Virus record (IMG/VR): IMGVR_UViG_3300036835_000164
Location: 1-47,084 of that record
Source: a virus
Reading direction: 5' to 3' (one strand)
DNA: 47,084 bases
In this document: positions 1 through 47,084 of the stretch, one piece after another
Position numbering within the stretch: the stretch's first letter is position 1
How the letters are laid out: every line of letters begins with the position of its first letter
The notes under the pieces: model-generated
What the model was told of the DNA's origin: nothing
Databases searched by the model: none
The model's input: only the letters and a program-made list of their open reading frames with translations
Program-made: the position numbers and the translations under genes

Positions 1-127
1 GGGAAGCGCATGGTACAGATGCCACATGGACCAACTACGTTCGACACAGAGGATTATGGCCATAAGTACCTTGGAGTCATACCTAGGTGTGCGAATGACG
101 TCACGGCTATTGAGCATGTGGCAGTCC
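1..127. repeat. Terminal direct repeat, left copy (circle overlap)
   Basis: Identical over 127 bases to 46958-47084. The repeat lies inside the ribonucleotide reductase gene and keeps its reading frame across the join. The length of 127 equals a common maximum assembler k-mer, so this is most simply the overlap of a circular or circularly permuted genome and not a packaged terminal repeat. Confidence 0.95.
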
Positions 128-342
128 TTGCAGCAGCTCAAAAACACGTTGACTCCGCTGTTTCAAAGACCTGCAACGTCTCGAGTAGTATGGCGTGGAG
201 AGACTTCCAAAGCATCTACTTCGATGCGTTCTACAAAGGATGCAAGTCCTGCGCCACGTTCCAAGACGGAGGGAAGCGAGGCTCGCTCCTCGAGCGAGTA
301 GAGACGGTCGCTGATTGCGTCAGTGGCTCATGCGCTGCTTAG
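1..342 (+). CDS. nrdJ: Class II ribonucleotide reductase, C-terminal part
   Basis: This is the last 113 codons of the gene that begins at 45599 and crosses the circle join; the joined protein is about 566 aa. Frame 1 is open from the first base and continues the frame at 46958 exactly. The part contains the class II signature region with SAVSKTCNVS followed by an aromatic-rich stretch and GCKSCATFQDG, which corresponds to the family's 'KTxNxP...GxKGxTxYRDG' end. The protein ends DCVSGSCAA: a Cys pair four residues apart, as expected for the mobile C-terminal thiols that re-reduce the active site. An ATG at 10 is internal, not a start. Confidence 0.9.
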   Translation, partial: GKRMVQMPHGPTTFDTEDYGHKYLGVIPRCANDVTAIEHVAVLAAAQKHVDSAVSKTCNVSSSMAWRDFQSIYFDAFYKGCKSCATFQDGGKRGSLLERVETVADCVSGSCAA

Positions 343-541
343 AGCACAGAGGCTCCCAGTTCCGGCGATAGTCAGCTAGAGCTGGGGCGCCTGTCGGTGT
401 CGGTTTTGGTGCTATCGATCTCACCCTTGCTTGTCTACTATGGCCCAGCTTGAGAGCATGCACGCGGTCGGCGGGGGGCCAAGGACACGGGGGAGGATAA
501 AGCAAAATGCTGCATGGCACAACGGCGCTTGGGAGGCCAAA
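343..541. other. Non-coding gap after nrdJ
   Basis: About 200 bases with no convincing gene. A reading from a TTG at 431 is open into the next gene but has no ribosome site. Short partial inverted repeats are present (CCCAG near 355, CTGGG near 384). I see no clear promoter, terminator or tRNA. Confidence 0.4.
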
Positions 542-676
542 ATGCTTGACTGGATATGGTTATTGGCGTTCTACACTGCGGCGGCGCTCTTAGCCGCCGC
601 GAGGAGGAAACATGGCAGAACTGAAACCGCAACTGGGCAAGAACTGGCCCGGTCACGTCAGAAGGGACGAAGATAA
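542..676 (+). CDS. Small single-pass membrane protein
   Basis: A 44-residue reading. Residues 1-19 form a hydrophobic helix (Trp, Leu, Ala rich; starts MLDWIWLLAFYTAAALL) followed by a basic tail, so an inner-membrane anchor with a cytoplasmic Arg/Lys tail is likely. I chose the ATG at 542 because GGGAGG lies just upstream at about 531. Starts further upstream at 431 and 440 have no ribosome site. It overlaps the next gene by 65 bases, which may mean translational coupling. Family not recognised. Confidence 0.45.
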   Translation: MLDWIWLLAFYTAAALLAAARRKHGRTETATGQELARSRQKGRR

Positions 677-860
677 GCCCTCCACACCCTGGAAGGGTGT
701 GGAAGAGGCCATGGGAGCGAAACCCGTCGCAAGGCGACGGTGGGCGAGTGGGACCCTGGGGGCTACGCCCCCCAGGGATGGGCCAGCGGCAACTGCTGCC
801 GCCGAGATTGCTCGGCTGCTGCCGCCAGTGACGCGCAAGAAGCGGCGAGAGCCGCTCTAG
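612..860 (+). CDS. Hypothetical protein, 82 aa, basic and Ala/Pro rich
   Basis: Start ATG at 612 has a strong site GAGGAGG 5-7 bases upstream. The protein is basic, low in complexity towards the end, and has no recognised domain. The coding sequence holds three near-perfect hairpins: CCACACCCT/AGGGTGTGG near 682-702, CCGTCGC/GCGACGG near 723-742, and CCCTGGGGG with its partner near 753-778. Its TAG stop and the stop of the convergent gene share the palindrome CTAG at 857-860. Confidence 0.6.
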   Translation: MAELKPQLGKNWPGHVRRDEDKPSTPWKGVEEAMGAKPVARRRWASGTLGATPPRDGPAATAAAEIARLLPPVTRKKRREPL

Positions 861-1168
861 CGCTTCCGAGGATGAGGGGCTGGCTTAGAGCGGTAGTTAT
901 CTTCATCGTCGTCATCGCTGCGGCGGGGCTTCTGGGCCTGCTGCTGGGTAGTTGGCTTAGCTTGCGCTGAAGGCGAAGCCGGGGGGTTGTCTGCCTTCAC
1001 TTGCTGTAGGGCTTCGGTAATCGCGTTGCGATTAGCCTTGAGTTCGGCTGCGAACGTCTCGGCGGAGCCGGGGTCGGCTTCTAGGCGCGAAACGACGTAG
1101 TCGAGGAGCTTTGTGGCGATGCTGGCGGCGTCAGGCGCTGAAGCTACAGCTTCACGAAGGGAGGTCAT
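857..1168 (-). CDS. Hypothetical protein with acidic C-terminal tail, 103 aa
   Basis: Start ATG at 1168 follows AGGAGA with 6-base spacing. Residues 1-60 look helical. Residues 62-80 are Pro/Gln/Ala rich, followed by RRSDDDDEDNY and a short basic end. An ordered head, flexible linker and acidic tail resemble small DNA-mimic or single-strand-binding-tail proteins, but there is no family match I can claim. It reads against its neighbours, so it needs its own minus-strand promoter somewhere in 1169-1300. Confidence 0.6.
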   Translation of the reverse strand: MTSLREAVASAPDAASIATKLLDYVVSRLEADPGSAETFAAELKANRNAITEALQQVKADNPPASPSAQAKPTTQQQAQKPRRSDDDDEDNYRSKPAPHPRKR

Positions 1169-1678
1169 GGAGGTCTCCTATTTGCTTGAAGGGCAAGGAG
1201 TTTAAAATTTTTAAGCACGCGCGGCAAGAGCCATGGACCACGGCGATAGCCGTAGTACACCCCACCCTAGGCGGGAGCTCCTACCATGGGAAGATGGCAT
1301 GATCATGGCAAAATGCCCTGATCACGTGATTTTGCTGTAGTGAATTCAATTTGAGATGAAAATTTAATTATCGCACTATAATTGACCTAAGATAGAAAAT
1401 TAATCTTAGTATAATTGTACTCGGGAAAAATTTTGTACAAATGTACAAATGTTTTATTTTTATCGATTGTACTGCCGACGGCGCGGCAACTGCGGCCGTT
1501 CCAGGCCATGAACACCTGAGGAACCTAGAGAGTTTGACCAAGTTGGCCGATTTGGGCTTGGCTAAAAATTATTTGTGCCTTTGCATTTTTTTTGTTGCAT
1601 GCTTTCGTGGTTCGTGTATTATGAGTTTAGCCGATGCGTTGATGCAAAGGCGTCAAACACAAGGAAAGTGGCAAAACA
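1169..1678. promoter_or_regulatory. AT-rich control region with palindromes
   Basis: This 510-base gap has no supported gene. It contains an inverted repeat at 1301-1323 (GATCATGGCA / TGCCCTGATC, one mismatch), the palindrome ATCACGTGAT at 1321-1330, CTAAGAT/ATCTTAG arms at 1387-1393 and 1403-1409, and the tandem octamer TGTACAAA at 1434-1449. TATAAT boxes lie at 1377-1382 and 1410-1415, with TTGACC at 1382-1387, but their spacings (20 and 22) are long. The arrangement looks like an operator/promoter region for the divergent genes on either side. This is inference. Confidence 0.55.
1595..1622 (+). promoter_or_regulatory. Candidate promoter TTGCAT-N16-TATTAT
   Basis: TTGCAT at 1595-1600 and TATTAT at 1617-1622 are separated by 16 bases, 56 bases before the start at 1679. 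The same -35 word and spacing recur at 9042-9069, and a variant lies at 7641-7669. Confidence 0.5.
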
Positions 1679-2308
1679 ATGGCAACGATGGAAAATAAAG
1701 CAACGGAGCTTAGCAATTCGCAGCTTGACGCGATGCTGAATGAAAAGAACCCGGAGCGCAAGGTTGGCCTCGCACATAATTTCATTGACCTTGGCAAAGG
1801 CAAGGCAGTGTTGCGCTTTCGCGTAAAGCCTGAGGGAGCGCCCAAAGGCACAATTCCGCAGCGCATCACAAGCGTGCTGGATTACAGCGATTGCACGTAC
1901 AATGATTTGATGCAATTCGCTTGCAGCAACGGGATTGCTGTCGCACTCCAAACGGAATGGCGCGATGGCAATTTGGGCGATTACGTGCACGTCAATGTTA
2001 AAACGTTGATGGAAGCTAGCGAACGTGGCGCAACGTTCCGCGATCCCGTGGCTGAATGCGAAAAGGAAATTGAGGAGGCTGAGGCTGATGGCGCGCCATA
2101 CAGCGAAAAGCAGGTTGCACGTTTGCGCGCAAAGGCGCTTGAAGAAAAGGCAAAGCTGCAAATCGAGCGCGAACGGCGTGCAAAGGCGAAAGCGGACAAG
2201 GATGCCAGCGCTAATGTGGCCAAGCCGCAAATTGTTGGGACGGTGCAAAGCACGGCCGAGGATGTAAAGGCGAATATTGTGAGCATGGGCAAGCCCAAAA
2301 AGAAGTGA
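1679..2308 (+). CDS. Hypothetical early protein, 209 aa, coiled-coil and basic C-terminus
   Basis: Residues 1-115 are mixed alpha/beta. Residues 120-185 are a charged helical stretch rich in Glu, Lys, Arg and Ala (likely coiled coil), and the end is GKPKKK. AAGGAAAG lies about 11 bases before the ATG; a second ATG at 1688 is possible. It is the first gene behind the candidate promoter at 1595, so probably early. Base use (GCG, TTG, AAA codons, fewer GGC/GAC) resembles the next four genes and differs from the rest of the genome. No domain recognised. A long antisense frame over it is a compositional shadow. Confidence 0.75.
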   Translation: MATMENKATELSNSQLDAMLNEKNPERKVGLAHNFIDLGKGKAVLRFRVKPEGAPKGTIPQRITSVLDYSDCTYNDLMQFACSNGIAVALQTEWRDGNLGDYVHVNVKTLMEASERGATFRDPVAECEKEIEEAEADGAPYSEKQVARLRAKALEEKAKLQIERERRAKAKADKDASANVAKPQIVGTVQSTAEDVKANIVSMGKPKKK

Positions 2309-2400
2309 AATGCGGTAGCATTTCCGCAGGTTTGGGATGCTGCGGCGTCCCAAATCTCCGGCAATGTTTGTCGGGAACAAAAACGCGAAAGGTTTTAGCA

Positions 2401-2688
2401 ATGTCATGGGATCCTGCACTAAGGTGCGCTGAAATGGACGCCAACAAGCAATTGTCTGTTGCGGAGGACATGGTTAGGTGTTTACAAAATCCCACGAATT
2501 TTGGCGTGCTGGCTTTTTACGAGCGCGCCGAAAAGCACGAGTGCAAACATTGTGGGGGATTGCGGGAAAGCGGCCCGCTTGCGGAAAGATACTTGGATGT
2601 TTTAATGGAGGCGCTTGAGCTTTGGATTGTAATGCATAAGCATGAGCATCCAACGGCGCGGCCAATTGATCCGGAGTATGGGGAATGA
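2401..2688 (+). CDS. Hypothetical protein with CxxC motif, 95 aa
   Basis: Begins MSWDPALRCAEMDANKQ and contains ECKHCGG, a single CxxC pair, so possible metal or redox chemistry cannot be placed in a known fold. I chose ATG 2401 because AAAGG lies 8 bases upstream; a longer frame from 2305 would run back into the preceding stop region without a ribosome site. The stop overlaps the next start (ATGA). Confidence 0.6.
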   Translation: MSWDPALRCAEMDANKQLSVAEDMVRCLQNPTNFGVLAFYERAEKHECKHCGGLRESGPLAERYLDVLMEALELWIVMHKHEHPTARPIDPEYGE

Positions 2689-2864
2689 AATACATGCTAA
2701 TAGCTTTCACGCGCCACGGTGAAAGGGTTTATTATGGGCCATTTGGCTCAAGAAAAGAGGCAATCGCATATGTGGAGAGTGTTAAAATGCATTCCACATG
2801 GCGCACGATTGTTAGCAATGTGCAAGTTGAGCGCTTAAATGAACCAGAAAATAACACAAAGTAG
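2685..2864 (+). CDS. Hypothetical protein, 59 aa
   Basis: The ATG at 2685 overlaps the previous stop as ATGA, and GGGGA lies just upstream. The protein starts MKYMLIAFTRHGERVYYGPF and looks like a small mixed alpha/beta protein. No family recognised. Overlap with both neighbours and shared base use support it as a member of the 1.7-3.3 kb operon. Confidence 0.55.
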   Translation: MKYMLIAFTRHGERVYYGPFGSRKEAIAYVESVKMHSTWRTIVSNVQVERLNEPENNTK

Positions 2865-3042
2865 GGAAAATCCACCAATTCTTTTGCCGTTTGTGTGGGA
2901 TGAAAACACAACGGCGAAAGAATTGTGGGCGCGTGTAAAGTTGATGCTGGATTATGTGGAGGCACGGAGGGATTTTAGCGAAGAAGAGTGGAAAGAGTTG
3001 AAAATTATTCGCGCAAGGTTGCGCGAATTGCGAAAAATGTGA
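2839..3042 (+). CDS. Hypothetical helical protein, 67 aa
   Basis: Overlaps the end of the previous gene by 26 bases. Residues 25-67 form a charged helix ending RARLRELRKM, suggesting a small helical or coiled-coil protein. The ribosome site is weak (GAG near 2828). No known family. Confidence 0.5.
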   Translation: MNQKITQSRENPPILLPFVWDENTTAKELWARVKLMLDYVEARRDFSEEEWKELKIIRARLRELRKM

Positions 3043-3058
3043 AACAGGGAAACGCGAG

Positions 3059-3316
3059 ATGAGAACGTTTTATGTTCTGTGGTGCAAAGATCATTTCTTT
3101 GCGAACCAAGATGTTAGGGTGGTCGAGGTGATTCCTGCGGAATCAGAGCGCGCAGCGCTCCAAGCTTTGACACGTAAAATGCCAGATATTCTAGCGAGGC
3201 TCGAAACCCGAAAGGGTTTCGTGAAAGTTGTGGAACAAGTTTTGCCGTGGCAACAAGCTGTGGACTGGTTGCCAATGGCAGAAGTTGTGAACCTCGCTAG
3301 TCGCAGATTGAACTGA
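3059..3316 (+). CDS. Hypothetical protein, 85 aa
   Basis: Starts MRTFYVLWCKDHFF, followed by an alpha/beta-looking body with no recognised motif. The upstream sequence is GGGAAACGCGAGATG, in which AACGCGAGA abuts the start; this word also precedes the starts at 2401, 3811 and 11606. A perfect hairpin with a GAAA loop (CGAAACCC/GGGTTTCG, 3202-3221) lies inside the coding sequence. Confidence 0.6.
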   Translation: MRTFYVLWCKDHFFANQDVRVVEVIPAESERAALQALTRKMPDILARLETRKGFVKVVEQVLPWQQAVDWLPMAEVVNLASRRLN

Positions 3317-3408
3317 GGAAAGGAGGTGTGAATTACCTAGAAGTTTTGCTTCGCAGAAGTTTAGCAACTAAAACCAAGCTTTGCTTGGTTTCAAATGGAG
3401 AAATGCAA

Positions 3409-3756
3409 ATGACAGAAGTAGCAGCAACGGCACCAGCAGTGGAAACAGTTCCGGTAACGGAGCCGTCTTCGACGATTGTTAGGCCGAAATTCAAGGACAA
3501 CAGCAAAAGAATTCAACTGACTCTGACAACGAGGCAGATTGAATGGCTAGTTGTTCGGGCTTTACAAGCATATGCTGATCAAACCAGTGCCATTGCAGGG
3601 ACAAATTCGTCCCTTGCTAAGCTCGAGTTGTACGGAAATGTCATCCCGGACGATCTTCGAGCTGCAATAGCAGCAAATGCTAATGAGGAGATGAAACGTC
3701 GAGAAGAGGCAATTGGCTTGGCTGGTTATCTTTCGAACTTGGTTGTAGCTGAGTAA
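3409..3756 (+). CDS. Hypothetical protein, 115 aa
   Basis: Residues 1-25 are low in complexity (Ala, Val, Thr, Pro), followed by a folded-looking helical part containing LTTRQIEWLVVRALQAYADQ. I chose ATG 3409 because GGAG ends 8 bases upstream. A GTG at 3328 in the same frame directly abuts the strong site AAAGGAGGT with no spacing, so it is unlikely to be used. A hairpin AAACCAAG/CTTGGTTT lies between the two. No family recognised. Confidence 0.65.
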   Translation: MTEVAATAPAVETVPVTEPSSTIVRPKFKDNSKRIQLTLTTRQIEWLVVRALQAYADQTSAIAGTNSSLAKLELYGNVIPDDLRAAIAANANEEMKRREEAIGLAGYLSNLVVAE

Positions 3757-3771
3757 TAAGTAGAATGGGGA

Positions 3772-3793
3772 TGGGGAGGCGAAAGCCTCCCCA
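3772..3793. terminator. GC-rich hairpin with GAAA tetraloop
   Basis: TGGGGAGGC, loop GAAA, GCCTCCCCA: nine perfect pairs just after the stop at 3756. No T-run follows, so it could be an mRNA-stabilising or processing hairpin and not an intrinsic terminator. Confidence 0.5.
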
Positions 3794-3810
3794 CTAACGC
3801 GAGAACATAG

Positions 3811-3990
3811 ATGAAAGCTGTAGCGGGAGCCGCTGTGCTCCTTAGCTTGGCAACGGCGATAGCCGTTGGCGGGTTTGTGTTAGCTAGAATGCTGTCGGCA
3901 GTTGCACATGGCGAGAGCATGAATGTGAGCGAAGTGGAAAAGAGCCCAACTCCATTGAGGCCGGGCATCAACTGGAGGGTTCAGCAGTGA
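3811..3990 (+). CDS. Small membrane or exported protein, 59 aa
   Basis: Starts MKAVAGAAVLLSLATAIAVG: a hydrophobic N-terminal helix, either a signal anchor or an uncleaved signal peptide, then a short polar tail. AACGCGAGA lies 6 bases before the start. The coding sequence includes the perfect hairpin CAACGGC-GATA-GCCGTTG at 3851-3868. Its stop overlaps the GTG start of the next membrane protein. Confidence 0.55.
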   Translation: MKAVAGAAVLLSLATAIAVGGFVLARMLSAVAHGESMNVSEVEKSPTPLRPGINWRVQQ

Positions 3991-4292
3991 TTAAAAAATG
4001 GTCTACGCTCATGTTGCTGGCAGGTGTGTTGGCAATAGGCACGGGGCTCATTGAGATCAAGGCACTAGGACCTAACACGCCCATAATTGACAACTTTCAA
4101 CCATGGAGAAATAGCCGATGCATTGTGTGCATTGCGCATGTTTCTACTAGGAGCTTCAGTGATGACAAGGATATGTGGATCCTGGGTGCAGTACTGTCGT
4201 TTGTCCTAATTAGCTTGATTGCAATTGGGATTGTAGTTGCTTGGAAAGCAACTTTGTGGGTCCTCAAGGATGTGAGAGAGGCATTGAGATGA
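3987..4292 (+). CDS. Two-pass membrane protein, 101 aa
   Basis: GTG start with GGAGGG 8 bases upstream, overlapping the previous stop. Hydrophobic helices lie at about residues 7-24 and 63-87, with a polar loop between them containing RCIVCIAH. That topology fits a small inner-membrane protein with a periplasmic loop. It ends KDVREALR and overlaps the next start as ATGA. No family assigned; a role in lysis or superinfection exclusion would be guesswork. Confidence 0.6.
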   Translation: MIKKWSTLMLLAGVLAIGTGLIEIKALGPNTPIIDNFQPWRNSRCIVCIAHVSTRSFSDDKDMWILGAVLSFVLISLIAIGIVVAWKATLWVLKDVREALR

Positions 4293-4711
4293 ACAAGCTA
4301 CCAACTAAGTTTGTGATTGTGAACCCCAAGGCTAAAGCCTTGATTGCAATGTACTGTGATGATGTGGACGAGATTTATTCATTCGCTGGTCTACCTCCGT
4401 TGGAGGTAGACCACGGAGTGGTCAGGCCAGGGATTGGCGTGGTGGTGTATGAGTTTGGATTGTTCGCAGATCCGAAGGACATAAGCTACTTCGCAATGGA
4501 GGGCCAGCTGTTCGCAGGGAATGCTGTGCTCTATGGCTATGATGTGAAGAGTGGTGAGACGAGGGATGTCGAAGACATCCCCGTGCCACTTTGGTTGGAG
4601 GGCCAAGAGGGCGTGGAGGCTGCTATTGCGGCGGGATTGGTCGCTAGACCAATCATGGCCGTGAATGGTGTGGTGACGTGGCAATGGCCTGATGCGAGGA
4701 ACGGGCAGTGA
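4289..4711 (+). CDS. Hypothetical protein, 140 aa, hairpin-rich gene
   Basis: ATG at 4289 overlaps the previous stop (ATGA) and follows GAGAGG. The protein looks like a mixed alpha/beta soluble domain with no recognised motif. The gene carries four perfect inverted repeats with 3-4 base loops: 4327-4342 (6 bp), 4388-4412 (11 bp), 4563-4581 (8 bp) and 4635-4654 (8 bp). This density is far above what a 420-base gene would be expected to hold by chance. Confidence 0.65.
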   Translation: MNKLPTKFVIVNPKAKALIAMYCDDVDEIYSFAGLPPLEVDHGVVRPGIGVVVYEFGLFADPKDISYFAMEGQLFAGNAVLYGYDVKSGETRDVEDIPVPLWLEGQEGVEAAIAAGLVARPIMAVNGVVTWQWPDARNGQ

Positions 4712-4851
4712 TTGTCACGGTGTTTTGCCTGATTGCGGCGTGGCTGCTGTGGTGGTTAGTTACCATGATCCTCGAAGAGGTTCGGGAGGGAATTGAAGCG
4801 GAGGAAATGGAGAAAGTTCGGCGCAAGTATGTGCGAAACTATGACGAGTGA
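4708..4851 (+). CDS. Small single-pass membrane protein, 47 aa
   Basis: GTG start overlaps the previous stop (GTGA) and GAGGA lies 7 bases upstream. Residues 2-21 are a Trp/Leu-rich membrane helix (MIVTVFCLIAAWLLWWLV), followed by a charged helix ending RKYVRNYDE. It closes this plus-strand run before the terminator-like hairpin at 4867. Confidence 0.55.
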   Translation: MIVTVFCLIAAWLLWWLVTMILEEVREGIEAEEMEKVRRKYVRNYDE

Positions 4852-4866
4852 CGTCAGTCACTCGCA

Positions 4867-4892
4867 GAGGGAGGGGCGGCGGCCCCTCCCTC
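4867..4892. terminator. Hairpin between convergent genes
   Basis: GAGGGAGGGGC, loop GGCG, GCCCCTCCCTC: 11 perfect pairs lying between the stop at 4851 (plus) and the stop at 4916 (minus). Position suggests a two-way transcription stop, though T-runs are absent. Confidence 0.55.
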
Positions 4893-4915
4893 CATGGTGA
4901 AGTGTCAGGCTCACC

Positions 4916-5284
4916 TCACCACCACCACCCCAGACCCCAACGCCTGTGGTGGAAGCCAAGAGATGCGTAGCCATAGCCGTAGCTGTGGCTGTAGGGGTAA
5001 TCGTCATCCAAGTAGTAGCGATATCGCGGCCAACTTCGGACGCGATATGTGGGCGCCCAGTCACTGTCATCGTACAAGAGGTAGGATGACAGGTAGGGGG
5101 AGCGATAGCCTCGATAGAGGCGCTGCGCGCGAACGCGAGAGCCTCTAAAGCAATCCTGCAGAACCAATCGCCCCCGACTATAGTTATAGTCGCAGTGCGT
5201 TGCGGCCTGCGCGTCCAGTGCAGGTGTTGCGAAGAGCAACACCGCTGCTAGTGCTGACGAAGTCAGCATAGATCTAACGAACAT
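4916..5284 (-). CDS. Predicted exported Tyr/Arg/Trp-rich protein, 122 aa
   Basis: An ATG at 5284 follows GGAGGC by 5 bases; an earlier ATG at 5296 is part of that ribosome site. Residues 1-27 form a classic signal peptide with a cleavable ALDAQA end. The mature part has two Cys (THCDYNY and LQDCFRG) that could form a disulfide, then a Tyr/Arg/Trp/His-rich tail ending GLGWWW. Similar small secreted proteins occur in alphaproteobacteria, but I cannot name a family. A role at the host envelope is inferred from export alone. Confidence 0.65.
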   Translation of the reverse strand: MFVRSMLTSSALAAVLLFATPALDAQAATHCDYNYSRGRLVLQDCFRGSRVRAQRLYRGYRSPYLSSYLLYDDSDWAPTYRVRSWPRYRYYLDDDYPYSHSYGYGYASLGFHHRRWGLGWWW

Positions 5285-5487
5285 AAATGCCTCCATTTGG
5301 GACAGTTGCGAACGTAGTGAGCAATAGCCAGTTCGATGGCTAAGAGCTCTGCTTGCGAGACGTCGCTACAGGTAGCGACAAGGGACCTGCGACCGTCAGG
5401 TCGCACGGTCCACACTGATTTTCCTGAGGCCACATACTCGAGCCGGGATGGGCTCAAAATGGGCGCTGGGCGCCCCGTGGCGGCCAT
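5263..5487 (-). CDS. Hypothetical protein, 74 aa
   Basis: Start chosen at 5487 because AAAGGAGC lies 5 bases upstream; the frame extends further but with biased, non-coding-like sequence. The body has a strand-rich first half (YVASGKSVWTVRPDGRR) and a helix containing AELLAIELAIAHYVRN. It overlaps the exported-protein gene by 22 bases. No family recognised. Confidence 0.6.
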   Translation of the reverse strand: MAATGRPAPILSPSRLEYVASGKSVWTVRPDGRRSLVATCSDVSQAELLAIELAIAHYVRNCPKWRHLCSLDLC

Positions 5488-5566
5488 TGGTGCTCCTTTG
5501 GGTGGTTGGTGGGGATGGCGGGCGCGTTTGCCCGCCAATGGCTTTATTTGGCGCCGTGGCGCCGAA

Positions 5567-5950
5567 TTAACGGCCGACAGCCGATGGCGGCCGGATTGCG
5601 GCGATGGCTGGGGCAACGCCCCCGGCCTTGGCCGGCTCGAAGGGCTTGAGTTTGGCGAAGTCCAAACTCAGCCAGTCACGGAGTTGGGACTCCAACGGAG
5701 TCCCCTCGGTTTCGTGTTCGTCGCCGCACTCATCGACGAAGCGAGTTGTGAAACAGAGGTTACCGTGCCGGTCCAAGCCTGAGAGGGTGAGGCGTGCAGG
5801 GCAGCTGCACTCGTTGTCAGTGCAAACGTCGTCCACCGAAGGTGGACCGTCAGGGTCCGGTTGGACGAGTTCGGCGAAGACGAGTCGCATGCATACAGTG
5901 GACTCGGGATCTAGGCGCGAGAGCGCCTCTCGAAGTTCATGGACTCTCAT
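5567..5950 (-). CDS. Hypothetical protein, 127 aa
   Basis: ATG at 5950 with GAGGAGAA upstream. Begins MRVHELREALSRLDPES, a pattern seen in small phage proteins of unknown role, then a Cys-containing stretch (VCTDNECSCPARL) and an acidic body. The 'VxELRExLSxLDPxxxV' opening is common in phage hypothetical proteins. No activity can be assigned. Confidence 0.65.
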   Translation of the reverse strand: MRVHELREALSRLDPESTVCMRLVFAELVQPDPDGPPSVDDVCTDNECSCPARLTLSGLDRHGNLCFTTRFVDECGDEHETEGTPLESQLRDWLSLDFAKLKPFEPAKAGGVAPAIAAIRPPSAVGR

Positions 5951-6024
5951 GGAAGGTTCTCCTCGTGTTAGGCTTGGGGCACTATTGCCCCAAGCTCATG
6001 CAAAAACGGTCGGCAAGAGCCACG

Positions 6025-6375
6025 CTAGTGGCTCTTGGGAACGAAGTCCAGCATGCGTCGGAATTGGTCAGAGAGGCCCTGGAATGCTGCCAAAGTGGCA
6101 GCATTCTGGAAATCTTTGTGCCCGGATGGAACGGCCTGTAGGGCCGTGGCGATGATCCAGACCTGGGAGGGGGCGAGTTCTACGACGAAGCGTCCGCCCT
6201 CGCCAGAGGGGGAGCTGCGCAGCAGCTCCATGAGGCCAGCTTGGATGGTGGAAACTTCGAGAGAGCTAAGCATTGAGTAGTCGGCATCGCCGACCACGAA
6301 GTGGATCTCTGTGCATTTTTGGAGTTGCGTCAGCAACTCACGAGCGGTAGCGAGTGATGCTTTGTGTTGTGGCAT
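6025..6375 (-). CDS. Hypothetical protein, 116 aa
   Basis: ATG at 6375 with GGGGGA upstream. Mostly helical, soluble, with no recognised motif. It is the first gene downstream of the good minus-strand promoter at 6464-6492 and probably heads the run 6375 to 4916. Confidence 0.65.
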   Translation of the reverse strand: MPQHKASLATARELLTQLQKCTEIHFVVGDADYSMLSSLEVSTIQAGLMELLRSSPSGEGGRFVVELAPSQVWIIATALQAVPSGHKDFQNAATLAAFQGLSDQFRRMLDFVPKSH

Positions 6376-6463
6376 TGTGTAGTCCCCCGATGGGGGCGGC
6401 TAGGCCGTCCCCGTGCAGTCGTAAATATAAAAGAGCGTTTCCGCGGACGCGGAAATGCCCATC

Positions 6464-6492
6464 ATGGTAACAAATGTGCTAATGTGTGTCAA
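6464..6492 (-). promoter_or_regulatory. Sigma70-like promoter for the minus-strand island
   Basis: Read on the minus strand: TTGACA (6492-6487), 17 bases, TACCAT (6469-6464). The -35 box is a perfect consensus and the spacing is optimal. Downstream the leader has a hairpin TTTCCGC-GGAC-GCGGAAA (6438-6455, plus coordinates). It lies right after the terminator hairpin of the gene before it. Confidence 0.65.
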
Positions 6493-6503
6493 GCATTAAA
6501 ATG

Positions 6504-6524
6504 CTCTGGGGCTATGCCCCAGAG
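6504..6524 (-). terminator. Terminator-like hairpin at end of the HTH/TerS-like gene
   Basis: CTCTGGGGC, loop of 3, GCCCCAGAG: nine perfect pairs. On the minus strand it is followed by CATTTTAATG. The stop codon of the frame ending at 6512 lies within the hairpin. Confidence 0.6.
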
Positions 6525-7081
6525 GGAGCCGAGGGCTCACTCTCCTCCGGTTCCTCCGGAATCGTCACCGCCGTGGCGGTGAGGAGGCGGCTTGGGGGAA
6601 TCCCCGCTTGATGGGCGAGAGCCCTCAAGCGGTCCTCGATCTGGCTGTCCGAGAGGACTCTGTAGTTGTGAGTTATGTCGATTGAGGTTTCGGTTTTGTC
6701 GCTGAAGCCACTCATCTTCGCTAGGGAGGCTAGGGCTGTCATGAACTTGGCCGGGTCTGTTTCCGCTAGGGCCGTCACGGCTTCCCGTGACGGAACGAGC
6801 AACAGCCATTCGGCGAGGAGATCTGTAAACGGCGCGCGGTCGAAACTCGTTAATCTCCGGCGAAGCTCCGTACCTGTAAAGCGCGGAGACCGTGGGTGGG
6901 GTACTGTCTTCCCGCCATTTTTGAATCGTGCGTTCGCGCTTCTGGATGGTGGTTTGTCCTGCGGCGAATTTGTTTTCATAGGAGACTCGCGAGGCGAGGA
7001 GGATCCACTGGTCGATGGAGGTGATGGAGGACATGAGCTGGCCGTCGGGTCGGTAGATGACGGGCAGGCCGAATTCGTCAA
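6512..7081 (-). CDS. C-terminal frame of split small-terminase-like protein
   Basis: Only the second half of this frame looks protein-like, from about 6850 to the stop at 6512. It contains FTDLLAEWLLLVPSREAV, then ETDPAKFMTALASLAK and VLSDSQIEDRLRALA. The 'DPxKFxxALxxL ... LSDxxIxxRLxxL' pattern is like the oligomerisation end of phage small terminase subunits. The first half (Ser/Pro rich) looks out of frame, and no start with a ribosome site was found for it. The overlapping frame 6537-7241 supplies a plausible N-terminal winged helix, so I infer one gene read through a +1 shift. Confidence 0.5.
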   Translation of the reverse strand: MTNSACPSSTDPTASSCPPSPPSTSGSSSPRESPMKTNSPQDKPPSRSANARFKNGGKTVPHPRSPRFTGTELRRRLTSFDRAPFTDLLAEWLLLVPSREAVTALAETDPAKFMTALASLAKMSGFSDKTETSIDITHNYRVLSDSQIEDRLRALAHQAGIPPSRLLTATAVTIPEEPEESEPSAPSGA

Positions 7082-7241
7082 TCCAACGGGCTAGGATGCG
7101 GCGGTCTGAGACGTGGAGGTACTCGGTGATGGCTTTGACACCTAGGAGGAGGTTCTTGGAGGGGTCGATTGCCACGGCTGGGGCGCAGCCGAGTTCGGCT
7201 CGGACGCGAGCCCACATTTCAGGCTGGGGGACGCGAGCCAT
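6537..7241 (-). CDS. HTH protein, probable N-terminal frame of small terminase
   Basis: Residues 28-80 match an excisionase/Nu1-type helix-turn-helix layout: GVKAITEYLHVSDRRILARW, then a GLPVIYRPDGQ wing and a SIDQWIL helix. Nu1-like small terminases carry such a domain. A second helical part follows (TTIQKRERTIQKWRED). From about residue 130 the frame becomes Pro/Ser/Gly/Arg rich and non-protein-like, while the +1 frame (ending 6512) becomes protein-like. A shift-prone TTT-C lies near 6844. Either a programmed or mutational frameshift, an assembly indel, or two overlapping genes would explain it. Start ATG 7241 has only a weak site (AGGG). Confidence 0.55.
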   Translation of the reverse strand: MARVPQPEMWARVRAELGCAPAVAIDPSKNLLLGVKAITEYLHVSDRRILARWIDEFGLPVIYRPDGQLMSSITSIDQWILLASRVSYENKFAAGQTTIQKRERTIQKWREDSTPPTVSALYRYGASPEINEFRPRAVYRSPRRMAVARSVTGSRDGPSGNRPGQVHDSPSLPSEDEWLQRQNRNLNRHNSQLQSPLGQPDRGPLEGSRPSSGDSPKPPPHRHGGDDSGGTGGE

Positions 7242-7404
7242 GGGGCTGACCCTGTTTTTGCGCGTGCCGCGCAGATCGCTCTGCCACGGACGGAGCTTGA
7301 TCGATCTTAGATTGAAGAGATAGCCATATCCGAAGGATATGGGGCGTCATGTTTTCACGTAGTGACGCGAGCGTGATGGGCGGGGCTGTTGGTTGAGTGG
7401 GCAT
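7219..7404 (-). CDS. Hypothetical protein, up to 61 aa
   Basis: A short open frame overlapping the start of the HTH gene by 23 bases. Starts at 7404 or, without a better ribosome site, at 7350 (MTPHILRIW). No recognised motif. Kept because the overlap layout is typical here, but it may be non-coding. Confidence 0.35.
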   Translation of the reverse strand: MPTQPTAPPITLASLRENMTPHILRIWLSLQSKIDQAPSVAERSARHAQKQGQPHGSRPPA

Positions 7405-7522
7405 GGCTAGGGCAATTTGGCGGCAGAATGCCGCACAGTCAAGTGCGGAGGGCGAGATGGGGAGCTTGGGCTATGCCGTACCGGGACCGGAACGGCTCCG
7501 CTTGTGCTTTGTGCTTTGCAGG

Positions 7523-7621
7523 CCCCGAAAACGAAAGCGAAAACCCCGGCCCCTTAGGGCCGGTTTTCGTCTTTTCGGGGTAACTTTCGGGGCGAAAAGG
7601 CCGAAATTTCGGGTTTTCGGG
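7523..7621. promoter_or_regulatory. Long nested hairpin and TTTCGGG repeats (candidate origin/operator)
   Basis: A nested inverted repeat covers 7523-7580: outer CCCCGAAAA/TTTTCGGGG, middle CGAAAA/TTTTCG, inner CCGGCCC-CTTA-GGGCCGG, 22 pairs in all. It is followed by more TTTCGGG copies, giving four in total at 7573, 7585, 7607 and 7615, and by the palindrome CCGAAATTTCGG at 7601-7612. The region separates divergent genes and lies immediately before a ribbon-helix-helix protein and a RepA-like helicase. It could be a replication origin with iterons, an operator, or a two-way terminator. Confidence 0.55.
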
Positions 7622-7640
7622 TGCGGGGGGATGTGCCGGG

Positions 7641-7669
7641 GTGCATTGTCGTGCGGGCGCCAATATAAT
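7641..7669 (+). promoter_or_regulatory. Candidate promoter GTGCAT-N17-TATAAT
   Basis: A perfect TATAAT at 7664-7669 sits 54 bases before the start at 7723. GTGCAT at 7641-7646 resembles the TTGCAT box of the candidate promoters at 1595 and 9042. Confidence 0.5.
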
Positions 7670-7722
7670 AATGTGTAATCATGCTTGGCGCGGCCGAGCG
7701 CGGACCCACAAAAGGAGTTGAG

Positions 7723-7965
7723 ATGGCAAATGCAACTGTGGCGCAACAGGGCGCCGAGGAAGAGGGCCTACGGACTAGCATTAAGCTCGATGAGGACATG
7801 CACTTCCGGTTGAAATGGACCAGCGTCGTTCTCAGAATGAGCATGCAGGACTGCATTAAGGAGGCTATCGACGTATGGTTGGCAACTAAGGTGGATGCAG
7901 TCCAAGATGCAATCCGAAAGTCAGCCCATAAAATTGCACCGCATGGGAGATCTCCCCAAACCTGA
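7723..7965 (+). CDS. Ribbon-helix-helix DNA-binding protein, 80 aa
   Basis: Residues 16-56 fit the Arc/ParG-type ribbon-helix-helix fold: a strand LRTSIKLDEDMHFRL, then two helices containing LKWTSVVLRMSMQDCIKEAI. Such proteins bind operators as dimers of ribbons. I chose ATG 7723 because AAAAGGAG lies at the right distance; 7681 has none. Position just behind the TTTCGGG repeats suggests it controls that region or marks the origin. The stop lies 71 bases inside the helicase gene. Confidence 0.75.
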   Translation: MANATVAQQGAEEEGLRTSIKLDEDMHFRLKWTSVVLRMSMQDCIKEAIDVWLATKVDAVQDAIRKSAHKIAPHGRSPQT

Positions 7966-9028
7966 AGGAGTACGATACCTAATCTATGAAATGCTCCCGC
8001 TCAGAGGCATTGGGATCTTGTACGGTCCACCGAAGAGCGGGAAATCTTTCTGGGCTCTAGATGTAGCCTTTCATGTAGCAACTGCACGGAGATGGCGGGG
8101 CCTTGCCACTATGCAAGGTCCCGTTGTTTATGCAGCGTTTGAAGGTCAGAGTGGCGTATGGTACAGGCTGCAAGCCATAAAGAAGTACCACAACGGGGGC
8201 CAGGACTTTAACAATCTTGTGGTGTGCCTGGAAAACATGGTGTTCGGGCCAAACAAGAACCGAGGGAAGCAGAAGCATGTGCAATTCATTCAATCTATTA
8301 AGGCCGAGTGTGCGCAGGCACAGCCTGTGTTGGTCATTCTGGACACATTGGCGCAGAGTATTGACGGGGATGAAAACGAGAGCATCCCAATGACGTTCTA
8401 CGCGAGGGCAGCCAGGGAGATTGGCGACGAGTTTGGATGCTTCGTGCTGATTGTGCACCATCCTAATGCAGAGAACACGAAGCCCAGGGGGCATACGAGC
8501 CTGGCTGGGACGTGCGATTGTCAGATCAAGGTGTGGACGAATAAGAAGCGCACGACTGTGACGAACCAGGTTGAGTTCACGAAGGACGGACCACCTAGCG
8601 AGCCTATGCCAGCGAGGTTGGTGAAGGTAGACATTGAAAGCGATGAGGAGGGGAACCCCATCAAGAGCTGTGTGCTCGTGCCGGAAGCCCAGTATACAGA
8701 TGAGTATGCTCCGGTCAGTAATGTGGATAACAAGGAGCGGCCGGTCTACTCACATTTGAGGAAGATGGCAGCGGCACTGGCACCACTGATGAGGGAGGAC
8801 GGAACGGCCGACTATCCCGGATGGAGGGAGAAGTGCCTTGACATGGATCTGTACGGGAAGAAGCGCGACCGTCAAGGTCGCCGGGCCTCGTTCAACAACC
8901 GAGTAAAGCAAATGATTGACCTGGATCTTGTAGAGGTCATTTACGCCACTGTGAATGGCAGGGAAGAGGGGCTCTCGGTCCGGCTAACTGACAAGGGAAT
9001 GGTCGAGGTTAGCAAGGCCGCTGCGTAG
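7895..9028 (+). CDS. RepA-like AAA/RecA-fold helicase, 377 aa
   Basis: Walker A GPPKSGKS is at about residues 44-51 and Walker B PVLVILDTLAQS near 145. A later HHPNAENTK and GHTSLAGTCD region matches the hexameric RepA/AAA_25 family of plasmid and phage helicases. The C-terminal third (from about 285) looks like a winged helix (RRASFNNRVKQMIDLDLVE). It probably unwinds DNA at the replication fork or loads at the nearby repeats. The start is uncertain: ATG 7895, 7907 or 7943; 7895 directly abuts AAGGTGG. Confidence 0.85.
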   Translation: MQSKMQSESQPIKLHRMGDLPKPEGVRYLIYEMLPLRGIGILYGPPKSGKSFWALDVAFHVATARRWRGLATMQGPVVYAAFEGQSGVWYRLQAIKKYHNGGQDFNNLVVCLENMVFGPNKNRGKQKHVQFIQSIKAECAQAQPVLVILDTLAQSIDGDENESIPMTFYARAAREIGDEFGCFVLIVHHPNAENTKPRGHTSLAGTCDCQIKVWTNKKRTTVTNQVEFTKDGPPSEPMPARLVKVDIESDEEGNPIKSCVLVPEAQYTDEYAPVSNVDNKERPVYSHLRKMAAALAPLMREDGTADYPGWREKCLDMDLYGKKRDRQGRRASFNNRVKQMIDLDLVEVIYATVNGREEGLSVRLTDKGMVEVSKAAA

Positions 9029-9041
9029 ATAAAAATAATGC

Positions 9042-9102
9042 TTGCATCTACATGCGGTTGTGGTATCATCATGCGTCACCATTGCGTGTTCGCGGTGGTG
9101 AC
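9042..9102 (+). promoter_or_regulatory. Promoter TTGCAT-N16-TATCAT with leader hairpin
   Basis: TTGCAT at 9042-9047 and TATCAT at 9064-9069 with 16-base spacing, like the candidate at 1595. The leader then has a hairpin, GTCACCA (9075) pairing with TGGTGAC (ending 9102), with an inner GCG-TGTT-CGC. Confidence 0.6.
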
Positions 9103-9125
9103 TTTCACCTTGAACGGGGAGTTCA

Positions 9126-9443
9126 ATGGCACGTGGAAAGCATTGGGCTGTGTACCTTAGTGGTTTGCAGCCGCAACCAGTGACAAGAAAAAAGGAGTAC
9201 GTGGGAGCCATGTCAATCCAAGTTTATGTGCAGGGGAAATCTAAAGCGGAAATAAACAGGCGGCTCGCCGCAGGCGAGACCATTGTTGGAACCGAGCACA
9301 AGCTCGGCTCCGAGACGAAATGGCCCCTTAGTGAAATGCTTCCGGATGGAAGCATCATTAAGGTGTTTAGCAAGGTCGTGGGGGGCTCGCCATACGCCAA
9401 GTCTTACGGCCGTTGGAACCAGAAGCTGAGGAGAGTTGTGTAA
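9126..9443 (+). CDS. Hypothetical protein, 105 aa or 77 aa
   Basis: Two starts are possible. ATG 9126 has GGGGAG 4 bases upstream; ATG 9210 has GGGAG 4 bases and AAAAGGAG 12 bases upstream. The part after 9210 (MSIQVYVQGKSKAEINRRLA) looks folded, small and alpha/beta; the extra N-terminus is basic. Two hairpins lie in the gene (9264-9278 and 9336-9355). No family recognised. Its TAA stop overlaps the next start. Confidence 0.6.
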   Translation: MARGKHWAVYLSGLQPQPVTRKKEYVGAMSIQVYVQGKSKAEINRRLAAGETIVGTEHKLGSETKWPLSEMLPDGSIIKVFSKVVGGSPYAKSYGRWNQKLRRVV

Positions 9444-9826
9444 TGAAGGGGATTTGTTCGGGGCTAGCTCTCATGTTGATGGCTGGAACGGCCATGGCTA
9501 GTGATGAGGATGAAGGCGGCTATGCCGCTGTTGCGAGGTGGCAGGGAGCCACGAAGGTTAAGGCGGCCGTTTACCGGCCGGTAAAAGTTGTTGCGGCGGC
9601 GCCAGCCCGTCGCAGCATGTACCGTCGGCACAGGAATTCCTATGCTGACGGGCCTCCAGAGTGCCGCTATGCGTGGAGGGAAGAGGGTGGTCCTAGTGGC
9701 AATTGTGTACCACCCAGGCAGCGCAATGTCATTGAGGCTCTTGCGCCCTATGGGAGCAAGCTTGCGGGGGAGTTCTACCGCGAGCTTGATAGGGACAAGT
9801 TCGGCAGCAATGATGGCGGTTTCTGA
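9443..9826 (+). CDS. Predicted exported protein, 127 aa
   Basis: ATG 9443 overlaps the previous stop (TAATG) behind GGAG. Residues 1-19 are a signal peptide (MKGICSGLALMLMAGTAMA), with cleavage likely after AMA. The mature part is basic and Tyr/Arg-rich in the middle, has two Cys (PPECRYAW and SGNCVPP) and ends GSNDGGF. It is the second of three exported, two-Cys proteins in this genome (others at 4916 and 20538). Confidence 0.65.
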   Translation: MKGICSGLALMLMAGTAMASDEDEGGYAAVARWQGATKVKAAVYRPVKVVAAAPARRSMYRRHRNSYADGPPECRYAWREEGGPSGNCVPPRQRNVIEALAPYGSKLAGEFYRELDRDKFGSNDGGF

Positions 9827-9835
9827 GGAGGCCGG

Positions 9836-9857
9836 GGGGAGGGCGAGAGCCCTCCCC
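9836..9857. other. GC-rich hairpin with GAGA loop
   Basis: GGGGAGGGC-GAGA-GCCCTCCCC, nine perfect pairs, between the stop at 9826 and the ribosome site of the gene at 9869. Like the hairpin at 3772 it has no T-run. Confidence 0.5.
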
Positions 9858-9868
9858 TTGGGGGTCAA

Positions 9869-10837
9869 ATGGCTGATGAAAAGAAAAATCTCTTCGACAA
9901 GGAAACGGAGAATGTTTTGCGGGGAGCTACGGACGTTGTAGGGCTGCATCGCAACTTCCACATGGACACAACGGGCATCACTGGTGGGGTGCTTCCACCA
10001 GTTCCCAACAGAATTGCGGACACGAACGCTTTCGTTCGGCACTTGCTGACGGATTGTGGCGCCTCGAAGGTTGGCGACAAGTACGTCACGGGAAGCGGGA
10101 AGTCTTGGCACATAGTGCCACCGTATGAGCCGCCGCCGAATAGGCAGTGCTTCTTTATAGGCCGTGACATCCTGGATGCCATCGAGCCAGATGAAATGAT
10201 CAAGACGATTATTGCCATGGAGGAGCTTGGCATAGCCAAGCTCCCTTACCCGGTCGTGGATCTCAAGTTCAAGGCTGACGACTTGTTGACGTTTTTCGAC
10301 AAGTTTGGGGACGAGGACCCTAGTACAAGGTTCGGCCGGGAGGCTGTGGTGCTCATGGTGGGCGTGGGCTCGGAGAGCCCGAGGCTGTTCTTGGACATTG
10401 CGGGGCGCACGTGGGCGGATTTTACGGACTATTTGCACCAACATTCCCAGTTGTCACCGTTGAGCAATAGCCCTTACGGGGGCAGGTATGTAGATTTTTA
10501 TAGGGATGTGCTCATAGTGACGCTTGCGACGAAGGGAGTTGAAAAGACCGTCAAGCGCAATCCGATGGCGGCCATGAGGATTGGGAAGTCGAAGGCTTCC
10601 CATGTCTACACTACGACGTTGAAAATTCGCCCGGATTGGTATTCGAAGAACGCTGTGAGCGGCGTTCCCCGTAGGGGAATGCGGCCGCATTTGAGGCGTG
10701 GACACGTGAGGCATCAGCACTATGGCCCGAAGAATGAGGCCGTGAGGAAGGTGTGGATTCAGCCCGTGTTCGTGAACGCGGACAAAGATTTTGTCAGCGT
10801 GCGAAGTGCTTACAACATGAGCAAAGGGGAAGCATGA
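9869..10837 (+). CDS. Conserved phage protein of unknown function, 322 aa
   Basis: The C-terminal 80 residues contain RPHLRRGHVRHQHYG, then VRKVWIQPVFVNAD. This 'PxxRRGHxRxxxYG...kWIxPxxVN' pattern recurs in plasmid and phage hypothetical proteins. The N-terminal two thirds are alpha/beta without a known motif. A GGGGG run precedes the ATG. The gene includes a perfect 10-bp hairpin with an ATA loop at 10222-10244. Neighbouring replication genes suggest a DNA-metabolism role, which is inference. Confidence 0.7.
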   Translation: MADEKKNLFDKETENVLRGATDVVGLHRNFHMDTTGITGGVLPPVPNRIADTNAFVRHLLTDCGASKVGDKYVTGSGKSWHIVPPYEPPPNRQCFFIGRDILDAIEPDEMIKTIIAMEELGIAKLPYPVVDLKFKADDLLTFFDKFGDEDPSTRFGREAVVLMVGVGSESPRLFLDIAGRTWADFTDYLHQHSQLSPLSNSPYGGRYVDFYRDVLIVTLATKGVEKTVKRNPMAAMRIGKSKASHVYTTTLKIRPDWYSKNAVSGVPRRGMRPHLRRGHVRHQHYGPKNEAVRKVWIQPVFVNADKDFVSVRSAYNMSKGEA

Positions 10838-11068
10838 ATGATGGTGTATATAGTTCTAGGGGCTCTTGGCGACCGCGTAGTGGTCGAGGGAGTGTTCGGT
10901 TCGTGGGGAGCCGCTGATGAGGCCATTGCGGTTTATCGTCAGCAGTGGAATCAACCGAAGGCTAACTTCCTAATCGTCGAGCGTATGTTGAACCAGGTGT
11001 TCAACGCTGCCGCAAAGCGGCAGGAGGTGCTCGATGTGATCTTTCACGAAGCCACGAAAAGGAGGTGA
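10838..11068 (+). CDS. Hypothetical protein, 76 aa
   Basis: Starts right after the previous stop with AAAGGGGAAG upstream; either of two adjacent ATGs could be used. Opens with a strand-rich MMVYIVLGALGDRVVVEG, then helices. Family unknown. Its last codons encode KRR within a full-length Shine-Dalgarno sequence (see 11059). Confidence 0.6.
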   Translation: MMVYIVLGALGDRVVVEGVFGSWGAADEAIAVYRQQWNQPKANFLIVERMLNQVFNAAAKRQEVLDVIFHEATKRR

Positions 11069-11164
11069 TAGGATGTTGAAATAAACGCAAACCCAAACAC
11101 AATCCACCTTACAGGTGCCTCCGTGTGTAGTGAGTCTACCCCTGACGATGCATGCGGGGGCACC
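11059..11164 (+). promoter_or_regulatory. Leader with 11-base Shine-Dalgarno, MLK mini-ORF and long stem
   Basis: AAGGAGGTGAT (11059-11069) is a full complement of the usual 16S rRNA 3' end. Four bases on is ATG TTG AAA TAA (11073-11084), a three-codon frame. A stem follows: GGTGCCTCCG (11114-11123) with CGGGGGCACC (11155-11164), ten pairs including one G-T, enclosing GTAG-TGAGT-CTAC. The next gene starts at 11192. A translated leader controlling a structure would fit, but no riboswitch family is recognised and it is not a tRNA. Confidence 0.5.
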
Positions 11165-11191
11165 ATCTAGAAGCTAATGAGGAGTAGCTTT

Positions 11192-11542
11192 ATGTCAGTA
11201 CCATTGACACAAGAGCAACGGGCGAAGCTCGAAGTTCCGACTCCGGAGGAGTCGTGGAAAGTGGCCAGGAGGCAGTATGTGGAGCACTTGAAGAGTGGGA
11301 AGCATCGTCAGTGCTTCCGAGCATATTCGAAGACGGATTCGGATGGAGTTCGGCGGGTTTGCGCCGTGCAGTTGTTGCGGGATTTGATGGCGACTGGGTC
11401 AGGTATTGATATAGACAAGGAATGTGCCGAAAAGCTGAGGGTATCCTATGAGTTCATGGGAGATCTGATGACGATGAATGATGCCGATAAAATGTCCTTT
11501 GACGCGATAGGTCAGAGGCTGGAGAAGGTGTGGGCTTTGTAA
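11192..11542 (+). CDS. Hypothetical protein, 116 aa
   Basis: ATG 11192 follows GAGGAG by 8 bases; the ATG at 11177 is the one whose codons make that site. Begins MSVPLTQEQRAKLEVPTPEE and has a helical C-terminal half (YEFMGDLMTMNDADKMSF). No family recognised. It stands behind the structured leader at 11059-11164. Confidence 0.65.
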   Translation: MSVPLTQEQRAKLEVPTPEESWKVARRQYVEHLKSGKHRQCFRAYSKTDSDGVRRVCAVQLLRDLMATGSGIDIDKECAEKLRVSYEFMGDLMTMNDADKMSFDAIGQRLEKVWAL

Positions 11543-11555
11543 GCCTTTGATTTTG

Positions 11556-11584
11556 TTGGGGAATGGGGCCTGCCCCATTCCCAA
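11556..11584. terminator. Hairpin after the gene at 11192
   Basis: TTGGGGAATGGGGC pairs with GCCCCATTCCCAA over 12-13 bases, with a two-base loop and one bulged G. It is followed by AAATGG and not by a T-run, so on the plus strand it is a weak terminator at best. Confidence 0.45.
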
Positions 11585-11605
11585 AATGGGAAAAGGAACG
11601 CGAGA

Positions 11606-11872
11606 ATGGGAAAACTACCCGACAAATCTAAGATGTTTCTGACGATGGCGCTGGGCTTCACGATGGTCCAGGCTGGCGTGGAAATGATGAATGACTTGTT
11701 TGATGATAAGAAGATGCACGACGAGTTGAACGGGTCCATTCCGAAGGAATGGCCGTTCCAGCTCTCGCTGGATGAGTTGAACCTGGAAGTGATGGCGTGC
11801 ATGCACTACTACAAAGACTTGGCAATTGCTGAAATTGCCGAGGGGTTGCGTTCGGAGAACGACAATGGCTAG
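11606..11872 (+). CDS. Hypothetical helical protein, 88 aa
   Basis: The ATG is preceded by AAAAGGAACGCGAGA; AACGCGAGA touches the start as it does at 3059. The protein is acidic and mostly helical (MHYYKDLAIAEIAEGLRSE at the end). No known motif. It overlaps the HTH gene by 8 bases. Confidence 0.6.
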   Translation: MGKLPDKSKMFLTMALGFTMVQAGVEMMNDLFDDKKMHDELNGSIPKEWPFQLSLDELNLEVMACMHYYKDLAIAEIAEGLRSENDNG

Positions 11873-12122
11873 GAAGAGGATGGACCTGTCGGGGAAGGAT
11901 GAGAATAAGTGGAAAAAGCCCCCAAGGGACCCGGCCGTGGGAGAGGTGCTCGGCGCTGTCAATCACCTAGACAGCCGGTATCTTTACATGAACTCATACT
12001 TGTCGAGGTCCACCATCTACAAGCTAAGAAAGCCGGGTGGAACGAGGCGCCCCCAGCATATGACATTGGTGGGCGTCCTAGGCGCTGCGGGCTTAGAGTA
12101 TCGCATCACAAGGAAGAAGTGA
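11865..12122 (+). CDS. Cro/CI-type HTH regulator, 85 aa
   Basis: Start at 11865, with GGAGAA 8 bases upstream. Residues 35-78 form an XRE-like layout: SYLSRSTIYKLRKPGGTRRP, then a TLVGVLGAAGLEY helix. In this family the second helix of the pair (SRSTIYKLRK) contacts DNA. With no integrase present it is more likely a phage timing regulator than a lysogeny repressor. Confidence 0.7.
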   Translation: MARKRMDLSGKDENKWKKPPRDPAVGEVLGAVNHLDSRYLYMNSYLSRSTIYKLRKPGGTRRPQHMTLVGVLGAAGLEYRITRKK

Positions 12123-12129
12123 GACAACT

Positions 12130-12393
12130 ATGCCGAGTTATCAACATGATTGCAAGGAAGGATGTGTCTACCTCGGTCAAGACAGACCGCGTGCGGGTGA
12201 GCCGCAGGGGAATTACATTGACGTTTACTACCATCCGGGTTGGAGACACGGGCTCGGATACTTCACAAGGAGGTGGGGCAGCAAGGGAAATGAGTACAAG
12301 ACGAAACACCAAAACGATGCGAACGAGGGGGATGGATGGATAATGGCGAAGCAGATGGCCGTGAAAAAGGGGTTCGTTTTTCCTACCACATAG
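12130..12393 (+). CDS. Small conserved phage protein, 87 aa
   Basis: Begins MPSYQHDCKEGCVYLG, then IDVYYHPGWRHGLGYFTRRWG. This 'YxHDCxxCxFLG...DVYxC' layout is common in short phage proteins of unknown role; the second pair of Cys seen in many members is absent here. Weak ribosome site. A TTG-started zinc-finger gene follows it directly. Confidence 0.6.
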   Translation: MPSYQHDCKEGCVYLGQDRPRAGEPQGNYIDVYYHPGWRHGLGYFTRRWGSKGNEYKTKHQNDANEGDGWIMAKQMAVKKGFVFPTT

Positions 12394-12404
12394 GAGGCAG
12401 GGCT

Positions 12405-12641
12405 TTGCCCGGCGAGGATGATCTGCTATGGTGTTCATTCTGCGGTAAGCACCGCAGGTATGTGAAGTGGCTAGTAGGAGGTGGCACGAAGGAGTATCCA
12501 GCATACTTGTGTGATGAATGCCTTGAAACGATCACGATGATCGTGGAGGAGAAGGAAGATGAACAGCAGAGGCAAGAAGCCAAAGGGAAGCAGAGCAATG
12601 GCAACGGGCACAAGGAAACCGAAGGATCTGATGCTGGCTGA
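12405..12641 (+). CDS. Stand-alone ClpX-type zinc-binding domain protein, 78 aa
   Basis: LLWCSFCGK and YLCDECLETI form the C-x2-C...C-x2-C zinc site of the ClpX N-terminal domain (E. coli ClpX has LLYCSFCGK and YICDECVDLC). The rest is a charged tail; no ATPase follows. In ClpX this domain dimerises and docks substrates and adaptors, so a free copy could compete for or redirect host ClpXP. That is inference. I chose the TTG at 12405: a perfect AGGAGG lies 7 bases upstream and directly after the previous stop. A longer frame from 12336 has no such site. Confidence 0.75.
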   Translation: MPGEDDLLWCSFCGKHRRYVKWLVGGGTKEYPAYLCDECLETITMIVEEKEDEQQRQEAKGKQSNGNGHKETEGSDAG

Positions 12642-13068
12642 GGCCGCTTACAATGAGTTCTACGACCAGCAGCCGCAGATGTTCTTCGAGGATCTTAGCC
12701 ATGCCTACCAAATGCGGTGGGTTAGGGCGATGAGGGTGGCGCTTGGGGACTGGAAACGGTCCACGCCTGGCGCCACGGTGGTCAGAGCAAGCCCAAAGAG
12801 GAGCGTCGTTGACCTGGGCGACGACGAGGCCGTGCATGCCCAGGCCAATGGAAAAGCCAGTAAAAAGGGTCCGAAGGGGATGGGAAAGAAGGTCACCAAG
12901 GCCGAGGCAAAAGAGCGCATTGCGCAATTGCAGGCGATGAATGAAGCGGACAGGGCATTGCTTTCCGATAAGCAACGGAAGGACAAGCCCAAGTCGGAGC
13001 TAAAGGTTATCTGGCGGATGGAAGCTCGTGGAAAACGCATCCGTCATTATGAAAGCTTGACAAACTAA
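12559..13068 (+). CDS. Hypothetical basic protein, 169 aa
   Basis: Starts behind GGAGGAGAAGGAAG and overlaps the zinc-finger gene by 83 bases in another frame. Highly basic ends flank a helical part (LSHAYQMRWVRAMRVALGDW); a KASKKGPKGMGKK linker precedes a Lys/Ala/Glu helix. Nucleic-acid binding is likely from charge, but no family is recognised. Confidence 0.6.
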   Translation: MNSRGKKPKGSRAMATGTRKPKDLMLAEAAYNEFYDQQPQMFFEDLSHAYQMRWVRAMRVALGDWKRSTPGATVVRASPKRSVVDLGDDEAVHAQANGKASKKGPKGMGKKVTKAEAKERIAQLQAMNEADRALLSDKQRKDKPKSELKVIWRMEARGKRIRHYESLTN

Positions 13069-13080
13069 TTGGCGGCTCAT

Positions 13081-13117
13081 TATGGTGGTGGGGTTCGGTA
13101 ATGAAACCCCCACCATA
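13081..13117. other. Intergenic hairpin before 13131
   Basis: TATGGTGG/CCACCATA with an inner GGGTT/AACCC, a two-base bulge and a nine-base loop. It lies between the stop at 13068 and the ribosome site of the next gene. Confidence 0.45.
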
Positions 13118-13130
13118 AGGAGCCTGGACT

Positions 13131-13502
13131 ATGCTTGAGCAGCAAATTACTGCCGAAATGACGGCAAAGAATGGCAACGAAGCGCGAAGCGCCACTGTAA
13201 CGGTTAACGTCCCAGAGAATTTGGAAGAGCTTGGACAGCATTTTGGGCAAGATGTTGTTTATAGTCACGCAAAACGTAGCATCGTGATAGCGATGCAGAC
13301 GAGCATTCGTGGGATGCTGGAGGCTGGGAAATCAGATGCTGAAATTCAGCAAGCTATGGTCGAGTGGAAGCCGGGTGTTAAGAGGCCGGCCAAGTCTCCG
13401 ATGGACCGCGTGCGCGAAGAGATTTCGCGCATGAGCCCAGAAGACAAGAAGCGCATCCTGAAAGAGCTTCGCGAGAAGGCCTCGAACGAGGCCCGTGCGT
13501 AA
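13131..13502 (+). CDS. Hypothetical protein, 123 aa
   Basis: AAGGAG precedes the ATG. Residues 22-60 contain TVTVNVPENLEELGQHFGQD, a strand then helix. The C-terminal half is basic and helical (MDRVREEISRMSPEDKKRIL), like many phage proteins with a 'MSPEExxxIlxxL' end. Function unknown. The structured region 13503-13685 follows its stop immediately. Confidence 0.6.
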   Translation: MLEQQITAEMTAKNGNEARSATVTVNVPENLEELGQHFGQDVVYSHAKRSIVIAMQTSIRGMLEAGKSDAEIQQAMVEWKPGVKRPAKSPMDRVREEISRMSPEDKKRILKELREKASNEARA

Positions 13503-13685
13503 GCCTTCGGAGTGGGCGTCCCCCCGCACCACTCCGGAACGTCCCTGCGCTTGGCCATTCTCTTCCCCGTGGTGGCTAGCCAGGGACCGGGCGCTGTCTG
13601 GGCATTCCCTCCCCCGACGCGCCCACCCCCTAGGTCGCTGGCCCCTGTTCTCGCGTTCAGGGAAACGGCCTAGGGGGCCTTTTTG
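13503..13685 (+). ncRNA. Candidate structured RNA of four stem-loops ending in a terminator
   Basis: No gene fits here. Four stems follow one another. H1: CGGAGTGG (13508) with CCACTCCG (13529). H2: GTCCCTG (13541) with CAGGGAC (13581), continued inward by GC/GC and TGGCCA/TGGCTA, about 15 pairs. H3: GGGCGC (13589) with GCGCCC (13619), continued by GTC/GAC. H4: CCCCCTAGG (13626) with CCTAGGGGG (13669), an inner CCCTG/CAGGG, then TTTTT at 13680-13684. The last is a rho-independent terminator. It could be a free small RNA or a 3' UTR. Confidence 0.6.
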
Positions 13686-13701
13686 TTTGCGGAGCAAGCA
13701 A

Positions 13702-13944
13702 ATGACACGTGAGCAAATCCGTCAACTTGTGGAGCATGTGACGGAGGCCCCTTGTCCTCCGGACAACGAAACAGTTCAAATGTCGTCACTACAGCAACTA
13801 GAGTTCATTTTCGCAATAGAAGACACATTGGAGTTCAGGCATGACATCCCTGCCGATGTGGCATGGCAGTGCGTCAATGATGTAGTCAAGTGGCTGGAGG
13901 ACAAAGGTGAGTACGAAGAGGCCGAGAGTGTTCGTGCCAAATAA
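13702..13944 (+). CDS. Acyl-carrier-protein-like protein, 80 aa
   Basis: Residues 27-68 follow the carrier-protein helix pattern: MSSLQQLEFIFAIEDTLEF, then HDIPADVAWQCVNDVVKWLE. Compare the family's 'DSLdxvelvmalEeeFxxxIPdedaekixtvxdav'. The Ser before Leu in MSSL falls where the phosphopantetheine Ser sits, though the usual preceding Asp is Ser here. Length is right for ACP. It could accept a host prosthetic group or mimic ACP as a regulator; activity is unproven. Ribosome site GGAGCAAG. Confidence 0.65.
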   Translation: MTREQIRQLVEHVTEAPCPPDNETVQMSSLQQLEFIFAIEDTLEFRHDIPADVAWQCVNDVVKWLEDKGEYEEAESVRAK

Positions 13945-14257
13945 GTCGTACCATGACTTCGAAGGAGTGACTGAGTTTGGCGAGGTGAGGTTCATGACAG
14001 AAGGGAGGATTCCCAACAGGTACATGATGAATGACTTGGCAATGCTTGTGAACGAGGCTTTAAGTGGAGCGAAGAAAGATGACATTCTCTTAGTCGCTGG
14101 TCCAACAACCATCAACTGTCTAGCGTCGGCTGTCATGGCCATAAAGCATGGCCGAGTGAACTTCTTGTTCTACGACAAAAACGCCGACAAGTACACTCAA
14201 CGAACTGTGGTGTTTCAACATGACTACGCGAAATCAGGAGCTGGAAAAGGCCCTTAG
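13907..14257 (+). CDS. Conserved phage protein, 116 aa
   Basis: GTG start with GGAGG about 7 bases upstream, inside the ACP-like gene. Contains VFVPNKSYHDFEGVTEFGE, FMTEGRIPNRYMMNDL, then DDILLVAGPTTINCLASAV and KHGRVNFLFYD. This 'VNKSxHDfxxAexFGe...LTEGxi' protein is widespread in phages and of unknown function. Confidence 0.7.
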   Translation: MSTKRPRVFVPNKSYHDFEGVTEFGEVRFMTEGRIPNRYMMNDLAMLVNEALSGAKKDDILLVAGPTTINCLASAVMAIKHGRVNFLFYDKNADKYTQRTVVFQHDYAKSGAGKGP

Positions 14258-14516
14258 GGAAGCTGCGAAACCTAATGGTAGCATGGAAGTTGACTCGCAT
14301 TTCCACGATGGAATGCGAACGGTCAGCAACATCTTGTCCCCGCACATCACTGAGTGCCCAGGGGGCGGCTACATTATAGTCATCGACGATGAGATGGCTG
14401 CACGGAGCACGTTGCAGGAAGCCTTCGAGTATGCAGCGGAGTTCGCTCGGACTAAGTTTCAACAGGAAGTCAACATGGTCAAGAGGCGATGGTGGAGGCT
14501 ATGGAGGATTAAGTGA
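14220..14516 (+). CDS. Hypothetical protein, 98 aa
   Basis: Overlaps both neighbours. A helical N-terminus, a strand pair (GGGYIIVIDDEM) and an EAFEYAAEFARTKF helix; ends with a Trp/Arg-rich tail. Weak ribosome site, so coupling to the upstream gene is likely. Family not recognised. Confidence 0.55.
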   Translation: MTTRNQELEKALREAAKPNGSMEVDSHFHDGMRTVSNILSPHITECPGGGYIIVIDDEMAARSTLQEAFEYAAEFARTKFQQEVNMVKRRWWRLWRIK

Positions 14517-15535
14517 AGTTGTATGACAACACACGCATCAGTGCGTACAGAACTTGCCCGAGAATGTACTTCTTCCGGCATGTGCTGGACTGGACCCCCG
14601 AGGGGGTCCAGTGGCCTTTAGTCTTCGGTGCCAGTTGGCACGCCGCCATGGACCACGTATGGAGGAAGTTGCTGCTCGAGAAGGAAAAGGGACCAATCAA
14701 CCACGAGTTGATAGCGCGTGGGGCCTTCAAAAAATTTGTGGAGAAGTGGATTGAAGAAGGAGCCCCTCCCCCCGAGCAGATAGATTATGAAATGCAGCAG
14801 GAGCTGGCTCCCAGGACTCCGGCGCATGCTTATGAAATGCTTGTCGGTTACGTCTTCACAAAGGCTAAACTGGTCAACGACATGGAACTCGTTAGTACGG
14901 AGCGTCCCTTTGCCGTACCCATTGACCCAGCTAATGAGGTGTTCTACGTTGGCAAGATCGACAAGCAGGTCCGTCTGAAATCTAGTGGCAAGATCAGGGG
15001 CATCGAACACAAGACGACTACGGCATACAGGAAAGGTGGGCCATTCAGGGCCGGTTACATCGACAGTTTTAGCCCCAATAGTCAGGTGGATGGTTACCTG
15101 TTTGCGCTGCATATGATGTTTCCCGGAGAGGTGGAAGGCATCTGGGTGGACGCAAGTCTTGTACATAAGACCGAGGAAGGATTTATATTTATTCCGGTTG
15201 ACAAGCAATTGTCAATGCTTGATGCTTGGCTATGGGATACACGGGAATGGATTGAGCGCATCGAAGCGGACAAGGAACGCCTCGCAAATGCGTCCCCCAA
15301 TGATCCGTACCTGCGGGCATTCCCTCGGGACACCAACTCATGCTGGAACTTCAATCGGCAGTGCCCTTACGCATACCCATGCAAGGCCTGGCCCAACCCA
15401 CTGGGGAGGCAGATGCCTCCCAACATGATTGTGGAGCACTGGAACCCGTTGGACGAGATTGGTCCCATAGAAGGATTGGAAGATGCTACTGACACTAAAG
15501 CGGAGGCACCTGAGCGCACTGCAGAGCATTCTTAG
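14513..15535 (+). CDS. PD-(D/E)XK nuclease, RecB/Cas4-like, 340 aa
   Basis: Opens SAYRTCPRMYFFRHV, the 'SxxxxCPrxyxy' entry of RecB/Cas4 nucleases. The active site is FYVGKIDKQVRL (motif Asp), then GIEHKTTT (E-x-K). FSPNSQVDGYLFAL is the following Gln/Tyr helix. The C-terminal Cys group (NSCWNFNRQCPYAYPC), with the N-terminal Cys, could bind an iron-sulfur cluster as in Cas4/AddB. It probably processes DNA ends in recombination with the Sak4-like pair downstream. GTG start overlapping the previous gene. A perfect 11-bp hairpin lies at 14589-14612. Confidence 0.85.
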   Translation: MKLYDNTRISAYRTCPRMYFFRHVLDWTPEGVQWPLVFGASWHAAMDHVWRKLLLEKEKGPINHELIARGAFKKFVEKWIEEGAPPPEQIDYEMQQELAPRTPAHAYEMLVGYVFTKAKLVNDMELVSTERPFAVPIDPANEVFYVGKIDKQVRLKSSGKIRGIEHKTTTAYRKGGPFRAGYIDSFSPNSQVDGYLFALHMMFPGEVEGIWVDASLVHKTEEGFIFIPVDKQLSMLDAWLWDTREWIERIEADKERLANASPNDPYLRAFPRDTNSCWNFNRQCPYAYPCKAWPNPLGRQMPPNMIVEHWNPLDEIGPIEGLEDATDTKAEAPERTAEHS

Positions 15536-15689
15536 ATACTACGTGGGGCAAGTTGAAAGGAGCCAGATTCCAAAGGAAGTGGATATGACGGCCTTGGCCG
15601 AGGAACTTGTAACTCTCTTGAGTTACGCAAGAAGCGTCAACAAATTCACAGTTCAAATAGAAGAGGATGAGGACGATGGAGATGCTTGA
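15483..15689 (+). CDS. Hypothetical protein, 68 aa
   Basis: Overlaps the nuclease end by 53 bases and ends at the start of the next gene (TGATG). A helical body and acidic tail (EEDEDDGDA). No family recognised; coupling suggests a recombination-module accessory. Confidence 0.55.
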   Translation: MLLTLKRRHLSALQSILRYYVGQVERSQIPKEVDMTALAEELVTLLSYARSVNKFTVQIEEDEDDGDA

Positions 15690-16552
15690 TGCCTATGATG
15701 AATGCTCGCGAGGCGAGCCTGAGTTTGCAGCATCGCTTGATGCTGGTCGGACCCACCGGGTCAGGTAAGACCGCTCAGATCTGGACGCTGCCGGGGAAGA
15801 AGTTCTGCTATGTGTTTGATCCAAACACACTGCCAACGATACGGGGATGTGACGTTGACTATGAAATGTTCATACCAGAGGTTCACGAAGTGGACTGGAG
15901 CCTTAAGGGGTTCAACAAAGGCTCTAAGTCGGACCGCCCTAAGCGGTCCCCGGAGCCCAAGCTGTACAAGGAATGGACTGAGAATTTCAACGAGAAGTAT
16001 GACAGCGGGTTCTTTGATACTTACAACTGGCTTATCCTTGATAGTGCAACCTTCCTGCATCGTGCCTGCATGGATAGAACGTTATGGCTTAATGGAAGAT
16101 ATGGAGACATCGAGGACATTTCCGACTATCGCGTCGTGGGCTCGAAGCTCACTGACGTCTTCAACTCCATCACCTCACTGCCGTGCAATATATTCTGTAC
16201 TGGACACCTCAATACTTATCAAAACGACAAAACCAAAAAGGTGACGACGGAGATCTACATGCCGGGCAAGGCCCGGAACATAGTGCCGTTGATGATGACT
16301 AACGTGTGGATGACATTCACGGAGGAAGACAACGATGGACGGATGAGATACTTTGTAAGGACGCGACCGGACCCGAAGGGTCTGGTTGACATTAGGTGCT
16401 GTTTCCCGCACCTGGCAACTGAAGAGGATGTTACGGTTGAGAACTTTCGGCAACTGATTCCGGGAAAAGGAGGAGTTGGTTTGCTCCTAGAGCAAGCCGA
16501 GGCAAAGGCTAAGGAGCTAGTTCATGCCCAGAATCAACCTGGACTTAGATGA
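15689..16552 (+). CDS. Sak4-like RecA-fold ATPase, 287 aa
   Basis: Walker A GPTGSGKT is at residues 21-28 and Walker B NWLILDSATF near 112-121; FCTGHLNTY is the sensor region. This is the AAA_24/Sak4 single-strand annealing ATPase family found in phages with a DUF669 partner, which is the next gene. It likely pairs single strands during recombination-dependent replication. An in-frame TTG at 15686 is possible, but the ATG at 15689 overlaps the previous stop and follows GGAG. Confidence 0.85.
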   Translation: MPMMNAREASLSLQHRLMLVGPTGSGKTAQIWTLPGKKFCYVFDPNTLPTIRGCDVDYEMFIPEVHEVDWSLKGFNKGSKSDRPKRSPEPKLYKEWTENFNEKYDSGFFDTYNWLILDSATFLHRACMDRTLWLNGRYGDIEDISDYRVVGSKLTDVFNSITSLPCNIFCTGHLNTYQNDKTKKVTTEIYMPGKARNIVPLMMTNVWMTFTEEDNDGRMRYFVRTRPDPKGLVDIRCCFPHLATEEDVTVENFRQLIPGKGGVGLLLEQAEAKAKELVHAQNQPGLR

Positions 16553-16949
16553 TGCGAAGGAACCTGAGGTTGCGCCGGAAGGTGAGTACGATCTTAGGAT
16601 CGTGAAAGTCGAAGATGGTCAAAGCAAGGCTGGTAATGACATGACTACTTGTACCATTGCCTTCGAAGGTCATCCGGAGTGGCGAGCCATTAAGCACTGG
16701 ATTACTTACCCCGACTCGGACACACCCCCTGACCAGAAGGCTATGAGGCTTGTGGACATTAAGAGGTTCCTGACGTGCTTCGGCGTGGCACATGATGGAA
16801 CAGGGTTTGACTCAGATGATCTGGTGGGCCAAACAGGCTTCTGCTTGGTCATCCAGGAGGACGGGGACGACGATAACACTTACAACCGCCTGCGGTTGCC
16901 AAGGCTCAAAAAGAGCGAGGAGCAATCCGCACGAAGAATTAGGCGGTAA
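16524..16949 (+). CDS. DUF669-like single-strand-binding partner, 141 aa
   Basis: Opens MPRINLDLDDAKEPEVAPEG, EYDLRIVKVEDGQSKAG: the 'G.Y.v.i.k.e.k.sk.G' start of DUF669 proteins, which have an OB-like fold and sit next to Sak4-type ATPases. An acidic stretch (QEDGDDDN) precedes a basic end. Start behind AAGGAG. A rho-independent terminator follows at 16995. Confidence 0.75.
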   Translation: MPRINLDLDDAKEPEVAPEGEYDLRIVKVEDGQSKAGNDMTTCTIAFEGHPEWRAIKHWITYPDSDTPPDQKAMRLVDIKRFLTCFGVAHDGTGFDSDDLVGQTGFCLVIQEDGDDDNTYNRLRLPRLKKSEEQSARRIRR

Positions 16950-16994
16950 GGAATCCCGGCCCGTGTTGCTTCCCACAGCGAGCCGGGTATACTA

Positions 16995-17023
16995 GGGGCG
17001 GGGTAATTCCCGCCCCCTTTTTT
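16995..17023 (+). terminator. Rho-independent terminator
   Basis: GGGGCGGG (16995-17002), loop GTAATT, CCCGCCCC (17009-17016), then C and TTTTTT. Ends the recombination module at 16949. A weaker CCCGGC/GCCGGG pairing lies just upstream. Confidence 0.85.
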
Positions 17024-17036
17024 CTGGACAACGAAG

Positions 17037-17318
17037 ATGGATAGGCTTAAGACGTTGCGGAAAGACCTACTGGAAATGAGCCCGGCAGAGTTGCGCGAAC
17101 ACGTTCGCCGCATCCGTGTCGAGCGTAGAGTTTACAAGGAAAAGCCTGCCGCCAAGCGGAAGGCTAAAGTCAAGAGCAACAAGTCAGCTTCAAAGGTCGT
17201 CAACATGCTTCACACATTGACGCCGGAAGAGATCCGGCGCTTGCTTGGAGAGGTGGACGATGATGGAGGTAGTGGAAATACCAATCGACCAAATCAAGGT
17301 CGGCAAGAGAGCCCGTGA
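17037..17318 (+). CDS. Small basic conserved phage protein, 93 aa
   Basis: MDRLKTLRKDLLEMSPAELR, then a basic VRRIRVERRVYKEKPAAKRK stretch and LTPEEIRRLLGEV. This two-helix, Lys-rich design occurs upstream of replication genes in many phages; function unknown. It overlaps the methyltransferase start by 59 bases. Confidence 0.65.
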   Translation: MDRLKTLRKDLLEMSPAELREHVRRIRVERRVYKEKPAAKRKAKVKSNKSASKVVNMLHTLTPEEIRRLLGEVDDDGGSGNTNRPNQGRQESP

Positions 17319-18576
17319 CATCTTCGACGAAGTGGAGATGCGGGAGCTGGAGGAGTCTATTCAGCAAAAGGGGTTGTTCCAGCCCATAACAATTGACGTT
17401 TACAAGAATCTGGTCGCTGGGGAGCGTAGGCTTCGGGCGCACAGAAACTTGGGGCTTGCTACGATCCCGTGCGTCATTCGAGACGAAGACGTAATGGACA
17501 AGTTAAGGATTGAATTGCATGAGAATGTGAGGCGTTCCAACCTGACATGGCACGAACGGTGCCGGTTCGAACAGAGAATCTGGAACGCTGGCGTTGAAAA
17601 GCATGGCGAGATGTACTGGTCACTGGCAAAGCAGCAGGAAATGTTCGGGTCATCTAAGACCCGAATAATGATGCGGTTGCAAGTGGCTGAGGCAATGGAA
17701 ACGATTCCGGAGTTGACTAATTGCGTTGACCTCGACGAAGCGTTTAAAGAAGTTAAACGCGGCGAGGAGGTGGAACACATCCGAGCCTTGATGCACAAGA
17801 CAGCGGAAGAGGCCGCCGAGGCTCCTAAGTGGGCAGAGGACCACTATGTAATTGGGGATGCTTTTAATGGGATGCAGAAGTTCCTCAACACGCAGCCGCA
17901 CTCCCAAGGGAATGCGTTCCAGTTCGCGGAGGTTGATCCTCCTTATGGAGTTGACCTACACAGACGAAAGGGACGAAACACAGACACTAGCTCTATGGAA
18001 GAATATCTCGAGTGGGAAGATTTTCCTCAGCTGTTCGAGAAGACCGCGAAGCTCGTCTACGAATGTTTGGACCCTCATGCGTTCGCAATCTTCTGGTATG
18101 GAATGTCCCGACACTCTGAGGTGTTGGGAATTCTGCGTAGCGTGGGATGGGCAGTCCCTGATATCCCAGCGATTTGGTTTAAAGGTGAAGTTGGACAGAC
18201 CGCAAGTCCAGATACCACTCTTGGGAGTTGCTATGAACCTTTCTTCGTCGCGAGGAAAGGACAGCCTAAGATGGCAAGACCTGGGCGCGGAAATGTTTTC
18301 AACTTCCCAAGACTTCAAAGGAAGACGCACCCCACGGAGAAGCCGGTCCACCTGATGGAGGAGCTACTGGGAACGTTCTGCTTCGCGGGGTCGAAGGTGC
18401 TAGTGCCATTCCTAGGCAGTGGTGTGACGTTGAGGGCATCGTACCGGATTGGTTTGAGTGGCATGGGCTGGGACCTGAGTGACAAGCACAAGCAAGGGTT
18501 CCTCTACACGGTGCAGCAGGACTTGAGGGAAGCTGAGGCCTCCAACGAGGAGGCAGTCAATGCCAACCCCGTATGA
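17260..18576 (+). CDS. ParB-domain DNA methyltransferase, 438 aa
   Basis: Residues 1-100 are a ParB/Srx-like domain (EIPIDQIKVGKRA, QKGLFQPITI, GERRLRAHRNLG). From about residue 220 comes a DNA methyltransferase: catalytic DPPYG at about 226-230 and the SAM-binding FLGSGVTLRASY near the end, with KTHPTEKPVHLMEEL before it. DPPY before the FxGxG motif is the beta-type order, N6-adenine or N4-cytosine. The probable role is genome protection or marking; target unknown. I chose ATG 17260 (GGAGAGG upstream) over an in-frame TTG at 17245. Confidence 0.9.
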   Translation: MMEVVEIPIDQIKVGKRARDIFDEVEMRELEESIQQKGLFQPITIDVYKNLVAGERRLRAHRNLGLATIPCVIRDEDVMDKLRIELHENVRRSNLTWHERCRFEQRIWNAGVEKHGEMYWSLAKQQEMFGSSKTRIMMRLQVAEAMETIPELTNCVDLDEAFKEVKRGEEVEHIRALMHKTAEEAAEAPKWAEDHYVIGDAFNGMQKFLNTQPHSQGNAFQFAEVDPPYGVDLHRRKGRNTDTSSMEEYLEWEDFPQLFEKTAKLVYECLDPHAFAIFWYGMSRHSEVLGILRSVGWAVPDIPAIWFKGEVGQTASPDTTLGSCYEPFFVARKGQPKMARPGRGNVFNFPRLQRKTHPTEKPVHLMEELLGTFCFAGSKVLVPFLGSGVTLRASYRIGLSGMGWDLSDKHKQGFLYTVQQDLREAEASNEEAVNANPV

Positions 18577-20191
18577 AGATGGAGATCCAGGAGCACCGAT
18601 ATGTGTTTTAGGCGAGGCTCCAAGCAGCGTGGAGATGAGGATCGGAAGGCCTTTCGTTGGGCCTTCTGGCGACGTGTTCAAAGACCTGCTAAGCACAGCA
18701 GGTCTCTCACGGAGAGACTGTTACATACTGAACGTATGGCCATGGCAGGTGACGAAGGACAGGCTGGGGAACATAATCAGCCCATACAACGAGAAGCTGT
18801 GGGACAGAAACAAAGGCTTCACAGACCAAGGGGACATAGAGGCTCTTGGCGCAATCGACAAGGTGAGAAGATGCAAAGCGAATTGCGTGCTTACTTTAGG
18901 CAATCCGGCCCTCGATGCGTTGTCGTCAGGCCACAAGCCGATTGGCAAGTGGAGGGGCTCACCCTTATTCTCAAAGAGGGTGGGAAAGAAATTCATACCC
19001 ACATTCCACCCAGCCGCAACTCTGCATGGTGTGTATGTGTGGAGATATCTGATCTTGTGGGATTTAGGGAAGCTAAAGGACGAACTCAGCTCCCCGGAGC
19101 TGGTGCTGCCGGATCGCAACTTGATAACCGCGCCTTCATGGGCCGAAGTCAGCGAGTACTTCGAACTGTGTTCCCGCGCGGGGAGAGTGTGCACGGATCT
19201 GGAGGTGATAAACAATCACGTGAACTGCTTCAGCCTGGCCTACCGAGTGGACGAGTCGCTGACCGTTCCACTGGTGAATGAGCATCGAGAGCCTTACTGG
19301 AGCGAGGACCAGGAGATTGAGATATGGCAAAAGTATGCCACCTTGATGGGCGACCCTGGAGTAATGAAGATCAATCACAATATGATCGGCTTCGATGCAG
19401 TGTTCCTGTTAGACAAATGCAACATATACATGCATGGGCCTATTGGCGACTCAATGATTGCACAGTCGATCCTGTACCCAGACTTCCGGATGGGACTAGA
19501 CATGACGGCAAGCATTCACACGCGGCAGCCCTACTGGAAAGATGAGGGCAAGATATGGAAGCCAAACCACAATATTTCGTGGGACCAGTTTCAGAGATAC
19601 TGCGGATTGGACGCCGCTGCTACCTTGGAGTGCTGGTGCCAGTTAGAACAAGAGTTGTCAGAGGGGGACTACTGGCGAACCTACGACATGACCGTAAAAC
19701 TGAAAAGCCCCTTAGCCTACATGACAATCAGGGGACTTAAAATCGACCGAGAAGGTCTTGAGCTAGCAAAGGTTAGAGTACAGGAGAGGTTAAATGCCAA
19801 GAGCCAGGAACTCAAGGATGTCGCAGACTACGAGTTTAACCCCCTCAGTCCGAAGCAGTGTTCCGAATACCTATATGAGCACTGCCGAAATGAGCCATAT
19901 AGAAACTCGACTGGAGGAATTAGCACAGACGATAAAGCGCTCTCTCGTCTTGTGCGAAAAGCTGCAAGAGGATCTAGGGAAGCTAAGGTCATCCAGGAAA
20001 TTCGAGCTTTAAACAAGCTGAAGAGTACATACCTGGAGGTCGAACTTGATGGGGACGATAGACTAAGATGTTCATGGAATCCGCGTGGGACGGTCTTCGG
20101 TCGGCTATCATCTTCGCAGACGATTGCTGGCACTGGGTTGAACCTCCAAAATCTCCATCCGGAGTTCAAGAGCTTTATTGTAGCGGGGTAA
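18560..20191 (+). CDS. DNA polymerase A, N-terminal piece: UDG-like plus 3'-5' exonuclease
   Basis: Residues 1-180 resemble family 4/5 uracil-DNA glycosylases: GEAPSSVEM at 18-26, GRPFVGPSG, and TFHPAATLHG with His150. Next is a proofreading exonuclease: Exo I CTDLEV (Asp213, Glu215), Exo II INHNMIGFDAVF (Asp279), Exo III YCGLDAAAT (Tyr347, Asp351). The thumb follows and the piece reaches FGRLSSS and NLQNLHPEFKSFIVAG, then stops. That is right before motif A, which is at 21837. SPO1 polymerase has a similar glycosylase-like front. The second piece starts 1.6 kb downstream. Start behind GAGGAGG. Confidence 0.9.
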   Translation: MPTPYEDGDPGAPICVLGEAPSSVEMRIGRPFVGPSGDVFKDLLSTAGLSRRDCYILNVWPWQVTKDRLGNIISPYNEKLWDRNKGFTDQGDIEALGAIDKVRRCKANCVLTLGNPALDALSSGHKPIGKWRGSPLFSKRVGKKFIPTFHPAATLHGVYVWRYLILWDLGKLKDELSSPELVLPDRNLITAPSWAEVSEYFELCSRAGRVCTDLEVINNHVNCFSLAYRVDESLTVPLVNEHREPYWSEDQEIEIWQKYATLMGDPGVMKINHNMIGFDAVFLLDKCNIYMHGPIGDSMIAQSILYPDFRMGLDMTASIHTRQPYWKDEGKIWKPNHNISWDQFQRYCGLDAAATLECWCQLEQELSEGDYWRTYDMTVKLKSPLAYMTIRGLKIDREGLELAKVRVQERLNAKSQELKDVADYEFNPLSPKQCSEYLYEHCRNEPYRNSTGGISTDDKALSRLVRKAARGSREAKVIQEIRALNKLKSTYLEVELDGDDRLRCSWNPRGTVFGRLSSSQTIAGTGLNLQNLHPEFKSFIVAG

Positions 20192-20196
20192 AGTAC

Positions 20197-20487
20197 GTGT
20201 TTGAACTCTCGACCATTGACGTTGGCATTGGAATTATGTTCTGCTTAGCTGTAGGCTTCGTAGCAGGAGTCGTCATTAGCAAGGAGAACGGCGATGGTGG
20301 AAGGAGTAATAATGTTGTTGATCTACCTGGCGATAGTATGCCTGGTAGTCTACGTGGCTCTATGGGTCCTGGGAGAGTTGGGGATAGCCCTTCCTCCCCA
20401 GGTGGTAAAGATAATCTGGATCATCGTAGTGTTGGTGGCGCTGCTACTTCTGCTACGCCTGGTCCTGCCAAGCCTTGGGATAGGTAG
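20197..20487 (+). CDS. Small membrane protein (possible lysis regulator), up to 96 aa
   Basis: GTG start 6 bases after the polymerase stop, with GGGG before it. A single membrane helix at about residues 10-28 (GIGIMFCLAVGFVAGVVI) and then KENGDGG. The second half is Gly/Ser/Pro rich and lies over the holin-like gene in another frame, so the functional part may be only the first 35-40 residues. Position at the front of the lysis cassette suggests a holin partner or antiholin; unproven. Confidence 0.4.
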   Translation: MFELSTIDVGIGIMFCLAVGFVAGVVISKENGDGGRSNNVVDLPGDSMPGSLRGSMGPGRVGDSPSSPGGKDNLDHRSVGGAATSATPGPAKPWDR

Positions 20488-20494
20488 GTTGTAG
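20294..20494 (+). CDS. Holin-like two-helix membrane protein, 66 aa
   Basis: Two long hydrophobic helices at about residues 6-30 and 38-60, separated by a short LPPQ turn, and a short end LGIGRL. Start behind AAGGAGAA. Size, topology and position ahead of an endolysin fit a holin or pinholin, though similar two-helix membrane proteins of unknown role occur in bacteria. Confidence 0.6.
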   Translation: MVEGVIMLLIYLAIVCLVVYVALWVLGELGIALPPQVVKIIWIIVVLVALLLLLRLVLPSLGIGRL

Positions 20495-20537
20495 GTGAGA
20501 GTGAGCAAACGTCAACTAAGTGTAAAGGAGAGGCTAC

Positions 20538-20852
20538 ATGGACCGCAGAGCTCTAATTGTCGGGATGTTGGGATTCGCCCTGAGTGCTTCCGCTGGAATG
20601 GCTGCTGAGCCGAAGCCTAAGCCGAAGCCTGACAAGACCGACAAAGGCGACAAGCCTGGTAAGAAGGACAAAGGCGACAACGGAGGCGGAAAGCACGGAG
20701 ACCACGACGGTCATGGTGGTCACGGAGGCCACGGCGGCTGGGGTGGCGGTCGCCACCATGGAGGCTGGGGCGGTGGCAGACGCCACGGCGGCTGGCGCGA
20801 GCCGGACTGCTACTATTCCCGGCGCCGTGAACGCTGGGTCTGCAATTGGTAA
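20538..20852 (+). CDS. Predicted exported His/Gly-rich protein, 104 aa
   Basis: Signal peptide at residues 1-22 (MDRRALIVGMLGFALSASAG), followed by a Lys/Pro/Asp/Gly linker and a His-Gly-Gly-rich repeat region (HGGHGGHGGWGGG type), which could bind metal. It ends with a two-Cys segment EPDCYYSRRRERWVCNW, a pattern seen in small secreted proteins of alphaproteobacteria. AAGGAGAGG precedes the ATG. It lies inside the lysis cassette, so a periplasmic helper of lysis is possible (inference). One alternative is a host-derived envelope protein. Confidence 0.65.
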   Translation: MDRRALIVGMLGFALSASAGMAAEPKPKPKPDKTDKGDKPGKKDKGDNGGGKHGDHDGHGGHGGHGGWGGGRHHGGWGGGRRHGGWREPDCYYSRRRERWVCNW

Positions 20853-20947
20853 GCTAACATGAAGTGCGAGCTGTGCAAGTCTGAAGTGGAGCGGGCTTGC
20901 ACAGCCTTCGTGCAAGTCGCTTACTGTGACACATGGAGGAGCAAATC

Positions 20948-21832
20948 ATGCAAGTCACTCCGAGAGTCGTTGATCTCTCTCATTATCAATACGACGAACT
21001 GGGAGGGCGCTTTGATTGGGACGCTATACGGCGCTTCGGAATTTGGGGTGTCATCTACAAGGCGACGGAAGGCTCCAGCTACGTCGACTACACGTACCAA
21101 GACGCGCGCCGCCAAGTCGAAGACGCTGGCCTCCTCTTCGGGGCCTACCACTTCTTCCGTCCTGGAGATGCTACAGCGCAAGCAGACCACTTTCTGGAGA
21201 ATGCCGCGCCAGACGGAGGAACCCTGTTGGTGCTGGATCACGAAGACGACGGATGCTCCATCGGAGACGTTAAGGAGTTCATGAAGCGCGTCGAGGACAA
21301 GACCGGCCAGAGGCCGGCGCTGTACTCTGGCAACGTCATCAAGGAGCAACTGGGGAGTAACCGGGATGAGTATCTCGCCTCTTGTAGGCTGTGGTTGTGT
21401 CAGTATGGAAGCTCTCCTTCATGGCCACCGAACTGGGACAGCATGTGGCTCTGGCAGTACACAGATGGGGCCGCAGGGCCCAGTCCGCACGAAGTACCGG
21501 GCATCGGGAACTGTGACATCAACAGTTATGGCTTGTCTCAGGCGGACCTCGAAAGAAGCTGGGCGCCTGGAGCCGGGCCAGACGTTGACGTTGAGACGGG
21601 AATGACTGCAGACGAAATGCTCTGGACGCAGGCCAGTTTGAATGTGGTCTCGAATGCTGGCCTGGAGCCCGATGGCCTGTACGGCCCGGCAACTGCCGGT
21701 GCATTGAAAGAATTTCAGCGCAGGCACGGGATTGCCCCTACGGGGCAGCCTACGAAGGGCACAGTGCAAGCCATACTGGAGGAGCTTGATGCCTGGAATG
21801 ACGACCGCAGAATCATCAATGTTGATTCTTGA
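20948..21832 (+). CDS. Endolysin: GH25 muramidase with peptidoglycan-binding domain, 294 aa
   Basis: GH25 lysozyme fold: VVDLSHYQ (Asp9) at the start, FGAYHFFRPG near 64-73, and the catalytic LLVLDHEDD (Asp97, Glu99). GH25 enzymes cut the MurNAc-GlcNAc bond. From about residue 218 there is a PG_binding_1 domain (LEPDGLYGPATAGALKEFQ). No signal peptide, so release needs the holin-like protein upstream. Start at 20948 chosen for GGAGGAGC. Its end overlaps the second polymerase piece by 44 bases. Confidence 0.9.
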   Translation: MQVTPRVVDLSHYQYDELGGRFDWDAIRRFGIWGVIYKATEGSSYVDYTYQDARRQVEDAGLLFGAYHFFRPGDATAQADHFLENAAPDGGTLLVLDHEDDGCSIGDVKEFMKRVEDKTGQRPALYSGNVIKEQLGSNRDEYLASCRLWLCQYGSSPSWPPNWDSMWLWQYTDGAAGPSPHEVPGIGNCDINSYGLSQADLERSWAPGAGPDVDVETGMTADEMLWTQASLNVVSNAGLEPDGLYGPATAGALKEFQRRHGIAPTGQPTKGTVQAILEELDAWNDDRRIINVDS

Positions 21833-22847
21833 GTTCGATCTTGCCGGTGCAGAGTGGGTGGTCGTGGCTTACCTGAGCCGCGACCCTAACATGCTGGAAG
21901 TTGTCCGCTCAGGAAAGTCTCCGCACATAGTCACTGGGGCGCTGATCTCCGGCGCCCCGGAGGAGTTCGTTCTCGAGGAACACAAAGTCGTTGGCTCGCA
22001 CACAGATGCGACTACAATAGAGATGCTGCGGAAAAGCCTGCATGTTCCGCCGCAGATCTTTCTGCCTAGGGTGATGTCCATCAGGCAGGCTGGTAAGAAA
22101 AGTAATCATGGTCTCAACTACAACATGAAGTACCGTAGGTTTGCGCTTGAGAATGAAATGCTGGAAGCAGACGCTCAGCCTATTGTTGAGCGTTACGTCA
22201 ACGTAGCCTACCCAGGAATCAAGAACTACTGGGAGTCCATCAGGAAGGAACTCAAGGACAACAAGCGGACGATGGTCAACTGCTTTGGGCGGCGGGTTAA
22301 GCTCAGAGGAGAATGGGGCGAGGAGTTGTTCAATCAGGCCTACAGCTTCAAGCCGCAAAGCACTGTAGTCGACATTGTAAACGCTGCCATGGTGCTTGCC
22401 TACGAAGATGAGTCCCCTGACTTTGAAAACTTTTTCCTTGGGGCACAAGTACATGACTCCCTTCATGTGCAAGCCATCGTCCCGCAGACGCGGGACGAAT
22501 GGCTAAGCCTTGCCCGCATGGTTTTAGTTCTCAAAGAGAACTACATGCGGCCGACACTATCATACAACGGGGTGGAGTTCAAGCTCGGCTGCGATGCCAA
22601 GCTCGGCATCAACTGGGGCAACATGGAGAGCTTCAAAACTAGTGACGACATCGAGGATGTCGTCACGCGAGTCCGCGCTGCCTACGACGTCTGTCTTGCA
22701 AGTAAGAGCGCGCACCCTGCGGGCTCGGAGGAACAGGTGGAGGAGGCGGTGGAATCGTTGTCGGAAGAGTCTGAGGCTCATTTCCTGCAGCGGCTAAGAT
22801 CTGAGCACCAAGATTGGGGAGGGCAGGGGGACCTGGGGGCGGCTTAA
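21789..22847 (+). CDS. DNA polymerase A, C-terminal piece: palm and fingers, 352 aa
   Basis: Carries the three polymerase motifs. Motif A is LILEFDLAGAEWVVVAYLS (Asp17). Motif B is RQAGKKSNHGLNYNM near 99-113, with His where most family members have Phe. Motif C is QVHDSL (His222-Asp223), with Ser for the usual Glu. It begins where the piece ending at 20191 stops, so the two make one complete polymerase if they assemble or are spliced. It has its own ribosome site GGAGGAG 4 bases before ATG 21789. Conserved sequence ends near 22635; the acidic tail beyond overlaps the convergent late gene. Confidence 0.9.
   Translation: MPGMTTAESSMLILEFDLAGAEWVVVAYLSRDPNMLEVVRSGKSPHIVTGALISGAPEEFVLEEHKVVGSHTDATTIEMLRKSLHVPPQIFLPRVMSIRQAGKKSNHGLNYNMKYRRFALENEMLEADAQPIVERYVNVAYPGIKNYWESIRKELKDNKRTMVNCFGRRVKLRGEWGEELFNQAYSFKPQSTVVDIVNAAMVLAYEDESPDFENFFLGAQVHDSLHVQAIVPQTRDEWLSLARMVLVLKENYMRPTLSYNGVEFKLGCDAKLGINWGNMESFKTSDDIEDVVTRVRAAYDVCLASKSAHPAGSEEQVEEAVESLSEESEAHFLQRLRSEHQDWGGQGDLGAA
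22642..22666. terminator. Perfect 11-bp hairpin at the convergent gene overlap
   Basis: GTGACGACATC-GAG-GATGTCGTCAC. It lies within the polymerase tail, and the minus-strand stop codon (22663-22665) is inside it. It could slow transcription from both sides. Confidence 0.5.
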
Positions 22848-24921
22848 ATCCCCCGCCGCCCTTGCCACCACCCAGGCCGAAGAGGCCCCCGCCTCCGCCC
22901 CCTCCGCCGAAGAGACCGGCGAGGCCGCCACCGCCTCCTTCGGAGCCACCGCCGCCAACGTCGGCAGCCTCCACTGGAGGCGCAGCCGCTGAGGTGTCGC
23001 CTCCTCCAGAGGCAATGTCGCCACCAGTAGTGGCGAAGTCCATGGCCTGCTCGCCTTCAGGACCTGTCATGCCAGGAGGCACAGTTGTAATGATTGAGCC
23101 CGGCAACTTGAACTGATTCGGCGCGGAAGCAGTTTCGGTTACTGGTAACTGTGCCTCCTGAGCAGCTGCGGAAAGTTGTGGCTGTGCAAAGCGGCCAGGG
23201 TCGCTGAAGTCGGAGCTTGTGGCTAGTTGTTGCAAGTCCTGAGCAGTTGCGTCGGGAATGTCTGGACGGATGGGCATGGCTGAGCGGGCGAACTGGCCAA
23301 CGCGACCAGATTGGTCAGCCACCGGAGTTCCCTCTGGTGGCGTTACGACGCCACCACGGGTCGTGGAAGGAGCGCCCGCAACTTGCGGGCGTTCGCCACG
23401 CATGAAGTTCAGAAGGATGCCTTGGTCCGTGCTGAACTGCTTGGCATAGTCATTGGCATTCTTGATGTTGTCGAACTCACCCAGGTGCTGGCCAGTCTGT
23501 TCGTATTGCTTGTATGCCTCCTGAGGCGTCATGAGCTTGCCATCATCGGAGATTGTTGGCAGGACCACTTGGGTGTAGTTGGGAGTGGTCATAGTGACGG
23601 AGCGGACAGTCATGTCCTGACCCGTCTTCGGGTCACGGACAATGGGGCGGTCGAAGGGGTTTATGTTTCCCTTGACGAGCATGCCAGGGATGTTCTCGCC
23701 CTTGCGGTAGCCTTCGGCACCGCCGAAGTCCTCGAAGCCTTGCATACGCTCCACAGGGGCCGTTTCGGCCCCCTTGCCTTGCATGCCAGCGATGGCAGTG
23801 ACTCCCCGTTCTGAAACGGGGCGGGTTTGCTCGATGAATGCCTTGGCACTGTCGGCCATCTTCGTTGGGGTCGTGGCTGTGGCAGGTCGCCAACCCTCCG
23901 CACGGAGGGTGGCGGCTATGCCGCCGCCTTCGCCACGGGCTCGACGGCCTGGCTGAAACTCACCATGGCCACCTATGTTCTTGGGATCAATGTTGAGACT
24001 GAGACCTAAGTCCGAGGCCAGTCCCATTCCGGCTTCTCGAGCTGCTTTAGTTGGAAGCTCCCCTTTGTCACTGTTTACATTGCTGAAGGCAATTCCGATA
24101 GTGTCAGAATTGTTTCCCTTCATATGGTTCGTAATGCGGTCGAGTGGAGCTGCCTGGGTAATGTTGCCGTTAGGATCTATCACGAAGTGATAGCCTGGAT
24201 CGAAGCCCCGAGCAGGGTCGACTTTGCGACCATAGACAACGAGGGCACCTGCCCCTGCCACGTCGTCATGCATGACAATGCGCTTGATGTCTCCCATGTC
24301 GCGAGTACGCGCCATGTAAGGCGCGTTCACGTCGATGCCGTTCTGAATGTTCAAGCCTCGCTGGGACTTGAAGACTTCGTGGTCGGAGCCAGTCGGCTTG
24401 TTTCCAGACGTGTCACGTCTGGAGCGACCGCCGCCGAGAAGTTCAGCATCTCCGGCTTGGCCAGAGATGTCGGGCATTCCTGGCAATGTTGGCGGGGACA
24501 ACATCGGAGCTTGGCCAGTCAGTTCTGGCCGAGCGAAGCGCCCAGAACGCTCCTCAGGAAATGATGGTTGGATATTTTGTCCTGGGCGATTCAGGCCCTC
24601 GCCGCGTGCAAAGGCAGCTCGCAACTTTATCTCGTCGATAAGGGCAGGCTTCTGCTGGTCTGAGATGGTTCCAAGGTTGTTGTAAAGTTGACGAGTGGAG
24701 AGGTCTTTGAAAGGCCGTTCGCGGACTTCAACGTTGGTTGACTCTCGGCCGCTGGGCTCATACTTGAAGCCTGTTGCTTCGCGCATGCGAAGCAGTTCGC
24801 CGCCTGTTTGGTAGGGGCTTCCAGGGTCGAATGCGTGGCCAGCACGCATTCTCTGCATGAGGTCTCGGACTTCTTGAGCCCTGGCCTCGTTCGAGAAGCG
24901 GTCAACACGTTTCAGTGGCAT
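22663..24921 (-). CDS. Internal virion/ejection protein with amidase-like domain, 752 aa
   Basis: Residues 205-335 resemble an N-acetylmuramoyl-L-alanine amidase (Amidase_2): RIVMHDDVAG (His218), GYHFVIDPNG (His245), DTIGIAFSNV, GGHGEFQPG (His319). The usual acidic or Cys ligand after the last His is not obvious, so activity is uncertain. The middle contains PTQEAYKQYEQ-like, DUF-type segments seen in phage lysozyme-linked proteins. The end is Gly-rich and Pro-rich. In podoviruses such proteins enter the cell envelope at infection. The last 185 bases overlap the polymerase tail on the other strand. Confidence 0.75.
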   Translation of the reverse strand: MPLKRVDRFSNEARAQEVRDLMQRMRAGHAFDPGSPYQTGGELLRMREATGFKYEPSGRESTNVEVRERPFKDLSTRQLYNNLGTISDQQKPALIDEIKLRAAFARGEGLNRPGQNIQPSFPEERSGRFARPELTGQAPMLSPPTLPGMPDISGQAGDAELLGGGRSRRDTSGNKPTGSDHEVFKSQRGLNIQNGIDVNAPYMARTRDMGDIKRIVMHDDVAGAGALVVYGRKVDPARGFDPGYHFVIDPNGNITQAAPLDRITNHMKGNNSDTIGIAFSNVNSDKGELPTKAAREAGMGLASDLGLSLNIDPKNIGGHGEFQPGRRARGEGGGIAATLRAEGWRPATATTPTKMADSAKAFIEQTRPVSERGVTAIAGMQGKGAETAPVERMQGFEDFGGAEGYRKGENIPGMLVKGNINPFDRPIVRDPKTGQDMTVRSVTMTTPNYTQVVLPTISDDGKLMTPQEAYKQYEQTGQHLGEFDNIKNANDYAKQFSTDQGILLNFMRGERPQVAGAPSTTRGGVVTPPEGTPVADQSGRVGQFARSAMPIRPDIPDATAQDLQQLATSSDFSDPGRFAQPQLSAAAQEAQLPVTETASAPNQFKLPGSIITTVPPGMTGPEGEQAMDFATTGGDIASGGGDTSAAAPPVEAADVGGGGSEGGGGGLAGLFGGGGGGGGLFGLGGGKGGGGFKPPPGPPALPNLGAQILAAAGNEPQTLPTTIPPPPPPVPPSPQGARSYLQDRRRRQRGLA

Positions 24922-24922
24922 G

Positions 24923-27787
24923 TCACTTACCTAGACGTGGACGCTGAGGGATGGCGATGTTGGGGACAGCCGGGGGCCGTCGCTGAGGCGATGGAGTAAT
25001 ACGGAAAGCACTGGTGTCCTGCTCGCCGCCACCAACATTTATGCTAGGCATAGATGGCGCGTGACCACGCGCTAGGCCTGCAGCGATGCGAGCGAAGGCT
25101 GCCTGGATCTTGTCCTGCTGGTGCTGAGCCTCTTTGCGAGCACGTTCCAAGAGAGCGTCTTGGTACTTCTGCAGCTCCAGTTGATACTTGCCAAGCTCGA
25201 TGTCCTGATGCTGTTGCTTGCCAGCAGCCTCTCTTCTGGCCTCTGCTTGCTGGGCAGCCGTGTAGTGTTCCTCTGTATTTCCCTGTCGTTGAATAATGCG
25301 GTCTCCCTGGATCTGTCCACCCTGGCGACGGGTTTGGTAATCTGCCTCGGCTTGGCCAATCTCCTTGAAAGTTTCCGGGGACATAGGGGATTTATTTCCC
25401 AGTTCAGTATGCTTGCGAATGATATCCTGTCGCTGTCTGGATGTTAAAGCATCCCAGTTTATGCCGACGTTCGGGTTCCCCACAATGTCGCCAAGCTCCT
25501 GACTGGAATTCCTCAGGGTCTGGTCTGTTTGCTGTCGATTCAGTGCGATGTTCTGCGGACCAGTCATGCCGACGCTGCCGATCTGCTTGAAGGCTGCGTC
25601 GAGGTCCTTGTCTGTAATCTGCTTGCCGCCATTGTTATTGGCACGTGCAATGGCAAAGGCATGCCGGTAGTAAGCAGATTCGAGCATGGCATGCGCAGTA
25701 GCTTTTTCCTCATCGGTCAAGTTAAGACCAGCGGTTTGCTTGTCTGCAAATCGCTTGGCTTCGTTACCAACTCGCTCCCATCCAGTGGTCTTTATGTTGT
25801 CATCGGCATTAGCGTTCCACCAGTGGAACATTCGCTCTCTAGCACTGTTGATGGAACCTGGATCAGTCTTGAGGCCAATTCCTTTATAGGTGATGGCCAA
25901 CCCACCAAGCTGACCTGCCTTCTCATTGGCATCAATTAGCTTTGCCAAGTCTAGGCCGGAGTTCAAGACCTCAACGCCAGCGCTTTGAGTTGCTTTGTAC
26001 TGGTCATCAAAGCGCTTGATGTACTCCTTGGAATCATCTAACTTAGGATAGATCTTGTTAGTGTCTCCAAAGTGGTAAGTTTTGTTGGGATCGAAGCCAG
26101 TAAGGGAGTTCTGGATCTGCCGAGGAATGGGACGATCCTGGATGTCCCGCTCTGCAGGTTTCACATATTGCAAATCAGGACTTGGCTTGACCGGGTTAGC
26201 CCTGGCTTCAGCATTGCTTTCCTGAATATCCCTATGCAGCCCAGCTCGACCGGCTTCAGGAGATTCCGGCAAATCTTCTCCTGATGGGCCTTTAGCTGGC
26301 TTCTCAGGGCCAGTGGCTGCCGCGATTGCAGAAGCTTCCGCCTTAGGCGAAACGCCATCCGTTCCAGTTGCCCTAGCAGCATCGGCAGATGGCTCAGTTC
26401 CTACGGGAGCTGGCGGTCCTGGAGGGGCTCCGCCCATGACGCTTCGGTTAGCCTCCTCAGTAGTCATCGCACCCTGTGCGGCGGGAGCCGCCGCAGCCGC
26501 AGGCTGTCCGGTCGCTGTGTAGCTCTGGACAACGGCGTTGCGCTGGTCAACCTTCGCAATGATGTCCTGAGCTAGCTTGTCGCCAGACTGTTCCGCAGCC
26601 GCTCGCCAGTGGTCCGGAATGTTGATGACACCGAACTGAGGCGGAGGTGGAGTGGCAGCAGCCGCTGTCCCCGTGTCAGTTGAGGGAGAGGGTGGCGCTG
26701 GGGGCTCCGGAAGTGGCTCAGATGAGGCGTCCGGAATGGACGCCTCTGCAAGGGCTTGGGAAGCATCTGCCTCCGCAGGCATACCAGATGCAACGTCTCC
26801 TATTGTTGGAGCTTGGCCAATGGGTGTGGCTTGGGAGGGTGCCGCCGGTTTCGGCGGTGGAGGCGTTCCCTCGCCTTCGGCTCCAGGCGTGACTTCAATG
26901 GTCCCGCCACCGACCATGGCGCCAGGTTGGTCAATGGAGGGATGGCTCAATCGAGCGATCTCTTCCGGCTGCGCAGTGTTGAGCTTGGCCAAGTCAGCAA
27001 GGCTTGAACGTAGACCTGGAGAAGCCTTCTCAATCATAGCTGTAATGCCAGAGCCCGGAGGGGTCTGTGGCATAGGCCCCCTAGTAAGGGCCGATAGGCC
27101 CTTGGCAGCCCCACCAGCTGGCTGACCCGTGGGTTGAGGAGTTGCCCCAAGGGATGCCATGTCCAAGGGCGGTTCTGGTGGGGCTGTTGCTGCGTCAGCC
27201 GCCTCACGGCGAACTCGTTGGTCGTCTACGACACGCTGGAGAATATTGTCGATGGGGATGTCGCCAGAGAACAGGCCGTTTAGGGCCTTCTGGATGCCTC
27301 CCGGTTGGGAGCCAGCAATGTCAGGTCCGAAGGCCTGACGCAGAGCTTCAAGGCTCTGTGGCTGCATGCCTAGAACCATGCCTTGGAGATTCTTGGAGTA
27401 CTCTCCTTTAGGGTCAACGCCAGCGGCCTGGGATAACCCTGAAAGCATGAATTTTCGAACTGACTTGTCCACTCCTGGGTCAGTCGCAATCATTAGGTTT
27501 TGCGCTAGGCGCAAGTCATTCTGACGAGTTTGGTTCTGCTGTGCCGCAGCATCGAGGTTAGTCCTGTACTGAGCATGCTGCGCTAGGCGTGCAGTCTGAG
27601 CAGCACGAAAAGCGTCATTCGCCTGCGACATGGTTGTCGCAGCACGGGCCTGAGTGCTCTCACGGTCCTGCGGCACTCCCGCCTGGTAGGTGTCTGTGCC
27701 GTAGGCATCTGGCAACTGACGAGCCTTGGCGGGCAAGTTCAAACTGGACCGACTGCCGGCAGTTCCCGGCAATACGTACTGAGCCAT
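24923..27787 (-). CDS. Large internal virion protein, 954 aa
   Basis: An Ala/Gln-rich N-terminal helical part (residues 40-200), a long Pro/Ala-rich disordered middle (about 205-560), then a helical C-terminal part with coiled-coil character (from about 800: EEHYTAAQQAEARREAA and on). No catalytic motif recognised. Position next to the amidase protein and after the fibres is where podovirus ejection proteins lie. GAGAGG precedes the ATG; the stop is one base from the next start. Confidence 0.65.
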   Translation of the reverse strand: MAQYVLPGTAGSRSSLNLPAKARQLPDAYGTDTYQAGVPQDRESTQARAATTMSQANDAFRAAQTARLAQHAQYRTNLDAAAQQNQTRQNDLRLAQNLMIATDPGVDKSVRKFMLSGLSQAAGVDPKGEYSKNLQGMVLGMQPQSLEALRQAFGPDIAGSQPGGIQKALNGLFSGDIPIDNILQRVVDDQRVRREAADAATAPPEPPLDMASLGATPQPTGQPAGGAAKGLSALTRGPMPQTPPGSGITAMIEKASPGLRSSLADLAKLNTAQPEEIARLSHPSIDQPGAMVGGGTIEVTPGAEGEGTPPPPKPAAPSQATPIGQAPTIGDVASGMPAEADASQALAEASIPDASSEPLPEPPAPPSPSTDTGTAAAATPPPPQFGVINIPDHWRAAAEQSGDKLAQDIIAKVDQRNAVVQSYTATGQPAAAAAPAAQGAMTTEEANRSVMGGAPPGPPAPVGTEPSADAARATGTDGVSPKAEASAIAAATGPEKPAKGPSGEDLPESPEAGRAGLHRDIQESNAEARANPVKPSPDLQYVKPAERDIQDRPIPRQIQNSLTGFDPNKTYHFGDTNKIYPKLDDSKEYIKRFDDQYKATQSAGVEVLNSGLDLAKLIDANEKAGQLGGLAITYKGIGLKTDPGSINSARERMFHWWNANADDNIKTTGWERVGNEAKRFADKQTAGLNLTDEEKATAHAMLESAYYRHAFAIARANNNGGKQITDKDLDAAFKQIGSVGMTGPQNIALNRQQTDQTLRNSSQELGDIVGNPNVGINWDALTSRQRQDIIRKHTELGNKSPMSPETFKEIGQAEADYQTRRQGGQIQGDRIIQRQGNTEEHYTAAQQAEARREAAGKQQHQDIELGKYQLELQKYQDALLERARKEAQHQQDKIQAAFARIAAGLARGHAPSMPSINVGGGEQDTSAFRITPSPQRRPPAVPNIAIPQRPRLGK

Positions 27788-27796
27788 GTTAGCCTC

Positions 27797-28153
27797 TCAA
27801 GGAGCCGGGGCGTTCTCCAGGGCCGTGATGCGGTCCTCGTGGTCCTGAAGTTTCGTCTGCATGGGGCCAATCATTTCATTGACCTTCTGCTCGATGTAGG
27901 CGTCCACCGTGGCGGGAAGCGCCACGAAGTCGACCACGACTTCCACGTCCTGGTCAGCGGAAATCTCGTAAGAGGTTTCCCCTTGCAAGACGTATTCGTT
28001 TTTGCCATAGAAGAAAAGCTCTTCTCGCTGGCCCATTTTAACCTTGCCATTCGTGACTTGCGTACCGCAAGTCAGAACCATGCGGACAGATTCCTCAGGA
28101 ATCTCACCAGTTTGTGGCTCACCGGACTTTACTTTCAATGAAGTCGCTGCCAT
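27797..28153 (-). CDS. Small structural protein with C-terminal coiled coil, 118 aa
   Basis: Strand-rich body (TCGTQVTNGKVKMGQREELFF is typical), then a helix KVNEMIGPMQTKLQDHEDRI that looks like a trimeric coiled coil. AAAGGAAG precedes the ATG. It lies between the fibre genes and the internal proteins, so a small fibre-tip, chaperone or virion-associated role is possible. Not recognised. Confidence 0.6.
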   Translation of the reverse strand: MAATSLKVKSGEPQTGEIPEESVRMVLTCGTQVTNGKVKMGQREELFFYGKNEYVLQGETSYEISADQDVEVVVDFVALPATVDAYIEQKVNEMIGPMQTKLQDHEDRITALENAPAP

Positions 28154-28214
28154 GTTTTCTTCCTTTCACACTCGAGCCTGGTCATCATACAGCGGCGCGA
28201 GCCGCAGGGAAAGC

Positions 28215-29240
28215 TCACATCATTGCATCAATCATGTACTGCATGTAGGCGCCTCCATAGACAGCATTAGATGTAGTAGCGCTGTTGATCTCACAAGCTT
28301 GGATAAAGTGCCAACCAATGCTTGGCCTGGTAAAGGTCGTGAAGCCACCAATGTCATCCTCGTTGGTGGCAGGGGATGCACTTGCAGCAGAAGCTAACCG
28401 ACCTTGCAGGCTGGAGCCTGTTCCAGAAGTTGTACCATCCAGGTTTAAGTAGAGGTGAATGTTCTGACCTGCAGCGGCGAACGTGCGAGTAGCGAAGGAC
28501 AGAACCACAGGCTCTTCATCCAAACCTCGCACAAAGTAGTGTCGGTTCTGGCCTGAATTGTTCAGGGACCTGTCGGCGCTCGATGGTGGAGCCCAATTAG
28601 CCGTAGTGTCAACGCAAATTCCTATCTGACGAACGCGATTGTATGCGTTCCAAACAGACAGAATTCCAGGCGAGCCACCAGAGGCTGAACTGCCTAATGT
28701 CCAGTCCAGCGTCCCAGCTGAGTTGGTACGGAACGTGCCAACATAGGTTCCACGGTTTGAAGCAGGGCCGTTAGTGATGGCACTGGTGTTGGTCCAGATG
28801 CCTGACGTGCGAGAGATTCCCGAGGCACGTGTTGTGTCGTTAGTCCAAGCTGGTCCCCGCGAGAGCGTGGGAACGCCTGCCTTGCTCCACACAAATAGAT
28901 CGTAATTCTTGTTAGCAACGCAGGCCGCTGGATTGTCCGTTGTGTTAGACAGAACATTCATCAACTCATTAAACAGCGTCGGAACCATTACATTCCCATC
29001 GAAGATGGGAATGTAAGGACTGATGTAGGGGCTGTAGTAAATGTTGGCCCCGGCTGCGACTGCTGAGACTGGCACGGGCACGCCCGTGGTGGGCGTCAAA
29101 CGCCCACCAGGCATTGATGGTAGGTTAAGAGCCACTGTGCCTGACGTGACCCACTTCTCTCCATCCCATGTATAGTTTAGACCAGAAAGGGGTGAGTAAA
29201 TCTGGCCCAGGGTTGGCGAAGCTGGAAAGTCAAACGGCAT
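28215..29240 (-). CDS. Tail fibre/receptor-binding protein C, 341 aa
   Basis: Short N-terminal attachment (residues 1-45: LGQIYSPLSGLNYTWDGEKW, a layout shared by many fibre proteins), then the head domain from GGRLTPTTGVPV to the end. That domain is shared with the 814-aa and 473-aa proteins: [65 protein letters not shown]. This is the shortest of three paralogous heads. It contains a perfect 13-bp hairpin at 28988-29016. The start overlaps the upstream stop (TGATG). Confidence 0.75.
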   Translation of the reverse strand: MPFDFPASPTLGQIYSPLSGLNYTWDGEKWVTSGTVALNLPSMPGGRLTPTTGVPVPVSAVAAGANIYYSPYISPYIPIFDGNVMVPTLFNELMNVLSNTTDNPAACVANKNYDLFVWSKAGVPTLSRGPAWTNDTTRASGISRTSGIWTNTSAITNGPASNRGTYVGTFRTNSAGTLDWTLGSSASGGSPGILSVWNAYNRVRQIGICVDTTANWAPPSSADRSLNNSGQNRHYFVRGLDEEPVVLSFATRTFAAAGQNIHLYLNLDGTTSGTGSSLQGRLASAASASPATNEDDIGGFTTFTRPSIGWHFIQACEINSATTSNAVYGGAYMQYMIDAMM

Positions 29241-31684
29241 CAGGCGTTCCCTATCGTCAGTAGACCCGCAGTCGTGTTCGCGCCGCCGTAGGTAGCAGAC
29301 ACGGCGCCGAACTCGCAGGCGCTATAGAAGTGAAAACCGATAGCGGGAAGGTTTTGCACCGTGGCCACGGCCTGACAATGAATGGCGACACCGCCCTGCA
29401 TTTGTGCATCCGCAGCGGGAACGAGAACCGATGACGTTGTGTCATAGCCGACGCCAACAATTGGAGTACCGCCGCCCGCCGCCGCACCCAGATCAACGGA
29501 ATAGGTGCATTGCCACGTGTCTTCTTGCAAACCGATCACAATGTTGCAGCGGAAGTTGGCGGAGTTGTTAGCTGGGCGCCAAGATGTTGTGGCATAGGCC
29601 CATGCTGCGCTTGGATCGCCAACATACGCCCCGACGCGAACACGGTTGTAGGCGTTCCATACACCAAGATTGGCGGCAACGCCGCCAGTTCCAGTTCCAC
29701 CGAAGCTGAAGTCAACCGTTGCGGCACCGGAGTTAGTTCTGATTGTACCGAGGTATGTGCCTCGCTGGGCTAGTGGGCCATTCGTAATGGCAACGGCATT
29801 CAAGTAACGACCGTCAACGCGGACCAGTTCGGTCGTGCCTGCGCCTGTGCCACGGGCACCATCTGAGGTCCAGGCCGGTCCACGCGAAATGCGTGGCGTG
29901 ATGCCGTCAATCCAGAAGAAAATGTCATAGTTCTTCGCAGCTACGGCTGCCGCAGGGCTCTTGGTTGTGTCGCTCAAGAGCTGTGAAAGCTGGCCAGTCA
30001 GAATGGCTGTTTGCCAAGACGTGCCATTGTAGTATGGCACGAGGTTCCCAACATGGGGCACGTAGTAGATTGTTGTCGCGCCTGAAACGGTTGACGTAAT
30101 GACACTGGTCCCCGATAGGGGACTCAGCCGCCCCTGAGGCGGCGGAACAGCGATCTGATTGCTTGAAACTGGAACGGCAATGACCCATTGGCGAGTATTG
30201 CCATCATAGTAGTAAATGTAGAGCTGGCCCTCGTTGCTATTCCACCACAGTGAGTTGTCAGCCGGGGAACCTGGCGGAGTGTCACTAACATAAACCGTGC
30301 TGGCACTTGGCAACGCTGCAAGGGCAGCTTGCACGAAAGCAGTCGTTGCGACGCTCGTGTCGTTGTCACCAGCAGTCGGAGTCGGGGCGGTTGGGTTTCC
30401 AGTGAGGGCTGGCGAGGCTAGGGGTGCATAACCTTGAGCCTTAACAAAGGCTGTAGTTGCTATGGACGTATCATTGTCAGCGGTAGCTGGCGTCGGAGCT
30501 TGCGGATCGCCAGTGAAAACTGGCGAAGCCAGTGGTGCTTTTAGATTATCCGCAGTAGTTACAAAAGCCGTTGTAGCAAGCTGTGTTGTACTTGTTCCAG
30601 CTGTTGCAGTAGGTGCTGTAGGTGTACCAGTTAGGGCTGGCGATGCTAGTGGGGCTTTTGCTGCTAGGTCACTAACTAAGTTGGTAATGTCGCTCTCAGC
30701 GTGCGTATGCACGCTAGCAGCCCGAGAGGTATCGGTTGGATGTACGTGGTCTTCACGAGACCACTTATGAACGGCGCCAACAGCGGCAGTTCCGTTCATA
30801 AGAGGTAATGCGCCACTCTCGAGACTTCGGACAAAGGCGGTTGTTGCAAGCTGTGTTGTGTTGTTGTTAGAGCCTTGAGTTGGGGCAGTTGGAAGGCCCG
30901 TAAAGGCCGGACTGTTCAGAGGCGCAAGGCTTGTGTCAGTCGGGTGCCGGTGGTCTTCACGGGAGTAGGCTATCGCCGTGCCGACCACCGCCGTGCCATC
31001 CATTAGGGGAAGCGCGGAGCCAGGGCTGCCCGCCCCGTCTGCACCCGCTGGACCCTGGGGGCCAGTGGCCCCAGTGGGACCTGCTGGACCTTGCGGTCCA
31101 GTGGAGCCCGGGGGACCAGTAGCCCCGGCTGGTCCCTGTGAACCTGTGGCCCCCGTGGGACCAGGGTCTCCTTGGGGACCTGCTGGTCCAGTTGAACCGG
31201 GAGGACCAGTGGAGCCAGTAGGACCTGCTGGACCCTGAGCCCCCGTCAAACCAATAGGTCCCTGAGGACCAGTGCTCCCAGGAGGTCCTGCAGTCCCTTG
31301 AGGTCCAGCACCTCCTTGTGGACCTATAGGTCCGGTAGGACCAAGAAGGCCTTGTGGACCTTCAGGTCCCTGGGGACCGGGAGGACCAGTTTGACCTTGG
31401 GGACCAGCAGGACCTTGAACACCTGGAGGACCTGTTCCTTCAACGTCGTAATCGAAGTAGATTACGGCTTCGAAGTCCAGTGGACCAAAGATCGTAAACT
31501 GCGAAGCAGCTTGCGGAATGTGAAACTTCTGCCAGCCGAACCAAACTGGGTGCTGCTCGGTGTCAGAATTGAAGTTTAGGAAAACGTCATAAAGTTGGAC
31601 GCCTGAAACGATGTGAACGTTCTGGGCGCCCTGTGGGATATTGTAGAGGAAGTTCTGGTAAGCAAAGACCTTTACGGTCTCCAT
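29240..31684 (-). CDS. Collagen-like tail fibre, 814 aa
   Basis: Domain order: N-terminal attachment (1-80), Gly-X-Y collagen-like triplets (about 83-220, [14 protein letters not shown] type), four or five fibre repeats of the form [16 protein letters not shown]...QLATTAFV with [16 protein letters not shown] links (about 225-475), a linker, then the shared head domain from [11 protein letters not shown] (about 525) to the end. Collagen-like stretches form trimeric shafts. The head matches those at 28215 and 33001. It is the main host-binding candidate. Confidence 0.85.
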
Positions 31685-31685
31685 C

Positions 31686-32594
31686 TTACAGCTCCGAGTA
31701 ATTCACCATCAGGTAACCGTCTCGTTCCGAGACGAGCCAGGGTTTTACCTTGGCTACGTCCTGAGCCAGAACGCCCATCATCTTCTCGCCAGTGTCACGT
31801 CGAGTAAAGATGTAGATAGGCACCCCGGAGGGGTGTGTTCCAATCCGTTCAAGGTCCTTCTTAAGATCAGCGTCGGAGAATAGGGCGCCAACGGCTCCGA
31901 TGCCGGCGCCGAAGAGACTCATTCGGTTCTGCTGTGTGGCAATGCGAGCCTGAAGTTGCATCTGACGGTCGGCAATGTAAGGTTGCTGGGCTCGGAGGTA
32001 GTTGTTAGCGACTTGGCCCTGGGCGCCAGCGAAAGTCAGAGGGTCACCAATTGCGGACTGTCGCAGCACATCTTGCTGTGACTGTTGAGTGAATTGGTTC
32101 TGCTGCTCGCGGGACATGCCAAGTTGTTCGGCTAGTGTAAGCTGGCCAGTTCTGGCCCCTTCACGCAGAATGTTCGACGATTCGTCGAAGCGCTGCAGTG
32201 CTTCGATGGCTGGCGAGGCTGTGCTGTAGCCAGCACCGTACTGCTTGGCAAGCTTATTCTGCAACGCTTCGCGTTGCGAAGTTATGTCTCGCTCGAGGCC
32301 GGGATCAACTGGCAGTTCTCCCTTGAGAGCTTTCAGCGAACGTTGGTTCAGTTCACGCTGGATCTCCTTTTGAAGCTCTTCGTCGGGGTCCGCGCGCTTG
32401 GAGATGGCTGTGATGTTGCCATCGTTGTCCAACTGAATGTTGAAGCCTTCCTGCTCCGCAAGGAAGGGCAAGAGGATCTTATTCTGAGCAATCTGCGAGC
32501 GGATGATTTGGTTCTGGAGATCGATGCTCTCTTTTTGAGCAACGCGCAGAGCCTCTTCCGCTGCTGTAGGCTTAGGGGCTTTTACACTACCCAT
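31686..32594 (-). CDS. Virion protein with S74-like C-terminal domain, 302 aa
   Basis: Long helical body (residues 5-200), then [14 protein letters not shown] near 232, [12 protein letters not shown] and [15 protein letters not shown] to the end. This matches the 'SDxxLKxxI..G..Y.F......GvmAQ' core of Peptidase_S74-type chaperone ends. In short proteins of this type the domain can stay attached and act in assembly. GGAGGC lies before the ATG. The stop is one base before the collagen fibre start, so both are likely co-translated. Confidence 0.65.
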
Positions 32595-33004
32595 CAGAGC
32601 CTCCTAAGATAGAACGTCGTCGTGCCTTCCCGAGCATAAGGCTCCATGCCAGTCGGATTATACCGCTTTATGGCCAAGTCCATAATGTTGCCATCATCAA
32701 CTGACATGATGAAAGATTTGATTCCCAACTTACGCATGGCGGCTTCGTAGCCTTCACACAACTGCATTGCGGTCATCACTTTGGCAGGGTGATCACGTCG
32801 CAGGACCAAGGGTCCTGCCAAGACGAAACCATCCTGAACTCGAGTCCCAACAAAGCCAATAAGCTCAGTTGTGTCTGGGTCCAGAGCCAGGAGCGTTGGG
32901 GTTTCCAACGCATCCTCAGGAATAGGAACATTCTCGACCTTCATGAGGTCGTAACAACTGTTATACTGTTCGGGGGTCTGTGCCACGAAGAGAACTGCTG
33001 TCAC
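32594..33004 (-). CDS. GNAT-like acetyltransferase-type protein, 136 aa
   Basis: A beta-alpha pattern like GNAT enzymes: LALDPDTTELIGFVGTRVQD, FVLAGPLVLRRDHPAKVMTA, then a helix KVMTAMQLCEGYEAAMRKLG and the strand SFIMSVDD. Phage copies near fibre genes often lack a proven activity. I chose the GTG at 33004: GGAG lies 9 bases upstream and it overlaps the fibre stop (GTGA). A TTG at 33022 is the longer alternative. Confidence 0.6.
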   Translation of the reverse strand: MTAVLFVAQTPEQYNSCYDLMKVENVPIPEDALETPTLLALDPDTTELIGFVGTRVQDGFVLAGPLVLRRDHPAKVMTAMQLCEGYEAAMRKLGIKSFIMSVDDGNIMDLAIKRYNPTGMEPYAREGTTTFYLRRL

Positions 33005-34422
33005 TGCCAAATCTCCGCCCAAAGCTCCGAATAGCCATTTGCTACGACTGTAACGCCGTTAGCTGAAGCTGAATTTTCCAAGGCCTGAACATAATGCATT
33101 CCGACCTGGGGATACGTTTCCACCTGACTTGTAAGGGATATGTCTGCAGGATTGTTAGGGTCATGGTTCCAGTAGGTTTGCGGAACCGACGAGTTTGCAA
33201 CGCTGGTATCAATACCCACGCTGAAAAGTATCTGGTGCCCAGGATTGATCTGAGCTCGTCCAACCATACCAAAAGTAGCAGCCTGTTCAATCAGGCCAGT
33301 CATGTAATAGATGCGGTTCTGGCCAGAGTTGTTCAAGGCTCTCCAACCAGCAACTGGAATGAGCCACGAAGTAGTGCTATCCAGCACACGGAGAGCCATA
33401 CGATGCCTGTGGTACTTGTTCCACAGGCCTAGGAAAGCTGAGGCGCCTCCCGTGCCAACACCACCAACACTGACTGTGTAAAGGGCTGAAGCGTCCGTGC
33501 GAACGCTGCCAACGTAGGTGCCCCTGTACTGAGCTGGGCCATTTGTAATGGCCACGTTGTTGACATAGAAGCCTTGTAAGGACGTAATTTCGGCCGGGGT
33601 TCCACGTGTAACATCATCAGTCCACTTTGGACCACGAGACAGTCGAATGACGCTTGGTGTTACGCTTGTGTCTTCCCAGATGAACAGGTCGTAGCAGGCG
33701 TTAAGAACTGTGGCGGCTGGGCTCTTAGTGTTGTCCGTGGTTAGCTGGGAAAGCTGCCCACCACAGTTTCGCATGACAAACTGTGTTCCGTTGTAAAGCG
33801 GGCACCACTGACCCTTGAACGGAACCCAGAACATCGTGGGCGACTGAGTGTTCACTAGTGTGAGGGGATTGCCGCTGATCAGGCTCAGGCGTCCCTGGGG
33901 CTCGCTGGGAGCGAACAGTGGGAAGACCTGGGCAACGTCAGTTTTACGGAGTGCCCCACCAGCGGCGGGTTGGCTTAGAATGAAGTCACCAACCGCTGGA
34001 ACCAATGCATCCAAGTCGAGAATCTGCTGCGATTCCCACGGGCCAGTGCCAGTGGTTTTGCGCGTGATGAGTCGACCTGGGGTCGTGAATTGCAGCTTGG
34101 CTAGGGGAACGCTGTCGTCGCCCATTGCGCCAATCTGAGAAAGGTTCTGCGGAGGAGGTTGATACCATTGCGTGCGGCCTGTGATGGAGCGAATCATAAA
34201 CCGCAGATATTCAAGCTCCTCCGCTAAGTTCGCTGCAAGGCGTTCGGACCCAATGTCACCAGGGTCCGCTATCGTCTGCATCTGTGTAAGGCTATCACTC
34301 AGAGCCCCAGTCATAGTGGGATTCTGGTTAGTGATGTGATTCTGGTGGTCGTTGTTGTAAATCGCGGCGGTCAGGACCGTTCCGGTCGCCCGCGTGGTAT
34401 GACTGTAGCCGCCCTGTGACAT
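33001..34422 (-). CDS. Tail fibre/receptor-binding protein A, 473 aa
   Basis: N-terminus YSHTTRATGTVLTAAIYNND is a widespread phage fibre opening (GTxLTAxxYNxDHxxH type). The shared head domain starts near residue 192 (GRLSLISGNPL) and includes ACYDLFIWED, SRGPKWTDDVTRGT, AITNGPAQYRGTYVG, WNKYHRHRM and NNSGQNRIYY. It differs from the other two heads in its last 120 residues, the likely variable tip. Its start overlaps the upstream stop (TAATG). Confidence 0.8.
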   Translation of the reverse strand: MSQGGYSHTTRATGTVLTAAIYNNDHQNHITNQNPTMTGALSDSLTQMQTIADPGDIGSERLAANLAEELEYLRFMIRSITGRTQWYQPPPQNLSQIGAMGDDSVPLAKLQFTTPGRLITRKTTGTGPWESQQILDLDALVPAVGDFILSQPAAGGALRKTDVAQVFPLFAPSEPQGRLSLISGNPLTLVNTQSPTMFWVPFKGQWCPLYNGTQFVMRNCGGQLSQLTTDNTKSPAATVLNACYDLFIWEDTSVTPSVIRLSRGPKWTDDVTRGTPAEITSLQGFYVNNVAITNGPAQYRGTYVGSVRTDASALYTVSVGGVGTGGASAFLGLWNKYHRHRMALRVLDSTTSWLIPVAGWRALNNSGQNRIYYMTGLIEQAATFGMVGRAQINPGHQILFSVGIDTSVANSSVPQTYWNHDPNNPADISLTSQVETYPQVGMHYVQALENSASANGVTVVANGYSELWAEIWQ

Positions 34423-34802
34423 TAGACTATGCCCCCACCAAGAACAGCCTCGACAATGCCGAGGGGTTTCCGGTTAGAAGCTTTTAGCTTCTGCTCGAGT
34501 TCGTCAGTTGAAGTGAGCTGGGCCAGGATCTCACCACCGAGGTCTCCGGTTAGACAGTTCTTGCAGCCGTTCGTGACGTGCGCTGAGCCGTCGTCGAAGA
34601 CAATCTTGATCTCCATGTAGAGGTGGTTTCGCAAGAAACCTTCCAAAACGCGCTCGACCTTCTGACCATTCGGCAACGTGCGGAAGCCAATGGTTCGTTG
34701 CTGGTTCTCACCAATCACAACGCCACACAGCTTGCAGTAGAGCGTCCTAAGCTCCCCATTGTCACCGAAACGAGCGAACTTCTCAACCTTGATGAAACTC
34801 AT
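34422..34802 (-). CDS. Small zinc-ribbon-like virion-module protein, 126 aa
   Basis: Two CxxC pairs, YCKLCG near 22-27 and GCKNCL near 79-84, suggest a zinc ribbon. The rest is alpha/beta with a Leu/Lys helix. No family recognised. It overlaps both neighbours (ATGA at the nozzle stop, TAATG at the fibre start) between the nozzle and first fibre genes. Confidence 0.6.
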   Translation of the reverse strand: MSFIKVEKFARFGDNGELRTLYCKLCGVVIGENQQRTIGFRTLPNGQKVERVLEGFLRNHLYMEIKIVFDDGSAHVTNGCKNCLTGDLGGEILAQLTSTDELEQKLKASNRKPLGIVEAVLGGGIV

Positions 34803-37150
34803 TCCTGGGGGGTCCTTTCATCGCCAGGAGTGAAGGACAAGAAGAACCCAGCTATAGCCACTTGCTGGTTCACGCCATCATTGTGGCAAGTCATTCGGAA
34901 ACGTCGGCCAGAGCCAGGAATGCGTCGTCGGGTTTGCCGAACTCCTGCAGAACCCAAGACGTCTGAGTCCAGGACGAAAGATCCAATGACGTTTCCTGCA
35001 CCTCCCATGCTGAATGCAACTGTGTCATTGTAAATGTCATCCCAGAAAATGTCCACAAGCAGGTCCCATTGACCTTGTGGCTCGTAGACAATCTCAAGGA
35101 AGTCCCCGTTCTTCGAACGGGTCGCTAGGCCCTGGTCGGCGAATGAGAGGTCTGTGTCGGCGCTAGAGAATTGAATTGGATAGCCCTGGTTGTAGTCCTT
35201 GTTACAGGCGTCCTCGTCCAGAGTGTAGATGCAGCCGTTGTCGCCAGCAATGGCGGGCTTCAGGACACCATCTGCATTGTCCGGACGGAGCCACAGGGCA
35301 TTGAACTTGTCACGACGAGACATGAAGAAGCGAGGAACCCGTGAGGGCTCCATAGGATTGTTGGGGTCAGGAAACCCTACAATCAATCGAAGATTGGGAA
35401 CGTCAGTGTTCAAGCGGGGAACCCCAAACCAGGCTTGGCGCTTGTTAGTGTAGTAGATTGCTTGAGTTCGTTGGAGCTTGTTCCGGTTAACTTCTTCGCG
35501 AATGAAAGGCGCTAGGGAGGCAATCTCAGAGAGATTGCTCGTATTGAAGTCGCCGAAGTCGTTGGTGGCCGTCAGGCTGTGGATCGAACCTGTTCGATCC
35601 ATAAAGAGGACATCATTCTCAATCTGCACGATGCTGTGGGGGCTAACGGCCCCCACGGAGCGACTCAGGACCATAACAGACCAAGTTGTAGGATCAGGGT
35701 CCACGGTTTGTAGAACATACACCCCTACAGGATACTTCCAGATGATAAGGGCTCCTCGTATGCTGTACATCCCCACAATCCGCTCGCCCTGACCCGGAAA
35801 GACAGGAATGGTGCCGGCAGCGCCGGCCCCAGTGCCAGTGAAGGTTTCGTGACTAGTTACAGAGCTGTAATAGATACGATGGGGATCGCTTGCGTTTCCA
35901 GCCCCGAAAAGCCGCTGCTCATGGACGCAGCCCGTGATAGGGAAATTTCCAGCTCCTGCCCAGTCAGCTGGAGGAGTTGCAATGGCGGCAAAAGTTGTTG
36001 CGTCTCCCTTTCGCATCTGAAGCTGGTTCACGGAGCTGAACATGAACATCTTGCGAGGCTGGCCGATGTCTTCGCCGCCGCCGACACAGAAATAGGGCGG
36101 GGGTTCGCGAGTTGAGTTCAGGCCTTCCTTACAAACAACGCCGAAGGTGCCGTCCTTAGCTGGATCAGATAAAATGGCTCCATTCTCGAGCATTACGAGA
36201 TCTTCGTTTTTGCCGATGCCAGGAGCCCAGTTGGTTCCAGCTATGATGGGGAGAGAGCTATCCCATGGGGCCTCGGCGCCCGCACCATAGCGCGGCTGGG
36301 GAGCAGTTGGGGGCGTGAACGTGACGCCTCCCTTCCACATAGCTTTGCCCAGAACAATGACGGTTTCGTCAACAAAACCCATCCAGGGATTAGTCGTGAC
36401 GCCGCCCATCTGGCCAATGGCTCGCATAGCACTGGAAGTATTCACGTTGCCATGAATGATGGAACTGGCCTCCAAGTGGCCATCTATGTAAAGATAAAGG
36501 TGATTGTTCGCTGCGTCCGTGTTGTCGCGCACTAGCGCGACCATGTGCCAGCCAGCATTCAGGGCATTAGTGAATTGGGTCGTTCCAACTAGGTTTATGG
36601 GCGTTGAGCCCTGGAAAACCTGCGCATTAATGTGGTTTCCAGTGTCCCTGAACATGACCATAGAGGTCTGCAAGGGATCAAAGAGGCTGTTTGTTTGGCC
36701 CAGAAGATTCCGCTGTGTGCCACCTGGGGCCGTGCATTTGAACCAAGTGTAAAGCGTAAACTCAGTTGTAAGGACGTTCAGCCCCGTTGCGACCGTCGTG
36801 ATCCAGTCAGTAGTGCCGTTCAGGGTCAGGGAGGACGGAGCAAACTTGAAGTCTGTCAGGGTCGTCTTGGCACCGCCTACAGCGGTCCATGTTGATGGCA
36901 AAAAGCCGTCATCAGTGAAGACAACGCCACCTTCCGTGACGTTGTCAAAGTGGAGCATCGAGCGAATGCTCGTGAATTGCCCTAGTTCAACAAGGTTGTG
37001 GGCACCGCCCTCTTTGCGAATTATCCCCCCGTCAAGCTCCGCCCCATCAGTATAGATTAAGTGGCCAGGGCCTGCCTGGCTCTGGTTACGGGTTCCGGTA
37101 AACCCCTGCGCTCCTATAGGGAGCGGCGCCGTTACACCTCTGTAAGCCAC
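34799..37150 (-). CDS. Tail nozzle protein with inserted LamG-like domain, 783 aa
   Basis: The core resembles podovirus nozzle (tail tubular B) proteins: GTRNQSQAGPGHLIYTDGAEL at the start, then from about 285 a beta-propeller-like part with QGERIVGMYSIRGALIIWKY and VLSRSVGAVSPHSIVQ. Between about residues 66 and 280 lies a LamG/concanavalin-like insert (LTLNGTTDWITTV, FTLYTWFKCTAP, GWHMVALVRDNTD, HLYLYIDG, GFVDETVI). LamG folds bind glycans, so extra receptor contact is possible. GTG start. Confidence 0.8.
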   Translation of the reverse strand: MAYRGVTAPLPIGAQGFTGTRNQSQAGPGHLIYTDGAELDGGIIRKEGGAHNLVELGQFTSIRSMLHFDNVTEGGVVFTDDGFLPSTWTAVGGAKTTLTDFKFAPSSLTLNGTTDWITTVATGLNVLTTEFTLYTWFKCTAPGGTQRNLLGQTNSLFDPLQTSMVMFRDTGNHINAQVFQGSTPINLVGTTQFTNALNAGWHMVALVRDNTDAANNHLYLYIDGHLEASSIIHGNVNTSSAMRAIGQMGGVTTNPWMGFVDETVIVLGKAMWKGGVTFTPPTAPQPRYGAGAEAPWDSSLPIIAGTNWAPGIGKNEDLVMLENGAILSDPAKDGTFGVVCKEGLNSTREPPPYFCVGGGEDIGQPRKMFMFSSVNQLQMRKGDATTFAAIATPPADWAGAGNFPITGCVHEQRLFGAGNASDPHRIYYSSVTSHETFTGTGAGAAGTIPVFPGQGERIVGMYSIRGALIIWKYPVGVYVLQTVDPDPTTWSVMVLSRSVGAVSPHSIVQIENDVLFMDRTGSIHSLTATNDFGDFNTSNLSEIASLAPFIREEVNRNKLQRTQAIYYTNKRQAWFGVPRLNTDVPNLRLIVGFPDPNNPMEPSRVPRFFMSRRDKFNALWLRPDNADGVLKPAIAGDNGCIYTLDEDACNKDYNQGYPIQFSSADTDLSFADQGLATRSKNGDFLEIVYEPQGQWDLLVDIFWDDIYNDTVAFSMGGAGNVIGSFVLDSDVLGSAGVRQTRRRIPGSGRRFRMTCHNDGVNQQVAIAGFFLSFTPGDERTPQE

Positions 37151-37156
37151 CTACGG

Positions 37157-38152
37157 TCATCCTATAATCAGGCCGCTCTCAGTTCTAATTGGGAACTTAC
37201 GATCACCAGGAGTTCCAACCACGCCCCGTGGTGAGATGTGCCCGGCCTTGAAGTCAACTTTCACGTTGCGGCGGCGATTTTCCTTGAGCATTGCAGCAAG
37301 CGTGGTGCGAGCACCTAACGCTACGGCGTTAGCGCGGTCGTCGTTCTTGTCCAGGAGCACCTGGACGAGAGCCATATCCGAAAGGACATGCCGCCACTGT
37401 GCTGGAACACGCGGAATGGAGTCAACTGAGTCGACCAAGTCATCCAGAACTGGCCTGAACCAATAGTCAATGCGCATTTGCGCATCGATTAGACCACCGT
37501 GGGAGAAGCGAACTTCCCAAGCTTCGCCGGGGTTCTGGAACTGGTTTAGCTCCTGCACGATGGCAAAAGCCTGTGGAACGCCTGGCGCCAGTCGCGCCAG
37601 CGGCCACAGCTCGTCAAGTCGCTCTTGCGACGTTCCGTAAATGCGCTCAGGGTTCCGAAATGCTCTCATAGGTCCTAAGAGGACCTGCGGTCGCACATTC
37701 GCGACCGGCTGGAAGTTCGTTTTCATCAACATGAAGCCAGCGCCAGTGACACTTGCGCCCGTATAGGGCGCATCCAGTGTCAAGTTGGGCTCCGCCGCGC
37801 CCGCTACGACGACTTCAAAGATGTCTGGAACCTGTGAATCTTTGAACCTTAGCCGCCAGCCCAGCGGGTCAAAGTTCGGCGGGCTGCTCAGTGTGACAAC
37901 TGTGCTACCCTTCGTGGCACTGACCGTACCAGTCTGATACACAGGTTCCATAATGAAGTAAGACGATTCCCGCATCCACCACCAGTCATCGGTGAACTCG
38001 GGAAGGAATGCGCTGGCCCCTGTCGCAAGCTCTCGGTAATTACGATTTAAGTAGTCAATGATCTTCGGTTCCCACGACGAAACGCCTCCGGTTGGCTCGA
38101 AGGCTCGAAACAGCACATCTTCTTTAAGCTGCTTAGTGGTGTTATAGGGCAT
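37157..38152 (-). CDS. Head-to-tail adaptor, 331 aa
   Basis: Opens MPYNTTKQLKEDVLFRAFEP and IIDYLNRNYRELATGAS, like adaptor (tail tubular A/gp4-type) proteins with a helical core. The middle is strand-rich (GTVSATKGSTVVTLSSPP) and the C-terminal third helical (VLSDMALVQVLLDKND). It sits between the capsid genes and the nozzle, as in podoviruses. Start overlaps the previous stop (TAATG). Confidence 0.7.
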   Translation of the reverse strand: MPYNTTKQLKEDVLFRAFEPTGGVSSWEPKIIDYLNRNYRELATGASAFLPEFTDDWWWMRESSYFIMEPVYQTGTVSATKGSTVVTLSSPPNFDPLGWRLRFKDSQVPDIFEVVVAGAAEPNLTLDAPYTGASVTGAGFMLMKTNFQPVANVRPQVLLGPMRAFRNPERIYGTSQERLDELWPLARLAPGVPQAFAIVQELNQFQNPGEAWEVRFSHGGLIDAQMRIDYWFRPVLDDLVDSVDSIPRVPAQWRHVLSDMALVQVLLDKNDDRANAVALGARTTLAAMLKENRRRNVKVDFKAGHISPRGVVGTPGDRKFPIRTESGLIIG

Positions 38153-38397
38153 TACTTAAAGCCGCAGGCTTTCAGTTGCTCAGGAGAGCATTTGCCCTGC
38201 AACTCCTCCAACCAATCGGGAAGGTCCCCTTTGGGAACTTCCTCGCCGCCCTCGTAGAAGTATGTGCCGTTCTGAAGAAAGATGGGGGGACCATCACCTT
38301 GACATAGACGGATATAGGGCGTCACCCTAGTTCCGATGGCCTCGCCAGTGGCCTTGTTGACGGTCACATCGTGGGTCTTCAAACTGAGGGACGGCAA
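38152..38397 (-). CDS. Hypothetical virion-module protein, 81 aa
   Basis: TTG start with AGGAGAAA 9 bases upstream. A strand-rich first half, then DLPDWLEELQGKCSPEQLKACGF with two Cys. A 'GxxVPxDxxPxWxxExl' ending is common in short phage proteins between capsid and adaptor genes. Function unknown. Confidence 0.65.
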   Translation of the reverse strand: MPSLSLKTHDVTVNKATGEAIGTRVTPYIRLCQGDGPPIFLQNGTYFYEGGEEVPKGDLPDWLEELQGKCSPEQLKACGFK

Positions 38398-38412
38398 GGA
38401 AGCTTTCTCCTG

Positions 38413-38838
38413 CTAGGCTGAAACGATGTTGTTGGCGTTGTTGCTGTCACTTTCCCAGGAGGGATCACCCGAGACGCCCACAGCAGCTAGACCACCGGCG
38501 CCAGAGCCGCCGCTGAAACTGACAACAATCTCACCACCAGGAATGATTTTCTGGGGGGATGATGCCAGATTCTTTGTAACGATCTTACCCGGCGTGGTCC
38601 CGTTAGGGATCGTTAGGGTTCCAAGCGTCACTTGGCCAGCGGCGGAGCCAGGGGTCGGTCTATAAGTGAATGTGACAACGCAGGCTGCTGTGACCACTGT
38701 CGCGGTCACGACTGCCCAAAGTCGCCGGATATAGAGGGGAGTTCCTGGATAGGAACGACTGCCCGCGATGAACGCCGCGTCAGCCAGTGAGGTCGGCGGC
38801 AACAGCGCAACGTCAAACTTCTGTTGGTCGTAAGACAT
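38413..38838 (-). CDS. Probable capsid decoration/head protein, 141 aa
   Basis: Strand-rich: PLYIRRLWAVVTATVVTAAC, VVTFTYRPTPG, then GTLTIPNGTTPGKIV and GGEIVVSFSGGSGAGG. A jelly-roll-like strand pattern and position right after the major capsid gene suggest a decoration protein. AAGGAGGT precedes the ATG. No close family known to me. Confidence 0.6.
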   Translation of the reverse strand: MSYDQQKFDVALLPPTSLADAAFIAGSRSYPGTPLYIRRLWAVVTATVVTAACVVTFTYRPTPGSAAGQVTLGTLTIPNGTTPGKIVTKNLASSPQKIIPGGEIVVSFSGGSGAGGLAAVGVSGDPSWESDSNNANNIVSA

Positions 38839-38848
38839 GCCAACCTCC

Positions 38849-39793
38849 TTACGTCGAGGTCACATGGACAATCCTGGCTTCGCCTGGATTGCCAGTGTCC
38901 CAGATGATGTCAAACTCGATGATGCCGTACCAGGCAACGGCCCGCGAACGGCCGAAGTCACCAGGAATTGCGGCACGTAACTCCGGAGTCATGGCCTCAG
39001 CCATGGCCACAGCGTCTTCACCGAAGACGACACCTTCACCCAGAATGGAGCCAGTTCCGACCTTGCCTAGAGCGCGAGCATGGTTGGATTCGATGAATCG
39101 AATGCCTTCGATTCGTCCTACCTCACCATTGGCTTTGGCTTGGGGCTCAGTATATTGGTGCCACAGCTCCCACTTCGGGTCCTGCTTAATTCCCCGCAAA
39201 CCCAGAGTGCGGAAAATAGCCACGTAGTCGTCACCCTCCAGCGGAGGAGTCTGGACGGTATCGAACAGATAGTCCCGGATCTGCTCAACGTGGAAGTAGG
39301 ACATATTCACGGTAGCTGCGGCACCAGGAACACCATTAGTCGTGATGTTGTTGGTGCTGGCACCAGTTGGGACGTACTTTACACTGGCTTTCTTAAAGCC
39401 TGCAGCGGCTCTCGTATCGAGAGCCAGGCGCATTTGGTCACGCAGTTTGCGCTGGATCGGGTTCTCGATGTCATAGCGGCTGAGATCCTGAGACAGTGAA
39501 GTGTATGGAACCGCGCGTCCCATTTCCTTCACGACAATTGCCTTGCTGGACAAGGCGAATTGGTCTTCAGGAATGCGAACCGTTTCCTGCAGAACTGGGT
39601 CGTTAGGCTCCACAATGTTCTGCACACGAGTTAGCGTGACGGATTCGCCGGAGTTCCGACCGAAGCCCTCGACGGGCCTCACGTGGTCAACGAAGACGCT
39701 GTTTTCGACCGCCGCCTCGTACAATTTCATGCTTAGAGCATTGTTCTTGTACGTGCCAGAAGGCGAGTCGAACGTCCAGGTAAATTGTGGCAT
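38849..39793 (-). CDS. Major capsid protein, 314 aa
   Basis: N4-gp56-like/HK97-fold pattern: an extended N-terminus with RPVEGFGRNSGESVTLTRV, an EPNDPVLQETVRIPEDQFAL loop, the spine helix FHVEQIRDYLFD and a C-terminal strand set ending GEARIVHVT. Strong site AGGAGGT before the ATG. It lies directly after scaffold, the normal order. Confidence 0.85.
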   Translation of the reverse strand: MPQFTWTFDSPSGTYKNNALSMKLYEAAVENSVFVDHVRPVEGFGRNSGESVTLTRVQNIVEPNDPVLQETVRIPEDQFALSSKAIVVKEMGRAVPYTSLSQDLSRYDIENPIQRKLRDQMRLALDTRAAAGFKKASVKYVPTGASTNNITTNGVPGAAATVNMSYFHVEQIRDYLFDTVQTPPLEGDDYVAIFRTLGLRGIKQDPKWELWHQYTEPQAKANGEVGRIEGIRFIESNHARALGKVGTGSILGEGVVFGEDAVAMAEAMTPELRAAIPGDFGRSRAVAWYGIIEFDIIWDTGNPGEARIVHVTST

Positions 39794-39807
39794 CGTTCAA
39801 CCTCCTA

Positions 39808-40533
39808 CTAAGCCACCGTAGCTCGGTTTTGTTTGGCGGCGCGCCTTCGCCTCACAATGTCAGAAAGTGAAGGTGGTTTCTCGTCCTCTTCCTGCTGCCG
39901 GGGTGGCATAGGTGGATTTGCACCCTCGGCGAACGGTCTCGGGCCTTTCGGCCTGCTTTTTGTATAACGTTGAATGCGGCTTCGCGTCAACTCCGCAATC
40001 TTTTCCATTGCGTCTTCAACGGGAATATTAGCCAATGTAGATAAGTTCTGATTCATCAGCATTTCCACCATATCTCGGTCCCCTTTCAAGTCTGGGAACC
40101 TCTCATCGAATGCACTCCAGAACTTGATGTTATTCTGGTCTTGCACATACTTCTGCGTCAGCTTCCCTTCGATCTCCTGGCCGACTTGTTCACGGATTTT
40201 CGCAATCGCCTTTTGTGGCTCAGTGAAGAGGAGTTGGGCAAGATCGTCTTCTGGGGGCGGAGGCGTTGCTTCTCGCGGTGGCGGAGCTTGCCTTCTAACA
40301 TTAGCCATTTCCTCAGAATGTCTGCGCTCCATTGCGAGCATGTCACGCTGAAGACTCTCAATAGTGACCGCAGGAGGGCCATTGCCGCTTTCAGCGGCTT
40401 CTTCAGCCGCTTGTCGAGCCAATTCGGCCTCTTCGGCCGAATCGTCTGCCATTACATGGCCATGCTCGAAGGGATTAGGGTCTTGGGCGGCTTCTGCTGC
40501 CTGGGGACGCCGGTTGTTGCGCCTTGGTGCCAT
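39808..40533 (-). CDS. Scaffold protein, 241 aa
   Basis: Highly charged and helical with low complexity: Asn/Arg/Ala N-terminus, Glu-rich AEEAELARQAAEEAAESG, a helix with QKAIAKIREQVGQEIEG, and a basic C-terminus KPPSLSDIVRRRRAAKQNR. In scaffolds the basic C-terminal helix binds coat. Located just before the capsid gene. Start behind AAAAGGAG, overlapping the next gene upstream by 59 bases. Confidence 0.8.
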   Translation of the reverse strand: MAPRRNNRRPQAAEAAQDPNPFEHGHVMADDSAEEAELARQAAEEAAESGNGPPAVTIESLQRDMLAMERRHSEEMANVRRQAPPPREATPPPPEDDLAQLLFTEPQKAIAKIREQVGQEIEGKLTQKYVQDQNNIKFWSAFDERFPDLKGDRDMVEMLMNQNLSTLANIPVEDAMEKIAELTRSRIQRYTKSRPKGPRPFAEGANPPMPPRQQEEDEKPPSLSDIVRRRRAAKQNRATVA

Positions 40534-40786
40534 TTCCTAGCTCCTTTTCACGTACTACTTCTCCGGCGCGCATAGCGCCATCGAGATGGCTCAGAAGGCC
40601 CATAAGAGCCGATATTTCACCGATTTTGCCCACCATTACGTCATGTGTGAGAGTTGCACCGCGATAGTTGGCAACAAGTAGATGAATTGCTCCAAACACA
40701 AGATCATTGACTATGGGCTCCATGTGACCACGAACAACTGAGGCAGCGTCGGCACGCTGCATGGCCATTTCGGCTTCACGGTTCAT
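40475..40786 (-). CDS. Hypothetical protein, 103 aa
   Basis: Helical (VNDLVFGAIHLLVANYRGA and on), no known motif, Pro/Ser/Arg tail over the scaffold start. Start 40786 or a second Met at 40768; ribosome site weak. Overlaps both neighbours, so coupled translation is likely. Confidence 0.55.
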   Translation of the reverse strand: MNREAEMAMQRADAASVVRGHMEPIVNDLVFGAIHLLVANYRGATLTHDVMVGKIGEISALMGLLSHLDGAMRAGEVVREKELGNGTKAQQPASPGSRSRPRP

Positions 40787-41096
40787 GAGTTACAAGATCG
40801 CCCTCAACTTTGATCCCATTCGGGAGCCACAAGTGCTCCGACTTGCCTTTGTGCTCGAGTTCCTGGAGGCGGTCCATAGTCAGAGCAATGACTTCAAGCA
40901 TGATCCAAAGGGCGTCTTCAGTTAATTTCATGCGAAGGTGTAAATTATCTGGGGAAATCGCTTTGCGATTCCGGTAGAACCAGACCGTTAGATCAGCCAA
41001 CCTCTGTTCTAACGGCCGGTTCCCCATCGCCTGAGCATTCCCGATCAGAGCTTTAATCAGGACCTCTGGGTCAATCTTCTGCCTATGGTAAGCCAT
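40776..41096 (-). CDS. Hypothetical helical protein, 106 aa
   Basis: MAYHRQKIDPEVLIKALIGN, then an all-helical body (LTVWFYRNRKAI, ALWIMLEVIALTMDRLQELE). No family recognised. The ATG overlaps the previous stop at 41096. Part of the short run between portal and scaffold. Confidence 0.6.
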   Translation of the reverse strand: MAYHRQKIDPEVLIKALIGNAQAMGNRPLEQRLADLTVWFYRNRKAISPDNLHLRMKLTEDALWIMLEVIALTMDRLQELEHKGKSEHLWLPNGIKVEGDLVTHEP

Positions 41097-41290
41097 CAGT
41101 AGACTTCACCTGCAGGTGCCTTGGTCTTCAGTAGGCCCTTAGGCTTACTGAACTGAACTTTGGCATGACGAACCATCTGGTTGCGAGAGTGGTGATGAGA
41201 CGTCGGGCTGGCAATTTTGGGGTTGTTCCCGAATACTGCCTCCGTCGGGTAGGGCATTGGAGTACCCGGCTTGTGTGAACCTTTCGCCAT
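41096..41290 (-). CDS. Small basic protein, 64 aa
   Basis: MAKGSHKPGTPMPYPTEAVF, then a His/Lys-rich body (SHHHSRNQMVRHAKV). The ATG at 41290 shares its base with the upstream TGA, which sets the start; a longer frame from 41365 lies wholly inside that gene. Possibly packaged or portal-associated; no family. Confidence 0.55.
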   Translation of the reverse strand: MAKGSHKPGTPMPYPTEAVFGNNPKIASPTSHHHSRNQMVRHAKVQFSKPKGLLKTKAPAGEVY

Positions 41291-41571
41291 CAGTAGCCCC
41301 CAGTGTTGTAGGATTTGTTGCGAGACTGACTGGTAGCGGAAGGAGAGGCTTCGGGGGGATTGCACCCTGGGGTGGCGAATTTGTTAGTAGCGTCCTTCCC
41401 GAGGGATTTGCCGTCTGACGTATCCTTTGGACCACCTTTCGAAGCCACGTTCCTGCCAACATGATTCACCATCCGGTTTTCAGAAGCTGACATGCCACCT
41501 CCCATTCCGCTGAAGTCGGGGTGAGTACCCCATTCATCAAAGTTAGCGCCACTGTCAAGGTCTTTTGCCAT
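41290..41571 (-). CDS. Hypothetical Asn/Gly/Ser-rich protein, 93 aa
   Basis: Low-complexity, hydrophilic, likely disordered; contains GTHPDFSGMGGGMSASENRM and ends SYNTGGY. The start overlaps the stop of the 53-aa basic protein (TAATG). No family recognised. Confidence 0.55.
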   Translation of the reverse strand: MAKDLDSGANFDEWGTHPDFSGMGGGMSASENRMVNHVGRNVASKGGPKDTSDGKSLGKDATNKFATPGCNPPEASPSATSQSRNKSYNTGGY

Positions 41572-41732
41572 TAGTACCTCCGTCGGCGCCTCTTGCTTTT
41601 GCGCCTCTTTCCATGAACGCCGCGAATGCGGCCCTTGTTTGCACTAGCATAGAACACTCGAGTTCCCTTCTTCTTTCCATAAGAGCGCCTCATGCTTCGC
41701 ATGATCTTGCGCCCTTTTTTCGTTAGAGGCAT
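41571..41732 (-). CDS. Very basic small protein, 53 aa
   Basis: MPLTKKGRKIMRSMRRSYGK, then VFYASANKGRIRGVHG and an Arg/Lys tail ending SKRRRRY. Over a third of residues are Lys or Arg, like DNA-condensing or portal-linked miniproteins. AGGAGGC precedes the ATG, its stop overlaps the next start, and it directly follows the portal stop. Function unknown. Confidence 0.6.
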   Translation of the reverse strand: MPLTKKGRKIMRSMRRSYGKKKGTRVFYASANKGRIRGVHGKRRKSKRRRRRY

Positions 41733-41741
41733 CTCAGCCTC

Positions 41742-43748
41742 CTAAGCGTTCGGAACTAGCCCTGTCGTCGGGTTCACGCCTTGATTGATGGCTGAAGGAA
41801 GGTTGCTTCCACCCCCAGGTGGGGGTCCGGGAGGAGCACCCGCAGCTCCGGGGGCAGAAGCACCTGCCTGCTGGCCCTGGCCGCCTTGCGGCCCGTTCAT
41901 AACTTGGCCGATGGCCAAAGTTTCTTGCATTCTAGACGCTGCTTGCTCTTGCTCTTCAGGAGTCATGAGCAAATCGTCGGGATTTATGTTCAACTTGGTC
42001 ATTATAGTCGTCAAAGCTCGGTCTGGGCTGAACTTTGACATAAAAGCTTGGAAAAGCATAGGGCTAAGCTGCACGGCTTGCATCATTGACATGAATTTCT
42101 GGAAATCCAAGGCCTTTGCCATGGTTGCTGACAGGCCAAATGTCCGAAACTGCGTTTTTCCGCCCAGAAGTGCGAATCTTTCCTCCGGAGAGGCGCGCAT
42201 AATGATGTTTGCGACGGCTCTGTTGGTCACAGAGGTCATCATCTTGTCAGGAAAGCCGTCTGCATTCTGCAGAACGTTCATCCAGGACAAGTAAAGTACT
42301 CTGTCAATAACAGTTCGCTCAATGTCAGCAGTTAGGCCATCCAGAGTGATGGCTTGGGAGTTGGAACTTTCAATGACTTCGGTTGCACGGACCTGTTTGC
42401 TGGGCAAAGAGCCGAGCTTTAGCTCGTTTGTGTAAACCGCAGCGTTGTATTCTCGGTCCAGAGCCTCATAAATCTGCATTGCGTCCTGGGGAACGTCGCC
42501 AGTAGCGCACAGTTCTACAACTTTAGCAGCGTGAGGAAGGGTCTGTTTGACCGCTAGAGTCATTCCCTGCTTCAAACCGCCGGCAACCTGGCCAGGATCT
42601 TCTAGATCCTCCAGACGAATCTGTCGTGTGCCCCAAACCGCGGCCATTCCGCCATCCAGAATGAGGTTGAAAAGCTCGTTTTGGGCTAGGTTCAAAGCCA
42701 CTGCATCGTCAAAGAGGGCCTTTCCCCATACTGACCATGGAATTCTGACGATTGGCTCGGCTACAAAGGGGCTTTCTTGGTGCCAGAATGGGTTCGGTTC
42801 TGGTTTTCGGATGAGAAACCGCTTATTCGCGACCGTGCAGACGCAATTTCTATGTGCAACCTCGCCGTTAGACTTGAGTAGCGTACCCCAGAACTCGTCC
42901 AGGAGCACCCTTTTTCGGAAGCTTGGCTGCGTGTATTCGTCTTGGTTCTTGTCCCTCTCCGACCGCGCCTCATCCTCCGGCATTTTATAGTCGGTGCCGA
43001 CCAACTGATCGACGACTTCCTTGTCGTAGATTCCTTCTTCGGCTGCTTGGAGTACTTCGTGAAGATCCTTTTCGACGCTATGTATTTCATACAGACCGTT
43101 TCCCGTTGGGTCAGGGTAGTAGTCCTCAGGTCGAACTAGGTCAATTCGAAGTTTCCAGGTGTTGTCTTCCTCCATTTCCAGAGTATCTTCTTCCTGGCCA
43201 GGGACAAAAGCGAACTTTCGAGTGGGGGCATAGCCACCATGGACCTTTACAATGATGAGGCTGTTGAGCAGCCCCATCTTGATGGCGTCACTAATGACCA
43301 TGGGCAACGTAGTTGCCTTGTTGTTTCCAGCCCACAGGTCATTCAGGAAATTGTTTAGGATGGCGCGGAGCTGGGCGCCCGAAACCATCTTGCTTAGTTC
43401 ATAATCCACCTCAACAGAATAATAGTCACCAAACTTGATAAGGCCACGCTTAATAAAGTTACCCATAGACTCCACAGAAACAGACGTCTTGGGGATGAAT
43501 TCGGTCGATTGGCCATCCTGCTTATAGCTCCAGTCCTGACGGCCGAGGTAGGCATCCATGTTGCGACTATTCTTCCGCAGTCGCGTTTGTTTGGCGTCCC
43601 AAGCCTCGTCCCGACACCGCAGCACCTCCGCAATAACAGAGAGCGCTTCGGGGTCGTGGGCGGCCACAGGCTCATCATTTACAGTCGTGATGCCGCTTCC
43701 GCGCCGCGACGAGCCTGTTGCAGGCGTCTTAGTCTTTGGCCGTGCCAT
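41742..43748 (-). CDS. Portal protein, 668 aa
   Basis: Podovirus-type portal of typical length. Helical wing/stem features include DEAWDAKQTRLRKNSRNMDAY and QDWSYKQDGQSTEFIP, then WSVWGKALFDDAVALNLAQN with NLILDGGMAAVWG. The C-terminal part is helical (SPEERFALLGGKTQ) and ends with a Gln/Gly/Pro-rich tail. The dodecameric ring would sit at the head vertex. Start overlaps the previous gene by 20 bases. Confidence 0.85.
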   Translation of the reverse strand: MARPKTKTPATGSSRRGSGITTVNDEPVAAHDPEALSVIAEVLRCRDEAWDAKQTRLRKNSRNMDAYLGRQDWSYKQDGQSTEFIPKTSVSVESMGNFIKRGLIKFGDYYSVEVDYELSKMVSGAQLRAILNNFLNDLWAGNNKATTLPMVISDAIKMGLLNSLIIVKVHGGYAPTRKFAFVPGQEEDTLEMEEDNTWKLRIDLVRPEDYYPDPTGNGLYEIHSVEKDLHEVLQAAEEGIYDKEVVDQLVGTDYKMPEDEARSERDKNQDEYTQPSFRKRVLLDEFWGTLLKSNGEVAHRNCVCTVANKRFLIRKPEPNPFWHQESPFVAEPIVRIPWSVWGKALFDDAVALNLAQNELFNLILDGGMAAVWGTRQIRLEDLEDPGQVAGGLKQGMTLAVKQTLPHAAKVVELCATGDVPQDAMQIYEALDREYNAAVYTNELKLGSLPSKQVRATEVIESSNSQAITLDGLTADIERTVIDRVLYLSWMNVLQNADGFPDKMMTSVTNRAVANIIMRASPEERFALLGGKTQFRTFGLSATMAKALDFQKFMSMMQAVQLSPMLFQAFMSKFSPDRALTTIMTKLNINPDDLLMTPEEQEQAASRMQETLAIGQVMNGPQGGQGQQAGASAPGAAGAPPGPPPGGGSNLPSAINQGVNPTTGLVPNA

Positions 43749-44043
43749 ACCTTGGTCCCGGTATTCTTGCGCGCTGCCGCAGGTTCAGCTCCTGCACACA
43801 TGAAATATGGATACCAATACAGGCCTCCGAATATGACTTCAATATATACCCACAATGGCGGCAACGGCGCTCGGGTGGAATATTGTGTGGAACTCTAGTT
43901 GAACGGCCACCCACGACGGACGGGGTAGGCTGGGCCGATGTAGGTGGGGGCGCCCCTTGGATCGCCTGTGAAGCCATAGCTTGGCTGAGGGATGGAGGGA
44001 CTGACCCTAGATTCAGTTTGCGGAGGTCTAACGGGTTCTTCAT
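43729..44043 (-). CDS. Hypothetical protein with CxxC motif, up to 104 aa
   Basis: The part downstream of the terminase stop (RRCRHCGYILKSYSEACIGI) looks protein-like, with RCRHCG and two further Cys (possible zinc site). The first 50 residues overlap the terminase end by 149 bases in another frame, are Pro/Ser/Thr rich, and have no ribosome site, so the true start may be later (a GTG near 43913). Confidence 0.45.
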   Translation of the reverse strand: MKNPLDLRKLNLGSVPPSLSQAMASQAIQGAPPPTSAQPTPSVVGGRSTRVPHNIPPERRCRHCGYILKSYSEACIGIHISCVQELNLRQRARIPGPRYGTAKD

Positions 44044-45475
44044 AGGCTAACCAATATCCCAGTGCATCGGACCAGTGAGTTCGTCGAAAGTAGGGATCTT
44101 TTCGGTTTCTAACCTTCTTAATGCCTCCCTTATCCTCACGGAGAACTCCCTCGAGATCTGTGATGAGTTCTCGGCAAGAAGGATCGACCTGAAGACGAAC
44201 AAGTCCTCTTTCGTCCTTGCAGATACGGTTGACTGCGTTAACTCGGTCAGGTACTTTAGGATTAAGCTCAGGAACCCGAAGACGAACGGAAAGTCGGAAG
44301 CGACGCATCTCCTGCAGAATGACCCAATAATCCGTCTTGCCAGTCTGAGTAGATCTTCGTTCGGAAGTGGCGTCACCATATATCCAAATTTCGCCATTGT
44401 GCTGATCGTATAGACCCGAGAACAGTTCACACATTTCCGGGATTGATGCATCCTCAATCGTAAGTTCGTGGAAGACTCTGTAGATTCCACCGTCAACCTG
44501 TCCCACGATGGAGGCCATAGGCTCAACGTTAAAATCCCAAGCCCAACAGAGAGCCCGGTATGGGGAATAGTGTGCTTCTTGATCTCTAACGTGGAGCATT
44601 CGTCCAAAAGCTGGATAAGCTCTTGCCCCACCAATTCCAGGTAGCCACTCCCCCTCCATACGGATTCGCCGAGAGGTGCTACCCTCGGGGTAGATGGCCT
44701 CGAGCCTCGCAAGCTCGCCTCTATCAATTCCTGGATTGTCGTAGATCGAGGCCCCGAAGACGTTGGCATGCTGCAACTTTCCTTCTAGCCAAGGATTAAT
44801 GATCTTTGGGAAGACCCAGCTAACGGTAGTCTGCATCCCTTCGGGCGGGAGGATGGTCGCAGTGCAGAAAAACTTAAGGGGGCGCGCGCCAACGCGTATA
44901 GCTGCCTCCTCATAGATTTCCCACGGATGTTCTTCATCCATGTGAAGCCAATCCTTCTCAGATCCCTGGTATTTACGTCTACCAGAATCAGCCGATTTGA
45001 ATCCGATAAGACTACCATTCTTAAGTTTGAGAATCTGGTCATCTACCCTCCACTGCTCAATTTCGTGCTGTGGTATGAAAGGAGGCGAGCGCTGTCCAGG
45101 GGGAACAAAGCCGTTATCAAAGTACTTGGGTTGGATAACGTCCCGCGCAGTTGGAAAGTCCAGAGCCGAAACCCAGCCAGAGGTGCTCCGCTCTCTGACT
45201 TGAATGGAGTTGGCTGTACCGTCAACATTAGCTTGCACTCGAGAGTGCTCCATTCCAAATCTGGCCAATGTCGCTCCAATGTACGCACCTGCGTCAGACT
45301 TACCGGATCTGTTGGCTGCAATGAACCAGTTCTCCTTTGCCTGACCATACAGGGTGCTTTCCACGAAGGCCTGTTGCTTCGGATGAAGCTTGTACTGTGC
45401 TAGGGGGTCTGTTCGTTTCCTGCGGCCCATTTCCTGGGCCAAAGCAAGAAGCTGTTCCTGTTCAGAGCGATCCAT
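43895..45475 (-). CDS. terL: Terminase large subunit, 526 aa
   Basis: Walker A AANRSGKS at about residues 53-60, Walker B WLHMDEEHP near 188, and a C-terminal nuclease domain with CWAWDFNVEP and IWIYGDATSE. This is the two-domain packaging motor: ATPase then RNase H-like nuclease. A GTG at 45508 would add 11 residues, but neither start has a good ribosome site. I chose ATG 45475 because it follows a promoter-like sequence so closely that the message could be leaderless. Confidence 0.9.
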   Translation of the reverse strand: MDRSEQEQLLALAQEMGRRKRTDPLAQYKLHPKQQAFVESTLYGQAKENWFIAANRSGKSDAGAYIGATLARFGMEHSRVQANVDGTANSIQVRERSTSGWVSALDFPTARDVIQPKYFDNGFVPPGQRSPPFIPQHEIEQWRVDDQILKLKNGSLIGFKSADSGRRKYQGSEKDWLHMDEEHPWEIYEEAAIRVGARPLKFFCTATILPPEGMQTTVSWVFPKIINPWLEGKLQHANVFGASIYDNPGIDRGELARLEAIYPEGSTSRRIRMEGEWLPGIGGARAYPAFGRMLHVRDQEAHYSPYRALCWAWDFNVEPMASIVGQVDGGIYRVFHELTIEDASIPEMCELFSGLYDQHNGEIWIYGDATSERRSTQTGKTDYWVILQEMRRFRLSVRLRVPELNPKVPDRVNAVNRICKDERGLVRLQVDPSCRELITDLEGVLREDKGGIKKVRNRKDPYFRRTHWSDALGYWLAYEEPVRPPQTESRVSPSIPQPSYGFTGDPRGAPTYIGPAYPVRRGWPFN

Positions 45476-45598
45476 GTCAGTATTTATAGCACATAATTCC
45501 ACGATCACAATTGCAAGCGGAAAATTTTGTTCGGTTCCATACCGCTCATAAATATGTCATAATGACTTGTTTGTGTTAACAATGTGGGGAACTCAAAA
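45476..45598. promoter_or_regulatory. Divergent late/early intergenic region
   Basis: Separates the leftward late operon from rightward nrdJ. On the minus strand, TTGTGA (45510-45505), 16 bases and TATAAA (45488-45483) form a sigma70-like promoter ending 7 bases before the terminase ATG. On the plus strand there are AT-rich words (CATAAT at 45558) but no well-spaced pair. Confidence 0.5.
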
Positions 45599-47084
45599 AT
45601 GTCAGACCGAACAATGCCCTACGGGCCGCGTACTCCTGCTGCCCAGGCCGTCTTCCAGTTTAAATACGCTCAGAAAGGAGAGAGTTGGCGCGATGTTTCA
45701 AACAGAGTTTCGAGTGTCCTTTCCGACAGTGACACGCACTATCGCACTGTCAGGCAAATCCTCCTTGATGGAAGGTTCAGTCCAGCCGGGCGAATCCTCA
45801 CAGGACTCGGCACTTCCAAACGAGTTACACCTTACAACTGTTTCGTTAGTGGTCCTATCGGGGACAGTCTTAACGGACCAGGAAGCATACTGGGCCGCCT
45901 TTCTGAAGCTGCAGAAACACTTAGAAGAGGTGGGGGCATAGGTTATGATTTTTCAACTATTCGCCCGCGTGGAGACAAAGTCCGTAGTTTGGACAGTAGG
46001 GCGTCGGGGCCTGTTTCGTACATTTCAGTTTTTGACGCGATGGCTGCTACGATATCGTCCACTGGGGAGCGTCGAGGTGCCCAGATGGGTGTTCTCCGTG
46101 TGGATCATCCAGACATCGAAGAATACATTCATGCTAAGCAGAACTCGAACAAACTTAACACCTTTAACCTCTCCATTGCCGTCACTAACGAATTTCTCGA
46201 GAGCGTACAACAAGGAGGATCTTTCACCCTTCGATTTGAAGGACGACAGTATGGGACTGTGGATGCCAGAGTTCTGTGGGAAACTATCATGCGGAGCACG
46301 TGGGACTGGGCAGAACCCGGAGTCATCTTCATAGACAGGGTGAATGAATGGAACAACCTAAGTTACACCGAGACGATATCTGCAACGAATCCATGTTCAG
46401 AACAGCCGCTACCACCATTTGGGGCCTGCCTGTTAGGGAGCTTCAATCTGACAAAGTACCTGGAGCCGGCAGGGCCGAAAGACCGTTGGAAGTTAAACCT
46501 CCAACAACTTGCCGAGGACGTTGGTCCTGTTGTTCGCGCGATGGACAATGTTGTGGATGTTGCCAACTATCCGCTGTCAGAGCAGAAACAGGCTGCTGTT
46601 TCAAGCCGACGGATGGGTCTAGGAGTGATGGGAGTTGCTAATGCTGTGGAGGCCTGTGGGTTTGCATATGGAACAGAAGGTTACATCGCTATCATGGAAG
46701 ACGCGCTGGCGGTCATCAAGAACGAGGCTTATCTGGCGAGTAGTAAGCTGGCGAAAGAGAAGGGATGTTTCCCTACTTTTGACCGAGAACGGTACATGGG
46801 AGGTCCGTTCATCAGGAGCCTCCGCTGTGACGTCAGGAAGCATATTAGCGACCACGGAATCAGGAATAGCCACCTCACCAGCATTGCCCCGACAGGAACT
46901 ATTAGCTTCTGTCACGATAACATATCATCCGGAATTGAGCCAGTTTTCAGCATCTCAGGGAAGCGCATGGTACAGATGCCACATGGACCAACTACGTTCG
47001 ACACAGAGGATTATGGCCATAAGTACCTTGGAGTCATACCTAGGTGTGCGAATGACGTCACGGCTATTGAGCATGTGGCAGTCC
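45599..47084 (+). CDS. nrdJ: Class II ribonucleotide reductase, N-terminal and catalytic part
   Basis: Makes deoxynucleotides from ribonucleotides with adenosylcobalamin. Motifs: PYNCFVSGP with Cys81 (first redox Cys), RRGGGIGYDFS near 110, NPCSEQPLPPFGACLLGSFNL near 264-284 with Asn264, Cys266 (radical site), Glu268 and Cys277 (second redox Cys), and SSGIEPVFSISGKR near the join. NPCxE points to class II, not class I. The frame runs off the end and continues at base 1 to the stop at 342, 566 aa in all. Weak ribosome site GGGGA. Confidence 0.9.
   Translation, partial: MSDRTMPYGPRTPAAQAVFQFKYAQKGESWRDVSNRVSSVLSDSDTHYRTVRQILLDGRFSPAGRILTGLGTSKRVTPYNCFVSGPIGDSLNGPGSILGRLSEAAETLRRGGGIGYDFSTIRPRGDKVRSLDSRASGPVSYISVFDAMAATISSTGERRGAQMGVLRVDHPDIEEYIHAKQNSNKLNTFNLSIAVTNEFLESVQQGGSFTLRFEGRQYGTVDARVLWETIMRSTWDWAEPGVIFIDRVNEWNNLSYTETISATNPCSEQPLPPFGACLLGSFNLTKYLEPAGPKDRWKLNLQQLAEDVGPVVRAMDNVVDVANYPLSEQKQAAVSSRRMGLGVMGVANAVEACGFAYGTEGYIAIMEDALAVIKNEAYLASSKLAKEKGCFPTFDRERYMGGPFIRSLRCDVRKHISDHGIRNSHLTSIAPTGTISFCHDNISSGIEPVFSISGKRMVQMPHGPTTFDTEDYGHKYLGVIPRCANDVTAIEHVAV
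46958..47084. repeat. Terminal direct repeat, right copy (circle overlap)
   Basis: Exact copy of bases 1-127. See the left copy. Confidence 0.95.

Follow-up and report, generated by a model that had tools for sequence, protein, structure and literature searches.

The N-terminal zinc domain of ClpX is the site on which adaptors and some substrates dock. In published in vitro experiments, adaptor-dependent degradation by ClpXP was inhibited when the isolated zinc-binding domain (ZBD) of E. coli ClpX was supplied in trans, and at 5-20 µM the ZBD inhibited the RssB-mediated turnover of σS; deletion of the ZBD is reported to leave ssrA-tagged substrates unaffected (PMC7226468). The domain dimerises (PMC7226468, PMC5890618), and its dimer core is described as being formed by helices and hairpins (PMC5890618). 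According to the account in PMC7804408, residues F16 and I46 of E. coli ClpX are required for trigger-factor enhancement, and the same region binds lambda-O, SspB and RssB. Species specificity is reported for the ClpX N-domain of Caulobacter, on which CtrA delivery and DnaX processing depend, as does, in the authors' model, the removal of SocB (PMC5422525). The Bacillus subtilis anti-sigma factor CsfB/Gin, a treble-clef zinc dimer, was reported to be closest in structure to the ClpX N-terminal domain (NTD), with about 20% identity to it and a different interface interaction pattern (PMC5890618). A phage modulator of a Clp protease has also been described, namely SPO1 Gp53, which acts on ClpC in an adaptor-like manner (PMC6873191).

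The DNA analyzed here (the window) is an IMG/VR virus contig of 47,084 bases from a soil phage, with matches to portal, terminase, major head protein and DNA polymerase. The preliminary description of the window proposed a free ClpX zinc domain at positions 12405-12641, with no ATPase following it, and our analysis bears this out. The gene lies on the plus strand, as do all of the features described below unless stated otherwise, and is an intact frame of 78 residues with a TTG start. The Pfam profile zf-C4_ClpX (PF06689) matches residues 9-49 with 35.8 bits (E 7.7e-9; curated cut-off 27), which is the single PF06689 match in the whole record, and all seven matches of a PDB sequence search at E≤0.001 are ClpX. 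The four zinc cysteines are all present, in two CxxC knuckles: CSFC (C10 and C13; 12432-12443) and CDEC (C36 and C39; 12510-12521). The beta hairpin comprises residues 23-36 (12471-12512), and the C-terminal helix, taken from the predicted structure, residues 37-63 (12513-12593). The pattern CxxC-x15-25-CxxC occurs in two of the 250 ORFs of at least 60 aa in the window, the zinc-domain gene and one on the opposite strand. The NCBIfam models of full ClpX align to residues 5-61 only and score 29.9 and 27.5 bits (cut-offs 359 and 370.75), as expected for a domain without the motor. Neither an AAA+ ATPase nor a Walker A motif, by which ClpX is defined as an AAA+ unfoldase, follows the zinc domain, and the frame ends at residue 78. 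Judged by these sequence matches, the gene is a phage-borne free ClpX-type zinc domain.

The start of the gene is preceded by a Shine-Dalgarno sequence, AGGAGG (12392-12397), located 7 nt before the TTG and overlapping the stop codon of an 87-aa ORF directly upstream (12130-12393), which has no family match. An in-frame ATG at 12336 would offer an N-terminal extension. From the TTG onward, the G+C content by codon position (0.57/0.41/0.58) is similar to that of the neighbouring genes, whereas in the candidate extension (0.65/0.48/0.39) it is unlike them; the TTG is therefore the better choice. At its other end the frame stops at 12641, already within the overlap by an unrelated downstream gene (12559-13068; start 12559 or 12598), so that the zinc-domain gene is part of a tightly packed gene cluster. 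It had also been suggested that the TTG with a strong Shine-Dalgarno sequence indicates tuned expression. This argument is weak, because several unremarkable genes of the same genome also have AGGAGG-type sites in front of them (among them the genes with starts at 18560, 32594 and 39793), and AAGGAGG stands before the gene starting at 38838. The PADLOC models gave no match at E≤0.1 for the zinc-domain protein or its two neighbours, and neither an Rfam family at the gathering threshold nor a tRNA was found in the window.

In order to compare the protein with ClpX, we used a multiple alignment (A2) of 61 sequences, consisting of 46 ATPase-less and 14 full-length viral ClpX domains and the window protein. 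The residues C10, F12, C13, C36 and C39 are invariant in this alignment. The claim of the preliminary description that the protein closely matches the ClpX N-terminal domain holds for the knuckles, since CSFCGK and CDEC are identical to those of ClpX, and fails for the hairpin, which is four residues longer (residues 29-32; 12489-12500) and has lost the AGP motif, LIAGP being replaced by LVGGG. In the window protein, 22 residues separate the cysteine pairs, compared with 18-20 in all the other 60 sequences of the alignment, and no locus among the 79 viral ones whose core can be read exceeds 20 (locus L070 has no readable core). A spacing of 18-20 residues is a habit of the family, from which the window protein departs, and not a Pfam criterion. 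Additionally, position 19 is Y, whereas E dominates in the alignment, and helix positions 42-43 are T-I, whereas L-C dominates. The E. coli ClpX ZBD (PDB 2DS5-2DS8, 1OVX) has the same knuckles and the same order of hairpin and helix, and its pocket residues F16 and I46 (numbering of PMC7804408) correspond by alignment to F12 and I46 of the window protein, both being kept. It differs in its spacing of 18, in LIAGP, in a Y in place of W9, in L-C in place of T42-I43, and in the AAA+ ATPase that the window protein lacks. Because hairpins are reported to contribute to the ClpX dimer core (PMC5890618), the changes in the hairpin touch an element of the dimer interface. Searches with the window protein's own peptide patterns gave three pattern matches in viral contigs and 55 in genome contigs, of which none was confirmed as a close homologue, and purifying selection on the protein therefore cannot be shown. 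A tblastn search of 50,697 phage records found eight records, all unannotated and below 60% identity, several of them short and possibly bacterial contigs.

The structure was predicted with AlphaFold2 from the 61-sequence alignment, which itself included ClpX sequences. The mean pLDDT of this model is 85.1; by blocks it averages 93-98 across residues 11-60, and it has a modest value of about 61 over the last 18 residues. Hairpin strands are predicted at residues 23-27 and 32-36, and a long helix at 37-63. The first four rows of a Foldseek search with this model were three ClpX ZBD crystal chains (2ds5, 2ds6), with 0.9 Å over 42 columns, and one CLPX-CLPP integrative model. With VIA-align, the model matched 2ds8_B, the E. 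coli ClpX ZBD complexed with the SspB tail, with Z 5.7 and 0.8 Å over 41 residues; ClpX ZBD rows occupied ranks 1-5 and 7, and the best non-ClpX row had Z 3.9. A predicted fold distinct from the ClpX domain, which had been named beforehand as the result that would speak against the assignment, was thus not obtained with the alignment-based model, while a model from the single sequence was uninformative on this point: its mean pLDDT is 70.1, and its fold search led to generic treble-clef-like zinc fingers (ZAD, E6, ZZ), ClpX being absent from the matches. A library of viral structures gave no fold match at E≤0.001. CsfB was not among the Foldseek and VIA-align rows of the alignment-based model, an absence that does not exclude likeness. 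The assignment to ClpX is carried by comparison at the sequence level, and the structure model agrees with it.

It is important to mention that lone domains of this type are not confined to the window. Scanning viral contigs with a profile, we confirmed 94 places. Of these, 80 were analyzed; the domain lacks an ATPase at 56 loci (one of them, L070, with a broken core), and the frame runs on into a Walker A ATPase at 24. At none of the 56 ATPase-less loci was a ClpX-like Walker A found within 2.5 kb downstream. In genome contigs, the best 80 of 560 confirmed places all have a Walker A in the same frame, that is, full ClpX. The domain was found in 148 of 150 genomes of one phylum, and among the matches listed for these genomes, frames of less than 200 codons occur at at least four places (G164 has two frames of 97 codons, G170 has one of 188, and a 47-codon frame stands at the start of a contig in G140). 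Free copies thus seem to be infrequent in chromosomes and frequent among the viral matches, a tendency and not a measured enrichment, as the samples were drawn differently. In the genome of locus L188, Pseudomonas syringae GR12-2, a second zf-C4_ClpX match (G029:C1:507931-508038; 46.2 bits, weaker than that of its ClpX) lies in a 545-codon frame.

Lone domains also occur in the cultured phages Caulobacter Cr30, Escherichia P88 and D6, and Pseudomonas BUCT566 (gp74), and full-length ClpX-like genes are annotated in Bacillus phage G, Agrobacterium Atu_ph07 and Sinorhizobium Phosso. Like the window gene, the four lone copies are small genes with one ClpX-type zinc domain and no ATPase; unlike the window protein, they keep the 18-residue spacing, and those of P88 and D6 have long N-terminal extensions. 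Their annotations are hypothetical, "carboxylate-amine ligase" and "Clp protease ATP-binding subunit". The ligase label, that of the P88 gene (L232, 815-1147), is probably an annotation error. In Cr30 (L231, 899-1171), the annotated start of AGS81055.1 falls after the first zinc knuckle and looks too late, because the open frame extends upstream across the whole ClpX-type domain. The PHROG families 6797, 5259, 20296, 12435 and 10675 match the zinc core weakly (E 3e-5 to 0.013); family 12435 is labelled "protease" and the other four are of unknown function. No published study of phage free ClpX zinc domains was found in the open-licence literature, as judged from titles, abstracts and counts. 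Lone phage copies are already in the databases, loosely annotated, and the window gene is a divergent member of an uncharacterised class.

The upstream ORF and the zinc-domain gene together fill a variable slot. The terminase of the window is common to 39 viral loci, whereas its portal has no tblastn match in the 50,697 phage records. Among the records with a related terminase, 24 of the 39 loci were searched whole, many of them fragments; none has a zf-C4_ClpX match above the cut-off, and one has a match below it, of 13.6 bits. The slot could be compared in two of eight relatives. The slot is empty in L150, where the genes homologous to the two flanks (the frame at 11862-12122, whose exact start is not set, and the gene at 12559-13068) abut; in G020, which also has relatives of both flanks, it is filled by an unrelated 108-aa ORF. 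The flanking genes were not recognisable in G008, G012, G013, G016 and G017, and the G007 record gave no match to them. Judged from this comparison, the slot fits an accessory cargo position within an early region whose gene order is otherwise conserved. Two of the relatives, L125 (G012; about 16099-16404) and L129 (G013), encode in their early region a small zinc-finger-like protein of another kind (CxWCG...CxxEC).

The best explanation of the gene, which we put forward tentatively and at somewhat less than an even chance, is that it encodes a decoy for adaptors or substrates of host ClpXP. The product would be a copy of the ClpX ZBD, soluble and probably dimeric, that acts in trans and is probably expressed early in infection. 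As its pocket is intact, the free domain would be expected to compete for the partners of ClpX: the hydrophobic pocket (F12, I46) may occupy host adaptors or ZBD-dependent substrates that otherwise dock on ClpX, so that adaptor-delivered degradation would be damped and adaptor-independent degradation, for example of ssrA-tagged proteins, would be spared. The mechanism suggested in the preliminary description, that a free copy blocks or redirects host ClpXP, is plausible. SPO1 Gp53 is likewise a phage protein reported to act on a host Clp protease; it is of 25 kDa and targets ClpC/ClpCP and not ClpX (PMC6873191). The decoy explanation is supported by the gene itself, its domain, the kept cysteines and pocket residues, the missing ATPase, the alignment-based model, the published inhibition by free ZBD, the variable slot and the recurrence in phages; counting against it are the loss of AGP, the four additional hairpin residues, the absence of a confirmed close homologue in viral and genome contigs, and the lack of a ClpX match from the single-sequence model. 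The protein might also form mixed dimers with host ClpX, which is less secure because the altered hairpin contributes to the ClpX dimer interface.

The differences from the ClpX consensus at helix positions 42-43 and within the hairpin would also be accounted for if the treble-clef dimer had been repurposed, the fold being kept and the partner being unrelated to ClpX, for instance a sigma factor, a polymerase or a replication protein. The ClpX NTD and CsfB are reported to resemble each other as treble-clef dimers and probably to differ in their partners (PMC5890618), and the single-sequence model resembles treble-clef fingers generally. We nevertheless consider such repurposing rather unlikely, given that CSFCGK, CDEC, F12 and I46 are identical to ClpX beyond what zinc binding alone needs, and that ClpX ZBD rows lead the VIA-align ranking. 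It is still less probable, and in our judgement quite doubtful, that the protein is a phage adaptor which forms mixed dimers with the ClpX ZBD and tethers a phage or host protein through its charged C-terminal tail (residues about 50-78), ClpXP being redirected and not blocked. The dimerisation reported for the ClpX ZBD (PMC7226468, PMC5890618), the long helix and tail predicted beyond the domain, and the adaptor-like action described for Gp53 (PMC6873191) favour this; however, the element altered in the window copy is the hairpin, which is part of the reported ClpX dimer core (PMC5890618), and the tail has no family match and the modest pLDDT noted above. Finally, the empty slot in L150, the absence of the domain above the cut-off from the terminase relatives searched, and the lack of a detectable close homologue in viral and genome contigs are what a decaying captured host fragment of no importance would leave, yet the intact frame, the good ribosome site, the gene-like codon composition, the four zinc cysteines and the tightly packed cluster make decay very improbable.

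If the decoy explanation is true, phages would decide, by means of one domain of less than 10 kDa, which proteins of the host are degraded by ClpXP, and the domain would be a cellular tool to separate adaptor-dependent from adaptor-independent roles of ClpXP. Because lone copies recur in cultured phages (Cr30 on Caulobacter; P88 and D6 on E. coli), this explanation can already be tested. A broader proposal, which we regard as unlikely at present, is that unrelated phages have repeatedly taken the lone ClpX zinc domain as a class of trans-acting decoys, each tuned, here by remodelling of the hairpin, to one adaptor or substrate branch of the host ClpXP network (for example a cell-cycle, sigma-factor or toxin-antitoxin adaptor), thereby editing the selectivity of the protease without stopping it.

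Several other features of the genome were observed. DNA polymerase A is divided between two separate genes (18560-20191 and about 21800-22847; together 18560-22847), between which lie small ORFs and a GH25/peptidoglycan-binding endolysin gene (20948-21832). No Rfam intron was found in the window. The two parts are also apart in seven relatives, and the ORFs in the gap vary in the six whose gap was read. Distant matches to the GH25 endolysin and to the AAA_25 (RepA-like) ATPase occur in, among others, alphaproteobacterial plasmids; naming a host from these was rejected, as the matches are too weak. Moreover, the early half of the genome, otherwise on the plus strand, contains a minus-strand ORF (6537-7241); relatives of this ORF occur in seven phages that share the terminase (37-51% over 69-107 aa).

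Follow-up and report, generated by a model that had tools for sequence, protein, structure and literature searches.

A conserved four-hairpin RNA with C-rich loops downstream of a phage gene is probably a small regulatory RNA

A gene-free gap in a phage genome folds into four hairpins

To our knowledge, structured RNAs of phages from uncultured hosts have barely been described, and one gene-free gap in a phage genome raises the question of whether such an RNA lies there and what it may do. The window analysed here is the whole 47,084-base stretch of an IMG/VR record of an uncultured phage, which encodes a PD-(D/E)XK nuclease, a Sak4-like ATPase, an SSB-like protein, a ParB-methyltransferase fusion and a DNA polymerase (the last identified from its own sequence). 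Host assignment by terminase matched distant phages of many hosts only, and a genome search matched one Bacteroidetes MAG contig, which gives no host assignment. The gap runs from the stop of a small gene at 13502 to the ATG of an ACP-like gene at 13702. An original prediction, made from the letters alone, had placed there four consecutive stems that ended in a rho-independent terminator and belonged to no recognised RNA class. The relevant features are as follows.

13131..13502, + strand: conserved small gene whose predicted 3' UTR is the RNA element; 123-aa product of no known family
13503..13685, + strand: whole structured RNA element of four hairpins, from folding and comparison with relatives
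13506..13538, + strand: hairpin H1, 13 pairs, loop with UCCCCCC (13519-13525); stem compensated in relatives L007 and L002
13541..13587, + strand: hairpin H2, about 17 pairs with two bulges, loop CUCUUCCCCG (13560-13569)
13589..13624, + strand: hairpin H3, 9 pairs and a weak inner 3, loop CAUUCCCUCCCCC (13603-13615)
13626..13684, + strand: hairpin H4, intrinsic terminator (stem-loop 13626-13677, U tract 13680-13684)
13057..13086, + strand: sigma-70-like promoter candidate of the message ending in the RNA (TTGACA, 18 nt, TATGGT), by consensus match only
17245-18576: gene fusing a ParB N-terminal domain to an N6/N4 DNA methylase

The minimum free energy of 13503-13702 was -109 kcal/mol, compared with -82.3 ± 4.5 kcal/mol for 200 dinucleotide shuffles (z = -5.91), none of which folded as low (0/200), and the four predicted stems were thus borne out. 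Across 13503-13685 the reading frame of the ACP-like gene is open in the window, but L007 and L002 both carry stops in it; a coding explanation of the gap is therefore not supported. H4 consists of a 12-pair outer stem, an internal loop and 5 inner pairs, and its U tract is encoded by TTTTT at 13680-13684. It therefore has the G+C-rich stem-loop and U run of an intrinsic terminator, just before the ACP-like gene as predicted, and it was called by a terminator scan, although that scan also averages 7 terminator-like matches on shuffles of the 8-kb region. Like other intrinsic terminators, H4 has a stable stem and then U5; unlike plain ones, it has conserved internal and apical loops and is preceded by three hairpins. 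The Rfam search that had been proposed returned no family for 13503-13685 at the gathering score, and relaxing the cut-off to E up to 10 added only matches at the level of chance; a tRNA/tmRNA search of the same region returned nothing, in agreement with the prediction that the element is not a tRNA, tmRNA, 6S RNA or riboswitch. The same searches on ten relatives found nothing except an unrelated tRNA gene in L069 (3646-3718).

The element had been thought to arise either from a promoter inside gene 13131 or from processing of the upstream message. No promoter-like site was found inside the gene and the best candidate lies upstream of it, at 13057, which favours an origin of the RNA as 3' UTR of the 13131 message. 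L002 carries TTGACA-18-CATGGT at the equivalent relative position. We also noted a long hairpin (TTATGGTGGTGGGGTT...AACCCCCACCATAA) at 13085-13120, between the promoter-like site and gene 13131, and a different strong hairpin upstream of the 13131 homologue in L002.

Several observations concern the surrounding genes. The C-terminal stretch LTPEEIRRLLGEV of a small protein at 17037-17318 is similar to the C-terminal MSPEDKKRILKEL of the 13131 protein, and a 13131 profile weakly matches similar frames in several relatives. The DNA polymerase A gene is split (18560-20191 and about 21825-22847) just 5' of motif A (LEFDLAGAEW), and its halves are separated by a gene for a GH25-like lysozyme (20933-21832); the relative contig L189 has a separate frame too, beginning MLLEFDLAGAEW and with its own SD.

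Pairing is conserved through compensatory change

Relatives were sought via neighbouring genes, since a DNA search of annotated phages found no similarity. Further scans with the ACP gene and the terminator pattern yielded only L002 and L007 as close relatives, both of them genome fragments. L007 is the closest (72% identity to the window in gene 13131 and 77% in the nuclease), with L002 at 64%. All four hairpins are kept in L007 despite changed stems, and three are kept in L002 (fold z = -6.1). Between the window and L007, 0/47 aligned pairs were broken and 23/47 were altered on both sides, while the comparison with L002 gave no broken pair and 21 of 32 pairs altered on both sides; the helices were aligned by hand from the loop outward, and the alignment leans towards structure because it was built on structure, yet each sequence folds in this way on its own. 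The original prediction had staked itself on conserved pairing in relatives, and pairing is indeed maintained in L007 and L002 by extensive compensatory change. Structure and conservation of the RNA are thus well supported. The H4 loop core CUCGCGUU is conserved in both relatives with the flanking and outer stem changed, and the adjoining CGCUGGCCC is also kept in L007.

C-rich loops recur after homologues of gene 13131

We further examined the wider family, locating homologues of gene 13131 in about 60 loci. In the 195 nt after the stop codon, the median fold z was -3.3 against shuffles across 54 contigs, and most of these contigs have structured hairpins 3' of the homologue, a good number of them with C-rich loops. 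Loops containing CCC numbered 46 in these regions (14.1 expected), and in the apical loops of 52 non-redundant sequences both CCCC (51 vs 4.8 expected) and UCCC (29 vs 3.2) were enriched 9-10 fold. The motif is also specific to place and strand: hairpins with CCCC loops were 40-fold denser in the 220 nt after gene 13131 (14 in 11.9 kb) than over the rest of the same strand (12 in 409 kb), and only one was found on the opposite strand in all contigs, a strand preference that points to RNA. Control loops (GGGG, TTTT, AAAA, GAAA and TTCG) at the same place gave 0-5 fold. In the window itself, a strong + strand hairpin with a CUACCCC-containing loop also occupies 11114-11164, between genes 10838 and 11177.

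Most relatives carry one to three hairpins directly 3' of the gene, often overlapping its stop codon, and hairpin number and sequence vary widely among them. Such an arrangement would suit message protection, and the variability would likewise fit an ordinary 3' end, in which a terminator and stabilising hairpins protect the 13131 mRNA and insulate the next gene, with the C-rich loops serving stability or termination and regulating nothing in trans. However, stability needs no special loop, and the loop enrichment is strong and place-specific. We consider this account doubtful, although it deserves serious weight.

GGGG was not enriched at gene starts of the phages with CCCC loops relative to other phages, and C-rich loops showed no preference for the phages' own starts; their partners may therefore be host messages or a protein. 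A short constant motif repeated on variable stems, poly-C in place of a fixed anti-SD, and always adjoining the same gene would agree with binding sites for a phage or host protein (for instance the 13131 product, a cold-shock protein or Rho), the element serving either as a sponge or for autoregulation in the manner of CsrB but C-rich, and so would the lack of preference for own starts. Against the 13131 product stands its lack of any recognisable nucleic-acid-binding domain, together with a fold search of its AlphaFold model (pLDDT 93) against PDB and viral folds that gave no significant match. A protein-binding element would also leave unexplained the complementarities of the H4 loop and of two further phages' loops described below, and we hold it to be improbable.

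The terminator loop matches three ribosome-binding regions

L007 and L002 preserve the core of the H4 loop UCUCGCGUU. This loop is complementary to AACGCGAGA, found in the window at 3051, 3796, 5132 and 11597. Three of these copies lie directly at gene starts, those of genes 3059 (85 aa), 3811 (59 aa) and 11606 (88 aa), and the fourth lies within a coding region of the opposite strand. The proposed seed and targets, all based on complementarity, are listed below.

13644..13658, + strand: proposed seed in the H4 loop, CCUGUUCUCGCGUUC
11596..11610, + strand: proposed target GAACGCGAGAAUGGG, SD to start codon of gene 11606, 15 contiguous pairs
3796..3807, + strand: proposed target AACGCGAGAACA upstream of ATG 3811, 12 nt complementary
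3051..3059, + strand: proposed target AACGCGAGA overlapping ATG 3059

Of all the RNA's 9-mers, TCTCGCGTT alone has four complementary copies on the + strand (0.2 expected), and AACGCGAGA is the only 9-mer common to at least 3 of the 55 curated starts in the window. RNAduplex gave -26.4 kcal/mol for the H4 loop with the start of gene 11606 (z = -5.4), spanning the SD to beyond the AUG. The three target leaders are otherwise unalike, so common descent of the leader is unlikely. Because the terminator loop matches three ribosome-binding regions base for base, the four-hairpin element is probably a small regulatory RNA of a kind uncatalogued in Rfam. An ordinary 3' end accounts poorly for a loop core that is better kept than its flanking stems and that matches three gene starts.

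The 9-mer could also be read at the level of DNA, as a site for a DNA-binding protein with the hairpins incidental. Five exact copies of AACGCGAGA/TCTCGCGTT are present in the 47 kb, counting both orientations, and the ParB-N6/N4 methylase gene begins at 17245. Three of the four complementary copies, however, are located either in the SD-AUG interval or at the AUG itself, the CCCC-loop hairpins are strand-specific and the stems contain G-U pairs, and we therefore regard this reading as very improbable.

A search of eight relatives turned up no homologue of target gene 11606 or of gene 9869. A scan of viral contigs with AAGGAACGCGAGAATG gave 9 matches, which carry no information since AAGGAACGCGAGAATG resembles an SD and has ATG at its end.

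Loop-to-start complementarity in two distant relatives

Next, the comparison was extended to complete or long contigs, comprising 33 relatives and the window (34 genomes). Exact loop-to-start complementarity was found in 3 of these, the window, G001 and G004, and was not detected in the other 31; that most relatives have no target in their own genome is in keeping with an ordinary 3' end. G001 and G004 are distant relatives (38% identity in gene 13131 for G001), with loop sequences unrelated to that of the window. The second-hairpin loop of G001, UUGUCACCUAU, is complementary to AUAGGUGACA, directly before three ATGs, and the first-hairpin loop of G004 is complementary to GAAAGGCAA at several starts, over up to 13 nt, although one of the sites falls within the SSB-like gene. 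Both loops are themselves anti-SD-like, and matches at ribosome-binding sites are therefore partly expected.

In a blind test, 9-mers occurring in at least three automatically called leaders of a genome were taken and their complement was sought in the RNA of the same phage. Two of 103 shared leader 9-mers, from G001 and G004, had such a complement, both in apical loops, against an expectation of about 0.08 from a simple 4^-9 estimate. The window case was missed by the automatic gene caller and was found using the curated gene list. Looser tests were less favourable. With starts defined as any ATG of a 40-codon frame, the signal was not unusual: 30 of 34 genomes gave nothing, and the four best tails were 0.02-0.08 (window, 0.064; G001, 0.019; G004, 0.028). 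A swap control run with 9-mers across the full 190 nt did not exceed the sense-strand control, whereas a swap test with 8-mers confined to loops gave 87 vs 57.5, with G001 and G004 ranked first of 34 and the window 7 of 34. Judged from sequence, loop-to-start pairing is well indicated in these three phages; given the looser tests, we confine it to them and treat it as unproven for the family.

A candidate base-pairing RNA from the 3' UTR of gene 13131

We propose that the element is a base-pairing RNA derived from the 3' UTR of gene 13131, whose loops would pair with ribosome-binding regions of mRNAs and block their translation, a mechanism for which we see the chances as evenly balanced. The 13131 message would start at the promoter-like site at 13057 and end at the H4 terminator, giving a stable RNA that may act whole or after processing and whose stable stems would expose several unpaired loops rich in C or in pyrimidines. 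In the cell, the H4 loop would base-pair with the messages of genes 3059, 3811 and 11606 from the SD to the AUG and cover their ribosome-binding sites, so that these targets would cease to be translated after expression of gene 13131. With their UCCCC loops, H1-H3 could bind Shine-Dalgarno sequences or G-tracts in general, perhaps those of host mRNAs. A broader version would make this a family-wide regulon, in which one apical loop co-evolves with a private SD-AUG motif of several of the phage's own genes (AACGCGAGA, AUAGGUGACA and GAAAGGCAA) and the UCCCC loops common to these phages are directed at host messages or at a host protein; we offer it only tentatively and think it rather unlikely to hold as a whole.

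Relation to known RNAs and significance

The closest known layout is that of the cuckoo / alpha-r14 anti-SD RNAs of Rhizobiales (SmelA075, SmelA099 and NfeR1), which place two to four hairpin modules in a row, each loop with the C-rich anti-SD CCUCCUCCC, the number of modules being variable and the stems highly diverged (PMC3927594, PMC10746234). The phage RNA shares the consecutive modules and diverged stems, and by analogy it may work alike. In contrast, its loops are UCCCC or poly-C and lack a constant CCUCCUCCC (best match with 2 mismatches in the window and 1 in L007), and it is phage-borne, tied to one phage gene and equipped with a terminator loop carrying its own specific seed. Because the defining loop sequence is absent and Rfam gave no match, we did not file it as a member of this group.

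Exposed C-rich loops are likewise found in other bacterial sRNAs, such as those of Staphylococcus aureus with an exposed C-rich UCCC motif. We know of no sequence relation between the phage RNA and GsrN or the C-rich-motif sRNAs. In Caulobacter, GsrN pairs an exposed C-rich loop with G-rich mRNA leaders (PMC5869019). GsrN has one such loop and the phage RNA several, and unlike targets of the GsrN type, leaders of the CCCC-loop phages are not enriched in G-tracts. Phage trans-acting sRNAs exist as a general kind, as PreS (lambda), VpdS (VP882) and IpeX show; these are made during infection, IpeX by processing from a longer phage transcript (PMC12197685). They differ in structure and act largely on host mRNAs or sRNAs, whereas the predicted targets here are the phage's own gene starts.

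The phage RNA described here offers covariation, a loop motif recurring in some 50 divergent contigs, and a named seed with testable targets in three phages. If the proposed mechanism is true, phages would control a post-transcriptional regulon of their own with an RNA taken from the 3' UTR of a single conserved gene, and the multi-hairpin anti-SD layout of alphaproteobacterial sRNAs would have been reused by phages.

Follow-up and report, generated by a model that had tools for sequence, protein, structure and literature searches.

The polymerase genes and the gap between them

In the window, the 47,084-nucleotide stretch of IMG/VR virus record IMGVR_UViG_3300036835_000164, a DNA polymerase of the UDG-exonuclease-family A type is encoded by two ORFs, at 18560-20191 and 21789-22847, and both the coordinates and the reading were confirmed. 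The features of the region are as follows.

17245-18576, + strand: gene with ParB_N and N6_N4 methyltransferase domains, the upstream neighbour in the replication operon, overlapping the start of the N-subunit gene
18560-20191, + strand: N-terminal polymerase subunit, 543 aa (Pfam and PHROG, AlphaFold model, structural match)
20192-21788: gap between the polymerase genes, putative cargo slot, 1597 nt, without Rfam match
20197-20487, + strand: uncertain small ORF with a GTG start and possibly one transmembrane segment (sequence reading only), mostly overlapped by the 66-aa ORF
20294-20494, + strand: 66-aa protein with two hydrophobic stretches and homologues in relatives, putative holin role
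20538-20852, + strand: 104-aa Gly/His-rich protein with a signal-like N terminus, AAAGGAGAG upstream, no family match
20933-21832, + strand: GH25 muramidase endolysin with a PG_binding_1 domain (Pfam, PHROG lysis families)
21778-21782, + strand: ribosome-binding site GGAGG, 6 nt 5' of the C-subunit ATG
21789-22847, + strand: C-terminal polymerase subunit with the motif A strand, fingers (O-helix) and motif C (Pfam and PHROG, model)
22642-22666, - strand: strong hairpin with T-run at the 3' terminus of the convergent late operon and within the C-subunit gene (consensus scan only)

The N subunit, which ends in ...NLQNLHPEFKSFIVAG*, includes a family 4/5-like UDG domain, a 3'-5' exonuclease, the thumb and the first palm strands. 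It matched the Pfam families UDG and DNA_pol_A_exo1 and positions 4-126 of the DNA_pol_A profile, and the C piece matched positions 206-380 of the latter. Profile phrog_17 spans both pieces in order (480-985, then 1004-1278). Predicted structures had pLDDT values of 92.1 (N piece, AlphaFold) and 89.7 (C piece). The modelled N piece aligned to residues 324-696 of Klenow and the C piece to residues 696-928, and N-piece residues 1-178 matched UDGs structurally. Since the pieces tile Klenow end to end at residue 696, hardly any residues are lost at the seam. The first ten residues of the C piece are of low confidence in the model, and the fold starts at M11 (21819). The Pfam, phrog_17 and Klenow alignments thus confirm what a sequence-only reading of this DNA had claimed, namely a polymerase split before motif A with almost no residues lost.

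The DNA_pol_A matches on both pieces, the catalytic motifs and the match to Klenow 324-928 over two chains place the enzyme in family A (UDG-exo-Pol type, phrog_17). The single polypeptide usual in this family is replaced by a stop and a new start in all 37 members of the clade described below. However, a single chain is not a strict criterion and exceptions are known, and from its sequence the polymerase is classed here as a two-chain variant of family A. As in other genes in pieces, one enzyme corresponds to two ORFs when compared with unsplit homologues. The homing endonuclease that may mark the break in such genes was not found in the gap of the window by Pfam, PHROG and family searches. 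Among relatives, L031 and L112 have C-terminal HNH-like remnants, and the only other HNH trace is a gene in L151, in which the split lies at the exonuclease site.

The gap had been read as a lysis cassette consisting of a membrane protein, a holin-like protein, an exported protein and a GH25 endolysin. The endolysin was borne out, with Pfam matches to a catalytic domain (Glyco_hydro_25, E-value 2e-32) and a cell-wall-binding domain (PG_binding_1, 3e-10). Its start is perhaps at 20948, which has GGAGG upstream, and the last 44 nt of its gene lie within the C-subunit gene. The other three ORFs, including the small GTG-start ORF, had no Pfam, PHROG or NCBIfam match. Homologues of the 66-aa hydrophobic protein occur in the gap of relative L008 and also away from lysins, in L017, L024 and L049, where they lie upstream of the polymerase, and its assignment as a known holin was dropped for lack of a family match. 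Hence, as judged by family matches, the endolysin is the one established component of the proposed cassette, and the holin call is unsupported. Literature searches turned up no report of a polymerase gene that contains a lysis cassette, nor was DNA homology to isolated phages found for 18000-23000. A separate Amidase_2 domain is present in a 752-aa late protein of the window.

The same cut in relatives

A search for the same junction in other phages, proposed along with the sequence-only reading, found an identical seam in 37 distinct contigs of environmental phages, which rules out misassembly or chance as the source of the split. In these 37 UDG-PolA sequences the N pieces end in FIVxG/D (FIVAG/D, then a stop), and the C pieces begin anew at the motif A strand ([M/V]LIEFDL). 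The 37 sequences formed one clade with SH-aLRT support of 99, surrounded by unsplit relatives lying outside it. Support was 97 in a thinned set and 98 in a first tree of 30 sequences, all being quick trees with SH-aLRT values and no bootstrap, in which L005 sits on a long branch. On this phylogeny, the split goes back to a single break in the ancestor of the phage clade. The gene with ParB_N and N6_N4 methyltransferase domains is conserved beside the polymerase in relatives.

An interrupted coding region could indicate that the polymerase is decaying, the split being a disabling lesion that is tolerated as the phage is copied by a polymerase of the host or by another one. However, catalytic residues are conserved in both halves across the clade, including the metal-binding Asp of motif A, R/K/Y of the O-helix, HD of motif C, DxE of Exo I and YxxxD of Exo III. 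Furthermore, pN/pS is low for both polymerase pieces (0.15-0.30; the value for the lysin is 0.13), and the split has persisted through divergence deep enough for C-piece identity within the clade to fall to 38%. Decay is accordingly considered extremely unlikely.

Joining of the N and C pieces after translation in the manner of a split intein has a precedent in the intein-like insertions found in this polymerase family (L089, L162, L163, L167 and L170). All of these are located in the O-helix (RQAGKK|C) and not before motif A. In the window, the N piece terminates directly behind FIVAG, and only the ten low-confidence residues precede the motif A strand of the C piece, so that intein blocks were found at neither side of the break. 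The probability of this alternative is practically negligible.

The gap might also be a self-splicing intron, or the still-splicing remains of one, in which case the lysis genes would be intron ORFs and the product one contiguous polymerase. Introns that encode homing endonucleases do occur in phage family A polymerases, the two pieces in phage Goe26 flank an HNH-like ORF about 25 residues upstream of the present site, and the authors describing phage MEP401 considered an intron for their own split (PMC10580990). However, a covariance-model search, which the sequence-only reading had suggested, gave no Rfam match to a conserved group I or group II ribozyme structure in the window or in eight relatives. 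The gaps of L009 and L010 are wholly coding, with abutting or overlapping ORFs that leave no room for a ribozyme, and the 11-nt overlap in L050 and the 54-nt gap in L145 are too short for any intron. Gap contents are non-homologous between relatives, and the start of the C ORF coincides exactly with the fold boundary, in many members with an SD-like sequence upstream, although for some C starts no SD is recognisable. The idea of lysis genes as cargo in an old intron is therefore not supported as regards the intron, and splicing of this kind is very unlikely. Trans-splicing, or an RNA element outside Rfam, is formally still an alternative.

Cargo in the gap and a possible link to lysis timing

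Across the clade, the gap ranges from -11 to about 3,100 nt and its contents are unrelated between relatives. The junction is fixed while the contents change, which supports the cargo part of the earlier idea. Endolysins of several types, from several PHROG families, occupy the gap in 13 of the 37 polymerases cut at motif A, 12 of them among the 16 of the window's subclade. Many split members have no gap lysin, and other cargo includes MazG-like, ThyX, protease and methyltransferase genes. Basal members L050 and L145 have their two pieces overlapping or nearly adjacent and unlinked to lysis genes, the very arrangement named beforehand as evidence against a polymerase-lysis association, and this supports the split having come first and the lysin later. 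Relatives without a gap lysin carry cell-wall enzymes in the late operon, as judged by eye.

All gap genes of the window read in the same direction as the replication operon, and a consensus scan found no promoter- or terminator-like site on the + strand within the gap. Given that the gap genes are read with the replication operon, it is possible that lysis timing is tied to polymerase transcription, as had been suggested from the sequence. In a stronger form, the placement of the lysin would be selected, its expression or translation being coupled to the polymerase subunits such that lysis timing follows replication. The recurrence of endolysins from several families at this slot, their position within the replication operon and the overlap of the lysin gene with the C-subunit start argue for such coupling. 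However, many members lack a gap lysin or hold cargo unrelated to lysis, the placement may reflect plain tolerance to insertion, and lysins usually wait for a holin, so that operon position need not set the time of lysis. Selected coupling is considered rather unlikely. The same low probability is given to the fuller proposal that the polymerase halves are a translationally coupled unit around the lysin, in which lysin synthesis and polymerase assembly are linked in stoichiometry or time, with selection maintaining the link and recruiting several endolysin types.

Known split polymerases and the proposed two-chain enzyme

Other replication enzymes are also encoded as two polypeptides with an insertion between the halves, as in gp43A/gp43B of Aeromonas phage 25 (with 44RR) and NrdA of phage Aeh1 (PMC2988022). 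The chains of the two-piece family B polymerase of phage 25 co-purify and are active (PMC2988022). In those cases the enzymes are a family B polymerase and an RNR, and their pieces are separated by a homing endonuclease or by an untranslated spacer, whereas in the present clade a family A polymerase is cut next to motif A, clade-wide, with endolysin or other non-mobile genes between.

The closest likeness is to the OM43 phages MEP401 and MEP402 (PMC10580990; OP830906), in which a two-ORF family A polymerase is cut at the same residue (FLSRYGE | MILNADAK). Relatives with this cut are ct2os315, ctOsX528 and Alcaligenes phage QDWS535, and the gaps of this group contain a small ORF or, in MW202796 (3.6 kb), several genes, while QDWS535 has nothing between the pieces. 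These polymerases are without a UDG domain, and the gaps seen have no annotated lysin. The AU test rejected a shared origin of the two splits (p-AU 4e-5), and the MEP401 type thus represents a separate lineage.

In Vibrio phage VS-ABTNL-3, two ORFs around motif A (PVS_29/PVS_27) likewise encode a UDG-type PolA and have a gene between them, but the break lies upstream, after NLQNLPKG, and this polymerase falls outside the present clade. In Bacillus Herelleviridae (Moonbeam, Goe26) the family A polymerase gene is also interrupted shortly before motif A, but about 25 residues upstream of the present cut and with endonuclease-type ORFs between the pieces. Two further candidates were set aside. The apparent split in Enterococcus phage GiddyUp reads as a frameshift in its N tail and was not counted, and Caulobacter phage Kuura is split at the exonuclease domain, not at the present site.

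The most probable explanation by far is a permanently two-chain family A polymerase, with the gap as a cargo slot in the replication operon. The break would lie in a surface turn between the palm strand FIVxD and the motif A strand, leaving the UDG, exonuclease, thumb and first palm strands on one chain and motif A, the fingers and motif C on the other. Both chains would be translated from one replication-operon mRNA, the C subunit by means of a separate ribosome-binding site that overlaps the lysin gene's end, and would assemble non-covalently into one active site, neither alone having all parts. The space between the genes would have become a slot for cargo genes that interrupt nothing. The GH25 endolysin probably moved there from the opposite-strand late operon, and as a cytoplasmic lysin would probably wait for a holin.

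Automated annotation will tend to call such genes broken or intron-containing. The gap is a natural record of gene swapping, several endolysin types included, in a fixed slot of the replication operon, and its arrangement makes coupling of lysis to replication directly testable. Natural two-chain family A polymerases have been little studied, and in the present case a cut beside motif A has been retained throughout a clade. As the unrelated MEP401-type lineage made the same cut, the palm turn looks to be a genuinely permissive break point, of use in the design of split or switchable polymerases and in the study of how phage enzymes come to consist of several subunits.

The divided polymerase and its predicted structure

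The analysis drew on sequences and models throughout. The window (47,084 bases) is a virus record from IMG/VR. In its plus-strand replication operon, genes for a PD-(D/E)XK nuclease, an AAA protein, a DUF669-like protein and a ParB-methyltransferase precede the polymerase. The polymerase is encoded by two ORFs:

18560-20191, +, N polymerase ORF (543 aa): UDG, 3'-5' exonuclease and first third of DNA_pol_A
20192-21788, gap, holding:
66-aa ORF, two-TM
104-aa ORF, Gly/His-rich, signal-like
endolysin with GH25 and PG_binding_1 domains, its last 44 nt overlapping the C polymerase ORF
21789-22847, +, C polymerase ORF: last half of DNA_pol_A

PHROG family 17 matches the N and then the C piece in order, with ~20 profile positions between, and both ORFs share DNA_pol_A, in agreement with the split before motif A proposed in the sequence-only reading. 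The lysis cassette also proposed there holds for the endolysin; the holin-like ORF matched no Pfam, PHROG or NCBIfam family. The C ORF has GGAGG 6 nt upstream of its ATG, and a consensus scan, a weak test, found no promoter- or terminator-like match on the plus strand inside the gap. A late gene on the minus strand (22663-24921), encoding 752 aa that include an Amidase_2 domain, is convergent with the C-subunit gene and overlaps its final 185 nt.

Predicted structures, built from alignments of relatives, had mean pLDDT of 92.1 (N piece) and 89.7 (C piece, residues 1-10 being of low confidence). Using VIA-align, N residues 183-543 superposed on Klenow 324-696 (1kln, Z 20.6), C residues 8-281 on Klenow 696-928 (1kfs, Z 19.5), and the N-terminal 178 residues of the N piece on family 4 and UdgX-type uracil-DNA glycosylases. 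In sequence, the C profile begins at Taq residue 605 (offset computed from the 1taq row), just ahead of the motif A strand. The thumb and the exonuclease are on the N chain and the fingers and both metal-binding motifs on the C chain, so that each half is without something essential.

Recurrence and origin of the split

With the C piece alone as query against viral contigs, six relatives were found, five of them carrying the N piece. Many more loci (L-numbers) were added by profile scans and classed by HMM into split types, with a clean result. In loci cut just before the motif A strand (A-split), the N ORF stops shortly past an FIVxD/G strand and a new ORF runs from [M/V/L]LIEFDL. The 37 UDG-type A-split rows formed one group (SH-aLRT 99; Vibrio phage L005 aside) in a 104-sequence tree of the polymerase domain that included 42 unsplit rows, with unsplit L057, L086 and L156 just outside. 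The group was also present in the first tree, on whole N+C sequences (30 rows, support 98), and in a thinned set (support 97), all trees being quick searches. As judged by these trees, the UDG-type A-split arose once. Misassembly at the junction, raised earlier as a possibility, is ruled out by the identical two-ORF layout in other contigs (5/5 N-bearing relatives, 37 rows overall).

An old intron in the gap, also suggested initially, was rejected: an Rfam scan of the window and eight relatives gave no relevant intron match, in L009 the next ORF opens a few bases past the N stop, followed by overlapping ORFs as far as the C start, and in L010 four ORFs abut or overlap. Furthermore, the N and C ORFs overlap by 11 nt in L050 and are 54 nt apart in L145. 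An intein at the seam was likewise rejected, since the intein-like insertions of the family (~270-330 aa) sit elsewhere, in the polymerase O-helix:

L089, 5530-8898, site GKK/C
L162 and L163, 3849-5738, site RQAGKK/C
L167, 381-3944, site RQAGKK/C
L170, 3210-5684, site RQCGKK/C

Other polymerases are also divided. In OM43 phage MEP401 the polymerase is spread over two ORFs with a small ORF between (PMC10580990), and its seam (FLSRYGE / MILNADAK) falls at the A-split residue. In Alcaligenes phage QDWS535 the cut is the same, the two ORFs overlap by 1 nt and there is no cargo. Contig ct2os315, of the MEP401-type lineage, carries a cytosine methyltransferase in a gap of 3.6 kb. Forcing the MEP401-type and UDG-type lineages together cost 89 log-likelihood units (p-AU 4e-5), and the former is a second, independent lineage that shares the cut. 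In Vibrio phage VS-ABTNL-3 the split is a separate one, located a little upstream, and in Bacillus Herelleviridae the break lies ~25 residues upstream, with endonuclease-type ORFs between the pieces.

Another UDG-type clade (17 rows, support 89) is cut within the exonuclease domain just ahead of Exo III, the N piece ending QEYWKDxVKFxxIKxxS* (L135, L139, L140, L146-L148, L150-L155, L160, L161, L170, L096). Between these pieces lie small ORFs, or an AAA-like gene and a dNTP pyrophosphohydrolase (L140), or an HNH endonuclease (L151). Caulobacter phage Kuura (L004) is cut at a similar place. Enterococcus phage GiddyUp (L100, 2460-4810), annotated with two ORFs, was set aside because its N tail is out of frame, a probable frameshift or sequencing error.

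Contents of the gap

Across the A-split relatives, the junction is constant while the gap contents change, and the turnover of unrelated genes bears out the earlier view of the gap as a site of cargo. Endolysins, including the probable ones listed below, occupy it in 13 of 37 tree rows; within the subclade of the window the share is 12 of 16.

Gap cargo of A-split loci
GH25 lysin: window, L009, L010, L016, L019; partial in L018
phrog_465 M15 lysin: L020
phrog_17001 lysins: L021, L107, L124, L165 (and L169)
phrog_32486-type proteins, probably lysins: L025, L026 (weak PG-binding match in L026)
M15-like protein: L149
Subtilase (530 aa, Peptidase_S8 E 6e-43): L013, 5778-7370
Methyltransferase: L162
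~70-aa protein: L033, L034, L036, L037, L040, L042, L044, L045
Other: MazG-like proteins, ThyX

An M15 domain is common to several gap lysins, which thus belong to different PHROG families without having entirely unrelated folds; between GH25 and the M15 types there is no relationship. An M15-like ORF in unsplit L057 and transglycosylase-like ORFs in L064, L075 and L022 (all read by eye) lie in the opposite-strand late operon, which suggests that in the window's subclade the lysin was transferred to the replication operon.

The gap protein of L031 and L112 is similar to the C-terminal portion of HNH endonucleases, which hints at past visits of mobile endonucleases to the slot. Separately, ORFs that by eye are GIY-YIG-like or LAGLIDADG-like homing endonucleases lie directly upstream of the split polymerase in L009 (4138-4629) and near it in L075 (5788-6246). 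A gap ORF in L064 (9901-10341) matches PHROG 4786, annotated as cysteine dioxygenase.

Probable function of the two chains

The pN/pS values were 0.15-0.30 for both polymerase pieces and 0.13 for the lysin; both pieces retain their catalytic residues and evolve under constraint. Lysis and replication may be functionally linked, though with low probability. In one subclade, the conserved, coupled ~70-aa protein, often with ATGA-type stop/start overlaps, occupies the gap by itself or almost so and could be a third polymerase subunit. The nearest tested precedent, gp43A/B of Aeromonas phage 25, co-purifies and polymerises (PMC2988022). Given this precedent, the constraint and the retained catalytic residues, the N and C pieces very probably form a working two-chain polymerase.
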